A DNA stretch of 64,000 bases from assembly GCA_028285465.1 (NCBI GenBank), contig JANQPD010000030.1, positions 62,001 through 126,000 of the forward strand. The letters are read 5' to 3'. This document shows positions 1 to 64,000 of the stretch, piece by piece; position 1 is the stretch's first letter; each line of letters starts with the position of its first letter. Position numbers and translations under genes: made by a program. The notes below the pieces were generated by a model. The model made no database searches and was not told the origin of the DNA. It worked only from the letters and a program-made list of their open reading frames with translations. Source of the DNA: Owenweeksia sp. (lineage in GTDB: Bacteria; Bacteroidota; Bacteroidia; Flavobacteriales; Schleiferiaceae).

Positions 1-759
1 CTTGCTGCCTAAATAAGTCCCTACTTTATAGGGCAAAAAGTTAGACTCCTGGTCCAAAAAGTTAAAGTCTGCATAGCCCTGCACCAATGTACCTGCATCG
101 GCAGATCCCAATAGGTTCCTTCCCTGGTAAACGGCAGCTCCATTGGTATCCGGGACCACCCCGCCTTGCAGGTTGTTGGCTAACGCATCGTTTACCGAGA
201 GGCGGTACTGTAATTTTCCGAGGCTTCCTTTGAAGTATACCCCCAAATGACGTGCAAACTGGTCGCTTAAACCCAGGGCAGCCCAGGCCTGCCGGTTGTT
301 GTCGAGGGTCATCATGTTGAGGGTGCTTTGGTTGTTTAGGCGGGAGATGCCATTCCAGTAGTGTAGACCAGCACCCACATAGGTGTTTTTTGCCAGTTTC
401 CACTCTCCCCAAAAATCGTGGAAAAAGAGCTGTGAGGATTCTCCTCTACCCGTAGGGCTCATGTTGTCTCCATTTAAGGAATTCAACCCAAAGTGGGTAA
501 GGATCATAAACTTGTCGTTTAGCTGGGTAAAGGTTAGAAGGCGAGCCCGCCTAACGCTCAGATTAAGCTGGCTGGCGTTGTCTGCTGTATTGTCGTTGTA
601 CTGTACCCAGAATTGCCCCCAGGCAAGGATGCGCAAATACTTGGAGCCCTCTTCGTTGAACTTTACTTTGTAGCCACCGGTATACTCTTCGTTCCCCTGT
701 GCATAAGTGTAAGATACGATGAGGCATAAGACGACAATTGTCCATACTACTTTTCTCAT
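1..759 (-). CDS. Phosphate-selective porin-like outer-membrane protein (3' end outside window)
   Basis: An open frame runs on the minus strand from an ATG at 759 to the left edge without a stop, about 253 codons. It begins with a clear signal peptide (MRKVVWTIVVLCLIVSYTYA, then Q). The mature part alternates aromatic and polar residues like beta strands (ILAWGQFWVQYND, FHDFWGEWKL) and has the arginine-rich LSVRRARL segment typical of the OprP/OprO-like porin family of Bacteroidota. Inferred role: an outer-membrane channel for anions or small solutes. The C-terminal half lies outside the window, so family assignment rests on the N-terminal half only. An AT-rich gap of about 90 bases separates it from the zinc-ribbon gene upstream, which is on the same strand. 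Confidence 0.7.
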   Translation of the reverse strand, partial: MRKVVWTIVVLCLIVSYTYAQGNEEYTGGYKVKFNEEGSKYLRILAWGQFWVQYNDNTADNASQLNLSVRRARLLTFTQLNDKFMILTHFGLNSLNGDNMSPTGRGESSQLFFHDFWGEWKLAKNTYVGAGLHYWNGISRLNNQSTLNMMTLDNNRQAWAALGLSDQFARHLGVYFKGSLGKLQYRLSVNDALANNLQGGVVPDTNGAAVYQGRNLLGSADAGTLVQGYADFNFLDQESNFLPYKVGTYLGSK

Positions 760-854
760 TTCAATGCGATTAAAGTTTTGGTTCTTGCTGTACGAACCTC
801 AAAATTTTAATCGGTTGAAAAAAAATGGATATAGCAAATTGGTAATTGCTATAT

Positions 855-1268
855 CTAATCCCTAAAACGTTCCCACTTGATCAACATAAACTTATCGCCC
901 AATTCGGTGACCAGCACACCGGCTCCTCTCAGGTTATCTTCTTGTGTAAAATACCTGGCCAGTTCATCGTGGCTCAGGATCTTATGCTTGGGGTAGTAAT
1001 TGGTTTTATATGGTCTTTTGATGTTGAATTTGCGGACCCAATTCATTACAGATACATGGGAGACGCCCAAAATGCGTTCAATCTCCCGGTAGGTCAACCC
1101 CTCCAGGTATAGCTGCAGGGCCTTGTTTACATAATAGTCGTCTATCTTTCTCCCAAGCTTGCCCACCGTAAAGAAATAGCCGCAACTTTTGCATTTGTAG
1201 CGTTGCCTTTTGTTTACAATACCCGCTTTGGTAAAAGCCAAAGAGGAGCAGTTGGGACAGGATTGCAT
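855..1268 (-). CDS. Orphan InsA-like zinc-ribbon / helix-turn-helix protein
   Basis: About 137 residues from the ATG at 1268; the frame opens slightly further upstream, at 1301. The N-terminus has two CxxC pairs (CPNC, CKSC) forming a zinc ribbon as in IS1 InsA. A helix-turn-helix follows (LTYREIERILGVSHVSVMNW). The last 45 residues are not InsA-like and end in LIKWERFRD. No InsB catalytic part, inverted repeats or target duplications are seen, so this is not a working insertion sequence. The best reading is a domesticated DNA-binding protein derived from a transposase, possibly regulating the adjacent porin-like gene. Function is inferred from domains only. Confidence 0.65.
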   Translation of the reverse strand: MQSCPNCSSLAFTKAGIVNKRQRYKCKSCGYFFTVGKLGRKIDDYYVNKALQLYLEGLTYREIERILGVSHVSVMNWVRKFNIKRPYKTNYYPKHKILSHDELARYFTQEDNLRGAGVLVTELGDKFMLIKWERFRD

Positions 1269-1481
1269 GCTGTATATATTTATTTTGCATAAATATACCA
1301 AATTAGCACAAATATCCAGGTGAACACTCTATGGTTTGGGGGGTGCGGCCCGGGCTACTTCCTTTCTACATCCCAGTTCCGGGGAACCGGATGGGAGAAG
1401 TATAGAAGAAAAGAACAAAAGCAAATCTCATTTAGAAGAGATCAGCGGATACCTTACAAGCACAATTTAAGTGGCGCCTAT

Positions 1482-1770
1482 CTAGATAAAGCCCCTGTAG
1501 GCCTGCGAAACCGGGATATCGTGTCCTTTCACTACCAGATTGCTGCTGCTTTGCTGCTGGATGTATACCTTGTTTACCAGATAAGAGCGCAATCTCTAAC
1601 CCGCTGAGTTCTCCGGATAGAAAAATGTCAACCAAAGCAGCATCAAACTTCGAATCGGTCTTTTTCAGGAACTGCTCCCCGCTGTGAAACAATCCACACA
1701 CCTCAAACCCAAGGGAGCTAACCAGATCACGCAAATGGCCAAAACCAGGTAAAAATAGGGTATATTGCAT
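1482..1770 (-). pseudogene. Decayed LytTR-family response regulator
   Basis: From the ATG at 1770 one frame encodes a receiver-domain remnant with FDAALVDIFLSGELSGLEIA, which matches the phospho-acceptor region (aspartate in ALVDIF). Around 1590 the homology jumps to another frame, which reads RSYLVNKVYIQQQSSSNL and then IPVSQAYRGFI before a TAG at 1482. This second part matches the end of a LytTR DNA-binding domain; compare SFIVNLDKI and VPVSKHLK in the intact regulator at 11503-12234. The middle of the gene (end of the receiver and start of LytTR, perhaps 400 bases) is missing and the frame is broken, so this is a deletion pseudogene. It is divergent from the beta-barrel gene, 13 bases away. 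Confidence 0.7.
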
Positions 1771-1783
1771 GTAAAAGTGCCTT

Positions 1784-2884
1784 ATGCGTAACCTGAACAC
1801 CTTATGGCTTGGCCTGCTCACTACAGCGGTTTTAGCACAATCCGATCCACATGCTGACCTGCCCGATGAAGTATATTTAACCAATGGGGCTGTATTAAAG
1901 GCCGAACTCCTGTCGTTTGAAAGCGATGCAAACGGCCAAAGAATAATCTTCCGGAATCAGTGGGGGAAAATAGATACCCTTGGCCCCTCTGAAAGCACGG
2001 GTTACCGGTTTCAGGGCGATGTGTATGTGAGTCGAAAGCTGCCATTTCCGGATACGAGTTTTGTCGCTTTTGTGCTGCGCACGGTGTATAAGCACAGAAA
2101 CTTTTATAGGTATAAAGAAGAGGATAAAAGCTACTTTTTTATTACGCTACCCGGTGCCGAGCAGATGCTGATGCTTTCGGATTCTGCTTATAAAGAACAG
2201 TTGAGTGCCTATTTTAATGTACCCGAAAACAGCGCTATGTTCCTGCAGGACACGCGCTTCAGACCGAGAAGTCTTTCAGCGGCCCTGGATCGCTTTCATA
2301 AAAAAGACTACAGGCCCTTCTTCACTACCTCGATCAGCCTGGAGACCGGCCTCGTTTCCACGAGAACGGTATGGAGAACCCCTCAATTCGGAGATAAAGC
2401 CTTTAAACGCGTAACGAGCTATGGGGCTGGGCTGCAAATCGTAGCGCCCATCCGATATGGCCCTGTGGCGGTTGGAACGGGCTTGTTCTTCAACTGGTAT
2501 GATATGCTCAGCGATCCAAGCAGCGAGGATAGCATTCAATATAGCTTTAGGTACAATGAATTTCGCTTGCCGCTCTCTTTACGTTACACTTTTTCAAGAA
2601 ACAAGCTAAAACCCTACCTGGGAGTGGGCATTAGCTATGGTTTTCGCACAAACGCATCTTTCAGGGCGCTTGAAAAAGCTAGGCCGGATTCCTCTTTTTC
2701 CAGAGATCTGGTGCAGGAAGAGGTCATTGCCCAAAACAGCTTTGCGTTCCATACGCTTGTGGGCGTGGCCTGTAAGATCACCCCCCGCAGGCATCTTTAT
2801 ATCGAGTCCCGCTATTTTTACCAGATCAGCGCTATGCCGCTCCGGCAGAATTTTTTACAGTTGGTGCTGGGCATAGATTTATAA
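1784..2884 (+). CDS. Outer-membrane beta-barrel protein, PorT/OmpA-barrel-like
   Basis: 366 residues with an N-terminal signal peptide (LNTLWLGLLTTAVLAQS). The first half (about residues 25-180) is polar and resembles the small sheet domains seen before Bacteroidota barrels (VYLTNGAVLKAELLSF). From about residue 185 to the end there are alternating amphipathic strands with glycine and aromatic girdles (PLSLRYTFSRNKLKPYLGVGISYGF, shortened here as PLSLRY...GVGISYGF) ending in LQLVLGIDL, a typical outer-membrane C-terminal strand. No specific function can be assigned. It stands alone, with the decayed regulator upstream and a 190-base gap downstream. Confidence 0.7.
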   Translation: MRNLNTLWLGLLTTAVLAQSDPHADLPDEVYLTNGAVLKAELLSFESDANGQRIIFRNQWGKIDTLGPSESTGYRFQGDVYVSRKLPFPDTSFVAFVLRTVYKHRNFYRYKEEDKSYFFITLPGAEQMLMLSDSAYKEQLSAYFNVPENSAMFLQDTRFRPRSLSAALDRFHKKDYRPFFTTSISLETGLVSTRTVWRTPQFGDKAFKRVTSYGAGLQIVAPIRYGPVAVGTGLFFNWYDMLSDPSSEDSIQYSFRYNEFRLPLSLRYTFSRNKLKPYLGVGISYGFRTNASFRALEKARPDSSFSRDLVQEEVIAQNSFAFHTLVGVACKITPRRHLYIESRYFYQISAMPLRQNFLQLVLGIDL

Positions 2885-3077
2885 GGCAGCATATATGAAG
2901 TAGGCGCTTCGTTTGTGTGGGCGGTTTAATCTTCTTTCACCAATACGCCTCAACGCATGAACAGCCAAGCCACTGGCTAAAAAAAAGAAGCGTTTCACTA
3001 AAAAAATCTACCGGTATGTATTGGGTGCACAGGGCAAAAAGTACCTTCAGGCTCCAAACCAACCACCTTATTCTATC

Positions 3078-5009
3078 ATGGACTCATTCTCAAAGTGGAT
3101 TTCTTACTGCACCAACTTACTCTGGGTGTTCATAGGTCTTTTTGTCGTTTGGATCGTTTCCTATGGTCTTATTCATTCTAGAGCGGATTTACATCAGGGC
3201 AATTTAATCCTCCTTTCCGCCCAAGACATAGAGCAATTGATTGCCATCCAAAAATCGATGGAAGAAGAAAGAGTCGAAGCTAAGCTCGACACAATGAATG
3301 AGCCGGAAAAATCACTTATGGTAGCCCGCTTTGAGAAGGATGAAAAAAGCAAAATCGTGGACTATTTGCACGGTATAAGAATAAAGCCTTCAGCAATCAA
3401 CGATTTGACTGTCTTCTATTCCGATTTAAGTAAAAGGCCTTTTGAAAAGAAATCTTACTTCTTTCTCAAAGACGATTACGTATTGCTTGAAATTCTGTTT
3501 TGGGCATTAATGGGGGTGATTTGCAACAGTATGTTCCATATCTCCGAGTTTATTCGGAAACGCACATACAAGAGAAGAGAGGCGGTTGTATATCTCGTCA
3601 AGGTGTTCTACGCACCTGTTATCACCTTAATTATTTACCTGGGTTTAAGCCTCTTGGGCACAGAGTTGGGAACATTGCCAAATCCAGGAAATACTATAGT
3701 GTTGTCTTTTGTGCTTGGTTTTTTCTCTGGTAGGGCCATCGACCTGCTGCACCGATTAAAAGATGTATTGATACCCGGTTCCCCCCAAAGCGATAAAGTT
3801 GATCCCGCAGATGCGTTCAAGGCACTTTCGCAGAATGAGCAAAAGCGTATTGTAAATGCCTTGATTGAAAAAGAGGCTGTAAATCTTAAAGCTAAGTACC
3901 CTAAGATACAAGATATGTCTGCTCGACCTAAAACTGGGCAGAAGAGCAATTTTTATTGTCTCCATATTGATGTATCAGAAAAACGATCGCTTGACCAACT
4001 CATTAATCCCATTCCGGCATACCTGCCTTTTACTGATAGCTCAGGTGAGCAATATCAGATACCGACAGAAGTGATTAGACAAAGTACTACAGACCTTATA
4101 GCAAAGGCCGCTACATTGGACATGGTAGACGAACTCATAGATCAAGAATACAATAACTGGAAGGCACAGTACGCGTTTAAACAGGCTATGGCAGCCTTAA
4201 AAATGGTTCAAGGATCAACTACCGAAACAGCTTGTGTGCAATTTACAGTTGAGAAGAAGGATCGTTCCGATAAAAAGCAAATTCCATCCTTCTTTACCTT
4301 TAATGGGATAGAGATTCCGACCGATATTATTGAGGAAGGAGTGATTTCAGCAGATGCTCCCTTTTTTAAACCCGGCCAAATGTCAAAAAGAGGCGGTACT
4401 AAAGGCACCTTTGGGCTTAAGGTATATCGTGAATCCTCGGATAAATCAAAGGAATATTTTGCCCTAGGTTGCTACCACACCTTTTGTAGTCCGGAGCTAG
4501 GCAAAGGGTTAAAGACTTTCACGGTCAATACTGCGGTAGGCGACACAAGCCTTTATGCAGGAGGTAAAAAAATTGGCAACGTTTTCGAAGGCTATCTGGA
4601 CAAACGCATCGATGCAGCCTTGTGCAGCCTCGATAAACCAGACGATATGGGAGCCGAAATTGAGGGCTTTGCAGGCTTTCCGACCGATAAGACGAAGACG
4701 ATTAACAATGGAGACATTAGCGCCCGTTACGGTGTATCGCTTCATGGAGCTGTTTCACAAGATCAATTTGGTCATGTAACGGCCTTGTGCCGACAACCGA
4801 TAAACGTAGATATTGGTGGTGTTGATTATGAGTTTCAACATGTAATCCGAACATCAAAAATCTCAACACATGGAGATTCCGGAACCATTGTAGTGGACAA
4901 CTTCGGAGCCGTAGTAGGGCTCCTTTTCGCCTCCAGCGATATTGCTTCTTATGTTATTCCAATAGCAACAATAACCGTCAAACTCAAAATAAACATTTGT
5001 CATGCTTAA
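3078..5009 (+). CDS. Membrane-anchored trypsin-like serine protease
   Basis: 643 residues from the ATG at 3078; a TTG at 3021 in the same frame is a less likely start. The N-terminal third carries about four hydrophobic segments: one near residues 7-30, and three between about 135 and 215 (LLEILFWALMGVI, VIYLGLSLLG-like, TIVLSFVLGFF). A long cytoplasmic or periplasmic linker of about 230 residues has no family I recognise. The C-terminal 200 residues show a chymotrypsin-like triad: His467 in LGCYHTFC, Asp512 in RIDAAL and Ser601 in HGDSGTIVVD. The spacings of 45 and 89 residues are close to those of trypsin. The stop overlaps the start of the next gene by 8 bases, implying coupled translation. 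It may process an envelope partner, perhaps the coupled outer-membrane protein. Confidence 0.75.
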   Translation: MDSFSKWISYCTNLLWVFIGLFVVWIVSYGLIHSRADLHQGNLILLSAQDIEQLIAIQKSMEEERVEAKLDTMNEPEKSLMVARFEKDEKSKIVDYLHGIRIKPSAINDLTVFYSDLSKRPFEKKSYFFLKDDYVLLEILFWALMGVICNSMFHISEFIRKRTYKRREAVVYLVKVFYAPVITLIIYLGLSLLGTELGTLPNPGNTIVLSFVLGFFSGRAIDLLHRLKDVLIPGSPQSDKVDPADAFKALSQNEQKRIVNALIEKEAVNLKAKYPKIQDMSARPKTGQKSNFYCLHIDVSEKRSLDQLINPIPAYLPFTDSSGEQYQIPTEVIRQSTTDLIAKAATLDMVDELIDQEYNNWKAQYAFKQAMAALKMVQGSTTETACVQFTVEKKDRSDKKQIPSFFTFNGIEIPTDIIEEGVISADAPFFKPGQMSKRGGTKGTFGLKVYRESSDKSKEYFALGCYHTFCSPELGKGLKTFTVNTAVGDTSLYAGGKKIGNVFEGYLDKRIDAALCSLDKPDDMGAEIEGFAGFPTDKTKTINNGDISARYGVSLHGAVSQDQFGHVTALCRQPINVDIGGVDYEFQHVIRTSKISTHGDSGTIVVDNFGAVVGLLFASSDIASYVIPIATITVKLKINICHA

Positions 5010-6615
5010 AAAACTCCAACACACCATCCTTTGCTTGTGGTTTGCCCTTTGTGGACTAAGCACCTATGCGCAGGAAGTAACGATTGAAATTGACGCCACT
5101 AACCAGGACAAAGTTCTACAGACTGTGGAAGTACCTGAAGGTTCAGATCTCTTCATAAAAATCACCAATATAGGTTCTGAAATAGACCAGTTCAGCTTTA
5201 AAGCGGATTCGCTGGATGCGAACCAGTTGAATGCCATCAACAGCGCAAAAGAGTCTGTTGGATCTACTGCGGTACGTTTCAACTTAAGGGAACACATCAA
5301 CCATATTAAAGCCAGCAAGAGTGGCATGAAGTATATAATCGAATACAGTGGGAGCCAGTCCTTGACACGCTTTAACAATGCAGATAAAAAGTATAAAGGC
5401 GCTATTAAAATTATACCAAAGAAAGAGGGGGGAGGCCCCACAAAAAAGCCTAAAGATCCAAAATCCATTCCTTATCCCGCCTTTCCAACACGTGATGTAG
5501 CCTTTGATGCCTGTAACAAATCAGACCGCTTCCTTTTGATAGACGCAGACCCCATGTCAAATAAGGCCAGCGCTTTGTACAAATGTGATGGTAAAGGAAG
5601 TAAAGATGATTGGTTTGCCGGGAAAAAGAAGGTTAGTTATGTGAGCAATCAATCGAGTATAAAAGTTGTCGTCCGCAATTATACATTGTTGAGCGATAAA
5701 TCCATAACGGTGAGCATCACTGCAGACAATTTCAGTTATCAAAAAACAATCTACGATCTGTTCAATGCTGCTGGTGTAGGCACACCTGAAAAGGATTCGG
5801 CCTCCCAAAATATTTCAGCAGATGGAAATTCCGATAAACCTAAGAAGGAGGAGAGTGCATCAGCCCTTTACAATTACTTGGATTCCGCCTACAGGAGTAT
5901 CCACGGTAAATCGGGTTGGTCTTTAGCAGAGTTTCGCATGCTTGAGCAGTTTAAACAAGATTTGAAAACGGCCATTGGCCAAAGGAAGTTAACTCCTTCC
6001 GAAGTAATATTGTATAGTAAAATTATAGGCTGGTATCCGGAATATGTGATCCTCAATGAACTGCCCATGAAAATTGAGGAATCGGACAAAATAAGGGTCA
6101 ACATTCAATTCAACGAAAACAACGCTACCACCGTGGTAACCGTAGGGGAGTACTGGGTTTCGGGCGGCATCAAGCCTAGCATAGGCACTAACCTGTACAT
6201 CTCGGGGCTTTCCAACAACGCCATTTATACCGATAGCGTGGCCACCGCCAACGGCAATGAGCTCAGGGCCGTTCTCGACAGCTCGAACAGATCAAGCGTA
6301 GGCATAGGGGTCAGTGGAGAAATAGCCTGGCGTACCCCCGGATATGTACGCCCTATCTTGAACCTTGGTTTCTTTGTTCCATTTCAAGAAGACATTACGG
6401 CCTTTGGGGTAGTTGGTGTGGGCGCCTCCATTGCCACAGGCGATGTTAAGTTCTCCATTTCGGCAGGGGCTGCTTTTGGTAAAGTAAATGTGATCAACCA
6501 GCGCTATGTCGACAAAGACCTATCGCAATTTGGCACGCTGACCAATGCAGACTTGGTGGACAAAAGCTGGCAATGGAGCTGGCAAGTGGGGGTGGGTTTT
6601 TCATATAACTTATGA
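5002..6615 (+). CDS. Outer-membrane protein coupled to the membrane protease
   Basis: 537 residues with a signal peptide (ILCLWFALCGLSTYAQ). The first 135 mature residues look like a beta-sandwich, followed by a low-complexity Lys/Pro/Gly linker (EGGGPTKKPKDPK), an unrecognised middle region with a KPKKEES-rich break near residue 275, and a C-terminal beta-barrel of about 180 residues (GIGVSGEIAWRTPGY, ISAGAAFGKVNV) ending in WQVGVGFSYNL. The ATG at 5002 lies inside the end of the protease gene. I do not recognise the family. The exposed linkers could be protease targets, but that is inference from gene order only. Confidence 0.7.
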   Translation: MLKKLQHTILCLWFALCGLSTYAQEVTIEIDATNQDKVLQTVEVPEGSDLFIKITNIGSEIDQFSFKADSLDANQLNAINSAKESVGSTAVRFNLREHINHIKASKSGMKYIIEYSGSQSLTRFNNADKKYKGAIKIIPKKEGGGPTKKPKDPKSIPYPAFPTRDVAFDACNKSDRFLLIDADPMSNKASALYKCDGKGSKDDWFAGKKKVSYVSNQSSIKVVVRNYTLLSDKSITVSITADNFSYQKTIYDLFNAAGVGTPEKDSASQNISADGNSDKPKKEESASALYNYLDSAYRSIHGKSGWSLAEFRMLEQFKQDLKTAIGQRKLTPSEVILYSKIIGWYPEYVILNELPMKIEESDKIRVNIQFNENNATTVVTVGEYWVSGGIKPSIGTNLYISGLSNNAIYTDSVATANGNELRAVLDSSNRSSVGIGVSGEIAWRTPGYVRPILNLGFFVPFQEDITAFGVVGVGASIATGDVKFSISAGAAFGKVNVINQRYVDKDLSQFGTLTNADLVDKSWQWSWQVGVGFSYNL

Positions 6616-6691
6616 GCGGTGACAGATCCTGGATAATGAATAAAACACCCTATAACAACCACCTAATGCTTCATTAAAAACAAACAACAAG

Positions 6692-7156
6692 ATGAGAACA
6701 CATTTGCCCTGGTTGACGATTTGCTTTCTTACCTTCATGGGAAGTTCCTGCCATACCGCGGCACCCGCTACATCCCAGGCCAATCGAGCAACCGCGGTTT
6801 CTGCCTGGCATAAAGCAGCCAGGCCAGGTACAAATCAAATAAAAGTAGTCTCTCACCTTAGCCGTAGCGAGTTGGAGGCGAAAGTCATGTGGGTTTTAAA
6901 CAAGTGGCAGATAGAAATTGATGAACGGCAAACAGCTTATGTGTTGACCATGCCCTTTGATGTGAATACGCGTACCATGCGCCTGCACGTACGCTGTAAG
7001 GATGGTGAAGCACTCGTGTCAGGGGAATACAACGCTCCCAGCCTCAACCCCGCTGCATACAACTGGAGAATGGTTACGCCAGAGACAGATCTGTATTGGG
7101 AGCGTGTAGAAGTCTTAGCTTCTGTATTAGACCACGAAACGCTGCTGTACAACTGA
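6692..7156 (+). CDS. Small predicted lipoprotein, unknown function
   Basis: 154 residues. The N-terminus MRTHLPWLTICFLTFMGSSC has a lipoprotein signal with a lipobox ending GSSC. The mature part is soluble with mixed alpha/beta character (LHVRCKDGEALVSGEYN) and no motif I recognise. It follows the protease/outer-membrane pair after 76 bases on the same strand and could be co-transcribed with it. The reading frame is well supported by the signal peptide and codon use, but the role is unknown. Confidence 0.6.
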   Translation: MRTHLPWLTICFLTFMGSSCHTAAPATSQANRATAVSAWHKAARPGTNQIKVVSHLSRSELEAKVMWVLNKWQIEIDERQTAYVLTMPFDVNTRTMRLHVRCKDGEALVSGEYNAPSLNPAAYNWRMVTPETDLYWERVEVLASVLDHETLLYN

Positions 7157-7456
7157 GTGGGCAGGTTTTGGCACCCAGGCTTAAGCAAAGAAGCAGATAC
7201 ATTCCCATTAATGCGCTGAGTGAAGCCAGGTTTGCCAAAATGGATACCCATAAGCTCGTATTCTCCGGGTTTTGGAAGAAAACGCCTATAGCGTTCTTTC
7301 TTACGCGATAAGAACACTAATAATATAAAATAGAAGCCGCTTCAGAGCGTTGAGGTTGAATCTGCCGAAGGCCGATCATGAAAACCTAAAAACTATGTAT
7401 TCGTGAATAATTGGCAGCTGTGAAAAGAGCTGTTGTTCCGGCCTTGAGCCTATGAC
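7157..7456. other. Intergenic, no gene seen
   Basis: Frames here are short and look like read-through of neighbours; a plus-strand frame ending at 7311 starts inside the lipoprotein gene in another frame and has no motif. No RNA gene is recognised. The far end carries the terminator of the minus-strand gene at 7516-8532. Confidence 0.5.
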
Positions 7457-7485
7457 AAAAAAAACGGGCATCTCTTCAATGCCCG
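7457..7485 (-). terminator. Rho-independent terminator of the 7516-8532 gene
   Basis: Read on the minus strand: a perfect 7-base stem CGGGCAT / ATGCCCG with a 7-base loop, followed by a run of eight T. It lies 30 bases after the stop of the lipoprotein gene. Confidence 0.85.
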
Positions 7486-7515
7486 CTCTCTTGTGATTAA
7501 AATGGATATTACTTA

Positions 7516-8532
7516 TTAGTGCCCAATAGTAGCGTAAGACGTCCATTGCTGGTTACTGTTTGAATGAACGCTTCTGGCACGTACCCTACAATAATAATGT
7601 TCGAGTTTATTGACACTACTATAATAAGTTTTCCTGTAATGACCCGCACTGTGGCTTCCTTGTGCGACATGGGATTTTGATGAGGACCTTGACTTACATC
7701 TTCTTTGCGTCCAGTAAGGGTTCACGTGGTTTTGTTTAGTCCACTGGATGCCGTTATTTGAAGGAGTGAATGTTCTTGACTTTGAATACAGGCGCCCATA
7801 TACACCAAAGTTTTGATACCTTGACATTACCCCAAGATGAACCGAAGTATACGAGGGAGCGCCAGTTGTACCGATGTTGTGTCGGTATCTGATGGAAAGC
7901 TTTCCTGGTGCGGCAGGGCAACGTCTTTTGAAAATACCCCGAAAGTCTGCCTCGTCCCAAACGTTGCCATGTGATGCGAGATAAGCCATAACATCATCCA
8001 GGTCATGCTCAAAAGAAATTGCTTTGTTTTGCGGGTGGCCGATGGTTTGATCAACCAGTTCATCGTAAGCGCTGGGTACATCATCTTCCCGGATATACAT
8101 AAGAGCCTCTTCCGTATTAACGAGGATGAAATAATCTCCGATCTTCAATACACGATCCTGATTGATAATACTATATATCAGTTCATTACGGTCTGCCTCC
8201 GCTACCTCCAGGTCATCACCGGAGAGGCTTCTCAAGTAAGAAGGTGTAAAGAAAACAGAAGAATAGGTCGTGTAACTTGCGTTTGAATTCAGATCGGCAA
8301 TAATCTGTAATTCAAGTGAATCAATATGTATAGTATCTTCAAGTAATGTGTTTAAATCGTCTAACGAAGAAAACGTACAAACTCCGTTTACTAACGCATA
8401 AGGTTGACTAGTAGCCTTTTGAGGCCCGCTGATTGCCTGGTGGCTTTGGTTCTGTAGAATCGAGTTTTCTTTACTACAACCCGTGTAAAAAAAGGTCATT
8501 AGGCATATACCGATGATCAAGTTCTTTTTCAT
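7516..8532 (-). CDS. Predicted lipoprotein with basic, serine/histidine-rich C-terminus
   Basis: 338 residues with a lipoprotein signal (ICLMTFFYTGC, lipobox YTGC). Residues 40-200 are acidic and probably helical (LNTLLEDTIHIDSLELQIIA), while the last 120 residues are very basic and rich in Ser, His, Tyr and Arg (CKSRSSSKSHVAQGSHSAG). The two-part charge layout is unusual. A conserved FRGIFKRRCPAAPGK-like segment marks the transition. I do not recognise a catalytic motif. It is monocistronic, with its own terminator. Confidence 0.65.
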   Translation of the reverse strand: MKKNLIIGICLMTFFYTGCSKENSILQNQSHQAISGPQKATSQPYALVNGVCTFSSLDDLNTLLEDTIHIDSLELQIIADLNSNASYTTYSSVFFTPSYLRSLSGDDLEVAEADRNELIYSIINQDRVLKIGDYFILVNTEEALMYIREDDVPSAYDELVDQTIGHPQNKAISFEHDLDDVMAYLASHGNVWDEADFRGIFKRRCPAAPGKLSIRYRHNIGTTGAPSYTSVHLGVMSRYQNFGVYGRLYSKSRTFTPSNNGIQWTKQNHVNPYWTQRRCKSRSSSKSHVAQGSHSAGHYRKTYYSSVNKLEHYYCRVRARSVHSNSNQQWTSYATIGH

Positions 8533-9208
8533 GTTTTTGACTTTAAATTAATTTGTTTTTATAAAGCTAATTCCCCTAAACCGGTACTGAAATTGCTATT
8601 TGAGCAACGGGCGTACTGGAGATATGAAGATGCCGGTTGATTTTATGAACGGACTTCTGTTTTATACAGATTTCCTTAGAACTAAAGCTTGCGTTGAAGG
8701 AACCGCAATTATTCTAAACACAAAACCTGCCGGTATTGGGCTGCAATTCGACAGGCTCGGCACATAGCTTTTCAATGAAAACAAAAGAGCAGGGGAGTTT
8801 CTGGTTGAAAATGAGTAAGGGCGGTTATAGAGGCTCCTGTGCCAGAGTGTTTTTTAAAGACCTGAATTTAATATTGGTTTACTTTCATAGTATTTGAAAC
8901 CAGGATTAATGCATCTTTTCCGATTACAGAAGGAAGTAGGATTTGGAGTATGCTTATTGGTGATTATGCTTTTAGTATTGTCAAACTGACCTCCTCCCAT
9001 GGATTTAAGGTTCTTAAAATGTACTCGAAGTAATTGAAGGTGTTGAAGAAAACCTGAAGCAAGACTTAAGTTTCCGGGTGGGCAAATGCCTGACAAAAAT
9101 CCTGTAAAACGCATCAGGGCGCACTTTACACAACTGGTTTATAGAAATCTTCATACTCCTTTCCCCCCTGCCAAAGAGGGCAGGGGGTAAGGTATGGAGC
9201 GGGTATGC
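8533..9208. other. Intergenic region with one strong hairpin
   Basis: No convincing gene. An 86-codon minus-strand frame at 8854-9114 has no family or signal features. A single diverged copy of the TTCGACAGGCTCGG palindromic motif is at about 8749-8762. Confidence 0.5.
9164..9187. repeat. GC-rich inverted repeat (possible attenuator/terminator of deiminase gene)
   Basis: CCCCCTGCC and GGCAGGGGG form a perfect 9-base stem with a 6-base loop, 21 bases after the stop of the deiminase gene. There is no T-run on either side, so it may act as an mRNA 3' stabiliser or a weak terminator. Confidence 0.55.
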
Positions 9209-10312
9209 TTAGCTGGCGGGTTGCTGCTGGGTAACACAGTGTATGGCGCCTCCGTCTTTCCACAGTTCGAGGACGTTAATGCCCACCACCGTTCTGTTTG
9301 GATACAATCCTTGAATAATGGCGTTTGCTTCTGCATCGGTTGGTTCGTTGAAATTCGGAACCACCACCACTTCATTCCCCACATAATAGTTCAGGTAACT
9401 GCCTTCTGACTGTGTGGCAAAGGGCAATTCCACAAGGGTGTATGAAGCGCCCGCGGCATTCCGGGCAGTTTGCAATACCTCGTAATCCTTGAGCATGGCG
9501 CCACCACTATAGGCTTCTATCACCTCTTTAGAATAGGTGGCAATGGTATGGTTGCCCACAAAGCGGGCCACTCCGTCAATATGCATATCGGTAATATCCA
9601 GGCCGGCAATTCCGTCTAGCCAAACAAAATTAGTGGCGCCCAGGTAATGTTTGAAAAAGGCCTCTGCCTGTTCCTGGGTTAATCCGGGGTTCCGGTTGCT
9701 GTTCAGAATAGCGCTCCTGGTGGCCATCAAGGTACCGTGACCATCCACCTCAATTGCACCACCTTCCAGCACCATGTTCACATCTACTTTTGAAACCCCG
9801 AGGGCCGCGCTTACATAAGCGGGGATAAGGTTGTCGTGCGCATAGGCCTCTTTTCCGCCCCATCCGTTGAATTCCCAATTGGTGATCAATACATTATCAT
9901 TTTCATCACGTACGAAAATGGGGCCGTTATCCCGCACCCACACATCGTTCGTTTTGGCAATCAGGAAGTCAATTTGCGCCATATCTACACCCGCCTGTGT
10001 CAATAGCTGCGTTATTCTGGTCTGCTCCGTTTGGTCATAGGCTACAATATGGACGATCTCGCCCGTATGCAAGGCTTTGGTCATTGCTACCCATATCGGG
10101 TCATATCTATCCTGGTGCTGTTGTCCGTTGGTATATTTGTGTGGCCATTGCAGCCACGTCCCTTCATGTACTGCTTCCTCGCCCGGCATGGTATACACCA
10201 CCACATTCTCGGGGGTGGATATAGGGGTGGGCGCTACGTCTTTGGTGCAGCTGGCGATCAGGATCATAAACAGGACCGGGGCCAGGCTGCTTAAAATTAC
10301 ATGCTTTTTCAT
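9209..10312 (-). CDS. Lipoprotein agmatine deiminase / peptidylarginine deiminase family
   Basis: 367 residues, PAD_porph family, guanidino-group-modifying enzymes that hydrolyse agmatine or peptidyl-arginine to citrulline-type products and ammonia. A lipoprotein signal ends in LIASC. Motifs in order: EGTWLQWPH (substrate pocket), WVRDNGPIFV (catalytic Asp), LEGGAIEVDGHG (catalytic Glu), ITDMHIDGVARF (catalytic His region) and GGAIHCVTQQQPA with the nucleophile Cys359. The full family length and all catalytic positions are present. The lipid anchor suggests an envelope-located enzyme, so an external guanidino substrate is more likely than cytosolic polyamine synthesis; that is inference. Monocistronic. 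Confidence 0.9.
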   Translation of the reverse strand: MKKHVILSSLAPVLFMILIASCTKDVAPTPISTPENVVVYTMPGEEAVHEGTWLQWPHKYTNGQQHQDRYDPIWVAMTKALHTGEIVHIVAYDQTEQTRITQLLTQAGVDMAQIDFLIAKTNDVWVRDNGPIFVRDENDNVLITNWEFNGWGGKEAYAHDNLIPAYVSAALGVSKVDVNMVLEGGAIEVDGHGTLMATRSAILNSNRNPGLTQEQAEAFFKHYLGATNFVWLDGIAGLDITDMHIDGVARFVGNHTIATYSKEVIEAYSGGAMLKDYEVLQTARNAAGASYTLVELPFATQSEGSYLNYYVGNEVVVVPNFNEPTDAEANAIIQGLYPNRTVVGINVLELWKDGGAIHCVTQQQPAS

Positions 10313-10522
10313 GCTGTTCTTTTTTTGGATTAGGAGCGAAATGTAGGGGAGTAGATCTACCGGCTAAAACATATTCAACCTAAGCAGGCATTCTATCCCT
10401 GAAATGCCTGAAAAGCGGATTTAGAAAGAAAATGGCATCTTGTACCTAAAATGTGCCCTTTTGTGGAGAAAGTTTACGCAGCAAGGCGGGTAGACTTACT
10501 TTAGGGGCTTGCTACTTCGCAT

Positions 10523-11506
10523 ATGGAAAAGCGCTACATCCTTCATTTTTTACTTTGGGTCTTTGTTTTTGGGTTGACTTTCGACTCTCTTATGTTCGAT
10601 TATGCGTTTGAAATGGCTGCCATACTCAGCCTTGCCGAATGTGCCATCAATGCCCTGATCAGCTATGTAAACCTGCTCGTGCTTATCCCCAGGGTTTTAA
10701 AGCGGAAGGGAACAACACCTTACCTGCTTAGCGTGCTTGCTTTTTTTACCATCCTCTTAGTTCCCTATTACTTTTCAGAACTGGGTTTTTACTTATTGAG
10801 CGAATCCACTTACCGGATCATCATCTCGTTTACCTTAAACTTTACCCTGTTTATCCTGGTGTCGTTTCTGTTTTGGAAGGTGAATCAATATGAGTTAGAG
10901 AAAAAGAGAAACCTGGAACTAAGCAATCAAAAGCTAAAGGCCGAATTACAGCTGCTGAAATCACAGGTAAGCCCTCACTTTTTGTTCAACACCTTAAATA
11001 ACATTTATGCCTTAAGTGTTACCAAGCACCACAATACCCCCTTGATGATCGAAAAGCTCTCGGATCTTTTGCGGTATATCATTTATGAAGGGGGGCAGGA
11101 GCTTGTGCGCCTGGATAGGGAAGTAGAGCTGCTGAAGAATTATACGGAATTGCAACGGCTCAAAAAGCCCAAGGGAAGCGAAAACATCAGGCTGCGCACA
11201 AAAGGCGTGGAAAGTGGGCAATACATTACGCCTTTGCTGCTGATCAACATGGTGGAAAACTGTTTTAAACATGGAGATATTGTGTACAACAAGCATGGCA
11301 TCCTGACCATGGACCTTACCGTTGAAAACAACCGCTTGCACTTTCGTACGGTAAATTCGTATAACCCTTCCAACAAAAAAAAGGGGATCGGGCTAAACAA
11401 TGTGCGGCAACAGCTTACGCATTATTACCCTGGCCGGCATCAGTTTGAAATTGATGCGGCAGGAGATAAATTCACAACCGACCTCTATATAGACCTAAGC
11501 CCATGA
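10523..11506 (+). CDS. LytS/YehU-type sensor histidine kinase
   Basis: 327 residues. Four hydrophobic segments occupy about residues 5-120, a short coiled coil follows (YELEKKRNLELSNQKLKAEL), then the His_kinase domain with the phospho-acceptor His152 in SQVSPHFLFNTLNN. An ATP-binding segment has INMVENCFKHG (N box) and KKGIGLNNVRQQL (G box). This is the usual layout of Bacteroidota kinases that pair with LytTR regulators. Its stop overlaps the regulator start by 4 bases (ATGA). There is no large sensor domain, so the signal is probably membrane-borne and is unknown. Confidence 0.93.
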   Translation: MEKRYILHFLLWVFVFGLTFDSLMFDYAFEMAAILSLAECAINALISYVNLLVLIPRVLKRKGTTPYLLSVLAFFTILLVPYYFSELGFYLLSESTYRIIISFTLNFTLFILVSFLFWKVNQYELEKKRNLELSNQKLKAELQLLKSQVSPHFLFNTLNNIYALSVTKHHNTPLMIEKLSDLLRYIIYEGGQELVRLDREVELLKNYTELQRLKKPKGSENIRLRTKGVESGQYITPLLLINMVENCFKHGDIVYNKHGILTMDLTVENNRLHFRTVNSYNPSNKKKGIGLNNVRQQLTHYYPGRHQFEIDAAGDKFTTDLYIDLSP

Positions 11507-12234
11507 AAATGTATTCCTGTATACTTGTTGATGACGAAACACTCGCCCACGAGCTTATAGAGGCGCATCTTAGCAAAATTCCGAATGTGGAAGTGGTGGC
11601 CAAATGCCACACGGCTATGGAAGCCCTCGCGGTACTGAATCAGCAGGCGGTAGACATGATGTTCTTAGATATTGAAATGCCCGATTTGACGGGTATTGAC
11701 TTTTTAAGGGCCCTGGAAAAACCTCCCTATACCATTTTCACAACGGCCTATTCTGAATACGCCTTGCAAGGGTATGAGCTTAATGTGGTGGATTATGTGC
11801 TTAAACCTGTGCGTTTCGACCGGTTTTTTAAGGCAGTGTCGAAGGTTTTAGCCCTATTGAAGGAAAAGGAGCAAGCGGAAATAGTCCCTGAGGCCGGTAA
11901 AGCAACGAGCGACTACCTTTTTGTAAAGTCTGATTATAAAGCGGTTAAGGTGCTGTATAGCGATATTCTTTATGTGGAAAGCATGCAGAAGTACGTCCGG
12001 TTTCACTTAAAAGGGAAAAAGCCGGTGGTGTCGCTGATGAGCATTAGCGCACTGGCAGAACTCCTACCAGGCAGTCGTTTTTTCAGATGTCAAAAGTCCT
12101 TTATCGTTAACCTGGACAAAATTGAAAGCATTGAAGGAAACCAATTGGTTTTGTTTACGGGGGATAAGGTGCCGGTAAGTAAGCATTTGAAAGCGGAACT
12201 GCTGACGCGAGTGGACCGCAATGGTTTGCTGTGA
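11503..12234 (+). CDS. LytTR response regulator
   Basis: 243 residues. Receiver domain: acidic pair in LVDDE, phospho-acceptor Asp56 in MFLDIEMPDLTG, Thr in FTTAY and Lys in YVLKPV. From about residue 135 there is a LytTR DNA-binding domain (DYLFVKSDYKAVKV, ILYVESMQKYVRFH, FRCQKSFIVNLDKI, VPVSKHLKAELL). It forms a two-gene operon with the kinase, translationally coupled. Its LytTR tail is a useful intact reference for the pseudogene at 1482-1770. Confidence 0.95.
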   Translation: MKMYSCILVDDETLAHELIEAHLSKIPNVEVVAKCHTAMEALAVLNQQAVDMMFLDIEMPDLTGIDFLRALEKPPYTIFTTAYSEYALQGYELNVVDYVLKPVRFDRFFKAVSKVLALLKEKEQAEIVPEAGKATSDYLFVKSDYKAVKVLYSDILYVESMQKYVRFHLKGKKPVVSLMSISALAELLPGSRFFRCQKSFIVNLDKIESIEGNQLVLFTGDKVPVSKHLKAELLTRVDRNGLL

Positions 12235-12347
12235 TATCAACCCGAGGTTAAGCACCTGGCAGGCTGATAGGGGGAGAAAAAATCATTCTTAATAAAAATT
12301 GCAGTTCATTTTAAAAGGAACCTTGATACTTGCTAGACTTGGAAAGT

Positions 12348-12950
12348 CTACCCCAAGTCTTTTTTGATTTTCTTTATCTGTTTCTTAGATAGAAATCTAA
12401 AAATGTTGTTGACATTAACCCCAACACCGGCAATATTGGGTTCAAGGATTATAGTATCGTTTAAGATTTTACCGATTCCCCCCTTCAACTCCTTTTTGAC
12501 TTGAAAGTCTTTAATTTGCTTTTTGTCCTTAATGTCTTTGAAAACCTTCTCTATCAACTTCAAAACATCCTGTGGAGTTTTACACAGCTTACCAATTTCA
12601 ATGAAAACGAGTTTGTCTTCTGGAATCCTTTCACCCCTTGCTTCCTGATTGTCTCTTTCCAGAAAGTACTTGGGATGGATTGTTGTAATCATCAGAGCTG
12701 GAAGTAACTCTTTAGGATCAATTCCATTAATTGATTCCCAAGACATTAATTCCGAGTAGAAGTGACTTTCAGGTATCCCCTGAATAGCTACAGAATTGTT
12801 CTCAGAAGCGAATTTGGCAATTTTATCGAAACTGCTCCGGAGAGTATTGCCGATAGGTTCATCCCAATTATAGTAATCCAGAATGTAGAGGTAATAGTCT
12901 CGATGAACATTCTCTGGTATTGCCGCAATCGTACTTATTTTAAGCCCCAT
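12348..12950 (-). CDS. Unrecognised 200-residue protein at edge of defence island
   Basis: 200 residues from an ATG at 12950; no signal peptide or membrane span. It begins MGLKISTIAAIPENVHRDYY, and the body is mixed alpha/beta with a Lys-rich C-terminal half (IEKVFKDIKDKKQIKDF). The end repeats hydrophobic turns (NIAGVGVNVNNIFRFL) and closes with a basic helix (LSKKQIKKIKKDLG). I do not recognise the family. AT-rich composition and codon use match the restriction-modification operon, so it probably arrived with the island. It is transcribed away from that operon, behind the RadC-like gene. Confidence 0.6.
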   Translation of the reverse strand: MGLKISTIAAIPENVHRDYYLYILDYYNWDEPIGNTLRSSFDKIAKFASENNSVAIQGIPESHFYSELMSWESINGIDPKELLPALMITTIHPKYFLERDNQEARGERIPEDKLVFIEIGKLCKTPQDVLKLIEKVFKDIKDKKQIKDFQVKKELKGGIGKILNDTIILEPNIAGVGVNVNNIFRFLSKKQIKKIKKDLG

Positions 12951-13030
12951 TAATTTGATTTTACAACTCCCTGATCTCGTGCATATAAAACCCCCTTATT
13001 TTCTTAATCTCCTCATCCATGCCCGCTGGC

Positions 13031-13651
13031 TCAAAGCCGCTTTATATCCCACTTCGATAAACCTGTTAGAGCTTTGATCTCGTCAATATCATAGCCTTTG
13101 TCTTTCATGTTTTTGGCTATTTCCAGCTTATTTTCCTTAATAGCGCGTTCCATTTCAACCTTTTGCTTCCAGCTTTTGAGCTCCGCTTTGTCGCGGTCTA
13201 CAATTTCAAAAGCACCCGACTGTTTCAGTTCTGCTATAATGCCCTGGTCTGCAAGGCTTACGTATTCCGTTTCGGAGATCACCAAATGGTCAATTACTTC
13301 GATCTTGATCAGTTGCCCCACTTTCAGCATGTGGTCGGTCAGGGTTCTGTCGTCTTTAGAAAGTTGCATGCTGCCGCTCGGGTGGTTGTGCACCAAAATG
13401 GCGCGTACGGCCAGTTTGTAAATGGCCATTCGGAAAACATCTGGCGGGTTGGCGTGCACCCGGTTTACGGCACCCAAGCCAATCAGTTCTATAAACAGGA
13501 TCTTATTCTGATTGTCTAGCCCGATTACCCAAAAGTGCTCCTGGTTGCGGTGTATCTTATTTTCGCGCAGCAGTATTTGCTGCATTACGCGGTACACATC
13601 CTCGGAGTTGAGGATCTTGATTTTCTGCTCTTTGCTCAGGCGGACGTTCAT
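13031..13651 (-). CDS. RadC-like JAB (MPN) domain protein with extra basic C-terminal tail
   Basis: 206 residues. Residues 15-145 are a RadC-type JAB domain (HFWVIGLDNQNKILFIEL, AVRAILVHNHPSG, then Asp in LSKDDRTLTD); the HxHPSG...D metal-site motif is complete. The N-terminal HhH part of classical RadC is missing, as in most mobile-element RadC copies. The last 45 residues (ENKLEIAKNMKDKGYDIDEI, TGLSKWDIKRL) resemble the C-terminal tail found on Rpn/PD-(D/E)XK transposase-like proteins, an unusual fusion. RadC-like genes are common in defence islands and mobile elements; their biochemical role is unproven. It is divergent from the XRE gene across a 96-base promoter region. Confidence 0.8.
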   Translation of the reverse strand: MNVRLSKEQKIKILNSEDVYRVMQQILLRENKIHRNQEHFWVIGLDNQNKILFIELIGLGAVNRVHANPPDVFRMAIYKLAVRAILVHNHPSGSMQLSKDDRTLTDHMLKVGQLIKIEVIDHLVISETEYVSLADQGIIAELKQSGAFEIVDRDKAELKSWKQKVEMERAIKENKLEIAKNMKDKGYDIDEIKALTGLSKWDIKRL

Positions 13652-13685
13652 AAAATCAAATTTAAGTAAATCTACATTTAAAATA

Positions 13686-13700
13686 TCTCACACAGTGAGA
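13686..13700. promoter_or_regulatory. Palindromic operator candidate for the XRE controller
   Basis: TCTCAC-ACA-GTGAGA is a perfect 6-base inverted repeat with a 3-base centre, located in the divergent promoter region 48 bases before the XRE start and 35 bases before the RadC-like start. Its size and position fit a binding site for a small dimeric controller protein. An AT-rich CTATTTTAG lies between it and the XRE start as a possible -7 region. Confidence 0.6.
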
Positions 13701-13747
13701 CATTTACGAACAAACTACTATTTTAGACGCCATTAATCCGCAAAACT

Positions 13748-13942
13748 ATGAATCGGATCAAAGAAGTGTTGAAAGAAAAGCACATCACCCAAACCTGGCT
13801 GGCCCAAAAACTGGGCAAAAGTTACAATATGGTAAACGCTTACGCGCAGAATAGAAGGCAGCCCTCAATAGAAGTTCTCTACAAAATAGCAGAGATACTT
13901 GAAGTTCAGCCATCAGAATTATTACAGGACAAAAACAATTAG
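13748..13942 (+). CDS. Small XRE-family regulator (restriction-modification controller-like)
   Basis: 64 residues, essentially one helix-turn-helix domain: ITQTWLAQKLGKSYNMVNAY is the HTH core, followed by PSIEVLYKIAEILEVQPSEL. Size and position, directly before the methylase and 3 bases from its start, match C proteins that time expression of restriction-modification genes. The palindrome at 13686-13700 is a likely operator for autoregulation and for control of the divergent RadC-like gene. Assignment as a controller is inferred from context. Confidence 0.85.
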   Translation: MNRIKEVLKEKHITQTWLAQKLGKSYNMVNAYAQNRRQPSIEVLYKIAEILEVQPSELLQDKNN

Positions 13943-13945
13943 TGA

Positions 13946-16186
13946 ATGGATAAAATATTCAAAGAAGGTATTAAAAAGGGTCTAATTTCATTCAATGAAG
14001 ATAAAACGAGAATTAACTACCTAATTCAAGGCAAAAGTGACAACTTCAAAGACCCTGAAGAAAAAGTAAGAGCTCAAATCTTTTTGGAACTGATTCTTAC
14101 CTATAAGTACCCTACTAAAAGAATCGAATTAGAAGTAGTAGTTCCAAGAAGAACTCCTAATGACTTTGCAGACATTGTTGTTTTTTCGGATGACCTTAAG
14201 AAAAGTCCTCTTATAGTAGTTGAATGCAAAAAGCAGGAAATATCAGAAGCAGAATTTGTCCAAGCCATTGAGCAAGGCTTTGGAAATGCAAACTCGCTTT
14301 CTGCCGAATATTTGTGGGTTACCACCGGGCTAAAATCTAAGTACTTCAATGTAAAGGATTTTCCATCGATGGAAAGGGTAACTAATCTAATTGCTTCAAT
14401 CCCCAGATTCGGTCAATCTAAGCTAGCTAAAGCCAAATTCTATAAAGGAGGAAAGGATGAAAACGGGAATGATGCCTTTGACCTTGAAACAGTAAAGCAA
14501 TCCGATTTAACAAGGATATTCCAACAAGCTCATGACGCTCTTTGGGCAGGTGGAAAGAGAAACCCTAGTGAGGCATTTGATGAACTTGATAAGTTGATCT
14601 TTTGTAAGATATGGGATGAAAGAAAACACAGAAAACCAGGGCAGCCATATGATTTTCAGGAATTTACTGGTGAAGACCCGGAATATTTATTGAAAAGGAT
14701 AAAGGCTATTTATGAAGAAGGTAGGCGTAAAGATCCTGAGGTTTTTAAAGAACCCATTCGTCTTTCTGCCAATGAACTGAAAACAATAGTTGGGTATCTT
14801 GCTCCGGTTAATCTTCACGATACTGACCTTGATAGCAAAGGCCGAGCATTTGAAACCTTCATGGGTTCTTTTTTCCGTGGAGACTTTGGACAATATTTCA
14901 CCCCACGTGAAGTAGTTGATTTTATAATTAAGTCCCTTCCTATTACCAATGAATCGTTCGTGCTTGATACCTCATGTGGCAGTGGTGGATTTTTGCTTTA
15001 TGCGTTGGATAAAGTCAGAAGAAGAGCAGACGAAATGGCGGAAGAAGGTTATTTCAAGAAGGGTTCAATCGAGCATAAAGACTATTGGCACAAGTTTGCA
15101 GAAAAAAGGCTTTTTGGAATTGAGATATCCGAAAGTATTGCCCGAACCGCCAAAATGAATATGATCATTCATGATGACGGTCATACCAATGTAGTGGCTT
15201 GCGATGGTTTGGCTCCGGCAGACTACAGGCACCCAAAGCCGGGTGAAACAAAGGAAGAAATTGAAGAAAGAGAAAAGTACAATAGAAGAACAATCCAGGG
15301 CATTACCGGAAATCATGATTTCAAGTACAACCATTTTGATTTCATTGTTACCAATCCACCTTTCGGCTCCGCAATTAAATTGGCTGAGCAAGCCTATTTG
15401 AAAAATTACGGGTTGGGTATCAAAGATATAAGTTGGATTGATCAAAAAATCAAAAACACTCATTTAAGCTCTCCCCGAGATTCTCAAAGTACAGAGGTAC
15501 TTTTCTTAGAACAGTGTCACAATTTTTTAAAAGAAGGCGGGTATTTGTCCATTGTAATACCAGATGGCATCTTGACAAATAGTAGCCAGCAATACATCCG
15601 AGATTGGATTGAGGAAAAATATAGAATTGTAAGTGTAGTTTCACTTCCGCAAACTGCATTTTCTGCCAATGGTGCTGGTGTAAAAAGCTCGGTTCTGTTT
15701 CTAAAAAAGTATTCTCAGAAACAATCAGAAAAAGTAAGGGCAATAAAAAGACGTATTCAAGATCGATTGTGGGAAAGGAACGAATATAGCGGAGAGTATC
15801 GAAGACTTGCAAAAGAGAAAAGTGATAAAACAAAAAACTATGAAGGACTTGACTCTTATCTACCCGAAGAGGTTGATTGGGACGAACTGGATAAAAAAGC
15901 GCTCAACGACTTAAGGCGTACAGAAGAATATAAAACCTGGAAGTCGGATATTAGCACCTATTATAAAGAACAAACAGAAGAACTTAAAGAAAGGCTTCAC
16001 GAAGAATACCTTAGTTCATTCGGTTCAGAATTAGCAAATTATCAAATCTTTATGGCCATAGCAGAAGATATTGGCTATGATGCTACAGGAAGAAAAACCA
16101 AAACAAATGAGCTAAAGCAAATTGGTAACGAACTAACCAGTTTTATTGAGTCAATAGAGAATAAGGAAGAGGATTTTTTCGTCTAA
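13946..16186 (+). CDS. Fused PD-(D/E)XK nuclease / N6-adenine DNA methylase (BcgI-like subunit)
   Basis: 746 residues. Residues 40-130 form an HsdR-N-like nuclease domain with Asp76 in DFADIVVF and Glu93/Lys95 in VVECKKQ, the expected D...ExK catalytic set. Residues 270-560 form a gamma-type adenine methylase: GQYFTPREVVDFI, the AdoMet motif DTSCGSGG near 340, and the catalytic NPPFG near 470. A charged helical C-terminus follows. It is longer than a plain HsdM (about 500-550 residues) because of the N-terminal nuclease. With a separate specificity subunit and no HsdR gene, the architecture matches BcgI-type Type IIB enzymes that cut and methylate with one subunit. Alternative: a Type I M subunit with a degenerate nuclease domain, although the catalytic residues look intact. 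Confidence 0.85.
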   Translation: MDKIFKEGIKKGLISFNEDKTRINYLIQGKSDNFKDPEEKVRAQIFLELILTYKYPTKRIELEVVVPRRTPNDFADIVVFSDDLKKSPLIVVECKKQEISEAEFVQAIEQGFGNANSLSAEYLWVTTGLKSKYFNVKDFPSMERVTNLIASIPRFGQSKLAKAKFYKGGKDENGNDAFDLETVKQSDLTRIFQQAHDALWAGGKRNPSEAFDELDKLIFCKIWDERKHRKPGQPYDFQEFTGEDPEYLLKRIKAIYEEGRRKDPEVFKEPIRLSANELKTIVGYLAPVNLHDTDLDSKGRAFETFMGSFFRGDFGQYFTPREVVDFIIKSLPITNESFVLDTSCGSGGFLLYALDKVRRRADEMAEEGYFKKGSIEHKDYWHKFAEKRLFGIEISESIARTAKMNMIIHDDGHTNVVACDGLAPADYRHPKPGETKEEIEEREKYNRRTIQGITGNHDFKYNHFDFIVTNPPFGSAIKLAEQAYLKNYGLGIKDISWIDQKIKNTHLSSPRDSQSTEVLFLEQCHNFLKEGGYLSIVIPDGILTNSSQQYIRDWIEEKYRIVSVVSLPQTAFSANGAGVKSSVLFLKKYSQKQSEKVRAIKRRIQDRLWERNEYSGEYRRLAKEKSDKTKNYEGLDSYLPEEVDWDELDKKALNDLRRTEEYKTWKSDISTYYKEQTEELKERLHEEYLSSFGSELANYQIFMAIAEDIGYDATGRKTKTNELKQIGNELTSFIESIENKEEDFFV

Positions 16187-16194
16187 GCCCTGAT

Positions 16195-17655
16195 TTGGAT
16201 AGAGACAAACTGTTTCTACTGGATTGGGGCAAAAAAGAAAAAAGGTTTGACCCATTTTATTATATCCCTTCCCTGGTTGCGCTTGAAGAAAAGGTACTTC
16301 AAAGAACGAAATATCGGTTAAGAGATTTCATTGAAAAGATCAGTAGTGGAGCTACCCCCTCTAAAAAAGAGGCTGAAAAATATTATACCGATGGTAAGAG
16401 CGGGGTGCCGTTTGTACGTGTGCAAAACTTAAACCCTTCAGGGGAACTGTCGCTTGATGATGTAGTTTACATTAATAGAGATACTCATGAAGGTATGCTT
16501 AAAAGAAGCCAAGTCCAAGAAAACGATCTGATTACCAAAATTACCGGGGTAGGGAGGATGGCCGTTTCTAGCGTACCACCCAAAGGATTTGAAGGTAATA
16601 TCAATCAACATTCGGTTTGTATTAAGACAAAAAGTCGTGAGGTAAGTGAAATTATAGCTGCTTTTCTCAATTCCGACATAGGGGAGAAATTGGCTTCAAG
16701 AAGAGCTACGGGAGGAACAAGGCCGGCTCTTGATTACCCTTCACTAAGAAGCGTTCCTATTTTCTTTGATGAAAAGATAGGTGAACTAGCTACAGACTTT
16801 CGATTAAAAAAGAATGACAAGAAAAAGGAACTTGAAAGCTTACTCGAAAAACGGTGGTATATCTTGAAAACGGAATTGAACATTAACATTCCGGAGATTA
16901 ATCTTCGAAAGTTGGCAAATAGGATATTCATTGCAAAGTATTTCGAGATTCTCGGTAATAGGATAGACCCTAAAAAATACACATCGTATGCAAAATCCTT
17001 ATTTAACAGTATTAATAATGCAGATTTTGAAAAAGTACCTTTGAGTCAGCTTATTACTGATTCCGTTTCTGGTAATTGGGGTAAAGATGAAGTAATTAGT
17101 AGCGAGCAAAATAAATACTCCAAATGCTTAGTAATTAGGGCAACGGAGTTTGATAATAAGTATAATTTGAATCTAGAAAGTCACAGGGTTAAGTTCAGAT
17201 ACATCGAAAATAAAAGGCTCATTAGTCAAGACATTCAAATTAATGATCTATTGCTGGAGAAATCGGGGGGTAGTCCAGATCAACCTGTTGGAAGAGTTTC
17301 TATACTCTCCACTGATATTCTTAAGTCTGGCAATGAAATTTCATTCAGCAATTTTATTCATAAGATTCGGTTGGACAATTCACGCATTATACCAACGTAT
17401 GCTTTTTATTATTTAAAGTTCCTCCATAAGATTGGTCTGACTGATTTAATGCAAAGTCAAACGAGTGGTATTAGAAATTTGATTCTAAATGAATATTGGA
17501 AGTGTTTAGTGGTATTGCCGAATCTTAAGGTACAAGAAGAAATCTGTAATAAAATTGAAGAAATGACTTTCGAAGCTCTGAGAGTAAAGGGTGAGATTAG
17601 AGAGTTATCTAAACAGTTTTCTAATCAAATTACCAACCTGATTCTGAATTTATGA
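16195..17655 (+). CDS. Restriction-modification specificity subunit (HsdS-like)
   Basis: 486 residues from a TTG at 16195, 8 bases after the methylase stop; the frame stays open upstream, so a slightly earlier start inside the methylase end is possible. There are two target-recognition domains: one at about 35-180 (FIEKISSGATPSKKEAEKYY, RVQNLNPSG, NDLITKITGVGRMAVS) and one at about 280-460 (SQLITDSVSGNWGKDE, EKSGGSPDQPVGR). Conserved helices near 200 and 460 act as spacers. It gives sequence specificity to the fused nuclease-methylase. Two TRDs predict a bipartite asymmetric target. It overlaps the third operon gene by 4 bases (ATGA). Confidence 0.9.
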   Translation: MDRDKLFLLDWGKKEKRFDPFYYIPSLVALEEKVLQRTKYRLRDFIEKISSGATPSKKEAEKYYTDGKSGVPFVRVQNLNPSGELSLDDVVYINRDTHEGMLKRSQVQENDLITKITGVGRMAVSSVPPKGFEGNINQHSVCIKTKSREVSEIIAAFLNSDIGEKLASRRATGGTRPALDYPSLRSVPIFFDEKIGELATDFRLKKNDKKKELESLLEKRWYILKTELNINIPEINLRKLANRIFIAKYFEILGNRIDPKKYTSYAKSLFNSINNADFEKVPLSQLITDSVSGNWGKDEVISSEQNKYSKCLVIRATEFDNKYNLNLESHRVKFRYIENKRLISQDIQINDLLLEKSGGSPDQPVGRVSILSTDILKSGNEISFSNFIHKIRLDNSRIIPTYAFYYLKFLHKIGLTDLMQSQTSGIRNLILNEYWKCLVVLPNLKVQEEICNKIEEMTFEALRVKGEIRELSKQFSNQITNLILNL

Positions 17656-19184
17656 TACTCAGGGGAATATTAGATAATTCATTGGGTCAATATTGTATCA
17701 GAGGATATGCCTATCTCAATGATCTGGAAAAAATTTCAAGAGCAGACTTGTCCTTCCAGCGTAACCTCATTGCATATCAGGAAGGTAGAATTCGAGGGTT
17801 CTTAGAGAATAACCCAAACCTATTCTTTCCGGAAGTAATATTGAGCTATCAGGTAAAGTATGACTTTTCAAAATCAGGTTCAAAATCAATAAACCCTTTA
17901 GGTAAGATCATTAACGGTGAGTATTTCAGGTCAAATGTTGACGAAATCATTTTTTCAAGCCGAAAAGTAGATTATAAAAGTCAATCTGATAGTCGGGGAA
18001 CTTTTGACTTGAAAGTCGTTACAGTAACAATCGATAATCAATTTGTAGAAGAATGTATTGAAAACGAAAGCGAACCTTTTTTGAGGATTGATGGCAATCA
18101 TAGACTGAGTGCAGCCAAGGCTTTTGATTCCAGTTCAATTAAAGAATTGGTGACTCCGTTTTGTCTTATCCTATTACCAGAAAAAACCGATAGCGATAAA
18201 TTTCAAAAAACCATCTTTCATAACATCAACTCCAAAACAATACCATTAACACCAGAGGAGGTCTATAGAGTAGTGTTGGACGATGCCATTAATTTTTCTG
18301 ATGCCTACCTGAAAGAATCGAGAGACTTTGGTCTCCATTATGTACATGCACGACAGATCATTGAGAATATTCAGTGGGGCAGATATCCGAAATTAGAGGC
18401 AATTCTAAAGAGCGAAAATGGAGAAGAATCTTATAGGACCGTATTTGTCGATCTATTCTGGATGCTCAGTGAAGAGGGTAAACTAAAGGAAGAGCCAAAG
18501 AGGGAAGATGTGCCCAACGCTCTGCACAAAGTAAATATCATTTATCAAGAGTATAATGAACTAAATAAAACTCATAACATCGGCCTGCTCACTACCTTTT
18601 TATACTACGCATATCAAAAGGCCTATTTTGAGCTAGAGTGGTTTACAGAGTGGGTGCTGGACAATCGCATTTTTGAAATAAGGCAATCTTCTTCGAATGA
18701 CTTGAAGTCGATTTTTAACAAAATAATTCTTTCTAGAGAGCGGACAATATTCATTTCCATGCCATTCGGAGATTCGGTTACTGAGAACCACTTTACTTTC
18801 ATGAGTAATTTGATTCGTGAGATTAATGAGGAGAAAAAGGCACACATAAAGCTATTTCCGTTGCGGATAGATAAATACAATAATGGTACGGCATATAAAA
18901 TCTCTGATGAAATACTGGATAAGATAGCATCCTCAGGCTTATTGATTGCAGATTTGACTAAGTCCAATCCTAATGTCTATCACGAAGTCGGTTACCTAAT
19001 GGGTTTGTTTCGTGAGCGAGAGCACAAGAAACTCAATTTGATCACCATTGTGAATACCAGTCACACTCTCTTTCAAGAGATTGGATTTAATATTAGGGCG
19101 CACAAAACAATTGGCTTCGAAGACACAAATGAACTTAAAGAGCCTCTTAAAGCTGAAATAGTGAACTACTATTTTAAAGAGTGA
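17652..19184 (+). CDS. DGQHR-domain protein fused to a nucleoside-deoxyribosyltransferase/TIR-like effector domain
   Basis: 510 residues. The N-terminal 300 residues resemble DGQHR proteins (DndB/DpdB relatives): SFQRNLIAYQEGRIRGFL, then FLRIDGNHRLSAA in the signature position, then FHNINSKTIPLTPEEVYRVV. From about residue 375 a different domain starts: TIFISMPFGDSVTENHF, LFPLRIDK, ISDEILDKIASSGLLIADLT, SNPNVYHEVGYLMGL. This is the pattern of the deoxyribosyltransferase/TIR-like nucleotide hydrolases found in anti-phage systems, with Glu in YHEVGY as the candidate catalytic residue. Coupled to the S gene by ATGA. DGQHR proteins are associated with modified DNA; here a sensor-plus-toxic-effector role is inferred, not shown. 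Confidence 0.75.
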   Translation: MILRGILDNSLGQYCIRGYAYLNDLEKISRADLSFQRNLIAYQEGRIRGFLENNPNLFFPEVILSYQVKYDFSKSGSKSINPLGKIINGEYFRSNVDEIIFSSRKVDYKSQSDSRGTFDLKVVTVTIDNQFVEECIENESEPFLRIDGNHRLSAAKAFDSSSIKELVTPFCLILLPEKTDSDKFQKTIFHNINSKTIPLTPEEVYRVVLDDAINFSDAYLKESRDFGLHYVHARQIIENIQWGRYPKLEAILKSENGEESYRTVFVDLFWMLSEEGKLKEEPKREDVPNALHKVNIIYQEYNELNKTHNIGLLTTFLYYAYQKAYFELEWFTEWVLDNRIFEIRQSSSNDLKSIFNKIILSRERTIFISMPFGDSVTENHFTFMSNLIREINEEKKAHIKLFPLRIDKYNNGTAYKISDEILDKIASSGLLIADLTKSNPNVYHEVGYLMGLFREREHKKLNLITIVNTSHTLFQEIGFNIRAHKTIGFEDTNELKEPLKAEIVNYYFKE

Positions 19185-19786
19185 GCTTTGAGAGTAGGGG
19201 AGTTGTGAGCAAAAAAGGGCACTATGACCCCCAGGTTTTAAGCACCGCGGCCCACCAAAGAGCATACTTACAATACTTATGCATGGCCAGCTTACGCCTG
19301 CCTGCCGGCAGGAGCCGCATAGCGGTTGGAGGCCATAACCTCGAAGTTCTGGAAAAGGCAAACCCGGAAATTCCAGAACTACCAGATAATCATAGTTCGA
19401 CAAGCTCACTATATGTACATAATACAAAGGAATTTTTATGGAGCATGGCGGAGCAATCGGCTTTGATTCATTTCTCTTGTCATTTCCTGAGCTTTCGATC
19501 CATAACTTGGTGTTCTTTGTGGCGTGAGTAACGACACCGGTAATATTATGTAAAACGTTGCGCGTGGGCCTGAAGAAAATGAGGGCCAGCGCTGGGGTGA
19601 ATTGGTGGCTGCATCAAAGAGCCATCGTCCTGGGCTTTGAGCTTGGCCCCGAATATCGGGGACAAAGGCCGTAGGCCAAGCCACCAAGGGCGCGTAGGCA
19701 GCATATTTTCTCCTAGATTTTTGCATACTTTTTATCAATGAAAAAGTATGAGCCTCGCGGCTTGAGCATTTAATACAAATTGTGAG
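19185..19786. other. Structured non-coding interval after the defence operon
   Basis: No gene is supported in about 600 bases. The sequence is more GC-rich than the operon and holds several hairpins: a CCTGCCGGCAGG palindrome at 19301-19312, a diverged GTTCGACAAGCTCAC motif near 19398, GC-rich inverted pieces around 19640-19690 (CCCCGAATATCGGGG at 19648-19662), and the 10-base stem listed separately. The small open frames on both strands are interrupted and lack family features. Confidence 0.55.
19724..19750. repeat. Perfect 10-base inverted repeat
   Basis: CATACTTTTT and AAAAAGTATG flank a 7-base loop, 36 bases before the TraB-like gene. It can form a hairpin on either strand. On the plus strand no T-run follows it, so regulation of the downstream gene or an insertion boundary are both possible. 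Confidence 0.6.
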
Positions 19787-20437
19787 ATGAGCATAGTAGT
19801 AGTAATAGGTACAATTCATTCAGAAGGTGGTGCATGCACCTCAGAGGAGTTATTACGGATTATTGATGAAATCTCTGCTGAAACAATTTTTGTTGAAGCC
19901 TCAAAAGAGAAATTTCCATTGATGCTTGATGCAGTTAATACTTTCAATACTCCTGAGATAAATGCGCTAAGAGAAATCGTAAAAAGGAATTCAATCAAAA
20001 TCGAACCCATAGATTTAGATAATGACCCATTCGATAACCGACTAGAGGTCATGCAGTCACTATTTCCCAAATATATTAAGGAGTACTATTATGCATCCCA
20101 AATTCAAAGGAATGGATGCTGTGATCTAGGTTTCAAGTACCTAAATGGTAAGGATAGCGATCAAATCAATTACGACAAATCAATAATGGAGAGAAGGTTT
20201 GTAGAAAGAGTCAATAACCTAAAATTGTCAGAGACTTATTCTGATTGGTTAAGGTGGAACGATGAGCGAGAAAATCACTGGATAAGGTCAATCCATAGAT
20301 TCCTGAGCTCAAATAAATTGACAAAGGCTGTATTTCTTGTTGGGTCAGCACACAGGATTAGATTGATGGAGAAAGTTCGAAATCTGACTTCCGAAAATGA
20401 GTCAATAGCTGAATGGGATTTTTATTATTTTGATTGA
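19787..20437 (+). CDS. TraB/TIKI-like (ChaN/EreA fold) orphan protein
   Basis: 216 residues. The N-terminus VVVIGTIHSEGGACTSEEL and the following TIFVEASKEKF match the first motifs of the TraB/PrgY/GumN/TIKI superfamily (GTxH with His11, then a VE pair). The C-terminal KAVFLVGSAHRIRLMEKV matches the closing GxxH motif. No signal peptide or membrane span is present, unlike GumN or PrgY. Family members are metalloprotease-like or of unknown chemistry. The gene is AT-rich like the nearby defence operon but separated from it by 600 bases of structured non-coding DNA; it may be an independent insertion. Confidence 0.6.
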   Translation: MSIVVVIGTIHSEGGACTSEELLRIIDEISAETIFVEASKEKFPLMLDAVNTFNTPEINALREIVKRNSIKIEPIDLDNDPFDNRLEVMQSLFPKYIKEYYYASQIQRNGCCDLGFKYLNGKDSDQINYDKSIMERRFVERVNNLKLSETYSDWLRWNDERENHWIRSIHRFLSSNKLTKAVFLVGSAHRIRLMEKVRNLTSENESIAEWDFYYFD

Positions 20438-20559
20438 CCTGTCTAGCCTAAACATTCCTAAACGCTGAGATTGGCGTATTTCCGTTTAACCCGTACATTC
20501 ATCGTGTACACGAATTTTAAGAATATTTTTTTTGCACGCGGGCCTGTGCGTAGCCGTCC

Positions 20560-20629
20560 GCTTCGACAGCGCTCAGCATTTCACTTCGACAGCGCTCAGT
20601 ATTTCGCTTCGGCTGTGCTCAGCGTTTCA
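20560..20629. repeat. Three tandem ~23-base units of the CTTCGACAGCGCTCAG type
   Basis: Three consecutive imperfect units (CTTCGACAGCGCTCAGCATTTCA-like) lie head to tail. They belong to the same short palindromic family as the copies at 22950-24370, but with CAGCGCTC in place of CAAGCTC in the centre. Confidence 0.75.
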
Positions 20630-20692
20630 CAATTGGTCCCGAACGAAGTTTGGGACAGCTATTTAATCACAATGGCGAATTATAGGACAAAA

Positions 20693-20774
20693 CAACAAAC
20701 GGTACTTCGACAGGCTCAGTAACCGTTTGTTTATCAGTAACCGTTTGTTTACAGGCTCAGTAACCGTTTGTTTA
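20693..20774. repeat. Tandem copies of TAACCGTTTGTTTA with an inverted copy
   Basis: Three direct copies of CAGTAACCGTTTGTTTA (starting near 20717, 20735 and 20758) follow an inverted AACAAACGGT at 20693-20702. A CTTCGACAGGCTCAG motif is merged into the first copy, suggesting local duplication by slippage or element insertion. Confidence 0.75.
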
Positions 20775-21027
20775 GTTATAAAAAGCGTTTCCATAATTTA
20801 CGGATGGCGGATAGCCATGCATGAAAACCTGATCTGCGGATATGGTAATGCTTTACGGAGTAGTACGTAAACTGGCAGTGGTTGTAGTTGTTGGTGTGCA
20901 TAAGGATCAGTTTTTCAATGGACTGCAATGATACGCAATTATTTATAATTGCCCGATAATTTATATTATGTAAAATAGAAAATTCAAAAACAAAGGAGCA
21001 CTAAGCTCCCCTGTTCCTTTTATGGTA

Positions 21028-22347
21028 TTACAAGGCGTCTATTTCCTGCTTGGTAGCAATTGCCTGATCCGTCATTTTCAGCACCCGGTATATTTCCCAC
21101 AACGCCATTAAAGTATTGCGGTCATTTGGGGTGGCCTTGCGGGCCTGCTCAAAATATGGCAAGGCCTGCTTAAAATGCTCCTGCTGTTTTGCCTTAAGTG
21201 CATTGTATTTTTTGGTGGCGTTAAAAGGCAAACCATTCATCTCTTCTGTTACCCCTTTTGCTTTATCATAGTATACCAGGCCGTTCATATACAGTGCATC
21301 CGCATATAAGCTATCCAATGCCACAGCCTTCTGGTAGGCCAACACAGCCTCATCGGGTTTATTCATTTCCGTTTGTAGGATAATGCCTTTGTTGTAGTAG
21401 TAGATCTTGGCCTTGGGGTCGTTCGGATCCTGCGCGATAGCCTGGTCTAAATTTACCAGGGCTTTGTCGTATTCTTTGCTTTTCAGGTAAATGTCGAGCT
21501 CCGTGGTAAGCAAAGCCGCATTTTCCGGGTATTTTTCGCGCCCTTTCTTTACATACTCCATAAAAGAAGCCGTGTCACCGGTTTCCAGGCTCATAGCCGC
21601 AATGCTGATGTAAAACTGAGGACGCAAGTCATTTTTCTCTACCTGGGGTTCTCCATAGCCCCGGTACTCTACAAATTCATCCATCATCTTCTTAGAGGGA
21701 AACTCTGCCACCTGCCCATTGGCCATGTTCTTTGCGCGGTATACATAGCCCTTGTACCCGAGCTCCAATAAACGTTTGTTCAGTTCGATAGACTTCTGGT
21801 ACATCTTGGCGTTTTGCGCCATCAAAGCCGCATTATACAGCGTACTGCTATCGGTTTGATTGTTCAGCATCCGCAAGTTATACGTCTTCATAAAAGCCGC
21901 GTAAGCAGGCTCATAAGCCTGTGCCTGGTAGTTGTCCAGGCCAATGTTGTTGTATAGGGTAGCTACGGTGGGCAGCAAGGTCTTGGCGTCATCCGAGTAC
22001 TTCTCCTTCCCTAGCTTTTCTTCGTAGGCCACGGTTTCCATCAGGTATTTCTCTGCTTTGGCAAGGGCTTCGGCATCCAGGGCCCGCACCTCGGCTTTTT
22101 CGCTTTCGGCAATGGCCAGGTTGATCTTACCCGCATAAAACAAGTATTTCCGCATGTCTTTATACGAGATCTCGGCTTCCGGTTTGGTGCTAATGATACT
22201 GCCTGCTTCATCTATATACTTTTTGGCAGCTGCAAGGTCATTGTTGCGGTCCATGGCGATTACCGCACTGCTGATTACCGGTCCTTCCTGCGCCCGGGCA
22301 GAAAATCCAAAAGCCACCAGGGCCATTAACATCACTAGTCTCTTCAT
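21028..22347 (-). CDS. Secreted tetratricopeptide-repeat protein
   Basis: 439 residues with a signal peptide (LVMLMALVAFGFSARAQ). About eight TPR-like helical pairs follow, for example YNNIGLDNYQAQAYEPAYAA and YNKGIILQTEMNKPDEAVLA. Such periplasmic TPR proteins are common in Bacteroidota as scaffolds, but no partner is evident here. It stands alone; the next gene upstream is divergent across a 236-base gap. Confidence 0.85.
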   Translation of the reverse strand: MKRLVMLMALVAFGFSARAQEGPVISSAVIAMDRNNDLAAAKKYIDEAGSIISTKPEAEISYKDMRKYLFYAGKINLAIAESEKAEVRALDAEALAKAEKYLMETVAYEEKLGKEKYSDDAKTLLPTVATLYNNIGLDNYQAQAYEPAYAAFMKTYNLRMLNNQTDSSTLYNAALMAQNAKMYQKSIELNKRLLELGYKGYVYRAKNMANGQVAEFPSKKMMDEFVEYRGYGEPQVEKNDLRPQFYISIAAMSLETGDTASFMEYVKKGREKYPENAALLTTELDIYLKSKEYDKALVNLDQAIAQDPNDPKAKIYYYNKGIILQTEMNKPDEAVLAYQKAVALDSLYADALYMNGLVYYDKAKGVTEEMNGLPFNATKKYNALKAKQQEHFKQALPYFEQARKATPNDRNTLMALWEIYRVLKMTDQAIATKQEIDAL

Positions 22348-22583
22348 GTGTATTTGTTTAGATATTTTTTAGCTCGCTACGCGTATTCCTTTTAAGGGGT
22401 TTTTCCCCCGATCGGTTGGGTACCGCCCGCAAAACTACTATTTTGACGCTTTATAACCCATTAATGTGCCAAAAATGGTCATACCTTAGTTAGAAGAAAT
22501 TTTAGTAAAAAGGTTGCTTCTTGAAAACCTTAGGTTCGTTTGTAGGTTATATCTTGCAGAAATAAATTAAACATACCTGATAT

Positions 22584-22883
22584 ATGAAATGGGACATACA
22601 AACGGTAGGCTTTGACGCCACCGAAGCCTTGCACACCTATACGAAAGACAAAGTAGGACAGTTGAATAAGTTCTATGACCAGATCGTGGGCGCGGAAGTA
22701 TACCTGAAACTGGAATACAACGACAAAGGTGACAATAAGGTAGCCGATATAAAGCTGAACATTCCCGGCAACGACATCATGGCAAGCAGCCGCAGCGATA
22801 AGTTTGAAGCTAGTGTAAGCGAAAGCATTGAAAAACTCAAGCGCCAGCTCCGCAAGCTTAAGACCAAGATGGAGGTACGCTAA
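22584..22883 (+). CDS. hpf: Ribosome hibernation-promoting factor, short HPF/RaiA family
   Basis: 99 residues. The fold signature is complete: MKWDIQTVGFDATEALHTYT, a basic central region and the C-terminal helix SESIEKLKRQLRKLKTKMEV that contacts 16S rRNA. Short members block the decoding centre or promote 100S dimers in stationary phase. Only the N-terminal domain is present, as in short HPF/YfiA. A weak TATATCTTGC in the leader (about 22545) could be a -7 promoter element. A terminator follows directly, so the gene is monocistronic. Confidence 0.9.
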   Translation: MKWDIQTVGFDATEALHTYTKDKVGQLNKFYDQIVGAEVYLKLEYNDKGDNKVADIKLNIPGNDIMASSRSDKFEASVSESIEKLKRQLRKLKTKMEVR

Positions 22884-22907
22884 CCCTTGTAAAGAATAGT
22901 TAATGGA

Positions 22908-22938
22908 TTCCTTTCTGTTTTTCGGAAAGGGATTTTTT
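22908..22938 (+). terminator. Rho-independent terminator of hpf
   Basis: Stem CCTTTC / GAAAGG (extendable by two pairs) with a T-rich loop and a following TTTTTT at 22933-22938. It starts 25 bases after the hpf stop. Confidence 0.8.
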
Positions 22939-23390
22939 GTTTTGGTACCGGGCTTCGACAGGCTCAGCCCGCTTTGTTGCTCATTTACAAAAGGTTAAAT
23001 ACATAGGCCAAATTGATAGCTAGAAAAAAGACCAGCAGGCTATCGCGGAGCGGAACCAGCTTACAACTGAAGGAAAGCCCATGCTATTATTATGGGCTGT
23101 CATCTCATTAATACCGCTTAATGATCCGATGAAATACTACTAGAAAAGAGAGAGAGGGCTGAGCTTGTCGAAGCCCGCTTTGTTGCCCATTGTAAACGGA
23201 AAGAGTTTATACAAATACAATGTCCAATCAATGGCAAGAAAAAAAATCGATAAATTATGGTAGAGTTAAACACCTCAAATAGCGAGCTGAGCCCATTGGA
23301 ATCCCTCTTATCATTTTAAGCTTTTAGTGATTCCATAAAACATTACCAGGAGAAAAAAGAGGGTTGAGGGCTTCGACAAGCTCAGCCCTC

Positions 23391-23470
23391 CGTTTTGGTT
23401 ATCTTAATATATGAAGTTTCAATATAGGGCAGTAAAAGAAAAACAGAATTGGGCACTTCAATAAATGCAG
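23391..23470. repeat. 80-base exact direct repeat, copy 1
   Basis: Identical base for base to 23912-23991. It lies between two palindrome copies upstream of the GIY-YIG gene. A diverged third copy is at about 24187-24266. Confidence 0.85.
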
Positions 23471-23580
23471 TACAAATCTGTCGAAAAGGGGGCTGAGTAC
23501 TTCGACAGGCCCAATACAGGGCTGTCGAAGCCCGCTTATCTTTTACACTATGATAATGATTCTTGAAACATTACCAGGAA

Positions 23581-23871
23581 TTAACCATCCCCTTTTGATC
23601 CGGAAAGCCCGGGCAGATCTTCCAGGCGCCCTTCTATCAGCGCTTCTTTTTTCTTTCGGCTCCACCCCTGCACTTGTTTTTCCCTGTAGAAAGCGTCATC
23701 AATCCGTTGAAAAACTTCATAGTAGACCAGCGTTACGGGCAAACGTTTTTTGGTGTGCCGGGCGCCTTCTCCTGCCTGGTGCTGCGCCAAACGTACTTCC
23801 AGATACTTGGTACTACCGGTGTAGTAGCTGCCATCCGCACATTTCAGTATGTACATATATCCCCTAGCCAT
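23581..23871 (-). CDS. GIY-YIG nuclease-domain protein
   Basis: 96 residues, a single GIY-YIG domain. Catalytic features: GYMYILK...SYYTGST (GIY and YIG equivalents), Arg in YLEVRLAQH, Tyr in LVYYEVF, and Glu in FYREKQVQGWSR. This is the UPF0213/YhbQ-like length, with no DNA-binding extension. The gene is enclosed by an 80-base exact direct repeat (23391-23470 and 23912-23991) and by many palindromes. The nuclease may help spread or maintain these elements, as RAYT proteins do for REP sequences; this is inference. Confidence 0.85.
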   Translation of the reverse strand: MARGYMYILKCADGSYYTGSTKYLEVRLAQHQAGEGARHTKKRLPVTLVYYEVFQRIDDAFYREKQVQGWSRKKKEALIEGRLEDLPGLSGSKGDG

Positions 23872-23911
23872 AAATGCCTTGTTAAACGGGCTTCGACAGG
23901 CTCAGCCCTCC

Positions 23912-23991
23912 CGTTTTGGTTATCTTAATATATGAAGTTTCAATATAGGGCAGTAAAAGAAAAACAGAATTGGGCACTTCAATAAATGCAG
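23912..23991. repeat. 80-base exact direct repeat, copy 2
   Basis: Second copy of 23391-23470, on the other side of the GIY-YIG gene and 521 bases away start to start. Confidence 0.85.
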
Positions 23992-24372
23992 GCAGTACAG
24001 GCCTGTCGAAAAGGGGCTTCGACAAGCTCAGCCCCCAGTTGCTCATTACAAAAGGAAAGGACTTACATATTACGTAAAGCCAAACCGTTGGCGAAAAGCA
24101 AAATCGAAAAGAAGTTATGGGAGGGGTTGAGGGCTTCGACAAGCTCAGCCCTCCCATTTTGGTTATCTTAAATATGCGAAGTCCTCCCGTTTTGGTATCT
24201 TAATACGTGAAGTTCTTCAATGTAGGCAATAAAAGAAAACAAAGTTGAACACTGCTATAAACGCAGGCAGTACAGGCCTGTCGAAAAGGGGCTTCGACAA
24301 GCTCAGCCCTCAGTTGCCCATTATAAATGTAAAGGGGTTACATAACAGCGGGCTGAGCTTGCCGAAGCCCTA

Positions 24373-24771
24373 TCACAACGCGCCTTTCTCTTGCAATACT
24401 TTCCTAATGTCCGGCCGGAAGTACCTCTCCCCTTTTAGTATTTTTCCATCCTCCCTGAAAATAGGTTGCCCTTCCGCGTCCAGCTTGCTCATATTGCTTT
24501 TCTGGATTTCTTCAAACACCTCCTCGATAATGTGTTGTAAACCGTGCTTTAAGATGGTGCCGCACAGTATATACATCATATCGCCCAGGGCATCAGCTAC
24601 TTCTACCAGGTCTCCTTTACGGGCCGCCTCCAGGTATTCTTCGTTTTCCTCTTCCATCAGGCGGTGGCGCAATAAATAGGTCTCCTCTTCTACTTTCCCC
24701 TTAGGGAGAGGGGCATTGCCAATTTTAAAGGTTTCGTGAAATAAAGCTACGTGGTTGAGCTGTTTCTTCAT
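24373..24771 (-). CDS. MazG/PRA-PH-like nucleotide pyrophosphohydrolase
   Basis: 132 residues from the ATG at 24771; the frame also opens at a TTG, 24792. An all-alpha pattern with an acidic motif (RLMEEENEEYLEAARKGD, then VEVADALGDMMYILCG) matches the phosphoribosyl-ATP pyrophosphohydrolase-like/MazG superfamily: the EExxE and ExxD pairs bind Mg2+ for hydrolysis of NTPs to NMP and PPi. The C-terminal extension GERYFRPDIRKVLQ is typical of the Bacteroidota subgroup. The stop lies within a few bases of the last palindrome of the repeat array, which may double as its transcript end. Confidence 0.85.
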   Translation of the reverse strand: MKKQLNHVALFHETFKIGNAPLPKGKVEEETYLLRHRLMEEENEEYLEAARKGDLVEVADALGDMMYILCGTILKHGLQHIIEEVFEEIQKSNMSKLDAEGQPIFREDGKILKGERYFRPDIRKVLQEKGAL

Positions 24772-24803
24772 GTGGCTGTATCTTTGCCTCAAATTTAGCT
24801 TGG

Positions 24804-24995
24804 ATGCAGCACATAACCACAGGACATTGGATTTTTGCAGGTGTTTTTATCGTGGCCTTTCTGGTTTACCTCACCTGGAGCTACCGGAAAGACCTCAAAA
24901 TGCACAAATTACACTACAGCGGGTCTTTCTATGTGTTGGTAGCGGTTATCTTCACCTTATTTGCCTATTACGTGCTCAAGCAAATGCTACACTAG
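24804..24995 (+). CDS. Small two-span membrane protein
   Basis: 63 residues with two hydrophobic helices (WIFAGVFIVAFLVYLTW and FYVLVAVIFTLFAYYVL) separated by a basic loop RKDLKMHKLHY. It is the only gene on the plus strand here, with 32 bases to the divergent MazG-like gene, and its end overlaps the carboxypeptidase gene by 9 bases. Composition and layout support a real gene; the function is unknown. Confidence 0.7.
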   Translation: MQHITTGHWIFAGVFIVAFLVYLTWSYRKDLKMHKLHYSGSFYVLVAVIFTLFAYYVLKQMLH

Positions 24996-26162
24996 CGCTC
25001 CGTTTTCAAACTCGAGGCGTGTATTGTCCTGGTGGTAACTAAAGTGAGCGGGTTGCCCCAGTAAAAACTTTCCATCTCCTTTTTGCTTTAACAGCCCCTC
25101 TTCAAAAACTTCCAGCCCCCCTTTGTGGCTGAGATCCCCCACCTCTTCTACCGCATATATGCGTTCCAGCTGCCCTGTTTTCATATCGGGGATCTCGTTT
25201 AACAACAAGCCAATATCTGCTTTATAATTGGCGTGGGAGCCTACAATTTCTGTATCGCGCAACACAATGTCCAGGTTGTTTTTACGGTTAAGCGGTAAGT
25301 CGTGATAGGCTTTCAGGGTATGCCCGATGGATTCTCCGGCAACCAACATAAATGCGTCCAATAGCAAAAGTACGTTTAGTTTACGCGCTTTTAGCCGCAG
25401 TGGGTCTTCCCGTGCCGGCCCACTCTCTATCAATACACAAGGGATCTGGTTGCGGTGGAAGAATTCCCCCAATGCTTTTGGGTAGTACTCATCCGTAAAA
25501 CGCGCCATATAGTCTTTTGCATAGGGAGCCAAATGCGTTACCAGGCGTGCAATCAGTGCCATGCTCATTTCTCTTTCCGGGGTCATTTTTCGCGAAGGAT
25601 CAGCCGAGGGGGCTAAAAAGCTGAGCGTAGCAGGCAAATCGGTATGGCCACAGTTAAAAATGTTACGCTGATCGTGGAGGTTAAAAGCCCAATGGGGTTT
25701 ATAGCGTTCTACAAAGGCAAAAAAATGCTGCATTTCTGCACTTTGCCGCGCCAGGGCATCCCGGTTTAGATCGATCAACTGCGCATTGTGACGCGTAAAG
25801 CGCTCAGCACCGTCCGGGTTGAGCATTGGGATAAAGCATATGGTAAGTGCCTCCTTTAAATAACGCCCCTGCTCAGCAAAAAAACTTGCACCAAAAAGGT
25901 GAAAAAGTTCCAAAAGCGCATGTGTTGCCGTGGGCTCGTTGCCATGCATCTGCGACCAGAGCAGTAAGCGCTTCGGACCATGTCCATACGTATACGCATG
26001 TAAGGGGCGCTTTTCAAAAGAAGAGCCGATCTGCTGTATCTCAAAATGCTCAGCCAGGGGAAGCTGTCTTAAGGCATGTTCCAGGTCAGCGGGCTTAAAC
26101 CAACGCTGACTCAATTGGGGCTGATGAATGCGTGGATAATGTTCAGGTAAGAAGCTATGCAT
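24987..26162 (-). CDS. M14-family zinc carboxypeptidase
   Basis: 391 residues from the ATG at 26162. The zinc site is visible: His and Glu in SQMHGNEPTAT (HxxE) and a downstream His in FNLHDQRNIF. Asn/Arg substrate contacts are in IDLNRDAL, and the probable catalytic Glu is in LIESGPAR. No signal peptide, so it is cytoplasmic. It is longer than the minimal domain, with a C-terminal 90-residue extension without recognised motif. Substrate (peptide, or cell-wall fragment) cannot be told from the sequence. Confidence 0.85.
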   Translation of the reverse strand: MHSFLPEHYPRIHQPQLSQRWFKPADLEHALRQLPLAEHFEIQQIGSSFEKRPLHAYTYGHGPKRLLLWSQMHGNEPTATHALLELFHLFGASFFAEQGRYLKEALTICFIPMLNPDGAERFTRHNAQLIDLNRDALARQSAEMQHFFAFVERYKPHWAFNLHDQRNIFNCGHTDLPATLSFLAPSADPSRKMTPEREMSMALIARLVTHLAPYAKDYMARFTDEYYPKALGEFFHRNQIPCVLIESGPAREDPLRLKARKLNVLLLLDAFMLVAGESIGHTLKAYHDLPLNRKNNLDIVLRDTEIVGSHANYKADIGLLLNEIPDMKTGQLERIYAVEEVGDLSHKGGLEVFEEGLLKQKGDGKFLLGQPAHFSYHQDNTRLEFENGALV

Positions 26163-26423
26163 ACGCGTAAAACTGTGACGCAAGATACACTCTATAGAGC
26201 TTCACGTTTTTTACAATTGTAATAAGAGGGGATAAACTAAATGCAGTGGTGTTTTATACAAATGTAATGCGCTGGAAAGGCCTGGGTCAATTTTGTTGCA
26301 GCAATGTGTAGTATTGAGCTTATACAATTTATTATCAGCTATTTGTGTTAACTTACTTAAAGTATTCATTTTACGCAAATGTTTCATTTCAGGGAAAACC
26401 TTCCCTTGTTCATCTTTCTATAT

Positions 26424-26431
26424 TACTTTTG
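26424..26431 (+). promoter_or_regulatory. Possible Bacteroidota -7 promoter element
   Basis: TACTTTTG matches the consensus TAnnTTTG and lies 18 bases before the XRE start. No well-spaced TTG -33 element is seen (a TTG at 26406 is closer than usual), so support is moderate. Confidence 0.4.
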
Positions 26432-26449
26432 TAACATATTGCTTGTCTT

Positions 26450-26866
26450 ATGAAAGAGATCAGTTCCCGGATAAAGGAACTTATACAACAGAAAGGGCTT
26501 ACCAACAGCGAATTTGCGCACAAATTGGACGTAAACCCCAGCATCATCAGCCATATATTGAGCGGCCGCAATAAGGTGAGTTTGCAAGTTGTACTGCAGC
26601 TCAAACAAACTTTCCCGGAACTTGACCTGGACTATCTCCTGACCGGCAGGCCTTCCAAGCAAGCTGATGGATCATATTTCACAAATGTAAAAACTCAGGA
26701 GGCTAAAGATCCCCCCTCAATTCCTCCCCCTGCTAAGGCATCTCAACCTGAGGAAAAGTCTGTTTCCACATCAGCCCTCCCTCCTGTTTCTTCTCGTAGT
26801 GGTAAAAAAATTGAGCAGGTACTCATTTTATACACAGACAAAAGTGTAGAAAGCTACAAGCCTTAG
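26450..26866 (+). CDS. XRE-family transcriptional regulator
   Basis: 138 residues. Helix-turn-helix at about 8-62 (LTNSEFAHKLDVNPSIISHI, LSGRNKVSLQVVLQL), then a Pro/Ser-rich linker (PPSIPPPAKAS) and a short C-terminal strand KIEQVLILYTDKSVESYKP. This two-part layout is common in chromosomal XRE regulators of Bacteroidota. Targets unknown. Confidence 0.85.
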   Translation: MKEISSRIKELIQQKGLTNSEFAHKLDVNPSIISHILSGRNKVSLQVVLQLKQTFPELDLDYLLTGRPSKQADGSYFTNVKTQEAKDPPSIPPPAKASQPEEKSVSTSALPPVSSRSGKKIEQVLILYTDKSVESYKP

Positions 26867-26916
26867 TTTTTTTAACGGTCTACATCCCCTATTTTTGCAG
26901 TCAAATCTCATTGAAT

Positions 26917-27474
26917 ATGTTTCAAAAAAATGCCCAATTCGGTTTTATAGCGCTGATCGCGCTGGCCATGCTTACGCGTTTTTTTCCACATGCCCCTAAT
27001 TTTACGGCCGTAGGCGCGGCCGCTATTTTTGGTGGCTTTGCTTTTTCGAAATCATGGAAGGCTTTTTTAGTGCCTGTAATGGCTATGTTTTTTAGCGATT
27101 TACTGATCAATAACGTAATGTACGCGGCCTTTTACGACGGCTTTCAATGGTTTACTCCCGGTTTTGGGTACATTTATTCAGCCTTTATCTTAAGCGTTCT
27201 TTTGGGGAAACTCCAACAGGGAAAATTTCGCCTGTTCGGCCTTTTGAGCAGCGGTGTACTATCTGCCATACTTTTTTTCCTGATCACCAACTTTGGTAGC
27301 TGGCAAGCGGGTATACTGTACCCTAAAACCTTGAGTGGACTTATGGCCTGTTATGCGGCGGGGCTCCCCTTTTTCTTGAACCAGCTTGCCGGAACCCTGG
27401 TGTATGGTAGCGTACTCTTTGGTGCGGCCTACTACTTTTTTGGCCTGCTGCAAGTACAAAAAGTACGTGCATAG
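26917..27474 (+). CDS. DUF6580-like integral membrane protein
   Basis: 185 residues from the ATG at 26917 (a TTG six bases upstream is in frame). Five to six hydrophobic helices, with PNFTAVGAAAIFGGFAF and MFFSDLLINN conserved-looking segments that resemble substrate-uptake (ECF S-component-like) folds. The gene end overlaps the FAD oxidoreductase by 8 bases. Proposed role as a small-molecule transporter part is weak inference. In other Bacteroidota relatives it is often near vitamin or cobalamin genes, and here CobT/BtuG-like genes lie about 2 kb downstream on the other strand. Confidence 0.7.
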   Translation: MFQKNAQFGFIALIALAMLTRFFPHAPNFTAVGAAAIFGGFAFSKSWKAFLVPVMAMFFSDLLINNVMYAAFYDGFQWFTPGFGYIYSAFILSVLLGKLQQGKFRLFGLLSSGVLSAILFFLITNFGSWQAGILYPKTLSGLMACYAAGLPFFLNQLAGTLVYGSVLFGAAYYFFGLLQVQKVRA

Positions 27475-28579
27475 CGTTTGGGAACAGGAGCAATTCCGCA
27501 CCACAAAGGATGTCTTAATTGTTGGAGCGGGTCTTACCGCGCTGTTCACCGCCCTGGAGCTTAAGGCTGCACAACCTGATATACAAGTCTGCGTACTCGA
27601 AAAAGGCCCCTATCCTACAGGGGCTTCTGTTAAGAATGCCGGCTTTGCCTGTTTTGGGAGCTTGAACGAGATCCTGGACGATACACAACGGCATGGCTTT
27701 GACTATGCTATGCTGTTGGTAGAAAGGCGCCTTAAAGGCCTTGAAAAGCTGCGTACCCTTTTTACTCCCGAACAAATTGGTTTTGCGGTACATGGAGGGA
27801 TCGACTTATATGAAAACGGGCAGGAAGAAAAACTGGAACAAGCCCTTGCCCTGTTGCCGGAAGTAAACGCCATGCTGGGTAGCCAAATGTATTACCTCAA
27901 ACGCAACGTGTTATTTCCGAGGGCACTCTCACGTTATCTTTTTTGTGAAGGAGAAGCAAGCCTGAATACGGGCCTGCTCGTAAAGAGGCTGTTGCAACTT
28001 GCCCACCAAAAGGGGGTTGAAATACGGTTTGAACGAGAAGTAAAGCAGCTTTCCAAAGGCCAGCTGTGGGAAGCTTTACTGCAAGATGGGAGTGTTTACA
28101 AATCAGAGAAAATACTCCTGGCCACAAACGGGTTCACTAAAAACCTCTACCCTTCCCTTAATGTGGAGCCTGCCCGGGGACAGGTATTGCTTACCCCCCC
28201 TCTAAAGGGGTTGAACCTAAAAGCCAATGTGCATCTGCAATCAGGCTACTTTTATGCCCGCCCCTATGCAGGAGGTATTTTATTAGGCGGAGGCCGTCAC
28301 TTAGACCGCGATACGGAGCGAAGTGAGGAGGACCAGCTCAACCCAAAAATCCAGGATGCCCTGGACAAACTTTTGCAAAAACACTTTTGTAACGATCAGC
28401 TCCCCCCTATACGTACGCGTTGGACGGGCATCATGGCCTTTGGCAAGCAAAATGAAAAGGAAGCGATTGTTGAAGAGCTGGAACCCGGTTTGTTTTGTGC
28501 AGTCCGGCTGGGAGGCATGGGGGTTGCCTTAAGCAGCCAGGTGGGTAAGGAAGCGGCTACGCTTTTACTGAGGGCCTAG
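27467..28579 (+). CDS. FAD-dependent amino-acid-oxidase-family (DAO) oxidoreductase
   Basis: 370 residues from the GTG at 27467, giving MHSVWEQEQF before the dinucleotide motif DVLIVGAGLTALFTALELK; that leader is typical of the family, whereas the longer open frame upstream lies inside the membrane protein gene. GASVKNAGFACFGS is the family's second FAD contact, and GFTKNLYP and the C-terminal RLGGMGVALSSQVGKEAA close the FAD site. It oxidises an amine-type substrate that cannot be named. It is translationally coupled to the membrane protein (8-base overlap) and converges with the glycosyltransferase, overlapping it by 23 bases. Confidence 0.88.
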   Translation: MHSVWEQEQFRTTKDVLIVGAGLTALFTALELKAAQPDIQVCVLEKGPYPTGASVKNAGFACFGSLNEILDDTQRHGFDYAMLLVERRLKGLEKLRTLFTPEQIGFAVHGGIDLYENGQEEKLEQALALLPEVNAMLGSQMYYLKRNVLFPRALSRYLFCEGEASLNTGLLVKRLLQLAHQKGVEIRFEREVKQLSKGQLWEALLQDGSVYKSEKILLATNGFTKNLYPSLNVEPARGQVLLTPPLKGLNLKANVHLQSGYFYARPYAGGILLGGGRHLDRDTERSEEDQLNPKIQDALDKLLQKHFCNDQLPPIRTRWTGIMAFGKQNEKEAIVEELEPGLFCAVRLGGMGVALSSQVGKEAATLLLRA

Positions 28580-29537
28580 CCTCCTGCACTTGTTTTCCTT
28601 TCCGGATGTGTTTATCCACGATGTAAAGCGGCCGGTTTTTTACCTGGAAAAAGATCCGGAGCACGTATTCTCCAATAATACCCAGGCTGATCAACTGTAC
28701 CCCACTAAAGAGGATGATAGCAAAGAGCAGGGCTGTAAAACCTTCCGGCACCCCCCCGTAAAAAAACTTTTTTACAAGCACCGTGGCCAGGTAAACCAAA
28801 CTGATGCCCACCGATAAAAAGCCCAGGCTGGTTAAGGCCTTCACCGGGAACTCACTAAAATTAAAAAAGCCATTATAGGCCAGTTTAAAAAGCATTTTAA
28901 AGCTGTATTTCGAAACGCCAGCTTGTCGCTCGTCACGCTCGTAGTGAAGCGCTATTTGTTTAAACCCGATCCAGGAACGCATCCCGCGTATAAAGCGGCT
29001 TTCCTCCGGCATTTTCAGCAATACATCCACTACTTTGCGGTGTAGCAAAGAAAAGTCGCCGCTATCTACGGGGATCTCTATATGGCTGATCTGCTTCAGA
29101 ATGCGGTAAAACCAGTAATACAGCATTTTTTTGAAGCGCGATTCTTTACGGTTTTCACGCACGGCATATACCACTTCGTACCCTTCTTGTAGCTTTTTAT
29201 AAAAATCCGGTAGCAATTCAGGAGGATCCTGTAGGTCCCCATCAAGTATAAAAACCGCTTCTGTGCCCAAGGCCGCCCCGAGCCCCGCACTTAAAGCCAG
29301 TTGATGGCCAAAATTCCTAGAAAGCAATACCGCCTGAAAACGGCTGTCTGTAAGCGCCAGTTGGGTTATGGTTTCAGCGGTATGATCTGTGCTCCCATCA
29401 TCCACAAGTACCACCTCAAGTGCTATATGGAAAGCATCCATAAGTGCAACCAAACGCTCATGCAGAAAGGGAAGGCTTTCTTCTTCATTAAAAAGGGGAA
29501 TTACAATGCTTATTTGCGGATGGCGGTCGGTAGACAT
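28557..29537 (-). CDS. Polyisoprenyl-phosphate glycosyltransferase (GT2, GtrB/DpmI-like)
   Basis: 326 residues. GT-A core at 8-230: ISIVIPLFNEEESL, VVLVDDGSTD, FILDGDLQDPPELLP (DxD) and GDFSLLHRKVVDVL. Two C-terminal transmembrane helices (TSLGFLSVGISLVYLATV, LLFAIILFSGVQLISLGIIG) place it in the GtrB-like branch that loads sugars onto undecaprenyl phosphate at the inner membrane. It is a single gene with a 66-base gap to the CobT-like gene upstream. Which sugar is used is not visible. Confidence 0.9.
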   Translation of the reverse strand: MSTDRHPQISIVIPLFNEEESLPFLHERLVALMDAFHIALEVVLVDDGSTDHTAETITQLALTDSRFQAVLLSRNFGHQLALSAGLGAALGTEAVFILDGDLQDPPELLPDFYKKLQEGYEVVYAVRENRKESRFKKMLYYWFYRILKQISHIEIPVDSGDFSLLHRKVVDVLLKMPEESRFIRGMRSWIGFKQIALHYERDERQAGVSKYSFKMLFKLAYNGFFNFSEFPVKALTSLGFLSVGISLVYLATVLVKKFFYGGVPEGFTALLFAIILFSGVQLISLGIIGEYVLRIFFQVKNRPLYIVDKHIRKGKQVQEARPSVKA

Positions 29538-29603
29538 ACTCTGTTTAAACAGGTAAAAGTATAACTTAGCAAGTATATGCCGAATGAAGTGTGTATACTT
29601 TCC

Positions 29604-30623
29604 CTATCGCTCTTCTGCCGCTATACTGGTAAGCAATTGCACGGCATTTTTCATTTTGCTTAATGTTTCCAGTGCGGGCATGCCGGGCGCATTGGAGTAA
29701 GACGCATGTAACGGAAAAGCACCCTTGCTTAAAAATTCTTTTAAGGGAGATATTTCTGCGCTAAACACACAGTATTCCAATACATGCCGGTTCATTTGAT
29801 ACGCACAGCAAAGGGCAACAAATGAATGGAGCGTATCTACAAAAATGAGCAGCTTACTGCTTGCTGCCTGTAAATAGGCTCCCGTAAGGGCGGCTGTTTC
29901 AAACCCTCCGAATACCGTTAAATTCGTAATCGGATCGTGTGATTTTGGATGTTTTTTACATGCCCGGTCCAGGGTTTCGGCCTGGTGCCGGCCAATTTTT
30001 ATTTTAAGACCGCCTAGCAGGTCTGCTATTTCCAGATCAAAGAGAGCGGCTAGCAAAGCCAAAGTGCTGTACTTATCCCCTGCCCCCATGCTGCAAAGCG
30101 CCAATAAGCCCGTACCTGACTTTTTCTTTAGCGTCACTTCTTCAGCGCCCCTCAGCATGGCTTTTTCCGCCTGGGCACTCGTCATAGCCGGTTGCGCATA
30201 AAAATTTTGGGTACTCTCCCCCAGTCGCCTGTCGCTAAAACCATTTCCCTTTTTAAACCAATAGCTGAAAGAGCCCTCGTGTGGATGGTTCATGCCCATA
30301 TCTACCAGGTGTAAACCCACCCGGTTTGCTTTGCTCAGAATGCTAAGCGGTGCATAGCCATTAAGCATATCCGCAAAGGCTTCATGGCTTTCTTCGTAAC
30401 GCTTCTCTTCGCCCATTTGCCTACATATGCCATGGTCTGAAGCAAAAAGCAGCAAACAGGGTTTCTTGTAGAGGGGTTCTGTAGTGTGTTGTACCAAAGC
30501 AGCCTTTAGAGCAAGGGGGGCTAAAAGACCCCAAGCCCCGAAGGGCTTGGTGTTTTTCTCTATCAGCGCCTGCACTTTCTTCTGTAGTGTGCTGTCTACA
30601 ATGCTTTCTATCGGGATGTTCAT
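29604..30623 (-). CDS. CobT-like nicotinate-nucleotide:base phosphoribosyltransferase, divergent
   Basis: 339 residues. N-terminal pattern KPFGAWGLLAPLALKAALVQ and LLLFASDHGI match CobT, which makes alpha-ribazole phosphate for the lower ligand of cobalamin. The usual GxGNTT loop is replaced by CSMGAGDKYSTLALLAAL, and the C-terminal LGEGxGA motif holding the catalytic Glu (Glu317 in Salmonella CobT) reads NAPGMPAL. The protein may therefore be an inactive or altered-specificity relative. It is the last gene of the cobalamin operon, 3 bases after the BtuG-like stop. Confidence 0.75.
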   Translation of the reverse strand: MNIPIESIVDSTLQKKVQALIEKNTKPFGAWGLLAPLALKAALVQHTTEPLYKKPCLLLFASDHGICRQMGEEKRYEESHEAFADMLNGYAPLSILSKANRVGLHLVDMGMNHPHEGSFSYWFKKGNGFSDRRLGESTQNFYAQPAMTSAQAEKAMLRGAEEVTLKKKSGTGLLALCSMGAGDKYSTLALLAALFDLEIADLLGGLKIKIGRHQAETLDRACKKHPKSHDPITNLTVFGGFETAALTGAYLQAASSKLLIFVDTLHSFVALCCAYQMNRHVLEYCVFSAEISPLKEFLSKGAFPLHASYSNAPGMPALETLSKMKNAVQLLTSIAAEER

Positions 30624-30626
30624 GTT

Positions 30627-31679
30627 CTATTTAAAGCCAAACGAGCGGGGAATAAGTCCTCCTTTAAACTGGTCGAGGAGCTTTCCGTTAGCGTCATAAC
30701 GGTATACATTGCCATTTGCGAGCTCGTCCAAAGGGTCTGAAACATATACTTCATTGTTTACTCCGTCAACACCCAGCCCGTAGAAATCGCCCTGGGCAAA
30801 AGGAACGATCGGCAGTACCGAATCCATAACACTCATAGTGTATAGGTCTCCTCTACTGTCATCCAAATAGTAGATTGTAGATCCACTTCTATCAATTTCC
30901 ATACGTTCAGGCTTCTTTAATACATCCGTAAACACCATTTCCCTTTCTATCTCATTCGAATCGAGGTTGTATACGACCATAGAGGCCGGTGTGTTGTTTA
31001 CCGGGTTTGTAGGATCTGGGATACCCGTGCAATACACCCACAGCAGGCCGTTTCTATCTTTTGCCAGCGCAAGCGGGTTATGGCCTACCCATAAGGTATC
31101 GGTTACCTGGTCTGTATTGCTGTCAAAAACCAAGACCGTACTATCCGCACCAAAGCCTCCGCTGTTTGCCACGTACACTTTGTCGTCTATCGTGAGGATG
31201 GCTTCAGGCCCGGGGCCCGTAGCTACCAGCTTCTCTACTTTCCCGGTCTGTGCATTGAGTACATGTATGGCATTGCTGGCCCAATCTGCCACATAATACT
31301 TTTCAGCAGATACTTTCTCTATAAAGCGGGGGCTGCCCAGGTCTTCAAAGCGGGCTTCCACTTTTAACGTATTGGTATTACACATAATCACACTCCCCGT
31401 GCCGTTGATTACCAGAAAGGCACGGTCGCCATCGATAAACACCTGGCTAAGCACGTTGCCAGGAGGTATGAGGTTGGCTTTTTGAAAAACATTCTTTTCC
31501 GTAGTTCTGGATCCGGTGCTGTACGAAATAATGCTCCCTGTTCCGCCCTGGAAGGCGCCTTCATTGGCAATAAGCACAGCCGCGGTAAAAGCAGGGTTTT
31601 CGCCGGTGTCAGGATCCTCTTTACAAGCACCGAGGAGTAGCGCACCAATGGCTAAAAAGATGAATAGGTTTGTTTTCAT
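30627..31679 (-). CDS. BtuG-like surface lipoprotein, beta-propeller (DUF5074-like)
   Basis: 350 residues from the ATG at 31679. The lipoprotein signal ends LLLGAC. Seven or so propeller-blade repeats follow, with blade-type sequences such as KVYVANSGGFGADSTVLVFD and YVADWASNAIHVLNAQTGK. In Bacteroides, DUF5074-type propellers (BtuG) are surface lipoproteins that capture cobalamin and hand it to BtuB. Position between a BtuB remnant and CobT supports that role here. A TTG at 31685 is an alternative start. Binding of cobalamin itself is inferred from context. Confidence 0.8.
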   Translation of the reverse strand: MKTNLFIFLAIGALLLGACKEDPDTGENPAFTAAVLIANEGAFQGGTGSIISYSTGSRTTEKNVFQKANLIPPGNVLSQVFIDGDRAFLVINGTGSVIMCNTNTLKVEARFEDLGSPRFIEKVSAEKYYVADWASNAIHVLNAQTGKVEKLVATGPGPEAILTIDDKVYVANSGGFGADSTVLVFDSNTDQVTDTLWVGHNPLALAKDRNGLLWVYCTGIPDPTNPVNNTPASMVVYNLDSNEIEREMVFTDVLKKPERMEIDRSGSTIYYLDDSRGDLYTMSVMDSVLPIVPFAQGDFYGLGVDGVNNEVYVSDPLDELANGNVYRYDANGKLLDQFKGGLIPRSFGFK

Positions 31680-31681
31680 AG

Positions 31682-31933
31682 TCAATAGTTAAACTTCACA
31701 TTAAAATTAATCCCCGGCATGGGCTGAAACCATTGCATTTGGTAAAATTAAGCACATGCAGAGAAGGTACAAGCGCGGAACGCTTAAATCTTTGGCGATA
31801 CGCTACACCTATGTAGTTCACCCAACAGGGGCCCAGTTAAAAACGGATCGTTTTCACTCGTAGTGTATGCCCTGCCGTTGTACCGTGTGGTAAGGTAAAA
31901 AGAAAGCTGCGAAAGTTGAGGCTGAACCACCCT
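31682..31933 (-). pseudogene. Remnant of a BtuB-like TonB-dependent receptor
   Basis: Three frame segments together spell the end of a TonB-dependent receptor barrel: SQLSFYLTTRYNGRAYTTSE (first frame, near 31910-31850), NYIGVAYRQRFKRSALVPSL then HVLNFT (second frame), and MQWFQPMPGINFNVKFNY plus stop (third frame, ending at 31682). The order, the MPGxNF closing motif and the final aromatic strand are diagnostic. At least two frameshifts and the loss of the first roughly 600 codons make it non-functional. The stop is 2 bases before the BtuG-like start. So the receptor that used to lead the operon has been deleted. Confidence 0.8.
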
Positions 31934-31944
31934 TTATCTATTAA

Positions 31945-32140
31945 AAGCCGCATGTAAATGAGTAGCTTACCCGGAAATTTTCCGAAATAGCTTCCGTGCC
32001 AGCGGGTCGGTTTCAACCCGGATTCTCGCCTTAAAGCAACTGCGACTTAACTCCTTGGCTATTGACCTGGTCATGCATACGGGCTAAAAACATGCAGGTC
32101 CTGCTTGCTCTTTTCCTTTCTGCCCTCACAGGTTCAAAAG
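31945..32140 (-). promoter_or_regulatory. Probable cobalamin riboswitch, partly degenerate
   Basis: On the minus strand, the core at 32025-32002 reads GAATCCGGGTTGAAACC then GACCCGC, which follows the conserved GAA..GGTG.AA.CC...CCCGC pattern of B12 riboswitches. A further GGCACGG and a distal ACATGC near 31952 could be later conserved parts. Several positions depart from consensus. Its location, after recN and before receptor/BtuG/CobT genes on the same strand, fits. A covariance-model scan would settle it. Confidence 0.5.
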
Positions 32141-32179
32141 CCTTTGCCCCTTGAAAATACACGAAAGCTTTAAAAGCAC

Positions 32180-33832
32180 TTAGCGCGCCAGCATTTCACG
32201 GGCATTTTCCAGCGCTGCCTCCGAAATGCGCGCTCCACTGAGCAGCCGGGCCAGCTCCATTTCACGTTGCTTTTCATCGAGGACAATAAGCCGGGTGTGG
32301 GTTTGCCCGGCTGCTGTCTCTTTCAATACTTTATAGTGCCTTTTGCCTTTGGCCGCAATTTGCGGCAGGTGCGTAATGGCTACTACCTGCATCATATGAC
32401 CCATGGTAGATAGGATCTCCCCTATGCTGCCTGCTGTTTCGCCGGATACACCGGCATCAATCTCATCAAAAATTATGGTGGGCAGGTTTTTGCTTTTAGC
32501 CATAATGGCCTTTATGGCCAGCATAACGCGGCTTAGCTCCCCTCCCGAAGCCACCTTGGAAAGGGCTTGTACAGCCTGTCCTTTATTGGCACTAAATTTA
32601 AAAAGCAACTGATCTGCGCCCAGGCGCGTAAACTTATCGGAATGTTCCAGGTGCATGTGCAGTTGGGCGCCCGGCATGTTCAGCCGGCTTAGCATCCCGC
32701 ATATTTCAGCGCTGAGCGCTTCGGCCGCTTCCCTACGCCTGGCAGATAAAACCAGGGCTTGCTTTTTTACCCGCTCCAGGCTTTCTGCATGTCTTTTTTC
32801 CAGGGCTTTCCGGTTTTCTTCCAGCGTGCTCAGTTGCAGTACTTTTTGTTCCAGTGCTTCCTTTTTGTGCAACAAGCCGGCGACATCGCTTACCTGGTGC
32901 TTTTTTTGCAAGGCAAATAGCTTGTTGAGGCGGGCACTTAACTGTTCAGCACGCAGGGGATCTGCCATAGTGTTTTCGGCCAGCTCCTCGAGTTCCATGC
33001 GCATGTCATCCAACTCGATCCCCAGGCTGTTCAACCGCTCGCCCAGCGTTGCATAAGGCCCTTTTAACTGTGCCAGACTGGCCAGTTGTTGCTGGGCTTG
33101 CTGCGCCTGTGTATATGCGCCCAACTCTTCTGTATACAGCAGTTGTACCACCGTGGAAAGCTTATGCTTTATTTCATCGGCATGTGAAAGCGCTTCGAGC
33201 TCTTCTTCCAGGGCCTCTACCTCTCCTTCCTGCAATTGTGCCTCTTCTAACTCATCAAACAAGAACTGTAAGTAGTCGGCATCTCCCGCTTCTTTCGCTG
33301 CAAATGCATCCAGTTCGTATATCTTGTCCTCTAATTCCCTGTAAGAAGCATACGTTTTCTGATACGCAGACAGTACTTCTGCATTGTGCGCAAAACCATC
33401 CAGCAGGGCCATTTGGAAGCCCGTATCTGTGAGCAGGATCGTTTCGTGCTGGCTATGCACATCTATGAGGCTAAACGCCAAGGCATTTAACACGTTCAAG
33501 GTTACAGGCGTATCATTGATAAAGGCACGTGATTTACCCGAGGGGGCAATTTCGCGCCTCAGCAGGGATACCCGCTCAAAGTCAAGATCGTGCTCATCGA
33601 AGAAACCCTTAAGTGCTGCATCCAGAAGAAAATGTGCTTCTACAATACATTTTTCTGCAGGGTTCCGCAACACCTTTACATCTGCCCGCTTGCCAAGCAC
33701 GAGCGCCAAAGCACCCAGTAAAATGGATTTGCCGGCCCCTGTTTCCCCGGTAATTACAGAAAAACCTTTGTCGAAAGACAATTCGAGAGCCTCGATGAGC
33801 GCATAATTCCGTATGTGTAATTCTTGCAACAT
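32180..33832 (-). CDS. recN: DNA repair protein RecN
   Basis: 550 residues from the ATG at 33832 (a TTG three codons earlier is possible). SMC-like ATPase: Walker A ITGETGAGKSILLGAL near residue 30, long coiled coil between about 160 and 370, signature KVASGGELSRVMLAI and Walker B PTIIFDEIDAGVSGE, then the D-loop VVAITHLPQIAAKG. RecN bridges DNA at double-strand breaks for RecA-dependent repair. It is the last gene of the bamD-rpoZ-coaBC-PorD-recN string on the minus strand, a gene order widely kept in Bacteroidota. Confidence 0.95.
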   Translation of the reverse strand: MLQELHIRNYALIEALELSFDKGFSVITGETGAGKSILLGALALVLGKRADVKVLRNPAEKCIVEAHFLLDAALKGFFDEHDLDFERVSLLRREIAPSGKSRAFINDTPVTLNVLNALAFSLIDVHSQHETILLTDTGFQMALLDGFAHNAEVLSAYQKTYASYRELEDKIYELDAFAAKEAGDADYLQFLFDELEEAQLQEGEVEALEEELEALSHADEIKHKLSTVVQLLYTEELGAYTQAQQAQQQLASLAQLKGPYATLGERLNSLGIELDDMRMELEELAENTMADPLRAEQLSARLNKLFALQKKHQVSDVAGLLHKKEALEQKVLQLSTLEENRKALEKRHAESLERVKKQALVLSARRREAAEALSAEICGMLSRLNMPGAQLHMHLEHSDKFTRLGADQLLFKFSANKGQAVQALSKVASGGELSRVMLAIKAIMAKSKNLPTIIFDEIDAGVSGETAGSIGEILSTMGHMMQVVAITHLPQIAAKGKRHYKVLKETAAGQTHTRLIVLDEKQREMELARLLSGARISEAALENAREMLAR

Positions 33833-33850
33833 AGCGCTCAAAACTACAAA

Positions 33851-34777
33851 TTAGCCCGGTCCCATTTGCTGGTATTTTGAAGCGTTGGTGGCGTCCAGGT
33901 TCGGAAGCAATTCCTTTAGCGCGCGAATGTCGATGGGGTTGCCTCCATTGAATACGGAAATGATCTCCTGGCTCTTCGCATCAAAGAATATTTGTATGAT
34001 CAAAGAATTGGGACGCTTGTCATTTACCCCCTTCAACAACAGTAAGGCATCGCGTAAAACTTGTTTCCCCCGGTCCTGCTCTGCCGGGTCGTACATCACA
34101 TCCAACCCCTGGCGGTGGTACTGGTACAGGCATTTGCGGTAATCCGAAAATGCAGCGCTTAACAGGTCATCGATGAGTTGAAAGCGGCTTTTCGGCCCTG
34201 AAAAGGAAGACCAACCCGTAAAGTTGCTGTTTTGGGCAACGCCAACAATGTTCTGAGCTTTTTGAAAAAAGGGGGTTCCCCCCTCTTCCTCGAAGCTATC
34301 CCGGTCAAGCCCGATAATCACATATACATAGTACGCAAGCACCGAAGTTAAATTGGAAAGGTTTTGGTTCTCAGCAAAATCCAAGCGGTCAAACTCAAGG
34401 TATTTGAAGGCAAATTGATTGTCTTGGTGTACAAAAATGGGCGAATCATAGCCCGACATATACACCGGGCGGCTGTACTGTATTTGTAAACTTCCTGAAA
34501 ACTCCCCAATGCTTGGGTTGTCCTGGATATTGATCAAAAAAGAACACTGGATGCGCTCCTCCAGGCTGTAATTCTCAGAAGTCCATTTGGTGTTGTTTAA
34601 AAACTCCCGTATAGCGGTTTGCAGGGTATTAAAAACCTGCTTATTGGTGAGTTGTATGTTTTGTGTATTGATCTGAACCTGAGCATTTAACTCTTGCGCA
34701 TTTAAACCATTAGTGTAAATGCAGAACAAGAGGCTAAGACAAGTGATCCAGGATATATGTGAAAATTTCGCGCGCAA
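33851..34777 (-). CDS. PorD-like DUF4835 envelope protein
   Basis: 308 residues with a signal peptide (ITCLSLLFCIYTNGLNAQ). Family signature regions: LNAQVQINTQNIQLTNKQVF, WTSENYSLEERIQCS and YYVYVIIGLDRDSF near residue 155, ending in a helical tail. DUF4835 proteins are annotated as type IX secretion protein PorD in related genomes. The TTG start at 34777 overlaps coaBC by 44 bases; no later start would keep the signal peptide. Secretion-system role is from family knowledge only. Confidence 0.85.
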   Translation of the reverse strand: MRAKFSHISWITCLSLLFCIYTNGLNAQELNAQVQINTQNIQLTNKQVFNTLQTAIREFLNNTKWTSENYSLEERIQCSFLINIQDNPSIGEFSGSLQIQYSRPVYMSGYDSPIFVHQDNQFAFKYLEFDRLDFAENQNLSNLTSVLAYYVYVIIGLDRDSFEEEGGTPFFQKAQNIVGVAQNSNFTGWSSFSGPKSRFQLIDDLLSAAFSDYRKCLYQYHRQGLDVMYDPAEQDRGKQVLRDALLLLKGVNDKRPNSLIIQIFFDAKSQEIISVFNGGNPIDIRALKELLPNLDATNASKYQQMGPG

Positions 34778-35942
34778 TTTCTTTTTTACTTTTTAAGGTT
34801 AAAGGGTAAATTTTGTCGGCCGATTGAATGAGGCGTACCTCGTTGGTATCGTGCCCAAAACCCGAGCCCTTTTCCGAGGGCATGTTTAAAACGATCAGGT
34901 CGCAGTTTTTCTTGTGTAGCTTTTTTACTGCGTTTTCAACGGCATTTTCCGTTTCGAGCGCAAAGCCTACCAGGCGTTGGCCTTTTCTTTTTACTTGCCC
35001 CAGGCTGTACAAAACATCCGGGTTTTTTACGAGCTTTAACACCAGCTCATCGGTGTCTTTTTTAATCTTTTGCCCGGCAGGATCTGCCGGACGGTAATCC
35101 GATACAGCTGCCGACATCACTGCGATATCCATTTGATCAAAAAGAGCGGTACAAGCCTCCAGCATCTCCCGGGCGGTTTGTACGGGAACAACCGTTAAAC
35201 GGGCTTCTTCCGCAATTTCCAATTGATGCGGGCCAATGACCAGGTGCACTTCTGCACCAAGCGCCAAAGCTGTTTCCGCCAGGGCCAATCCCATTTTTCC
35301 GCTGCTGTGGTTGCCCACAAAACGTACCGGGTCTATGGGTTCGTAGGTAGGTCCCGCATTGACCAATACCTTTTTCCCCCGTAAAGGAGCCTGGTCGGAC
35401 AGATGAGCCTGGATGAAAGCCAGGATGTTTTCAGGCTCCGCCATGCGCCCTTCTCCGGATAACCCGCTGGCCAGCTCCCCCTCTTCAGAAGGGATCCATA
35501 TGTTCCCGAAGCTTTGCAGCTTTTCTATATTTTCTCTGGTAGCGGGATGCTTGTACATATCCAGGTCCATAGCCGGAGCAAAATATACCGGGCATTTGGC
35601 AGATAGGTACACGCCCAACAAAAAGGTATCGGCACTGCCGGACGCCATCTTTGATAAGGTGTGCGAGGTGGCCGGGGCAATGAGCATAAGATCGGCCCAA
35701 AGGCCAAGTTGAACATGGTGGTTCCACTTGCCTTGCTCGTCCTCCTTGTCAAAATACTCCCACAATACGGGGTTTTTGGAAAGTGTAGCGAGCGTAAGTG
35801 GCGTAACAAAATCCCGCGCTGCGGGACTGAGCACTACTTTTACCTCGGCTCCTGCCTTTACAAGAAGCCGAACGAGGTAGGTGCTTTTGTACGCGGCAAT
35901 ACTACCGGTTACCCCCAATAGTATTTTTTTCCCGCGCAGCAT
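34734..35942 (-). CDS. coaBC: Bifunctional phosphopantothenoylcysteine decarboxylase / synthetase
   Basis: 402 residues from the ATG at 35942. N-terminal CoaC flavoprotein domain: LLGVTGSIAAYKS, His in WNHHVQLG, LIAPATSHTLSKMASG and PAMDLDMYKHPATRENI. C-terminal CoaB domain: VLVNAGPTYEPIDPVRF, SSGKMGLALA, then AAVSDYRP and KIKKDTDELVLKLVKNPD. It makes 4-phosphopantetheine for coenzyme A. Neighbours rpoZ (5 bases) and the PorD-like gene show a tight operon. Confidence 0.96.
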   Translation of the reverse strand: MLRGKKILLGVTGSIAAYKSTYLVRLLVKAGAEVKVVLSPAARDFVTPLTLATLSKNPVLWEYFDKEDEQGKWNHHVQLGLWADLMLIAPATSHTLSKMASGSADTFLLGVYLSAKCPVYFAPAMDLDMYKHPATRENIEKLQSFGNIWIPSEEGELASGLSGEGRMAEPENILAFIQAHLSDQAPLRGKKVLVNAGPTYEPIDPVRFVGNHSSGKMGLALAETALALGAEVHLVIGPHQLEIAEEARLTVVPVQTAREMLEACTALFDQMDIAVMSAAVSDYRPADPAGQKIKKDTDELVLKLVKNPDVLYSLGQVKRKGQRLVGFALETENAVENAVKKLHKKNCDLIVLNMPSEKGSGFGHDTNEVRLIQSADKIYPLTLKSKKEIAREIFTYILDHLS

Positions 35943-35947
35943 GGGTC

Positions 35948-36274
35948 TTAATCCTGCTTTTCTTCTGGTTTGCGGAAATAGATCTCCCCGTTTTTCCACT
36001 CCTCTATAGCCATAGAGTAAGGCTTGGGCAAAGCTTCATAAAAACGGGAAACTTCAATCTGCTCTTTGTTCTCAAATATCTCTTCCAGGCTGTCGTTGTG
36101 CGTGGCAAACTCGTCAAGCTTGTCGTGTAGCTCTACTTTGAGGTCTGCTGCGATCTGATCTGCGCGCTTGCCTATGATCGCCAGGGCTTCATAAATGTTA
36201 TTGGTAGGCGCATCCAACAAATTCCTGTCTTGGGTTTGGGTAGATTTAGGGGCTTCTGACTTTCTGTAGTCCAT
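35948..36274 (-). CDS. rpoZ: RNA polymerase omega subunit
   Basis: 108 residues. LLDAPTNNIYEALAIIGKRA matches the omega signature of Bacteroidota (NIYEAxxIxxxRA, near residue 27), followed by a helical acidic region and a PKPYSMAIEEWKNGEIYF tail. Omega helps assemble beta' and responds to ppGpp. It lies 4 bases after bamD and just before coaBC, the usual place. Confidence 0.92.
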   Translation of the reverse strand: MDYRKSEAPKSTQTQDRNLLDAPTNNIYEALAIIGKRADQIAADLKVELHDKLDEFATHNDSLEEIFENKEQIEVSRFYEALPKPYSMAIEEWKNGEIYFRKPEEKQD

Positions 36275-36278
36275 CTTT

Positions 36279-37112
36279 CTATGATTGTATTGTTGCTGTA
36301 TTTTTAAGCGTGGTTATTTTTTCCTGGATGTTGACGTACATCTCAACGGCTTTCTTTGCATACTCGCTTTTCGGGAATCCTTCAATGAAATCAAAATAAG
36401 CGGTTTTGGCTTCGATAAAGCGTTGCAACTTCTTGCTTTCTATGCTGTTCTCCGCCAGTTCATACGAGGCCTTTAAGCGCAAATAAAGGATTTCTTCCCG
36501 GTATTTGGTGTCGGGATAGTCGTTTAGCGTATTGTTAAACGCCACTACGGCAGACTGGTAATAGGTGGTGTTGTAATATTGGTACGCCCGTTCAAAGGAT
36601 TTGCGTTCCAGCTTACGCCTCAGTTCTATGATCAGTTCGGTACATTCGGGGATGCGCTCACTTTGCGGGTGGGTATTTACAAAGAGCTGCAGTTCATTAA
36701 TGGCTTTATATGTATAGGATTGATCCAGGCTATATTCAGGGGATTCCAGGTAATAGCAGTAGCCTACCATAAAGCCACACTCCGCAGCGCGCTCCGTAGT
36801 GCTAAAGGTTTTACTGTAGTTTTTAAAGTGATACGCGGCCAGTATGTAATCTCCTAAGTGGTAAGTCGTATACGCGTAATAATAAAAAACCTCTTCAGCT
36901 TTGGAAGTAGAACGGTACAAAGTCAGCAACTCATCAAAAACCGGATAAGCCTTATCGTACTTCTCCGCCTCGTAATACTCCTTGGCCTTTTTAAACTTAT
37001 ATTCCAGGTCTGTGCTCTTGAGTACTTTCTGGTACTCACTGCACCCCATGGCCAGGAAAGAAATGATAAAAATGTAAGCTAAATTCTTCAGTGTGCTCAA
37101 AATATCGCGCAA
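36279..37112 (-). CDS. bamD: Outer-membrane assembly lipoprotein BamD
   Basis: 277 residues. The signal ends SFLAMGC (lipobox), then SEYQKVLKSTDLEYKFKKAK, a strongly conserved BamD start in Bacteroidota, and about five TPR-like repeats. BamD is the essential helper of BamA in outer-membrane protein insertion. No ATG is available near the start: the frame opens at TTG 37112, and another TTG at 37100 would also give a good signal peptide. First gene of the bamD-rpoZ-coaBC-PorD-recN run. Confidence 0.92.
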   Translation of the reverse strand: MRDILSTLKNLAYIFIISFLAMGCSEYQKVLKSTDLEYKFKKAKEYYEAEKYDKAYPVFDELLTLYRSTSKAEEVFYYYAYTTYHLGDYILAAYHFKNYSKTFSTTERAAECGFMVGYCYYLESPEYSLDQSYTYKAINELQLFVNTHPQSERIPECTELIIELRRKLERKSFERAYQYYNTTYYQSAVVAFNNTLNDYPDTKYREEILYLRLKASYELAENSIESKKLQRFIEAKTAYFDFIEGFPKSEYAKKAVEMYVNIQEKITTLKNTATIQS

Positions 37113-37155
37113 AAGTACAAATTAGGATTGAACTTGGGAAACGGCAAAGGTAGCG

Positions 37156-38184
37156 CTAAATTGCCCCTTCCAGCAGTAAAGGTTTGCTTTCGGGAATGTG
37201 AGGAGCGATAAAGCGGAGTAAGTCCTGTGCGGTACGATCCGGGTAGTGTACCTGTACAGCCTTGCCCGATTTGCACCACTGTTTGAGCTGTTTAAGGCCC
37301 TTTTTGTTCAGCTTTTCAGCTACGGGTATACCCATCTCCGCCAGGGCCGCTGCATTGCAGTATTGCTCGTACTGGTGTTTGATCGGGATCACAAAAAGCT
37401 TTTTACCCAGATAAAGGGCTTCAGCGGGCGTCTCAAAGCCCGCAGAGGTTAGCACTCCCGCGCAGCTCCTGAAACTTTCCAAAAAGGTTTCGTTATGCAC
37501 CGGGAAAACTTCCACGTTCTGCCTGGAGTATGGAGCGGTGCAGTGTTTTGAAAACATTTGCCAGCGGTACCTTTTCAGCTTTTCCAGCTTTGCGATCAAC
37601 TTCTCATCGGCAAAAGCAGGCAGGTATACCGTATAGTGTCCCTTATTTTCCACTTCCATCTGCCTGATCTGGGTACGGATAACCGGAGTTTTGATAAAGG
37701 TGTCAAAGCTTTTGAAGTGATAGCCCAGGTAATGGGCTGCCGGAGCATAATGTTTTAAAACCAGCTTCCCCACCGGGTTTGGCTTTAGCGGAAGGGGCAC
37801 CTTTGCCGATTGGAAAGCAGCCTGGTGCCCGACTCCCAGGCATTTTTTCCCCTTGAGCTTACAGGCCCAGGCGCTTACAAACTCAAAATCATTTACGATG
37901 ACCTCATACTTGTGTACGGGAAAGCGCCACACCTCCCACAGGAGGTATAAAAAATTGGTATGCAGTAAGGTTTTGAGAAAGCTGACGCCCCCTTTCTTAG
38001 AATAAAGCATAACCAGGCCCTTGCGTTTGTGGTGTACCTCGAAGGGCAGTTGTACTTCGCTTTGGGCACCACTTAACAACACCTCCACCTGGAAGTGCCG
38101 CCTCAAAATAGGCACAACTTCCAAAGCCCTGGCTACATGGCCATTCCCGGTGCCCTGGATGGCGTATAAAAGGCTAGGCTTCAC
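37156..38184 (-). CDS. GT28/MurG-like glycosyltransferase
   Basis: 342 residues. It begins LLYAIQGTGNGHVARALEVV, the nucleotide-sugar glycosyltransferase glycine motif of MurG-like and MJ1255-type proteins. The C-terminal donor site has CAGVLTSAGFETPAEAL and IPIKHQYEQYCNAAALAEMG, typical of GT-B enzymes. Acceptor unknown. It starts 2 bases after the stop of the LpxH-like gene, so the two form an operon and may act on the same lipid glycoside. Confidence 0.85.
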   Translation of the reverse strand: MKPSLLYAIQGTGNGHVARALEVVPILRRHFQVEVLLSGAQSEVQLPFEVHHKRKGLVMLYSKKGGVSFLKTLLHTNFLYLLWEVWRFPVHKYEVIVNDFEFVSAWACKLKGKKCLGVGHQAAFQSAKVPLPLKPNPVGKLVLKHYAPAAHYLGYHFKSFDTFIKTPVIRTQIRQMEVENKGHYTVYLPAFADEKLIAKLEKLKRYRWQMFSKHCTAPYSRQNVEVFPVHNETFLESFRSCAGVLTSAGFETPAEALYLGKKLFVIPIKHQYEQYCNAAALAEMGIPVAEKLNKKGLKQLKQWCKSGKAVQVHYPDRTAQDLLRFIAPHIPESKPLLLEGAI

Positions 38185-38186
38185 GC

Positions 38187-39011
38187 TTAAGATAAGGTCA
38201 CTTTTTTGATCAGGTCTTCTAGCTTTATGTCTACGAATTCCTCTTCTTCCACTACCCGCCTGGCTTTTTTGTCCGTTTGATGTTGGTACAATGTCCAGGT
38301 ATCGTTGTCAAACTCAAGGGCGGTAAGGTTCTCTACCCAATCGCCCGAATTCAAATATAAAGTGCTTCCGTGTTCTGTTTGTACTTCGCGCATTTGCGGC
38401 TGGTGAATGTGTCCGCAAATCACGTATTGGTAGCCGTTGTCTATGGCCAATTCGGCTGCCACGTTCTCAAAACTACTGATGTAGGTTACGGCCTTCTTCA
38501 CACTGTTTTTAATCTTTTTCGAGAAGCTGTAGCGCTCACGCCCCATTTTTTCGAGGAAAAAATTGTACATGCTGTTCATCATAATGAGCAGGTCGTACCC
38601 CCACCCTCCGAGTTTGGCGATCCATTTGGCGTTTTGAATGCTGGCATCAAAAATATCTCCGTGGAACAGCCAGGCCTTTTTTCCGTTGAGGTCCAGCACC
38701 AGTTTATCGAGCAATTCAAAGTTCCCCAATTGCATATCGGTAAACTTGCGCAACATCTCATCGTGGTTCCCGGTAAGGTATTTTACCTGGGTGCCTTTAG
38801 TCGCCAGGTTTATGATCTGTTTGATCACTTTGAGGTGGCTTTTGGGAAAGTAACGCTTGCGAAACTGCCAAATGTCAATAACGTCTCCGTTTAGCACCAA
38901 TGTGGTGGGCCTGATGCTTTTGAGGTACTGATGCAGTTCCTTTGCACGGCAGCCAAAAGTACCCAGGTGTACATCCGAAATTACCACTACATCCACTTTG
39001 CGTCTTTCCAT
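38187..39011 (-). CDS. LpxH-like metallophosphoesterase (UDP-2,3-diacylglucosamine diphosphatase family)
   Basis: 274 residues from the ATG at 39011 (ten codons shorter than the longest frame). Metal-site motifs in order: ISDVHLG, NGDVIDIW, LTGNHDE, LFHGDIFD and CGHIHQPQ, the complete calcineurin-type set. Length and the NHDEM motif fit the LpxH/YbbF branch. True LpxH acts in lipid A synthesis; this branch paired with a glycosyltransferase is common in Bacteroidota and its substrate may differ. Tightly coupled to the glycosyltransferase downstream. Confidence 0.85.
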   Translation of the reverse strand: MERRKVDVVVISDVHLGTFGCRAKELHQYLKSIRPTTLVLNGDVIDIWQFRKRYFPKSHLKVIKQIINLATKGTQVKYLTGNHDEMLRKFTDMQLGNFELLDKLVLDLNGKKAWLFHGDIFDASIQNAKWIAKLGGWGYDLLIMMNSMYNFFLEKMGRERYSFSKKIKNSVKKAVTYISSFENVAAELAIDNGYQYVICGHIHQPQMREVQTEHGSTLYLNSGDWVENLTALEFDNDTWTLYQHQTDKKARRVVEEEEFVDIKLEDLIKKVTLS

Positions 39012-39162
39012 GAAAAGAGATTTTTTAAATGGTTTGAGCAAAATTCCAGGTACAGTGTAAACTGTAACTTAAGTGCAGGTTACGCAAAATATCTTTGTAA
39101 AGAAGCACTTGTTCATAACAGAATGAAATGTCGTGCTTACCTTTAACCAAAACTTACGCAAA

Positions 39163-39888
39163 ATGCAACATATTGATATTGAAGATACCTTTACTGAAAT
39201 TGGCGGGCAATTTATATCCTCGGCTTTTGATATGGCCAAAAAACTGGAAGAGGTTAAGGCTTTTGTTTACGATTGGGATGGCGTATTTAATGCAGGTAAA
39301 AAGTACGAAAACCAGCAGAGCACATTTAGTGAGGTGGACGCTGCGGGGCTCAATATGTTGCGTTTCGGGCATTACCTCTCGCAAGGCAGCTTACCCAAAA
39401 CCGCGATCATTACGGGTACGGCCAACCCAACCGCTCACTATTTTTCAAAGCGCGATCATTTAGATGCGGTCTATGTACATGCTGCAGATAAGGAAAAAGC
39501 CCTGTATCATTTTTGTGATGCACAGGGCATCACCCCTAAAGAGGTATGCCTCATTTTTGATGATGTGGATGACCTGGTTCTGGCCGGGGAGGCACGTCTT
39601 AGGTTGGCTGTAGGTCGCCTTGCCAACCCTGTTTTCTTACACTATGTAACCAGCAAGGGCCTGTGCGATTATGTATCGGCCTGCCAGGGCAATGAGCATG
39701 TGGTACGCGAATTCTCCGAACTTTTGCTTAGCCTGATGGGCAAGGAAACCGAAACCCTGGAAAAGGAAAGCAGGCGGAGCGCTGAATATAAGGCGTTTAC
39801 GAAAGAGAAACAGGAGGTAAGTCCTGTGTTCTATGACCTTAGCCAGTGGCAAAAGCCGGGTATTGGGTTCAAGCCAGGTGTGAATTGA
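39163..39888 (+). CDS. HAD-family phosphatase, KdsC-like
   Basis: 241 residues from the ATG at 39163; a GTG at 39133 is in frame. Catalytic DWDGV in AFVYDWDGVFNAGKKYEN, followed by KTAIITGTANPTAHYF and CLIFDDVDDLVLA, the third Asp pair. This order and length resemble Kdo-8-phosphate phosphatase with a C-terminal addition of about 50 residues. It is divergent from the LpxH-like gene across 150 bases. Substrate uncertain. Confidence 0.75.
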   Translation: MQHIDIEDTFTEIGGQFISSAFDMAKKLEEVKAFVYDWDGVFNAGKKYENQQSTFSEVDAAGLNMLRFGHYLSQGSLPKTAIITGTANPTAHYFSKRDHLDAVYVHAADKEKALYHFCDAQGITPKEVCLIFDDVDDLVLAGEARLRLAVGRLANPVFLHYVTSKGLCDYVSACQGNEHVVREFSELLLSLMGKETETLEKESRRSAEYKAFTKEKQEVSPVFYDLSQWQKPGIGFKPGVN

Positions 39889-39935
39889 AGCCGGAACAAC
39901 TATCTTTGAAAACTATAATAAATTACAATCTCATT

Positions 39936-40793
39936 ATGAAAAAGATTCTATTCGCCTTGCTGGGCCTTGGTGTAAGCACTGCTGTTACGGCCCAGGAACT
40001 TCCCATGCCCAGCCCGGCCGCCAGCGTTATGCAGCGTGTAGGCCTTACCGATATTACTGTTGAATACAGCCGCCCAAGCAAAAAAGAAAGGGTGATCTTT
40101 GGGGAGTTGGTGCCCTACGATAAGATGTGGCGTACCGGTGCCAATGCCAACACCACCGTTGAGTTCAGTACGGATGTATTGATAGCGGGAAAGGCTTTGG
40201 CAGCAGGTAAATATTCTTTGTTTACCATCCCCGGGAAAGAAAAATGGGTAATCGCCCTTAATAAAAACACTTCTCTTTGGGGAGTAAGCGAGTATAACGA
40301 GGAGGAGGACGTCTTGCGTTTTGAGATAGCTCCCGCTGAAACAAAGGAGGTGGAGACCTTTACCATCGGGTTTGCCAACCTTACCCCCAATACGGCACAT
40401 TTGGTTCTGGCCTGGGAAGAAACCGCTGTACACATTCCCATAAAGGTAGACAGCAAAAGCCAGGCGCTTAAGAATATTGAAGCAGCCATTGCCAAAGGAG
40501 ATGAAGAAAGCCTGTGGCGTGTATACCGGAACGCGGCAAATTACTACTACCAAAACGAAATGAACCTCGCTGAAGCCGAAGGAATGATCGACAAGAGCAT
40601 TTCCATGAAAGGAGACAGCTGGTATAGCTACTGGCTAAAGGCGAGCATCCTGGCCGCTCAGAAAAAGAATGAAGCTGCTGTAAAATCCGCGAAAAAAGCA
40701 CTTGAGATGGGGTATAGGGCAGCGGAAAAGAAAGGCTCCGAATTCGGATATGCCGAAGCCATTGAAGCAGACATCAAGAAATGGAAAGCATAA
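39936..40793 (+). CDS. DUF2911 domain protein, secreted
   Basis: 285 residues from the ATG at 39936, which starts a signal peptide (ILFALLGLGVSTAVTAQ). DUF2911 spans about 30-190: ITVEYSRPSKKERVIFGELV, YDKMWRTGANANTTVEFS and the closing LVLAWEETAVHIPI. A C-terminal helical, TPR-like part (AIAKGDEESLWRVYRN) follows. DUF2911 proteins are abundant in Bacteroidota, and their role is not known. A bidirectional terminator follows. Confidence 0.85.
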   Translation: MKKILFALLGLGVSTAVTAQELPMPSPAASVMQRVGLTDITVEYSRPSKKERVIFGELVPYDKMWRTGANANTTVEFSTDVLIAGKALAAGKYSLFTIPGKEKWVIALNKNTSLWGVSEYNEEEDVLRFEIAPAETKEVETFTIGFANLTPNTAHLVLAWEETAVHIPIKVDSKSQALKNIEAAIAKGDEESLWRVYRNAANYYYQNEMNLAEAEGMIDKSISMKGDSWYSYWLKASILAAQKKNEAAVKSAKKALEMGYRAAEKKGSEFGYAEAIEADIKKWKA

Positions 40794-40822
40794 GCGTTAA
40801 CTAAATCACCGCTTGCAGGTGG

Positions 40823-40853
40823 GCGTCCCAAAGTAGTTTGGGGCGCTTTTTTT
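40823..40853 (+). terminator. Rho-independent terminator
   Basis: GCGTCCCAAA / TTTGGGGCGC forms a 10-base stem (one G-T) with a 4-base loop and a following T-run. It serves the DUF2911 gene on the plus strand, with pdxH ending at 40852 on the other strand. Confidence 0.85.
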
Positions 40854-41487
40854 ATGGAGCCAGGCGTTGCTTAATCCATTTTTCTCCCTTGGGAAGGTAT
40901 TGAATACGATCGTGTAGCCTGCTTTCCCTGCCCTGCCAAAACTCAAACAGGTTGGGCATTACCCGGTAACCACCCCAGTTTTCTGGCCTTTTAAGCTCCG
41001 ATTCTTCTAATTGGGCCAAGGCCTCTACCTGCTTTTCCAGTTCTTCCCTGTCGATCACCTCGCTTTGCGGGGAAGCAATGGCACCTATGCGGCTTCCTGC
41101 GGGCCGACTGTTAAAATAGGCCTCGGATTCCTGTGCGCTTATACGCTCCGCGCAGCCTTCAATACGCACCTGGCGTTCCAGTTCAGGCCAATAAAAATTT
41201 AACGCCACGTATGGGTTTTGGTCTATCTGACGGCCTTTGGCAGAGGTGTAATTGGTAAAAAACTCGAAGCCTCCCTTGTCGATGCCTTTAAGGAGTACCA
41301 CCCGGCTGCTCGGCCTGTTGCCGGGGCTGGCTGTGCTTAACACCATGGCGTTATAATCGCGTTGCGCTACTTTGCGGTAGGCCGTAAACCACTCTTTGAA
41401 TTGATCTAGGGGGTGCTCTGCCGCGTTTTGCAATCCGAGATGTGCCATCGTATACTCCTCACGGGCCTCCTGAAGTTCCTTTTTCAT
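40852..41487 (-). CDS. pdxH: Pyridoxamine 5'-phosphate oxidase
   Basis: 211 residues from the ATG at 41487 (a longer frame starts at TTG). Conserved blocks: YNAMVLSTASP, RPSSRVVLLKGID, FFTNYTSAKGRQID, NFYWPELERQVRIEG, and the C-terminal RLHDRIQYLP. It uses FMN to make pyridoxal phosphate. Full family length. It begins a conserved set with yqgE and a class IV aminotransferase, an order common in Bacteroidota. Confidence 0.95.
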   Translation of the reverse strand: MKKELQEAREEYTMAHLGLQNAAEHPLDQFKEWFTAYRKVAQRDYNAMVLSTASPGNRPSSRVVLLKGIDKGGFEFFTNYTSAKGRQIDQNPYVALNFYWPELERQVRIEGCAERISAQESEAYFNSRPAGSRIGAIASPQSEVIDREELEKQVEALAQLEESELKRPENWGGYRVMPNLFEFWQGRESRLHDRIQYLPKGEKWIKQRLAP

Positions 41488-41552
41488 AAAGCTGATTTTT
41501 CCTTTGCAAAATAACAGCAAGCCGCTATCTTAGTTGCTGATATAGATCATAA

Positions 41553-42116
41553 ATGGCAGAAATTTTAAAAGTACCCGCTAAAGGAAGTCTTTTGGCAGCG
41601 CAACCTTACCTGGGAGATCCCCATTTTGAGCAAACCGTGATATTGCTCACAGAACATAACGAAGAAGGCACGGTTGGTTTTGTGGTAAACAAAGCTTTGG
41701 AGATCAACTTTGACGACATCGTGATCAAATTCCCAAAGTTCGCGAGTAAGATCTACCATGGCGGCCCCGTACAGGAAGACAACCTTTACTTTGTACACCG
41801 CAAGGGAGACCTCATTCCCGGCAGCATACATATACAGGGAGAATTATATTGGGGAGGTGATGTAGACCCACTTAAAGAATTGATCGAAATGAAGCTGATC
41901 TCCCCGGAAGACATTCGCTTTTTCCTGGGGTATAGTGGCTGGACACCCGGTCAACTGATGGATGAAGTAAAAAACAACAGTTGGTTGATCCTGGAAGGCG
42001 ATTCCGTTTCTGTGCTGGACGATAGCCCCGATGCACTTTGGAGTAAAATCATGCACCTGGCAGGCGGGGATTTTGCGCTTTTTGCCAACGGGCCCGAAGA
42101 CCCTGCTTTAAACTAA
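41553..42116 (+). CDS. YqgE/AlgH family protein (DUF179)
   Basis: 187 residues. Signature regions: KGSLLAAQPYLGDPHFEQT, VILLTEHNEEGTVGFVVNK, VYHGGPVQ-like IYHGGPVQEDNLYF, and FFLGYSGWTPGQLMDEV. The biochemical role is unknown. Divergent from pdxH (65-base gap) and overlapping the end of the aminotransferase gene by 4 bases. Confidence 0.93.
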   Translation: MAEILKVPAKGSLLAAQPYLGDPHFEQTVILLTEHNEEGTVGFVVNKALEINFDDIVIKFPKFASKIYHGGPVQEDNLYFVHRKGDLIPGSIHIQGELYWGGDVDPLKELIEMKLISPEDIRFFLGYSGWTPGQLMDEVKNNSWLILEGDSVSVLDDSPDALWSKIMHLAGGDFALFANGPEDPALN

Positions 42117-42958
42117 GCCAGGGCGGCATCCAGGTTGATCTTATCAACTAATACAGCAGATACCGTATTGGTATATTCTTTTTTGCGGTACTTCCCTACC
42201 CAGCGGATACCTGCAATGGCATTGGTCAAAAACACTTCGTCTGCCCGTTGCAGCTCAAAGGGGTTGATCGCTTCTTCTCTTACGGCAAACCCCAATTTGG
42301 GTAGCAAGGCCAGTACTCTTTTACGCATCACGCCTTTTAAACAGCCTGAACTTAAAGGTGGGGTGAATACTTCTTTCCCTTTTACCAAAAACAGATTGGC
42401 ACTGATGGCTTCCGTAAGCTCTTTTTGATCGTTGAGCAAAAGACACTCATCGAGCCCATTCTCCTTTTTATATACAGCTGCTACTACAGACAATAGAGAC
42501 GAACCTGTCTTCAACGTACTGAACATGCTTTTCTGCACATAAAAGTCTTTATACAAGTCAACCTCCAGGCCCTTTTCATTCAGGGTATACTTTTCTGACA
42601 CCAATGGATTTGCCGTGATTAAAAAATCAACCACATTGTTTGCAGGGGTATACAGGCCTCCGCTTTTGCGCCAGGTGCTTAAGCGTACCCTGGCCGATTG
42701 ACTTTGCAAACCGTTTGCGGTTATGGTTTCCCTGATTTGCTTTTCCAGGTACTCAGGCGAAAAATCCAGCGGAATTTCCATCCGTACAATACGCATATTG
42801 GCCATTAAGCGGAAATAATGATCTTCCCAGAAATTGATGCGGTTGTGCGCAAAACGCATGCTTTCAAAAATGCTATCGCCATAGTTCAGGGCACGGTTGC
42901 GCAAGTCTACGCTTAACTCCTCTCCTTCTCTAAGCGTTCCGTTGAAATTGTAAGCCAT
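42113..42958 (-). CDS. Class IV aminotransferase (PabC/IlvE-like)
   Basis: 281 residues. PLP-IV fold: LRNRALNYGDSIFESMRF near the N-terminus, the Lys candidate in STLKTGSSL (YxxxKxxxxL-type), LLNDQKELTEAISANLFLV and LSSGCLKGVMRKRV. The fold covers branched-chain aminotransferase, D-amino-acid aminotransferase and aminodeoxychorismate lyase; the sequence alone does not separate these. Conserved neighbourhood with yqgE and pdxH. Confidence 0.9.
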   Translation of the reverse strand: MAYNFNGTLREGEELSVDLRNRALNYGDSIFESMRFAHNRINFWEDHYFRLMANMRIVRMEIPLDFSPEYLEKQIRETITANGLQSQSARVRLSTWRKSGGLYTPANNVVDFLITANPLVSEKYTLNEKGLEVDLYKDFYVQKSMFSTLKTGSSLLSVVAAVYKKENGLDECLLLNDQKELTEAISANLFLVKGKEVFTPPLSSGCLKGVMRKRVLALLPKLGFAVREEAINPFELQRADEVFLTNAIAGIRWVGKYRKKEYTNTVSAVLVDKINLDAALA

Positions 42959-43050
42959 TCAGAAAATTTGCGCAAAGCTAGGGCACAAAGCCAGATCACT
43001 GGCACAGCAATCCTATAAGAATTTTAGAAAGCAATGGAGGGATTAAAAAA

Positions 43051-43073
43051 AGCCCCGGCCATCAGCCGGGGCT
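43051..43073 (-). terminator. Rho-independent terminator of the esterase gene
   Basis: AGCCCCGGC / GCCGGGGCT, a perfect 9-base stem with a 5-base loop, followed on the minus strand by TTTTTT. It lies 34 bases after the end of the esterase gene at 43107. Confidence 0.9.
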
Positions 43074-43106
43074 TTTCAACACACATATAAGTGCATATAC
43101 CTTATG

Positions 43107-44705
43107 TTATCGCTTCACAACTTTTAAGGTGGATTTGCCGCTATCTCCGGTCACCTGAAGCATGTATATGCCATTTGGCAGATGGCTTAGGTCAATTAAA
43201 GCCTTGTCAGATTCTTCGTAGCTTTCCATCACCTTGGCTCCGGTAATGTCCACTACTTCCACAAGTTGAATAGCCCCTTCTTTTGCCTCAATGTTTACTA
43301 AAGCGTTCGTAGGATTGGGAAAGGCTTTAAAATGAGTCGCATTTGTTTTGTGCTCATCAAGCCCAATAGAAGCAGCCAGCTCAACAAAGATCCTGGCGCT
43401 GAAGAAGTTCATAACCGTATCAATATACGCCATAGACTGTGCTTTAATGTTCGGGTTTGTTTCATTGGCGCTGTTGGGGTCGTTCGGATCCCAGAAATCC
43501 CAGGGGTTGCTGTTTACCTGAAAGGGAAGGTTAGGGTCCGGGGGCGCAATGTTAAAGGTCAGGATGTTCTCCTGGTTGCCCAGGTTGTATTGATTGTTGC
43601 GGGCTTGCACACTGATCGGGTCCTGCAGATTGGCTTGTACGGATAAGGCATTGTTGCCTAGCGCGTTAGCCAGCCTGATAACGGTATGGCTACCGGCAAC
43701 TTCTACTACCGGGAAAAACTGCATTCCAACGGGAACCTGTACCATACCCTCATAATAGGGCGCGAAAAAATCAAAGCGGCAATGCGTGGAGGCCATAGGT
43801 ACATCACCTGCTTCCAACCAGGTAGAATCGCCCAGAGCTCCCCCCAGATTGAGGACCATACTTACATCATCGCTATACCCCGGGTGGTTTATAAAATTCC
43901 GGCCGGTAGCATTGGTATCTATTTCAGGCAAGCCAAGAGGGGTAGTGTTGCCGGTAAGGGTTACAGCTGCGCCATAGCCATCCCAATCCCCTACTATGCT
44001 TGTATCAATATACGGATCACCGGCATTTACGGGATCGCCATACAAGCCGGGGCCGGAGGCATCATACTGAAATTTACTCAAGTTAGCCACTTCAGCATAT
44101 TTATCTACCGTAGCATAGGCCAGAACGGTATACCCACCGGAGCCCTGCCCGACCAGTATAATGTCGTTACCGCTTACGCCATGTGGGTTGCTGTCTTCCG
44201 CTACGGTTTTCCGTACGTACCGAACCGCTGCCTTCGCATCCTGGATAGATTTATATACCGCTAGCAAGTTCGTACCCCTGCGCAGGTCGAGGTTGGTGCT
44301 GTTTGCCAGCCAACCTACCCGATAAGAAGCGGATATAGCGACATACCCCTTTTGGGCAAAACGCGTACAGATCTCAACGGCCGCACTGTCGGTCCTGTCG
44401 CCCATAGGCGAAACCAGGCCTTTAGGCAAAAAACTACCCGTATGGAAATAGATAACCACCGGCCTGTTGGTAGCAAAATCTACGGTAGAGCTGGGTTTGT
44501 AGATGTCGCACATCAGGGGAAGCAGTTGCGGGCCACCAATGCTCGAAGGGGCATATTCATTAAAGTTTATACCATATGTAACATCCTTCGTAACCTCTAT
44601 TTGCGCTTCTGTAAAGATGTCATCCTGGTAACGCGTCTGTGCATGTGTCACAAACGCGCCCATTAAGGCACATCCTATCAGAAGATTGGGTAATTTTCTT
44701 TTCAT
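43107..44705 (-). CDS. Secreted carboxylesterase-like alpha/beta hydrolase with T9SS sorting tail
   Basis: 532 residues (ATG 44705; another ATG two codons earlier). Signal peptide LLIGCALMGAFVTHAQ. Hydrolase core: PVVIYFHTGSFLPKGL (oxyanion region), nucleophile Ser in LVGQGSGGYTVLA, and His in VAGSHTVI as candidate base. The last 80 residues are a type A T9SS sorting domain (FKAFPNPTNALVNIEA, LSHLPNGIYMLQVTG, STLKVVKR). So it is exported by T9SS to the surface or medium. It follows the TonB-dependent receptor gene by 36 bases on the same strand, suggesting uptake of a product of its own hydrolysis. Confidence 0.88.
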   Translation of the reverse strand: MKRKLPNLLIGCALMGAFVTHAQTRYQDDIFTEAQIEVTKDVTYGINFNEYAPSSIGGPQLLPLMCDIYKPSSTVDFATNRPVVIYFHTGSFLPKGLVSPMGDRTDSAAVEICTRFAQKGYVAISASYRVGWLANSTNLDLRRGTNLLAVYKSIQDAKAAVRYVRKTVAEDSNPHGVSGNDIILVGQGSGGYTVLAYATVDKYAEVANLSKFQYDASGPGLYGDPVNAGDPYIDTSIVGDWDGYGAAVTLTGNTTPLGLPEIDTNATGRNFINHPGYSDDVSMVLNLGGALGDSTWLEAGDVPMASTHCRFDFFAPYYEGMVQVPVGMQFFPVVEVAGSHTVIRLANALGNNALSVQANLQDPISVQARNNQYNLGNQENILTFNIAPPDPNLPFQVNSNPWDFWDPNDPNSANETNPNIKAQSMAYIDTVMNFFSARIFVELAASIGLDEHKTNATHFKAFPNPTNALVNIEAKEGAIQLVEVVDITGAKVMESYEESDKALIDLSHLPNGIYMLQVTGDSGKSTLKVVKR

Positions 44706-44747
44706 AATCATTGAGAATTTAATTTAAGGTGAAAAAATAATGAATTT

Positions 44748-47501
44748 TTACTTCATTTCGTATAGAATGGAAAAATAAGCCAGTCGCCCTACCCTTGGGC
44801 CACCGTATACCTGAAACACTTCATTGTTTGCCAGGTTACTGGCGCCCAGCTTGAAGTTCAAGCCTGTTTTAGGTAAGGCATAGCTCACCTGGGCATCCAA
44901 CAAACCATAAGAATCAATATTGCCGGTAAATTGTGGGGATCCTTCAAACAAAAAGCCCTGTATCCATTTATAGGTAACATTGAACCCGACATTTTTTATC
45001 CGGCTGATTTTTAGATCACGGCCACTCAGGCTTATATTGTATTTGTTTTCGGGGGTATTGAAAGCGGGAATAATGGGGTCGTCCGTAGCGGTGTTCAATA
45101 CATTCCAGGTGTAATTTCCGGCCAGGATATAGTTGTTCCAGAAGTAGAAATTTGCCCCGGCACTAAATCCCTGTGTAGTAACCGTTTCCTGCGAGTTAGC
45201 TGCAATCCTGTAGGCCTGCGCCCCGCTAAAGCGGTTATCGGGCCCTGCATTGGGGTCATCTTCTATTTCGAGGCCTACATTAAAGCCGATAAAATCACTG
45301 TACCAACTGTAGTAATAATTCAAATCGAGGAAAAGCTGGTTCCATAAAGTGGTCCTGTACCCCACTTCTATTGTACGTACCTGCTCAGGCTTTACCGGGT
45401 CTACGCTGTAATAGCCCCATTGGTAATTTCTGCGTGCTTCTACTCCTGAACCGAGGAAGTTCTCAATATCTTCCTGGGTTACCAGGGAATCATAACCGTT
45501 GAGGTTCCCCAACAGAATGGCCCTGCCTACGTTGTAAAACAAATACTGGTCCTGCAAGGTAGGGTTACGGATAGCCGAAGAGAAAGACAACCTCAGGGTA
45601 TTGAGGTTGTCAAAACTGTACACCCCGGAAACCGCCTGCGAACTGAAGAGGTTAAAGTTCTGATTTTTATCTATCCGCAGCGTAGCACCCAACTTTAGCT
45701 TTTCTTTGATCGTTTTCTCCCACCCTCCGAATACACCAAATTCGTAATTGCTTATCTGGATGCCCGCCGTATCGCTAAAAATAGTGCCTTCGGAGTTTGG
45801 TCTGTAGAGTCTTCCGCTACCTCCTACCGAAAATGTACCCCAGGAAAATGGGTCAAAATTATACAGCCCCTGCACATGATACAGGGAAGAGCGGTCGATG
45901 AACTTAGAACCACCATCGTTGAAGCTTCTTTGAGAAACGTAACTGAAGAGCGAGTCGAATGCTGCCGTACCGGGAGTGAGTGCCTCTATAGAACCATACG
46001 ACAAATTAGCGATGCGCCTGGTAGAATCGTGCAGGCCTTGTATAAAAGGGCGGTTGGCATCGATCAGGTCATTCAGCTGCTGCTCAAACTCTTCCCGCTC
46101 CAGGTTCGATTCGGGATAGCCCGGTAGATCCTGTACGGCAGGTGCCCCGATAAAGCTCCAGAAGTTTCTATAGGTGCTCCCCCAAACACCTTCTTCTACA
46201 AAGGCATTCTGCATTTGGAGGGCAGTAAAATAGGCATCGTAAGAGTTTCCTGCATTCTCACTTGTAGCATAGGCGCGTATAAACCACTTGTCCTCTTTCT
46301 TCACTTCAAACCGGTTTTGGTAAAACGTGATGTCTTTTAAACTATAGCGGTTATCTCCCTGGTACACCGTTGTGCCATAGCCGAAGTTAAAGGCGTAGAT
46401 CAACTCAAGTTCCGGCTTGAGCTTGTAATGCAAGGCAGTGGATAGTTTGAGGTTTTGTGTATTGTAGTCTACAAGGAATTTTTCTTCAATTCCGGACTGA
46501 TAAAAATTTCCCAGCCCCGGATAAGTCCTGATGTCCCCTCCATCGTCAAAACGCACTTCGTCCCCGTAGCGGTTTATGGCATCGTAGCCTCCCGGGTTCT
46601 CTCTCCCCTCTTCACTTTGCAGGGTAGGATCCAGGTTATCGGCCTCCCAATCATCTGCCTGCAGGTAAAAAGCATTCACCTTAAAGGCGAAATTTTCATA
46701 ATCCGCATCCCCCAGCTTAAAAGCTTCGGCATACCGCACGGCTGTTTCGGTAAGCGCCCGTTCCCCTACTTTTACACTGGCCGAAAGGCCCTGGTAAAGA
46801 AAGGGGTCTTTGGTGGTCATGGAAATCACCCCGTTAAAGGCACCCGGTCCGTAAAAAGCGGTACTTGCCCCGGCTATAATGTCTACATTGGCTACATCCA
46901 GTTCACTGGCACCCAGGAAATTCCCCAGAGAGAAATTCAAACCGGGTGCCTGGTTGTCTACCCCGTCAATGATCTGCAGGGAACGTACCGGGCTGGTGCT
47001 GTTAAAGCCCCGGGTGTTGATCACTTTGAACCCAATACTCGCTGAGGTAAGGTCTACGCCCTTGAGGTTCCCCAGGGCCTCGTAAAAGCTGGCAGCCGGG
47101 GTTTCCTTTATCGCCAGCGCATCGAGGGCTTCTACGGTAAGCGCACTTTCACGCTGCTTTTCACTTAGTCGTTGAGCAATTACATCTACTTCCCCCAACA
47201 TTTCCTGGTCTTCTTCGAGCACTATTTTTACCGGTATAGCCGCTTTTGCTATGCTTACTTCCTTAAGGCTATACCCGATGAAACTCACCTGCAACACTAA
47301 AGGGAAGGATCTGTCCTTTACGTTTAAAGAAAAATTGCCTTCAAAATCCGTAGTGGTACCCGATGTCGTGCCCTTAATGACCACGTTTGCTCCAATAATG
47401 GGTGCTCCATTGGTTTCTGTAACGCTACCGGTTAATACCTGCCCGCGCATACAGCTATATGAAAACAAGAATATTAAAGCGAAAAAAGTAAGCTTATTCA
47501 T
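44748..47501 (-). CDS. TonB-dependent outer-membrane receptor
   Basis: 917 residues. Signal peptide, then a carboxypeptidase-regulatory-like domain (TGSVTETNGAPIIGANVVIK), a plug (LGNLKGVDLTSASIGFKVIN, STAFYGPGAFNGVISMTTKD) and a 22-strand-type barrel ending VGRLAYFSILYEMK. No SusD partner is next to it, so it is not a classic Sus pair. It is first in an operon with the T9SS-exported esterase. Substrate unknown; the esterase suggests an esterified compound. Confidence 0.93.
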   Translation of the reverse strand: MNKLTFFALIFLFSYSCMRGQVLTGSVTETNGAPIIGANVVIKGTTSGTTTDFEGNFSLNVKDRSFPLVLQVSFIGYSLKEVSIAKAAIPVKIVLEEDQEMLGEVDVIAQRLSEKQRESALTVEALDALAIKETPAASFYEALGNLKGVDLTSASIGFKVINTRGFNSTSPVRSLQIIDGVDNQAPGLNFSLGNFLGASELDVANVDIIAGASTAFYGPGAFNGVISMTTKDPFLYQGLSASVKVGERALTETAVRYAEAFKLGDADYENFAFKVNAFYLQADDWEADNLDPTLQSEEGRENPGGYDAINRYGDEVRFDDGGDIRTYPGLGNFYQSGIEEKFLVDYNTQNLKLSTALHYKLKPELELIYAFNFGYGTTVYQGDNRYSLKDITFYQNRFEVKKEDKWFIRAYATSENAGNSYDAYFTALQMQNAFVEEGVWGSTYRNFWSFIGAPAVQDLPGYPESNLEREEFEQQLNDLIDANRPFIQGLHDSTRRIANLSYGSIEALTPGTAAFDSLFSYVSQRSFNDGGSKFIDRSSLYHVQGLYNFDPFSWGTFSVGGSGRLYRPNSEGTIFSDTAGIQISNYEFGVFGGWEKTIKEKLKLGATLRIDKNQNFNLFSSQAVSGVYSFDNLNTLRLSFSSAIRNPTLQDQYLFYNVGRAILLGNLNGYDSLVTQEDIENFLGSGVEARRNYQWGYYSVDPVKPEQVRTIEVGYRTTLWNQLFLDLNYYYSWYSDFIGFNVGLEIEDDPNAGPDNRFSGAQAYRIAANSQETVTTQGFSAGANFYFWNNYILAGNYTWNVLNTATDDPIIPAFNTPENKYNISLSGRDLKISRIKNVGFNVTYKWIQGFLFEGSPQFTGNIDSYGLLDAQVSYALPKTGLNFKLGASNLANNEVFQVYGGPRVGRLAYFSILYEMK

Positions 47502-47598
47502 GCATAGATGCTGTTATCCGTTTGGAAAACTACAAAAAAAGCCGCTGGAAATCCCCGCAACAAAAGGCACGGGATAAAAATTATATTTTTGCCGCGCT

Positions 47599-48342
47599 AT
47601 GATCAACAATAAAAAAATTGTGGTGGTATTGCCCGCCTACAACGCGTCCCGCACCCTGGAAAAGACTTATGCCGAGATTCCCTTCGACATTGTGGATGAA
47701 GTGGTTTTGGTAGATGACAAAAGCCCGGACGACACCATAGCCGTGGCAGAGAAACTGGGTATCAAGCACATTGTGCCGCATGAAGTAAACCGGGGATACG
47801 GGGGCAACCAAAAAAGCTGTTACAACAAAGCGCTGGAGCTGGAAGGCGATATTGTGATCATGCTGCACCCGGACTATCAATATACACCCAAGCTTATTCA
47901 CAGCATTTCCTACGTGATTGCCAATGACCTATACCCGGTAGTATTCGGCAGCCGTATATTGGGCAAAGGCGCCCTTACGGGAGGAATGCCCTGGTACAAA
48001 TACGTAGCCAACCGCCTGCTTACGTTTACCCAAAACGCCTTGATGAATCAAAAGCTATCGGAATACCACACCGGCTACCGCGCCTTCTCGCGGGAGGTTT
48101 TGGAAGCGGTAAACTATGAGCTCAATTCTGATGACTTTGTTTTTGATAACCAGATGGCTGCCCAGGTATTTTATAAGGGCTTTGAGATCGCGGAGATCAC
48201 CTGCCCTACCAAATATTTTCCCGAGGCGTCTTCTATAAACCTAAAGAGGAGTGCTATTTACGGTTTAGGGGTACTCAAAGTGTCGCTGCAATATTTCCTG
48301 GCCAAGTTGGGCTTACTGAAGCCCGCCTATTTGGAGAAGTAG
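47599..48342 (+). CDS. GT2 glycosyltransferase (DPM1-like)
   Basis: 247 residues, soluble, no C-terminal membrane spans. GT-A core: VVVLPAYNASRTLEKT, VVLVDDKSPDD, IVIMLHPDYQYTP (DxD equivalent HPDYQ) and EYHTGYRAFSREVL. The HxGYRAF segment is typical of polyprenyl-phosphate glucosyl/mannosyl transferases. It ends 16 bases into the converging GT39-like gene. Confidence 0.9.
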   Translation: MINNKKIVVVLPAYNASRTLEKTYAEIPFDIVDEVVLVDDKSPDDTIAVAEKLGIKHIVPHEVNRGYGGNQKSCYNKALELEGDIVIMLHPDYQYTPKLIHSISYVIANDLYPVVFGSRILGKGALTGGMPWYKYVANRLLTFTQNALMNQKLSEYHTGYRAFSREVLEAVNYELNSDDFVFDNQMAAQVFYKGFEIAEITCPTKYFPEASSINLKRSAIYGLGVLKVSLQYFLAKLGLLKPAYLEK

Positions 48343-50003
48343 TTATTTCCCGGGGATCTTTTGTAAAAATAAAAGCCGTTCTTGGCATACATAAGCGTGG
48401 CATCGGGGATCTTTTCTTCTAGCTCCTGGTGATGGGTAAGCTTACAGCTGATGTACACCGTTTTGTCTACCTCCCCGTACTTCAGCCAATCCTGGTTCTG
48501 CGCCTTTTCATTTGTATGCGGCTGCATGCGTCCATAATACCAGGGTACATAACTCTTAAACCCGTAGGTGGTAAAATAAGCGTCCTCCCCTGCCCTTTCT
48601 TCATAGAATTGTACGTGGGCTCTTTGGCTGATGTGTTCTACCTTTCCTACAAAAAAGATAAGCGCCAGGAACACCCAAATACCCATGGAAACGAAAAACT
48701 GCTGAAGGGCTCTTTGTTTGTTTCTGCGATAGAGGTACAAAAACAAAGCAAGGGCTATAAAAAGGAATGCGGCAGGAATATAGTCCCAGTAATTCCAGGA
48801 AACAGAGGCCTGTACATTAGCGGCCGCAAAAGGGTCATTCGCTACGAGGCGGGCAAGTGTTTCGGGGTGCATGCCCAGGTAGGGCAAGGCAAGAGAAGCT
48901 ACTGCCAGGATCAGGCCAATCAAAACAAACAAAGACACATTCCATATCCTCCATTTGCTGCGTCCTTCCAACAAACGCCACAACGTTAAGGCAGACAAGA
49001 AGCTAATGGGGTAATAGGCCATGGAGGAATAGTGAATGATCTTGGTACCCACCAGCGAAAAGAGAATAAGTATTACCCAAAGTAAGATCAGCATCCAAAG
49101 TTGAAAGTCGCGCATATGGTAAGGCATATCCTGTTTTACCTTCAAAGCATTAAGTGCAAATATGCTGGCGGGGAAACAACCTATAAGCAAAACCACAAAG
49201 TGGTAGCCCGGAAAACCGGAATGCCCGGCATCGCCCGTGGTAAGCAACTCCCATTGCCGTATGGTAAACTCTACAATAAAAGCCGGGCCATGTGCCGCAT
49301 ACTCCACACCAAACCACAAGAGAAATACGCCAAGGGCGATAAACGAAAAGCTGAAAAACCCTTTCAGGGACAAAAACATTTTGAAACGCGATAGCACCCA
49401 GTAGCTCAGCAAACAAAGAAAAACCAGGAGATACGCCACCGGCCCTTTGGTAAGTACGCCCAGGCCTATGCTTACACCTGCCAACCATAGGTAGGTGCGT
49501 ATCTCTTTTGAGAAATAAAGGTCACGGTATTCCTTTTTGCGCCATATGTAATGGATGAGAAAGAAAAGCCCATTGAAGATGAAAAAGTTAAACAACGGAT
49601 CTATGATCCCCGATTTGAAATACAGAAAAGGCAGGATGCTTCCAAACCAGCTCAGTGCCCATAAATAGCCAAAGCGCCTGTCGAGCAGGAACTTTCCGCT
49701 GATGTATAAGAAAGGGAGCACCACTACCCCTAATAAGGCATTCGGAAAGCGGGCCGCATAATCTCCTACCCCCAGCAGTTTCATGCTTAAGGCTTGCATC
49801 CAAAAAAAGAAAGGGGGCTTTTCGGTAAAAGAAGTATAATTGATCTGCAGTTGTAAAAAATCACCCGTTACCACCATTTCCCGGGCCAACTCCGCAAAGT
49901 TTATTTCGTCCCAATCAAAAAGATGTACGCCTCCCAGGAAAGGGAGAAAAAACAGAAGGGCCATGCCTGCCCAAAACCAGGTATTGCGGTCAAAATATTT
50001 CAT
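48327..50003 (-). CDS. GT39/ArnT-like membrane glycosyltransferase
   Basis: 558 residues with about eleven transmembrane segments. The first periplasmic loop has DWDEINFAELAREMV, with the two acidic residues of the PMT/ArnT family, and PPFFFWMQAL follows. A soluble C-terminal domain of about 80 residues ends the protein. Family members transfer a sugar from a polyprenyl-phosphate donor to lipid A or protein. It overlaps the PAP2 gene by 4 bases, so both are co-translated; the GT2 enzyme nearby could supply its donor. Confidence 0.88.
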   Translation of the reverse strand: MKYFDRNTWFWAGMALLFFLPFLGGVHLFDWDEINFAELAREMVVTGDFLQLQINYTSFTEKPPFFFWMQALSMKLLGVGDYAARFPNALLGVVVLPFLYISGKFLLDRRFGYLWALSWFGSILPFLYFKSGIIDPLFNFFIFNGLFFLIHYIWRKKEYRDLYFSKEIRTYLWLAGVSIGLGVLTKGPVAYLLVFLCLLSYWVLSRFKMFLSLKGFFSFSFIALGVFLLWFGVEYAAHGPAFIVEFTIRQWELLTTGDAGHSGFPGYHFVVLLIGCFPASIFALNALKVKQDMPYHMRDFQLWMLILLWVILILFSLVGTKIIHYSSMAYYPISFLSALTLWRLLEGRSKWRIWNVSLFVLIGLILAVASLALPYLGMHPETLARLVANDPFAAANVQASVSWNYWDYIPAAFLFIALALFLYLYRRNKQRALQQFFVSMGIWVFLALIFFVGKVEHISQRAHVQFYEERAGEDAYFTTYGFKSYVPWYYGRMQPHTNEKAQNQDWLKYGEVDKTVYISCKLTHHQELEEKIPDATLMYAKNGFYFYKRSPGNNYFSK

Positions 50004-50650
50004 ACTCTTCTGTTTAACAAACCTTTTGTGCTCCAGGGTCTGTTGTTCAGGTTACCGAGATAATAACTAAACCCTGCGATGCCTATACCTAAAAAACCCC
50101 CGGCCACTACATCTTCCAGGAAATGTTGGGACAGGTAAATACGGGAATACCCCACAAAGGCTGCCACGCCTATACACAACAATTGTACAAAGGGCCTGCG
50201 TGTATAAAAGGCTAAAAGGCCATAGCAGGCGAAGGCCGCTGTTGTATGGCCGGAAGGAAAGCTATTGCTGCTGTGGTTTTCCACGCCCTCTATCAAACGA
50301 AGCGCCTCGCTGCTTTTGAAATAGGCAAACGGGCGCAATTCATCCGGGAAAACCAGTTGCTTTAAAACACCTACCAATACCAAGGTAAGCAAAGCGGCAT
50401 ACAGCATGGCGAGCGCCCGCTTATAGCTTGTGGTAGCCAACCCCAGGATTGCACCCACAAAAACAACCCCGTCCCCCAGGTTGGTACCCCATTTAAAAAC
50501 AGGGTCTAGTAAGGGGTGGTACCAACCGTTTTGGGTAAGGTGGATCACCTCTTTGGGGTAAAGGGCTAAAAAAACAATCCCGGTACATAAGAGAAATGCA
50601 GCCGGGATTAAAAAGTATGTATTGTTGCGGATAAAATGTCCGGCATTCAT
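50000..50650 (-). CDS. PAP2-family membrane phosphatase
   Basis: 216 residues with six hydrophobic helices. The three phosphatase motifs are complete: KQLVFPDELRP, SFPSGHTTAAF and SRIYLSQHFLEDVVAG. Such enzymes remove phosphate from lipid carriers such as undecaprenyl pyrophosphate. In an operon with the START-like gene (1-base gap) and the GT39-like gene (ATGA overlap), which suggests work on the same lipid-linked glycan. Confidence 0.92.
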   Translation of the reverse strand: MNAGHFIRNNTYFLIPAAFLLCTGIVFLALYPKEVIHLTQNGWYHPLLDPVFKWGTNLGDGVVFVGAILGLATTSYKRALAMLYAALLTLVLVGVLKQLVFPDELRPFAYFKSSEALRLIEGVENHSSNSFPSGHTTAAFACYGLLAFYTRRPFVQLLCIGVAAFVGYSRIYLSQHFLEDVVAGGFLGIGIAGFSYYLGNLNNRPWSTKGLLNRRV

Positions 50651-50651
50651 A

Positions 50652-51044
50652 TTACGAACCGATGGTATGCAATAATTCGTTTATCTGGCTGTCCCACAAC
50701 AGCTTGTCTTCTTCCACTTCATCTTCTTCGCTGTGGTCGATCACCATTAGGGAAGTATCATTGGTCAGCTCATCTACCACGATCTTAAATTCGAAAAAAT
50801 ACTTATTTCCCTCTTCTTCGTCTTCTTCCCAGCGAAAACGGATGAAAACATCTTTCTTTTTGCCCAATAAGATGGCCGTACGTTCTTCATCATCCCAGAT
50901 AAACGTAAACTTTTCCCCACGGGAATTCACATCATCACAAAACCATTCAGACAGGCCGCTGGGTGTGGAAAGAAAAGGAAAAAGCATTTGGGGCGAGGCC
51001 TTTACAGGAAACTCTAGTTCGTATTTGATGCGCTCTGTAGTCAT
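50652..51044 (-). CDS. START-like (AHSA1-type) domain protein
   Basis: 130 residues. The fold fits SRPBCC/START-like proteins: IKYELEFPVKASPQMLFPFL, GLSEWFCDDVNSRGEKFTFIW, then a very acidic region (DHSEEDEVEEDK) and a C-terminal helix. This compact acidic version is widespread in Bacteroidota and of unknown function. First gene of the START-PAP2-GT39 operon. Confidence 0.85.
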   Translation of the reverse strand: MTTERIKYELEFPVKASPQMLFPFLSTPSGLSEWFCDDVNSRGEKFTFIWDDEERTAILLGKKKDVFIRFRWEEDEEEGNKYFFEFKIVVDELTNDTSLMVIDHSEEDEVEEDKLLWDSQINELLHTIGS

Positions 51045-51193
51045 AAGCTGTGTTGAAAATGAAAGAGGCGCAATATAAAAAATATTGGATTCGAAAAAAT
51101 GTAAAAAAGAGAATAGGGCGCTTTTTCAAAAACAATATTGGAGTATATTTGCAGCCCTCAAAACGAAGCAGTAATATAACTGCTTTGCAGGAT

Positions 51194-51267
51194 GGCGAGG
51201 TAGCTCAGGCGGTTAGAGCGCAGGATTCATAACCCTGAGGTCGGGAGTTCGAGTCTCCCCTTCGCTA
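51194..51267 (+). tRNA. tRNA-Met (anticodon CAT)
   Basis: A full cloverleaf can be drawn: acceptor GGCGAGG pairs with CTTCGCT (two G-U pairs), D arm GCTC/GAGC, anticodon arm CAGGA-TTCATAA-CCCTG, variable AGGTC, T arm GGGAG-TTCGAGT-CTCCC. 74 bases without an encoded CCA. CAT could also be initiator or an Ile tRNA with lysidine; the acceptor start favours elongator Met or Ile2. Confidence 0.93.
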
Positions 51268-51274
51268 CTAAATA

Positions 51275-51303
51275 AAGGCACACCCATTAAGGGATCGTGC
51301 CTT
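51275..51303 (+). terminator. Terminator after tRNA-Met
   Basis: AAAGGCAC / GTGCCTTT, an 8-base stem with a 13-base loop followed by TATTTTTC, beginning 8 bases after the tRNA. Confidence 0.8.
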
Positions 51304-51733
51304 TTATTTTTCATGGGTCTATCAGGTCAGACAAGGTTTCCGGGCATAACCGCCAAGGACCTGCAGGAGGAAGGTTAGACCCGGTCTTTTCCCCTTTTCT
51401 GGCCTCCCATAATAAAATATTTAAAGGCCTAGGGTCTCCCGTTTTTTCTTTGCCTCGGGATTTGAAATACACTCTTACAGAACCGGGCCGGACCATTGCT
51501 TATGGCTGGGTCAAAAAAGCAAAAGCGGCATACAATTACTTTTTACCTTTCCGGATTGGTATTGGATTGTGTTGATCAACACGTGGTTTTTACAAAAACA
51601 ACAGAAAGCAAGCTTTAACATCCATTCTGTTAAGTACCCGAAGGCCAAAGGTGATAAACACCCATGGGTAGATGAAAGAGACTATGCTCTCTTTACCCTC
51701 CTATGTGCAAAGGAAGATATGCCTAAACCCTAA
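51304..51733. other. Intergenic; possible gene debris
   Basis: A 92-codon frame at 51297-51575 reads LTEPGRTIAYGWVKKAKAAY near its end but matches no family I know and its N-terminal half overlaps the terminator. GTTGATCAAC at about 51574 is a palindrome. Treated as non-coding. Confidence 0.45.
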
Positions 51734-52186
51734 ATGAATTTCACTATGAAAGATGCATTTTTAGAAGAAGCCATCAAAGAGGCCAAAAAAGGACTGGACG
51801 AAGGGGGAATACCCATTGGCAGCGTACTTATTTATAAAGGAAAGATATTGGGAAAAGGCCACAATAAAAGAGTTCAGGAGGGCAGTGTTGTACTGCATGG
51901 AGAAATGGACGCTTTGGAAAATGCGGGCAGGCAACCTGCTTCCGTATACAAGGAGTCTGTACTTTACACTACGCTTTCCCCCTGCCCCATGTGCACGGGC
52001 GCCATTTTGCTATATGGCATTCCTAAAGTAGTAATTGGTGAGCATAAAACCTTTATGGGGGCCGAAGAACACCTAAGGGCAAACGGGGTTGAGGTAGTGG
52101 TGGCAAACGATGCCGAATGCATTTCTATGATGCGGGCCTTTATAAAAAAACGCCCCGGGCTTTGGAATGAAGATATTGGGGTTTAA
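51734..52186 (+). CDS. Cytosine deaminase-like (CDA superfamily) enzyme
   Basis: 150 residues. Zinc site: His and the proton-shuttle Glu in VVLHGEMDAL and PCPMC, both complete. The rest (GGIPIGSVLIYKGKILGKGH, VVIGEHKTFMGAEEHLRANG) resembles yeast FCY1-type cytosine deaminases more than tRNA deaminases, in particular the C-terminal DAECISMMRAFIKKRPGLWNEDIG. Start at MNF (51734) or at the second Met four codons on. Monocistronic. Confidence 0.87.
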   Translation: MNFTMKDAFLEEAIKEAKKGLDEGGIPIGSVLIYKGKILGKGHNKRVQEGSVVLHGEMDALENAGRQPASVYKESVLYTTLSPCPMCTGAILLYGIPKVVIGEHKTFMGAEEHLRANGVEVVVANDAECISMMRAFIKKRPGLWNEDIGV

Positions 52187-52236
52187 GCAGAGAGGCCCGG
52201 TTGTGAAGAAGGTCTAAAAAGCAATACCCCCTGTTC

Positions 52237-52617
52237 TTACTTCAATGCCTGGTGTAAGGCAATTCTATTGCCCTCGCTGTCTTCAAATTCGGCCACAAAG
52301 CCTAAATCGCCATTAGACGTTTTGGGATAGAGTACCTGTCCCCCGCTTTGTAAAACCTGCGCCAGCGTTTTATCGATATCCCCGGTACCAAAATAAAGAA
52401 TAGCCCCCTCTTTTGTAGGCTTATACACGGCTCCTTTGGCCAAAGCCCCGGAGATGCCGGGATGGGCATCTGAAAAAGGGAACAAAGCCATTTCATTTTC
52501 GTCAATAATGTCTTTTTCAAAACGAACGCCAAATACGTTCCTATAAAATTGCATTGCCCGGTGCATATCGGTTACAGGGATCTCAAAATACACAACGGGA
52601 TTATACGGTTCGCTCAT
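52237..52617 (-). CDS. VOC-family (glyoxalase/bleomycin-resistance fold) protein
   Basis: 126 residues, one pair of beta-alpha-beta-beta-beta modules: VVYFEIPVTDMHRAMQFYRN and YFGTGDIDKTLAQVLQSGG. Candidate metal ligands are Glu13 and Glu near GFVAEFEDSEGN. The substrate is unknown; many such proteins are lyases, dioxygenases or drug-binding proteins. A gap of 103 bases separates it from the hydrolase gene on the same strand. Confidence 0.88.
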   Translation of the reverse strand: MSEPYNPVVYFEIPVTDMHRAMQFYRNVFGVRFEKDIIDENEMALFPFSDAHPGISGALAKGAVYKPTKEGAILYFGTGDIDKTLAQVLQSGGQVLYPKTSNGDLGFVAEFEDSEGNRIALHQALK

Positions 52618-52720
52618 GTCTCCTTCTGCTTGATTTTCAATTGGTTCTTTTCAAAAGCCTTGTATCGGGCTCACTACCTTGCCTTTTTTCTTATTCCGGG
52701 GTTCTTAAACGTAGGCTGCT

Positions 52721-53716
52721 TTATGCAGTATTCATCCGGTCCAAAAACCTCAATGATTCCCTGACCACCTCTCTCCCATCCTCTCCCCACCAGCAGAAGT
52801 GGCCCCCGGCCTTGACGAATGTACAAGTTCCATTGACCAGGTGCGTATTCAGACGGTCAAAATGATCGCGGGAAACATCTTTATCCACGTGAGATGCAAA
52901 GGCCCGTACAGGCATATCTATTTTACCCCAGTTAAAAGTGTGTGGTGCGGATGCTTTTTCTACCTCATCCATCATACCGGTATACAGTTTACTCATAGGC
53001 GCGAGTGCACACACAAACTGCCTTACCCGTTTTTTCTCTGCTTTGTGGTTGACGATCCATGTGGCCAGTGTGTTCCTTTCTCTTTTACTGAGGTTTGCCT
53101 CTGTTTTCAAGAAGCTGATAATTATCGATTTAGGAAAAAGGTATACTGCCCGTACCATCAGCCAGGAAATGATGTCTTTCGCTTTATCGGACATCACCAA
53201 CTTTCCCAGGTGTGAATTAACGGCCTCCTGATTGGGGCGATATTCGCCCGTAACCGGGCTCCATAGAACCATAGACCGCACGGTAACAGCATAGTTTTGT
53301 GTGTAGTAAAGTGCTGACAAGCCCCCCATAGATACGCCAAATACATTAAGCTCTTTAATGCCCAGGCTCTTGACTACTTCATGGTAGATCTTTGCGTGGC
53401 CTTCGATGGAGTCTACCACATCAACAGGCATATCGTAATAACCGGGTCGGTTTACAGCAATTATCCTGTACCCTCTTTCCATCAGCCAGTCGAATGCAGC
53501 GGCGATATCTATGCCTGCACCCCCGCCGGTAGAAAAAAGAATAACGGGGCCTTCTTGGGGGCCAAGGTCCAGGTACTTCACCTTTCCATATCGGGTATCG
53601 GTCTCGGCAAAAGAGGAAAGCACTCTTTTCCGTTGTGCTCTAAAATAGTAGTAATCCCCTACGCCCACCATCAGTGCTAAAATGAGGATGAGGAAAACCA
53701 GGATGAGTAAGTCCAT
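52721..53716 (-). CDS. Membrane-anchored alpha/beta hydrolase
   Basis: 331 residues with an N-terminal hydrophobic anchor (LILVFLILILALMVGVGDYY). Hydrolase features: VILFSTGGGAG (oxyanion region), nucleophile Ser in VFGVSMGGLSALY, Asp near ASHVDKDVSRDHF, and His in KAGGHFCWWGED. Substrate unknown. A decayed copy of its last about 60 codons lies 2.2 kb away at 54929-55112, so this gene was once duplicated. Confidence 0.88.
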   Translation of the reverse strand: MDLLILVFLILILALMVGVGDYYYFRAQRKRVLSSFAETDTRYGKVKYLDLGPQEGPVILFSTGGGAGIDIAAAFDWLMERGYRIIAVNRPGYYDMPVDVVDSIEGHAKIYHEVVKSLGIKELNVFGVSMGGLSALYYTQNYAVTVRSMVLWSPVTGEYRPNQEAVNSHLGKLVMSDKAKDIISWLMVRAVYLFPKSIIISFLKTEANLSKRERNTLATWIVNHKAEKKRVRQFVCALAPMSKLYTGMMDEVEKASAPHTFNWGKIDMPVRAFASHVDKDVSRDHFDRLNTHLVNGTCTFVKAGGHFCWWGEDGREVVRESLRFLDRMNTA

Positions 53717-54135
53717 ACAGAAAATTTTTCACCTTCGGCCTCCTGCGGGCAGAGGGTCGGGTTTTATGTTATGCGCTTTATGGTATGGCGAATTTACACT
53801 GCTTTATCCACGTTTTGGGATTAAGCTTTTATTAACCCTTTTGGTTTGGTCTCGATGCTATTTAATCCCGGTGCTTTCTTCAGAATCTATATGCCTTGTT
53901 ATTTGTAGCAAAGCAGGTCAAGGCTTGAAGAACGAACCTCATTCTCAACTCACCCTAACACACGCGCTTTTCTGTGGCTACTCAGGGTGGCTGATCGCCT
54001 TATATCATCCGTTTAAAGGCCCTGTCATCATTAGTAAGCATGTGGAGCGTGACTGTATTGAGAAGTGCCCTGGGCATTACGTTTGCTTACCGGATCACAC
54101 TTGCCCCGATACCCATGCGAGAAGGCACCACAAGC
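53717..54135. other. Intergenic, no gene supported
   Basis: A 177-codon plus-strand frame (53682-54215) crosses the ends of two minus-strand genes and has no motif, signal or consistent codon use. Nothing else is visible. Confidence 0.5.
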
Positions 54136-54411
54136 CTATTCGTACTGAATACCTTTGGCATCCAGCGCTCTTTTCTCGGCCTCGCTCATCGTATTTACGT
54201 CCAGCCAATAGGTAATGCCGCAGCGGGCAAAAGCGGCTGTAACCAAGATCATTATAGCATATATGCCAATAAAAACAGCGGCAAGCCCGGTGACTACCTC
54301 CAAATACCATAAACCCAGAAAAAAGAGCGCGATACACGTTCTGATAATCCGGTCTGTTTTACCGATATTTCGCCTGAATGTATACGAAAGCCCTTTTAAA
54401 AATCGATTCAT
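54136..54411 (-). CDS. DUF2892 (YgaP-like) small membrane protein
   Basis: 91 residues. FRRNIGKTDRIIRTCIALFF is the DUF2892 signature: a short amphipathic lead (NIGKTDRIIR) then two transmembrane helices (LFFLGLWYLEVVTGLAAVF and GIYAIMILVTAAFARCGI). A Cys-Gly pair follows (ARCGITYWL), as in rhodanese-linked members, and a charged tail. Function unknown. Confidence 0.8.
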   Translation of the reverse strand: MNRFLKGLSYTFRRNIGKTDRIIRTCIALFFLGLWYLEVVTGLAAVFIGIYAIMILVTAAFARCGITYWLDVNTMSEAEKRALDAKGIQYE

Positions 54412-54928
54412 TATATACTCTTATTTTAAGCTTATTTTTTCCTCTTAAGCGCCTGTTATTTTCCCCCTAATTTATCTACACCTTAGCACAAAGCTTTTCC
54501 CACGGTTTTGTCCCTCCCGCATGTCCAATAGCTCGCTTCTGAGTAAAGCTGTTCGTTGAATACTTATCTAAGAGGTACCTGTAAAATACAGTTTACCTTC
54601 TACAGGGGTCTTGTAGCTAAACCCTTGACCTGTAGTGAGGTTGTCTGGTAAGACGTTTGTAATTTTAGGATAGCGCTTTTAGCACGTTAAATGTAGTAAT
54701 TTATCTTTTCATTTTTCATGCTATTACTCCTACATTTTTGGGCGGCATTTCTGAATAAAGACACTATAACAGTAACCGTATACATGCCTGGTGTGCTCAG
54801 AGCCCTAAAGCAGGTTTCCGTGTATGCTTTGAGTTCCGCTTATGGGCGACCTGAATAGTCTTCTGCCCCAGGGCTGCTCTCCGTTTGCGGGAACGATGTA
54901 TGATCTTGTTTGTTTTTTGCATATGTGA
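54412..54928. other. Long non-coding stretch
   Basis: About 500 bases with no recognisable gene or RNA. A CTGTAAAATACAG palindrome lies at about 54581-54593. The region leads into the decayed hydrolase copy, so it is probably old gene debris. Confidence 0.5.
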
Positions 54929-55112
54929 AGTATTCACCCGGTCTAAATATTTTAATAATTCCCTGGAAAATCTTCTCCCACTCTATCCCACGAGTAGAAT
55001 AACCCCTGCTTTGGCGAATGTACAAGATCTGTTCACCAGATGTATTTGAATGGTCAGAATGTGGGGTGAGAAACATCTTTGTCTACATGAGGTGCAAAAC
55101 CAACATAGGGCC
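54929..55112 (-). pseudogene. Decayed copy of the 3' end of the alpha/beta hydrolase gene
   Basis: Bases 54929-55112 align with 52728-52912, the last 60 codons of the hydrolase: both read GTATTC(A/a)CCCGGT at one end, share a GGCGAATGTACAAG-like block in the middle, and share GAAACATCTTT with GTGAGATGCAAA/ATGAGGTGCAAA at the other. In the copy the frame is broken (HVDKDVS is readable, then frames shift). The copy has no upstream coding part. This is a 3' remnant of a tandem duplication. Confidence 0.75.
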
Positions 55113-55371
55113 ATCCCGCATAGTATAGCGGAAAGAGGTTAAAATAAAAGAAAGCACATTTGGATCCAACCTGAATTATGGAAGGGCTTTGCTCTGCTTT
55201 TCTCTTTAAAGCGTAAATCCCCAAAAGCAGGAGCTGAGATTATCGTCACTAAACCTGCCCAGTTTATTTTTATGTCATTTTTGCCAAATTAATGTTGTTC
55301 TAAAATATTATTTTTGAGAATCTTATATATAAAAGGTATCATTTTAGTTATACACGCAACTGTTCATAGCT
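55113..55371. other. Upstream region of the hybrid regulator
   Basis: AT-rich, with no gene. It may hold the promoter of the regulator; several TTTG-like sequences occur but none stands out. Confidence 0.4.
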
Positions 55372-58300
55372 GTGACTTTGAGAAAAAGAATAGGATGTAT
55401 CGTTGCCTTACTCCTGCTTTTAGCGGGCAATCAGGCACTTTATGCCCAGCTTAGTATCTTCACCAATGAGGATGGCTTGCCCAATCGATTTGTCAGGCAA
55501 ACCCTGGAAGATCATGAAGGTTTTCTATGGGTAGCCACCGATAACGGCCTGGCCCGCTTTGACGGGAATGAATTCTCTATTCTTAAAGACGTAGGAAAAG
55601 ACTCGGCTAATCTCACAAGCCCACATATCAGTTCCCTGGCCAAAACGCCTGGCGGCCAACTTGTAATAGGTACCTCAAAGGGGCTTGCCATTTTATCTGC
55701 TGACCGAAACAGCTTGTGGTACCCCATCCCGGATAGTAGCCCTGCAGCTGGCCAACCCATTACTTCCATTGCTGTTTTTGACAATGGACATATTGCTTTT
55801 ACTACCCAAGAAGAGCAGCTATACATGCTGTTCGAAGAGCAACAACTAAAGCACGTGAATCTAGGCGGTAAAGCCAATAAGTTATGTTCTATCGATAGCA
55901 ACAGGGTACTGGTACTCAACTGTTCGGACCGTAGCGGTACATTTTGGATCATTAATTCATCCGGAGAGATCATACAAAAGAGCCGGACTGCGTTTCCCTA
56001 TGTCGATGGGGTGATCGGTCCTGAGAAGAGGGTTTACTTTACTTTTGACCACGTAGTAAAGTCCACAACATGGGAGTTTTGGGTAGAAGCTTATTCCCTT
56101 GTGGGTGAACGCGTTAAACGGTGGAAATTAGAAGGTGATTTGCCCATTATAGGTGGATCCACCTTAAGTGATATCATCTTTTATTCGGGTGGGTATTTGT
56201 GGTTAAATCCAACTGGAGAAGTCATTGTTCGTCTTGACCCTTCCGAGGGTGATTTTTCGTTTTTCACAGGAAATGAGATTGGCAAAAGCCCTTCAATTGC
56301 TGTTACTAATTTCACGCATGTTTTGGAGGATCGTAATGAGAATCTATGGTTTTCCTCAAACGGGGGACTCATTGGTTTTAACCAAAAACAAAAGGCCTTT
56401 AAGGTTCTAAAACCAGACAGGATCCCCAAAGATGATATTTTCAGTACACGCATCATTTATCCCTGGGGTGACAAACATTTTTTAATCTCACTATACAACA
56501 GTTCATTCTTATTAAACAGGGAAACTCATGAATTTACCCGCTATGATCACATTCCGGGGAATCATTCTACCATATCCGTCCGTTCCATTCTTTCTTTTGG
56601 GGCCGATAGCCTTTTAGTAGGTACGGAATTGCTATCTCTGTATTGGCTCAAAGGTGGAAAAAAAGTACTTGAAAATGCCTTGTTGGATTCTGAACCCATA
56701 AAACCTATATCGACTATGGTTTGTGACCTTCAGGGAAGAGTATGGGTAGGAGGACAGACAGGCTTCTATCGTTATGACGCTAAAATCAAAAAGCTTCATT
56801 CAGTTTCGGGGTTTGAAAATAACAATGAAAGCACAAGAAGGATTTATGAGCTGCAATACGACCCGGAAATGAACCTCATATGGATGGCTAGCGATAGGGG
56901 CCTAATAAAATTCGAAGTAGAAACGGGCCAGTATCAAGTATATGACCTCTTGTTACCCAATAGCCCTTTAGCAAATATCATTTCTACCTGCCTGGTGTTA
57001 CAAAAAGAGGTACTATGGATAGGTACCCGGGAAAGCGGCTTGATAAAATTTGATAGGGCTACGGAAAAGATCACCCATTTTACTGCCCAAAACGGACTCA
57101 GCGATAATCTTGTTTACTCTGCACTTGAAGATGCAAAGGGCAGGCTTTGGCTGGGTACGGCTAATGGGCTATCTGTTTTTGACCCCGCAACGGAAAAGTT
57201 TACAACTTTCTATAGAAAAGATGGGATTGCACACAACGAGTTTAACACAGGTTCAACATACCGCTCGGCAAATGGAGAGCTGTATATGGGTGGATTAAAT
57301 GGCATTACCCTGTTTGATCCCGAAGAAGTATTGGCCGACAAAAAGATCCCAGGGTTAAGGCTTTGCAAAATTATCAGGCATGATGGAGCAAGCAACAGGG
57401 AAATAGAAACTACCCATGCCATTGGAGAGTCAAAAAAGCTCACCATTTATCCGAATGACCGGTATTTCTCGGTGTCTTTTTCGTCTGAAGACCTCCTCAA
57501 TCAATCCAATACTTTTGAATATCGCCTGGATGGGCTTGAAAATGATTGGAATTTTCTTGGCACCCAAAAGAGTATCCGTTTTGCAGGCCTATCCACAGGG
57601 AACTATACACTATTCGTTCGAGAAACAGGTAGTGCAGATGATCAAACCGCTAGCCTCATATTACCAATAGAGGTGCTGGCTCCCTGGTATAAAAGATGGT
57701 GGGCTATCTTAATTTCTATTTTATTGGGATTGGCGCTGCTGCTGCTCTTTTATTCATTCAGGATAAAGCAGTTAAGAACCACCAATCAATTAAAGCTGGA
57801 ACAATTAAAAGTGGAAAAGAAGGAAGAACTGGACAAGATGAAATCTGACTTCTTTGCCAATATCTCCCATGAATTTAGAACCCCCCTTACGTTGATTCTA
57901 GGGCCATTGGAAAACAACATGTCCAACAAAAATGGCGGCATTGGTGAAAAACAACAAAACATGATGAGGCGAAATGCCAGGCAGCTCTTATCCCTGATCA
58001 ACCAATTACTGGACCTTAGTAAGCTGGACAACGGAAGTATGAAATTCCAACCCGTAGTAAAGGACCTTGCAGCACATCTACGGTTGATCATCAGCAACTT
58101 TGAAGGCTTGATCACTTTGCGCAACATAGGCCTGCAACCCGCGATACCGGGACGGGAACTGTTGGTCTCTTATGACGTAGACCACATGGAAAAGATTATG
58201 AATAATTTACTTTCCAATGCTTTGAAGTTTTGTGAGCCTGGCGGACGTATAGAAGTGACTTGCCGTAAAAACTATAATGAAACTGTACAAATAGTTGTTG

Positions 58301-59358
58301 CCAATACAGGGAAGATCCCCCCCCATATACTACCTGAGTTATTCACAAGGTTTTACCAACAGGATAAAAACTCAGGACAAGGTACTGGTATTGGCCTGGC
58401 CCTAACCAGGGAACTGGTAGAGTACCACAACGGAACCATTACCGCAAAAAGTGAAAAAGGCATTACCTCCTTTGTTGTTGAGCTACCCCTAAACCTGAAT
58501 GAGAAAAACGTAGAAGAATTACATACGGGCAGCTTCACCAGCCCAACTTTATCACCTATACCTTACGTGGGAACAGCACTCCCCGGGGAACCTGATGACC
58601 GGTCTGTAAAGAAGGACGCTCCTTTGATTCTCGTGGTAGATGACAATGCTGACCTACGGGAATTCCTTACCGATATACTGCGAACAGACTACCAGGTAAT
58701 ACAGGCAGCTAACGGAGTGGAAGGATTAAAACTTGCCTCAGATAGCATCCCCGACCTGGTGATTAGCGACCTTATGATGCCGGAAATGGACGGGCATGAG
58801 CTTTGCCACCGTCTTAAAACCGCTGAGCCCACCAGTCATATTCCGGTAATTCTGCTAACGGCCAAGGCTAACCAGGATAGTAAGTTAAAGGGCCTGGAGA
58901 AAGGGGCGGATGATTATTTGATGAAGCCTTTTAATGGGCCTGAACTCCTAATCCGGGTTAAAAACCTGATCCGTCTAAGGCGCTTATTACAGGAAAAGTA
59001 TAGTGGCAAAAAGCTGGTGAAACTCAACCAAAAATCATCGCTTGACCTTGAAGATGCGTTTATGCAGAAGGTTGTTAAGGTAATCGATGAACATATACAT
59101 CAGGAAGACTTTAGCGTGGATGTGTTTTGCCAAAAACTGTTTTTAAGTCCAAGACAAGTGCAACGGAAGCTTAAAGCCCTTACCAATCAAACCCCCGTTA
59201 GTTTTATTCGGCAATACCGCTTGCAAAAAGCGTATGAAAAGATCCAAAAAGGGGAAATCACTATTTCAGAAGCAGCGGCCTCTGTAGGCATGTCTAACCT
59301 TAGTCATTTCAGCAAAGCCTTTAAAAGAGAGTTTGGGGTAGCGCCCAGCGAAGTTTGA
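55372..59358 (+). CDS. Hybrid two-component system regulator (SusR-like, one-polypeptide sensor/regulator)
   Basis: 1328 residues, start GTG at 55372, signal peptide LLLLLAGNQALYAQ. Order: two seven-bladed propellers of Reg_prop repeats (GLPNRFVRQTLEDHEGFLWV and similar, to about 660), a Y_Y_Y domain (YRLDGLENDWNFLG), a transmembrane helix near 780, histidine kinase with His about 833 in FFANISHEFRTPLTL, ATPase N and G boxes, a receiver domain with Asp about 1133 in VISDLMMPEMDG, and an AraC-type HTH (FCQKLFLSPRQVQRKL, SNLSHFSKAFKREFG). This class senses a periplasmic glycan-type ligand and activates neighbouring genes. The downstream secreted-protein genes are likely targets. Confidence 0.96.
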   Translation: MTLRKRIGCIVALLLLLAGNQALYAQLSIFTNEDGLPNRFVRQTLEDHEGFLWVATDNGLARFDGNEFSILKDVGKDSANLTSPHISSLAKTPGGQLVIGTSKGLAILSADRNSLWYPIPDSSPAAGQPITSIAVFDNGHIAFTTQEEQLYMLFEEQQLKHVNLGGKANKLCSIDSNRVLVLNCSDRSGTFWIINSSGEIIQKSRTAFPYVDGVIGPEKRVYFTFDHVVKSTTWEFWVEAYSLVGERVKRWKLEGDLPIIGGSTLSDIIFYSGGYLWLNPTGEVIVRLDPSEGDFSFFTGNEIGKSPSIAVTNFTHVLEDRNENLWFSSNGGLIGFNQKQKAFKVLKPDRIPKDDIFSTRIIYPWGDKHFLISLYNSSFLLNRETHEFTRYDHIPGNHSTISVRSILSFGADSLLVGTELLSLYWLKGGKKVLENALLDSEPIKPISTMVCDLQGRVWVGGQTGFYRYDAKIKKLHSVSGFENNNESTRRIYELQYDPEMNLIWMASDRGLIKFEVETGQYQVYDLLLPNSPLANIISTCLVLQKEVLWIGTRESGLIKFDRATEKITHFTAQNGLSDNLVYSALEDAKGRLWLGTANGLSVFDPATEKFTTFYRKDGIAHNEFNTGSTYRSANGELYMGGLNGITLFDPEEVLADKKIPGLRLCKIIRHDGASNREIETTHAIGESKKLTIYPNDRYFSVSFSSEDLLNQSNTFEYRLDGLENDWNFLGTQKSIRFAGLSTGNYTLFVRETGSADDQTASLILPIEVLAPWYKRWWAILISILLGLALLLLFYSFRIKQLRTTNQLKLEQLKVEKKEELDKMKSDFFANISHEFRTPLTLILGPLENNMSNKNGGIGEKQQNMMRRNARQLLSLINQLLDLSKLDNGSMKFQPVVKDLAAHLRLIISNFEGLITLRNIGLQPAIPGRELLVSYDVDHMEKIMNNLLSNALKFCEPGGRIEVTCRKNYNETVQIVVANTGKIPPHILPELFTRFYQQDKNSGQGTGIGLALTRELVEYHNGTITAKSEKGITSFVVELPLNLNEKNVEELHTGSFTSPTLSPIPYVGTALPGEPDDRSVKKDAPLILVVDDNADLREFLTDILRTDYQVIQAANGVEGLKLASDSIPDLVISDLMMPEMDGHELCHRLKTAEPTSHIPVILLTAKANQDSKLKGLEKGADDYLMKPFNGPELLIRVKNLIRLRRLLQEKYSGKKLVKLNQKSSLDLEDAFMQKVVKVIDEHIHQEDFSVDVFCQKLFLSPRQVQRKLKALTNQTPVSFIRQYRLQKAYEKIQKGEITISEAAASVGMSNLSHFSKAFKREFGVAPSEV

Positions 59359-59372
59359 TCTTCAATTTTCAA

Positions 59373-59440
59373 CCCTAAACCTCCATTTTGTCGGTTTTGA
59401 ACCATACAAAGTCCTAAATGGGCAAACACGCAAAGCCCCT
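59373..59440. repeat. Approx. 62-base direct repeat, copy 1
   Basis: CTAAACCTCCATTTTGTCGG followed by TTTTGAACCATACAAAGTC and AAACACGCAAAGCCC. It starts 15 bases after the regulator stop and is about 80% identical to 59821-59888. Confidence 0.75.
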
Positions 59441-60020
59441 ATCTACTTTCTTTGTCTTCAAATTGTTAGTTACAAAACATTTAACATCAAACATCTATAA
59501 GAATGTGATTAACAATTTGTTTGAGATTTAACCACCGATTCGGTGTAGGTTTAGCAGATAATACGCCCATCCCCTCTACTCTACTAATTCTAATCCTTTT
59601 TAGTGAGTATTGGCGGGCGTTTATCTTTTTAATTGACACAGCTAACAATCCTTGCCCAATATTGGAGCTAAGGCAAACGCCAAAAGCTACCCCGAAGCAC
59701 CTATTGCTGTAAACGCAAATACCTCCAAAAATTCTTATCCGGATAAAAAAGCTACACAAATAAACTATCCATTTGCTTAGGTCCTTAAACGCTCCGGAGT
59801 CATCAATCTCATTCTTTTTCCTCCTCTAAACCTCATTTTGTCGGGTTTGAACCATACAAAGTCGCAAATGAGCAAACACTCAGAGCCCGCTTCCCTCGTC
59901 CTTTGCAGCGCAATCTTAGCTATCACTATTTAAGTGGGTTTAAAACAAAAATCCCTGGGAATAAAATAAATACAGCTGTTTTAAATCTAAAGATACAAGG
60001 CATTAAAAACTGTGTAAGAG
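59441..60020. other. Long upstream region of the secreted-protein operon
   Basis: No convincing gene; a 90-codon frame on the minus strand (59487-59759) and a 63-codon frame on the plus strand have no motifs. The region contains the second copy of the 62-base repeat (listed separately) and probably the promoter of the gene at 60111. Confidence 0.5.
59821..59888. repeat. Approx. 62-base direct repeat, copy 2
   Basis: Second copy of 59373-59440, about 220 bases before the start at 60111. Shared blocks are ATTTTGTCGG, TTTGAACCATACAAAGTC and GCAAACAC. A possible binding site for the HTH of the neighbouring regulator. Confidence 0.75.
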
Positions 60021-60110
60021 ATGAACAAAAGCCAAGGACGAAAGGCTCAAAACCAGAGAGAGCTTCCCGGGTATCCATTTAAAAGTTGCAAGAAGATAAG
60101 ATCGAACGAT

Positions 60111-61793
60111 ATGAAAAATCAAAATGTGATGAGTACTAATATTTTTAAAATAGGAGCGCTAGTTGGGCTCTTATTCTCCTTTGGTTTACTCTCTGCCCAG
60201 GTAGTAGCCACCGGGCTTTTTGTACATCAAGGCACCACCTTTTACGCGGGGGATGGCCTAAGCATAAGCAATAGTGGTACAGACAGCCTCATTATACACG
60301 GTACCCTGATAGTAGAAGATAGCCTTGTCGTTAACAACAACTCCAGGAGCTTAATCAAGGGTAAGCTCAGTTTGGCCGGCAGTACAGCCCTGAATGTAGA
60401 TGCCGATGGGTTACGAGTAGACAGCCTGCAAATTTCCAGCAGTAACGACCTGGTAAGCCTTTCCGGAAACATTGCAGTAAACAGCAGGCTTCGCTTTAGC
60501 AGCGGCAACATTTATCTCAATGGACAAAAACTGATATTGGGCCCCAATGCAAGCATCACCACAGATGCGGGTTACACCACCACTGTACCTGTTGTGGCCA
60601 ACAACCAAGGGGAAGTAGTAGTTGAGAATCTTTCCGACAGCATCTATTTACCCCTTGGTTATGGCAACCAATACCTCAACGCTATTGCCTTGAAAAACAA
60701 CGGTGCAGCAGACACTTTCTCTGTATCCGTAATGCAAAATGTTTTGGAAAATGGCACAAGTGGCAACACCCTTACCAATGATATAGTACAGGTAAGCTGG
60801 TTTGTTGACGATTCGTCCAACACGGCCTATAACCTGGATACCTGGTTGTATTGGGATGCCTCCCAGGAAGGGACCGGGTTTAACAATACCACTGCCGGGA
60901 TTTCCAGCTATGATGGCGCCCGGTGGGATCTAAATCCCAGTGCTTTAACTGATGGCAGCAACAGAAGATTGTCCCGGAGCAGTATCACCAATATTGAAGA
61001 CGTTGTTTTGGCCATAGGCGATGCCGAAAGTGACCTCATCGGTGCCTTACAGTTCGCGTTGAAGGTATTCCTGCAAGGGCCATACAATACCGCCAACGAC
61101 AATATGGATAACGGCATTAATGGAGTTATTCCTACCAGCGTAGCCCATTCATCGGCATATGGCGGTGCGCCCTATTCTTATGCCGGTTCAGAGAGTTTTG
61201 TAACCGCTCCGGCTACTGCTGTAGACTGGGTTTTGATCGAGCTTAGGGATGCTGCCTCTCCGGCACTCGCCACCAGTTCTACCACCGTAGCTACCGTTGC
61301 GGGCTTGTTGATGCAGGACGGTACTATTAAATCTACCGATGGCAGTAGCAATATCCTGTTTGAAGGGGCCAGCATCAGCAATAATGCTTACGCGGTAATT
61401 AAGCACAGAAACCACCTGGATATTATGAGTCATTCCGCCATCACCGAGAGCAACGGCCTATATACCTATGACTTCTCTACTGCAGCTACCCAGGCCTTTG
61501 GCAGCGATGCACAGGTTGAGCTGGAAACAGGCGTTTACGGCATGTATGCCGGAGATGTAAATGCCGATGGCGAGTTAAAGTATGCCGGAGCTGATGATGA
61601 CCAGACGGTGATCTTCAACACGATTGGCGGGAACACCAGTGTCATCAACACCCTTGATGGCTACTATGCTGAAGATGTGAACATGGATGGCACGGTAAAA
61701 TATGCCGGGGCCGATGATGACCAAACGGAGATATTCAACATCATTGGAGGGAACACCAGTGTTATCAATACAATCTCCAGCAGAGTGCCTTAA
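60111..61793 (+). CDS. Secreted protein with C-terminal dockerin-like calcium repeats
   Basis: 560 residues from the ATG at 60111 (a longer frame from 60021 has no signal logic before it). Signal peptide IGALVGLLFSFGLLSAQ. The first 280 residues look like a beta-helix or stacked beta repeats (LIIHGTLIVEDSLVV, VDSLQISSSNDLVSL). The C-terminus holds two near-identical 45-residue units, each with an Asp-rich loop: GDVNADGELKYAGADDDQTV and EDVNMDGTVKYAGADDDQTE, both followed by FNxIGGNTSVINT. These are dockerin-like EF-hand units common in Bacteroidota cell-surface proteins. First gene of a two-gene unit with the T9SS protein (45-base gap). Confidence 0.8.
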   Translation: MKNQNVMSTNIFKIGALVGLLFSFGLLSAQVVATGLFVHQGTTFYAGDGLSISNSGTDSLIIHGTLIVEDSLVVNNNSRSLIKGKLSLAGSTALNVDADGLRVDSLQISSSNDLVSLSGNIAVNSRLRFSSGNIYLNGQKLILGPNASITTDAGYTTTVPVVANNQGEVVVENLSDSIYLPLGYGNQYLNAIALKNNGAADTFSVSVMQNVLENGTSGNTLTNDIVQVSWFVDDSSNTAYNLDTWLYWDASQEGTGFNNTTAGISSYDGARWDLNPSALTDGSNRRLSRSSITNIEDVVLAIGDAESDLIGALQFALKVFLQGPYNTANDNMDNGINGVIPTSVAHSSAYGGAPYSYAGSESFVTAPATAVDWVLIELRDAASPALATSSTTVATVAGLLMQDGTIKSTDGSSNILFEGASISNNAYAVIKHRNHLDIMSHSAITESNGLYTYDFSTAATQAFGSDAQVELETGVYGMYAGDVNADGELKYAGADDDQTVIFNTIGGNTSVINTLDGYYAEDVNMDGTVKYAGADDDQTEIFNIIGGNTSVINTISSRVP

Positions 61794-61838
61794 GCTATCA
61801 CATAATAAATAACCAGTAAATCTCAGAATATAAAAATC

Positions 61839-63956
61839 ATGAAGAAGATCACATTACCCATTCTTGTTTGCTTCTTGTCCTTCCTGGCTTCCTTAAGTGC
61901 TGAAGCACAAAATGTAGACATTACCATTGAACCTGATGCCGCCAATAACGAGCTGGATGTCTATTTAACGGCCAATGGGGCTTCGTATACCAGTGAAATT
62001 TTTAATGAACTCATTTTCACAGTGAGGTGGCCCTCAAGCGCCAGCTTCAATATGGGGGCCTATACCGCCAATGGCTTTTGGTCATTTGTAGCCAATGTTA
62101 CCAAGCAAGGTTCAGAAGTAACCAATAGCGGCAGTGAATACCAATCCTTTGGTTTTGCCGGAAGCACCAATTCCTTTAACAGCGGAGCCGGATTAGTACT
62201 GAATGACGGGGTAAAAACGCTATTGGGTTCAATAGATATTACGGGCTTCGCTGCTACAGGTTTAGATGTATGTTCCTTCAAGTACACCAACGACACCTAT
62301 ACCAATGCGAACAATGCGAACTTCAGTATTAAAATTGCGGGTGCTGATGTAACCGGGACTGCACTGGCCAGAACCGGACTTACCTCAACGTATACCGGTA
62401 GCTGGGACAATTGCGATCTCGCCAATTTAGAGAGCATGGACAATGCCGTTATTTCTTCCGGTACCTATACCATGACGGCCAATGCTACGGTTAACAATCT
62501 TGACATTAATCCTGGTGCGGCTTTACATGCAGGAAATTTTACGGTAGCCGCTTCCGGAACGCTTACCTGCAACGCCGATAATACCGGTTACGGTCAGTAC
62601 CTTGGGCCTTCGGTATCCCTGGTTTTTGAACAATACATCGGCAACTCTGCCGGTTGGAGGCATCTGGGGATTCCTGTTAGCGGAAACCTTGGTACAGCCC
62701 TAAACTTAGGCGGAGCACCCATGAATTACAGTACTGCTCCTTCCAGCCAACAAAACCTCTTTACCTTCAACACCACCACCTTTGCCTGGGATGCTGTAGC
62801 CAATGCCAGCACGGATATAGGCCTCAATGGTTTAGTAGCCTTTGCAGGCGGAACACATTTTCCGGTTGCCAATGGCCTGATCAGCTTTACAGGGACCTCC
62901 AAAGGCGGAGCGCAGAGTATCACGTACAATTTTGCCTCCTCGCCTGTAGGAGATGCCAATTTTGACGGCTGGAACCTCTTTGCCAATCCCTATTCCTGTA
63001 ATGTGGACTTCAATACCCTGGATGACCAGGATGCCAATGTGTTTAGTGCATACTCCGTTTGGGATGCTCAAAACTCAGTGTACCAAAGTTGGAACGGCAC
63101 CGTAGGCACCAATGGAGGCCAGCAATACATTGCACCGGGACAGGCCATCTGGATCAAGTCAGCTGGTGGCGATGGAACGAGCTTCGACTTTGCTGAGGCA
63201 GACCGCACCACAAATGGGGGCAATGCTTTTGTGGGTAGCTTTAAAACCTCTAACACTACTACAGTACCTCTTATCCGCCTGGGTGCTACTACCTCTTCCG
63301 GAGGTATCGATGAGGCGGTTATTTATTTCCCGGCAGGCAGCACCCCTGCATTTGATCAGTCAAGCGGAGATGCTTACAAACCCTGGAATACCAGTGGCAC
63401 CAATATCTTTAGCCACCCCTTGGGTTCTGGGGAAAACCTGGCCATTAACGCCTACGGCAGCTTTGACCCTGCCGCAGTGATCCCCATAGGCTTTGCAGGT
63501 GATACTACTCTTGGGGTGAGCCATGCCATCACACTTGATATAACGGCTCTTGACCCTGCCTGGGGAGCGGTTTACCTGGAAGATCTGTTTCTCAATCAAA
63601 CACACAACCTAATTAACGGACCTTACACCTTTGCTCCCGCTCCCCAGGCACCCCTGCACCGCTTTAATATCAGCTTTGCCCGAAGCAGCATAGGGTTAAG
63701 TGAATCTACGCTTACTTCTGAGATCTATGCTTACACCAAAAATGAAATGATCCATGTAGCATTTGTAAATGCTACACAGGCCATGGCAGATGTAAGACTC
63801 TATGATGCTGCCGGACAGTTGGTACACCTGGGTAAGGGTATTTCCACCGCAAGCCCTTACAGCATCCCTTCTCATAAGCTAAGAAAAGGACTGTATTTGA
63901 TTAAAGTATTGACTCAAAACGAGTTGAGAGAAACGCTTAAAGTAATTGTACGCTAA
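61839..63956 (+). CDS. Secreted protein with T9SS type A sorting domain
   Basis: 705 residues, signal peptide LVCFLSFLASLSAEAQ. The body is a mixed-beta, adhesin-like protein (cohesin-like LTANGASYTSEIFNELIFTV at the start, a GNSAGWRHLGIPVSGNLGT region, and YNFASSPVGDANFDGWNLFA). It ends in a type A T9SS tail: DVRLYDAAGQLVHLGKG, LRKGLYLIKVL, LRETLKVIVR. The start resembles a cohesin fold (VDITIEPDAANNELDVYLT), so it could bind the dockerin-like repeats of the gene before it; that is inference. Exported and displayed on the surface. Confidence 0.82.
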   Translation: MKKITLPILVCFLSFLASLSAEAQNVDITIEPDAANNELDVYLTANGASYTSEIFNELIFTVRWPSSASFNMGAYTANGFWSFVANVTKQGSEVTNSGSEYQSFGFAGSTNSFNSGAGLVLNDGVKTLLGSIDITGFAATGLDVCSFKYTNDTYTNANNANFSIKIAGADVTGTALARTGLTSTYTGSWDNCDLANLESMDNAVISSGTYTMTANATVNNLDINPGAALHAGNFTVAASGTLTCNADNTGYGQYLGPSVSLVFEQYIGNSAGWRHLGIPVSGNLGTALNLGGAPMNYSTAPSSQQNLFTFNTTTFAWDAVANASTDIGLNGLVAFAGGTHFPVANGLISFTGTSKGGAQSITYNFASSPVGDANFDGWNLFANPYSCNVDFNTLDDQDANVFSAYSVWDAQNSVYQSWNGTVGTNGGQQYIAPGQAIWIKSAGGDGTSFDFAEADRTTNGGNAFVGSFKTSNTTTVPLIRLGATTSSGGIDEAVIYFPAGSTPAFDQSSGDAYKPWNTSGTNIFSHPLGSGENLAINAYGSFDPAAVIPIGFAGDTTLGVSHAITLDITALDPAWGAVYLEDLFLNQTHNLINGPYTFAPAPQAPLHRFNISFARSSIGLSESTLTSEIYAYTKNEMIHVAFVNATQAMADVRLYDAAGQLVHLGKGISTASPYSIPSHKLRKGLYLIKVLTQNELRETLKVIVR

Positions 63957-63962
63957 TAAAAA

Positions 63963-64000
63963 ATGAAAAGAAAAATGAAAAGACCTGGAAATCTTATGAA
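63963..64000 (+). CDS. Possible start of a following gene (partial)
   Basis: An ATG seven bases after the previous stop opens MKRKMKRPGNLM, a basic lead that could be the start of a signal peptide. Only 12 codons are inside the window. Confidence 0.35.
   Translation, partial: MKRKMKRPGNLM

Follow-up and report, generated by a model that had tools for sequence, protein, structure and literature searches.

A btuB remnant lies directly upstream of an intact btuG

The window, by which we mean the whole 64-kb stretch of Owenweeksia sp. DNA that we analysed, carries a fragment of a receptor gene on its minus strand. This fragment sits between recN and btuG1, directly upstream of btuG1, and the locus contains the following features.

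32180 to 33832, minus strand: recN, the upstream neighbour, conserved in 13 btuB-less relatives (SMC_N, 5.4e-21; synteny)
31972 to 32179, minus strand: spacer of 208 nt between recN and the remnant, with no recognisable BtuB coding sequence
32094 to 32110, minus strand: 17 nt (GAGCAAGCAGGACCTGC), a possible but unproven trace of the 3' strand of a cobalamin riboswitch
31682 to 31971, minus strand: btuB1 pseudogene remnant of 0.3 kb, the last ~100 residues of a BtuB-type TonB receptor (frameshift-tolerant DP, hmmsearch, PDB match)
31971 to 31906, 31903 to 31838, 31836 to 31747 and 31744 to 31685, minus strand: the four frame segments of the remnant
Near 31905, 31837 and 31746, minus strand: frame breaks of the remnant, with its stop codon TGA at 31684 to 31682
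30627 to 31679, minus strand: btuG1, intact gene for a B12-capture lipoprotein (DUF5074, lipobox LLLGAC)
29604 to 30623, minus strand: cobT-like gene, 3 nt after btuG1 (PF02277, 1.1e-55)

We observed that the fragment from 31971 to 31685 follows one colinear path along positions 539-639 of a 644-position BtuB profile, with a score of 62.5 bits in a frameshift-tolerant DP alignment. To build the profile we used 33 BtuBs from relatives within the family and the order, almost all of them encoded beside btuG. By comparison, 150 dinucleotide shuffles scored 15.1 ± 1.9 (maximum 21.6) and the opposite strand scored 12.9. When all six frames were searched with hmmsearch, the remnant frame that holds LTTRYNGRAYTTSENDPF and MQWFQPMPGINFNV matched the profile at E = 6.5e-8. 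Among 177,635 distinct PDB sequences, the best match was weak (E = 0.02) and colinear. This was 8bmx_C, a TonB receptor chain whose PDB entry has a BtuG-type YncE protein as chain D, and the PMPGINF motif is common to 8bmx_C and the remnant. Judged by these comparisons, the identity of the remnant does not rest on chance motifs.

An earlier, sequence-only reading of this DNA had described a frameshifted 3' stub of a receptor that ends at 31933 and has lost about 600 codons. The stub is real; it extends to 31971 and comprises 94 codons in four segments, with three frame breaks and zero in-frame stops, and the DP alignment puts the missing part at about 540 codons (about 1.6 kb). Since the plug domain, the signal peptide and the full barrel are missing, we regard 31682 to 31971 as a remnant and not as a BtuB. 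The joined remnant matched no family in Pfam or NCBIfam and showed no DNA-level similarity to plasmid records. Its stop codon lies 2 nt ahead of the btuG1 ATG (31679), a spacing like that of the intact btuB-btuG pairs of relatives, many of which overlap or nearly touch.

The product of btuG1 matched PF16819 (3.4e-15) and, by phmmer, the BtuG-type PDB chains 8p97_B (1.2e-37), 8okv_B and 3dsm_A. With a DUF5074 propeller similar to solved BtuGs and a lipobox, it qualifies as a BtuG, in agreement with the earlier view that an intact BtuG adjoins the stub. A TANNTTTG-type (flavobacterial-type) promoter was sought upstream of btuG1 and none was found. The cobT-like gene had likewise been described as intact; similarity to CobT at the equivalog level was not reached (TIGR03160, 170 bits vs an NCBIfam cut-off of 319). 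In a cobT tree its neighbours are the cobTs of operons that contain btuB, though support for this placement is weak (80/89). The match of the cobT-like protein (29604-30623) to DBI_PRT stops at position 272 of the 329 in the profile. The protein's C-terminus (SNAPGMPALETL) is without the GEG[ST]GA-like motif that holds the catalytic glutamate, and relatives vary there too. Elsewhere in the window, nine copies of a short interspersed repeat (GCTTCGACAAGCTCAG; at most two mismatches, both strands) occur at 20704-24368 vs 0.03 expected, and ORFs across this region read GLSLSKP.

The earlier reading also had a riboswitch region abutting the stub, which our searches did not bear out. No Rfam family, RF00174 included, was found near the remnant at gathering score or E <= 10 in a search of the 64-kb window, and a DP search of the 208-nt spacer for N-terminal pieces of btuB scored no better than shuffles. 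Using an aptamer profile built from 23 riboswitches of the relatives, the 17 nt at 32110-32094 scored 17.4 bits. They resemble the 3' end of the aptamer in the expected place and order; similar scores occur elsewhere in the window, the site ranks only fifth on its two strands, and it is no better than several chance matches. The whole-aptamer DP score at the locus, 23.9, was attained or passed in 11 of 500 shuffles. A decayed riboswitch upstream of the remnant is therefore unproven, and the signal is suggestive of one at best.

The only intact BtuB of the genome is encoded in a second operon

The source assembly is 99.97% complete and consists of 99 contigs, and the remnant lies inside a contig of 205 kb. 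A search of the whole genome for BtuB gave exactly one match, an intact BtuB (644 aa; contig C95, 42549-44480). Its gene is directly behind the genome's only cobalamin riboswitch, the one site that passes in a whole-genome RF00174 search, and the operon runs in the order riboswitch, btuB, two T9SS-sorted proteins and a BtuG of its own (BtuG2). The sequence-only reading had proposed a genome-wide search for another BtuB and had offered two options, that uptake is lost or that another receptor serves it. The C95 receptor, with its riboswitch and BtuG, favours the second option; the first fits poorly with an intact C95 operon and with MetH in a genome where MetE was not found. Because MetH is present and searches for MetE and CobS found neither, imported corrinoid is presumably needed for methionine in the source cell, with the C95 receptor as the candidate for its import.

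The two T9SS-sorted proteins between btuB and btuG of the C95 operon are recorded at L051:7392-9556. The matching operon of one relative, G017, has a DUF4465 protein between btuB and btuG; the DUF4465 family is reported to bind B12 (PMC13398666). A search of the source genome for FecCD, a BtuC-type permease, gave only two weak matches, of 39.8 and 23 bits (C21:65653-67550).

The order btuB then btuG, like the lipoprotein and propeller family, is that of Bacteroidetes btuB-btuG loci such as loci 1-3 of B. thetaiotaomicron. The C95 operon shares this plan, with its riboswitch and, between btuB and btuG, the T9SS-sorted proteins. The locus in the window differs: it has only a fragment of btuB, and a riboswitch could not be detected there.

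Relatives carry recN and btuG without btuB

Genomes of the same family and order, none of them of the same genus, were used for comparison. In 13 family relatives, recN is directly followed by btuG with no btuB between them, and the cobT-like gene comes next after btuG in 12 of these (G036 gave matches to recN and btuG alone). Between recN and btuG the gaps measure 55-179 nt. A riboswitch was sought in 8 of the 13 loci and none was found, and no trace of btuB in the gaps was clearly above shuffles; the gap of L056 scored 18.6, where 40 shuffles reached at most 17.2, and the match fell at an internal position of the BtuB profile. Among the 14 btuB-less recN-btuG loci, a receptor fossil is found only in the window. 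All 14 genomes encode BtuB at another locus, that of G067 being seen only as pieces. Further genomes in the family carry riboswitch-btuB-btuG, several with cobT, at loci without recN in view. An alignment to relatives with an intact operon had been suggested as a way to map the deletion; the 13 relatives show the btuB-less locus, and no relative with an intact recN-btuB-btuG-cobT order was found.

Across 398 genomes of the order, the BtuGs closest to BtuG1 came from the same family. In the BtuG tree, the 14 recN-locus BtuGs share one branch (100/99), and 13 of them form a clade without BtuG1 (99/96), so that the window represents the earliest-branching member of the btuB-less group.

BtuG1 keeps residues that vary in long-orphaned BtuGs

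We defined near-invariant sites on 32 BtuGs that are encoded near a BtuB. BtuG1 keeps all of them (15/15). Seven are neither Gly or Pro nor the lipobox Cys, namely N54, E55, F58, N84, N107, R133 and Y316 in BtuG2 numbering. On this seven-site score, paired BtuGs reach 6-7 and BtuG1 reaches 7, and the 13 other orphans retain 3-5. The long-orphaned proteins have differing replacements at F58 and N107, and their Gly and Pro positions are mostly kept. Since these 13 BtuGs are one clade, the changes do not represent 13 independent events. In the published structure work on BtuG2, the loop Asn54-Thr64 grips cyanocobalamin, Tyr316 is placed at the ligand, and the hydrogen-bonding residues are reported to be highly conserved (PMC10404256); we infer that N84, N107 and R133 also contact B12. 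The simplest account of the pattern would be that, after loss of the receptor, constraint on the BtuG ligand site relaxes or the site is remodelled. Since BtuG1 is intact and its B12-binding signature is preserved, corrinoid binding by this protein at the cell surface probably continues, or did until recently; both its expression and its B12 binding are predictions from sequence. A separate case is the BtuG2 of G003 (L095:6917-7960), which keeps only 11 of the 15 near-invariant sites though it is encoded beside BtuB and which has the longest end branch in the BtuG tree.

Discussion

We asked how old the loss is. Over 94 columns, the remnant is about as similar to intact BtuBs as these are to one another (rank 19 of 34), and the end branch of BtuG1 measures 0.79 changes per column. 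In a simulation, zero stops in 94 codons had a probability of 0.16 at 0.2 substitutions per site and of 0.045 at 0.5, which speaks against more than about 0.4-0.5 neutral substitutions per site in the remnant and makes for a soft argument about its age. A single loss of btuB in the common ancestor of the 14 loci would make the remnant as old as that deep split. Because the remnant is without stops and its similarity to intact BtuBs is still typical, a separate and later loss in the lineage of the window is the better reading, though not a proven one.

We therefore favour, at a probability of roughly three in four, a recent and separate loss of btuB in which the C95 BtuB-BtuG pair covers uptake and BtuG1 has kept its signature while the long-orphaned BtuGs drifted. 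This reading builds on what was observed: the btuB remnant, the presence of only one intact BtuB in the genome, the synteny, the topology of the BtuG tree and the pattern of conserved residues. An ancestral btuB-btuG-cobT operon would have stood downstream of recN; it is reconstructed rather than seen, because no genome with the intact order was found. A deletion would then have taken away roughly 540 codons from the start of btuB, and the remainder would have been broken by three small indels, in an order of events that is itself reconstructed, leaving a non-functional tail directly in front of btuG1. The loss would have been tolerated because the second, riboswitch-controlled BtuB-BtuG operon imports B12. 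In the 13 relatives, the same btuB would have been erased completely and earlier, with drift of their orphan BtuGs at ligand-site residues. The source genome thus seems to catch a BtuB-BtuG transport pair in the course of being dismantled, as relatives in which the receptor is erased show changes at conserved vitamin-binding positions of BtuG.

More tentatively, the recN-linked btuG-cobT module without BtuB or riboswitch may be a stable, repurposed surface system of this flavobacterial family whose orphan BtuGs have ceased to bind B12 in the usual manner; the window would then be a transitional form, its receptor newly lost and its ligand site not yet altered. It is somewhat less probable that the whole locus is decaying and that btuG1 and cobT, recently orphaned and not yet broken, have no remaining function. 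Such decay would be consistent with the complete second operon in the cell, the lack of a detectable riboswitch at the locus or of a flavobacterial-type promoter upstream of btuG1, and the absence of CobS. It is at odds with the 12 other family genomes that keep btuG then cobT as open frames without btuB, and with the 15 near-invariant sites retained in btuG1. We consider it unlikely, to a slightly greater degree, that BtuG1 acts in trans as a second lid or capture protein for the C95 BtuB: the full B12-binding signature and the single remaining BtuB would suit this role, but that BtuB has a co-encoded BtuG2 to which BtuG1 is only 29% identical, and BtuBG pairs are stable complexes with a large interface (PMC10404256).

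There is little to recommend the view that the fragment derives from the end of an unrelated TonB receptor or was copied from the end of the C95 btuB. General patterns are indeed shared among the C-terminal barrel strands of TonB receptors, yet the best PDB match, which has the same PMPGINF motif, is the receptor chain in a BtuB-BtuG complex, and the fragment occupies the operon position of btuB; its identity to the C95 BtuB, which is not its closest BtuB, is 28% over 92 columns. A fault of sequencing or assembly in a receptor gene that is really intact, a possibility raised by the earlier reading and conceivable in a draft of 99 contigs, is very improbable because about 1.6 kb is missing along with three separate indels inside a 205-kb contig and the relatives also lack btuB at the locus, and the genome-wide BtuB search found no other copy able to hold the missing part.

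The favoured reading, a recent and separate btuB loss, has much in common with receptor pseudogenes and gene-loss remnants generally, which likewise show a large deletion with frameshifts, intact partners and a paralogue that covers the function. In itself, a receptor pseudogene whose function a paralogue covers is nothing unusual; what deserves attention is the btuB-less BtuG lineage together with its transitional form. The difference from the general case is a family-wide btuB-less clade in which a later state can be seen, with the partner protein changed as well. Judged by titles and abstracts, the open-licence papers listed for btuB pseudogenes or for btuG with cobT do not deal with this arrangement. 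BtuG has been described as almost always encoded with BtuB, which it caps, and of 112 btuG homologues in gut Bacteroidetes, 106 lay within btuB operons, the operon annotation of the other six being affected by incomplete assemblies (PMC6143338). Here, BtuG persists without BtuB at its locus, and a count of BtuGs is not a count of transporters. The series from paired to freshly orphaned to long-orphaned proteins makes BtuG function without a transporter of its own directly testable.
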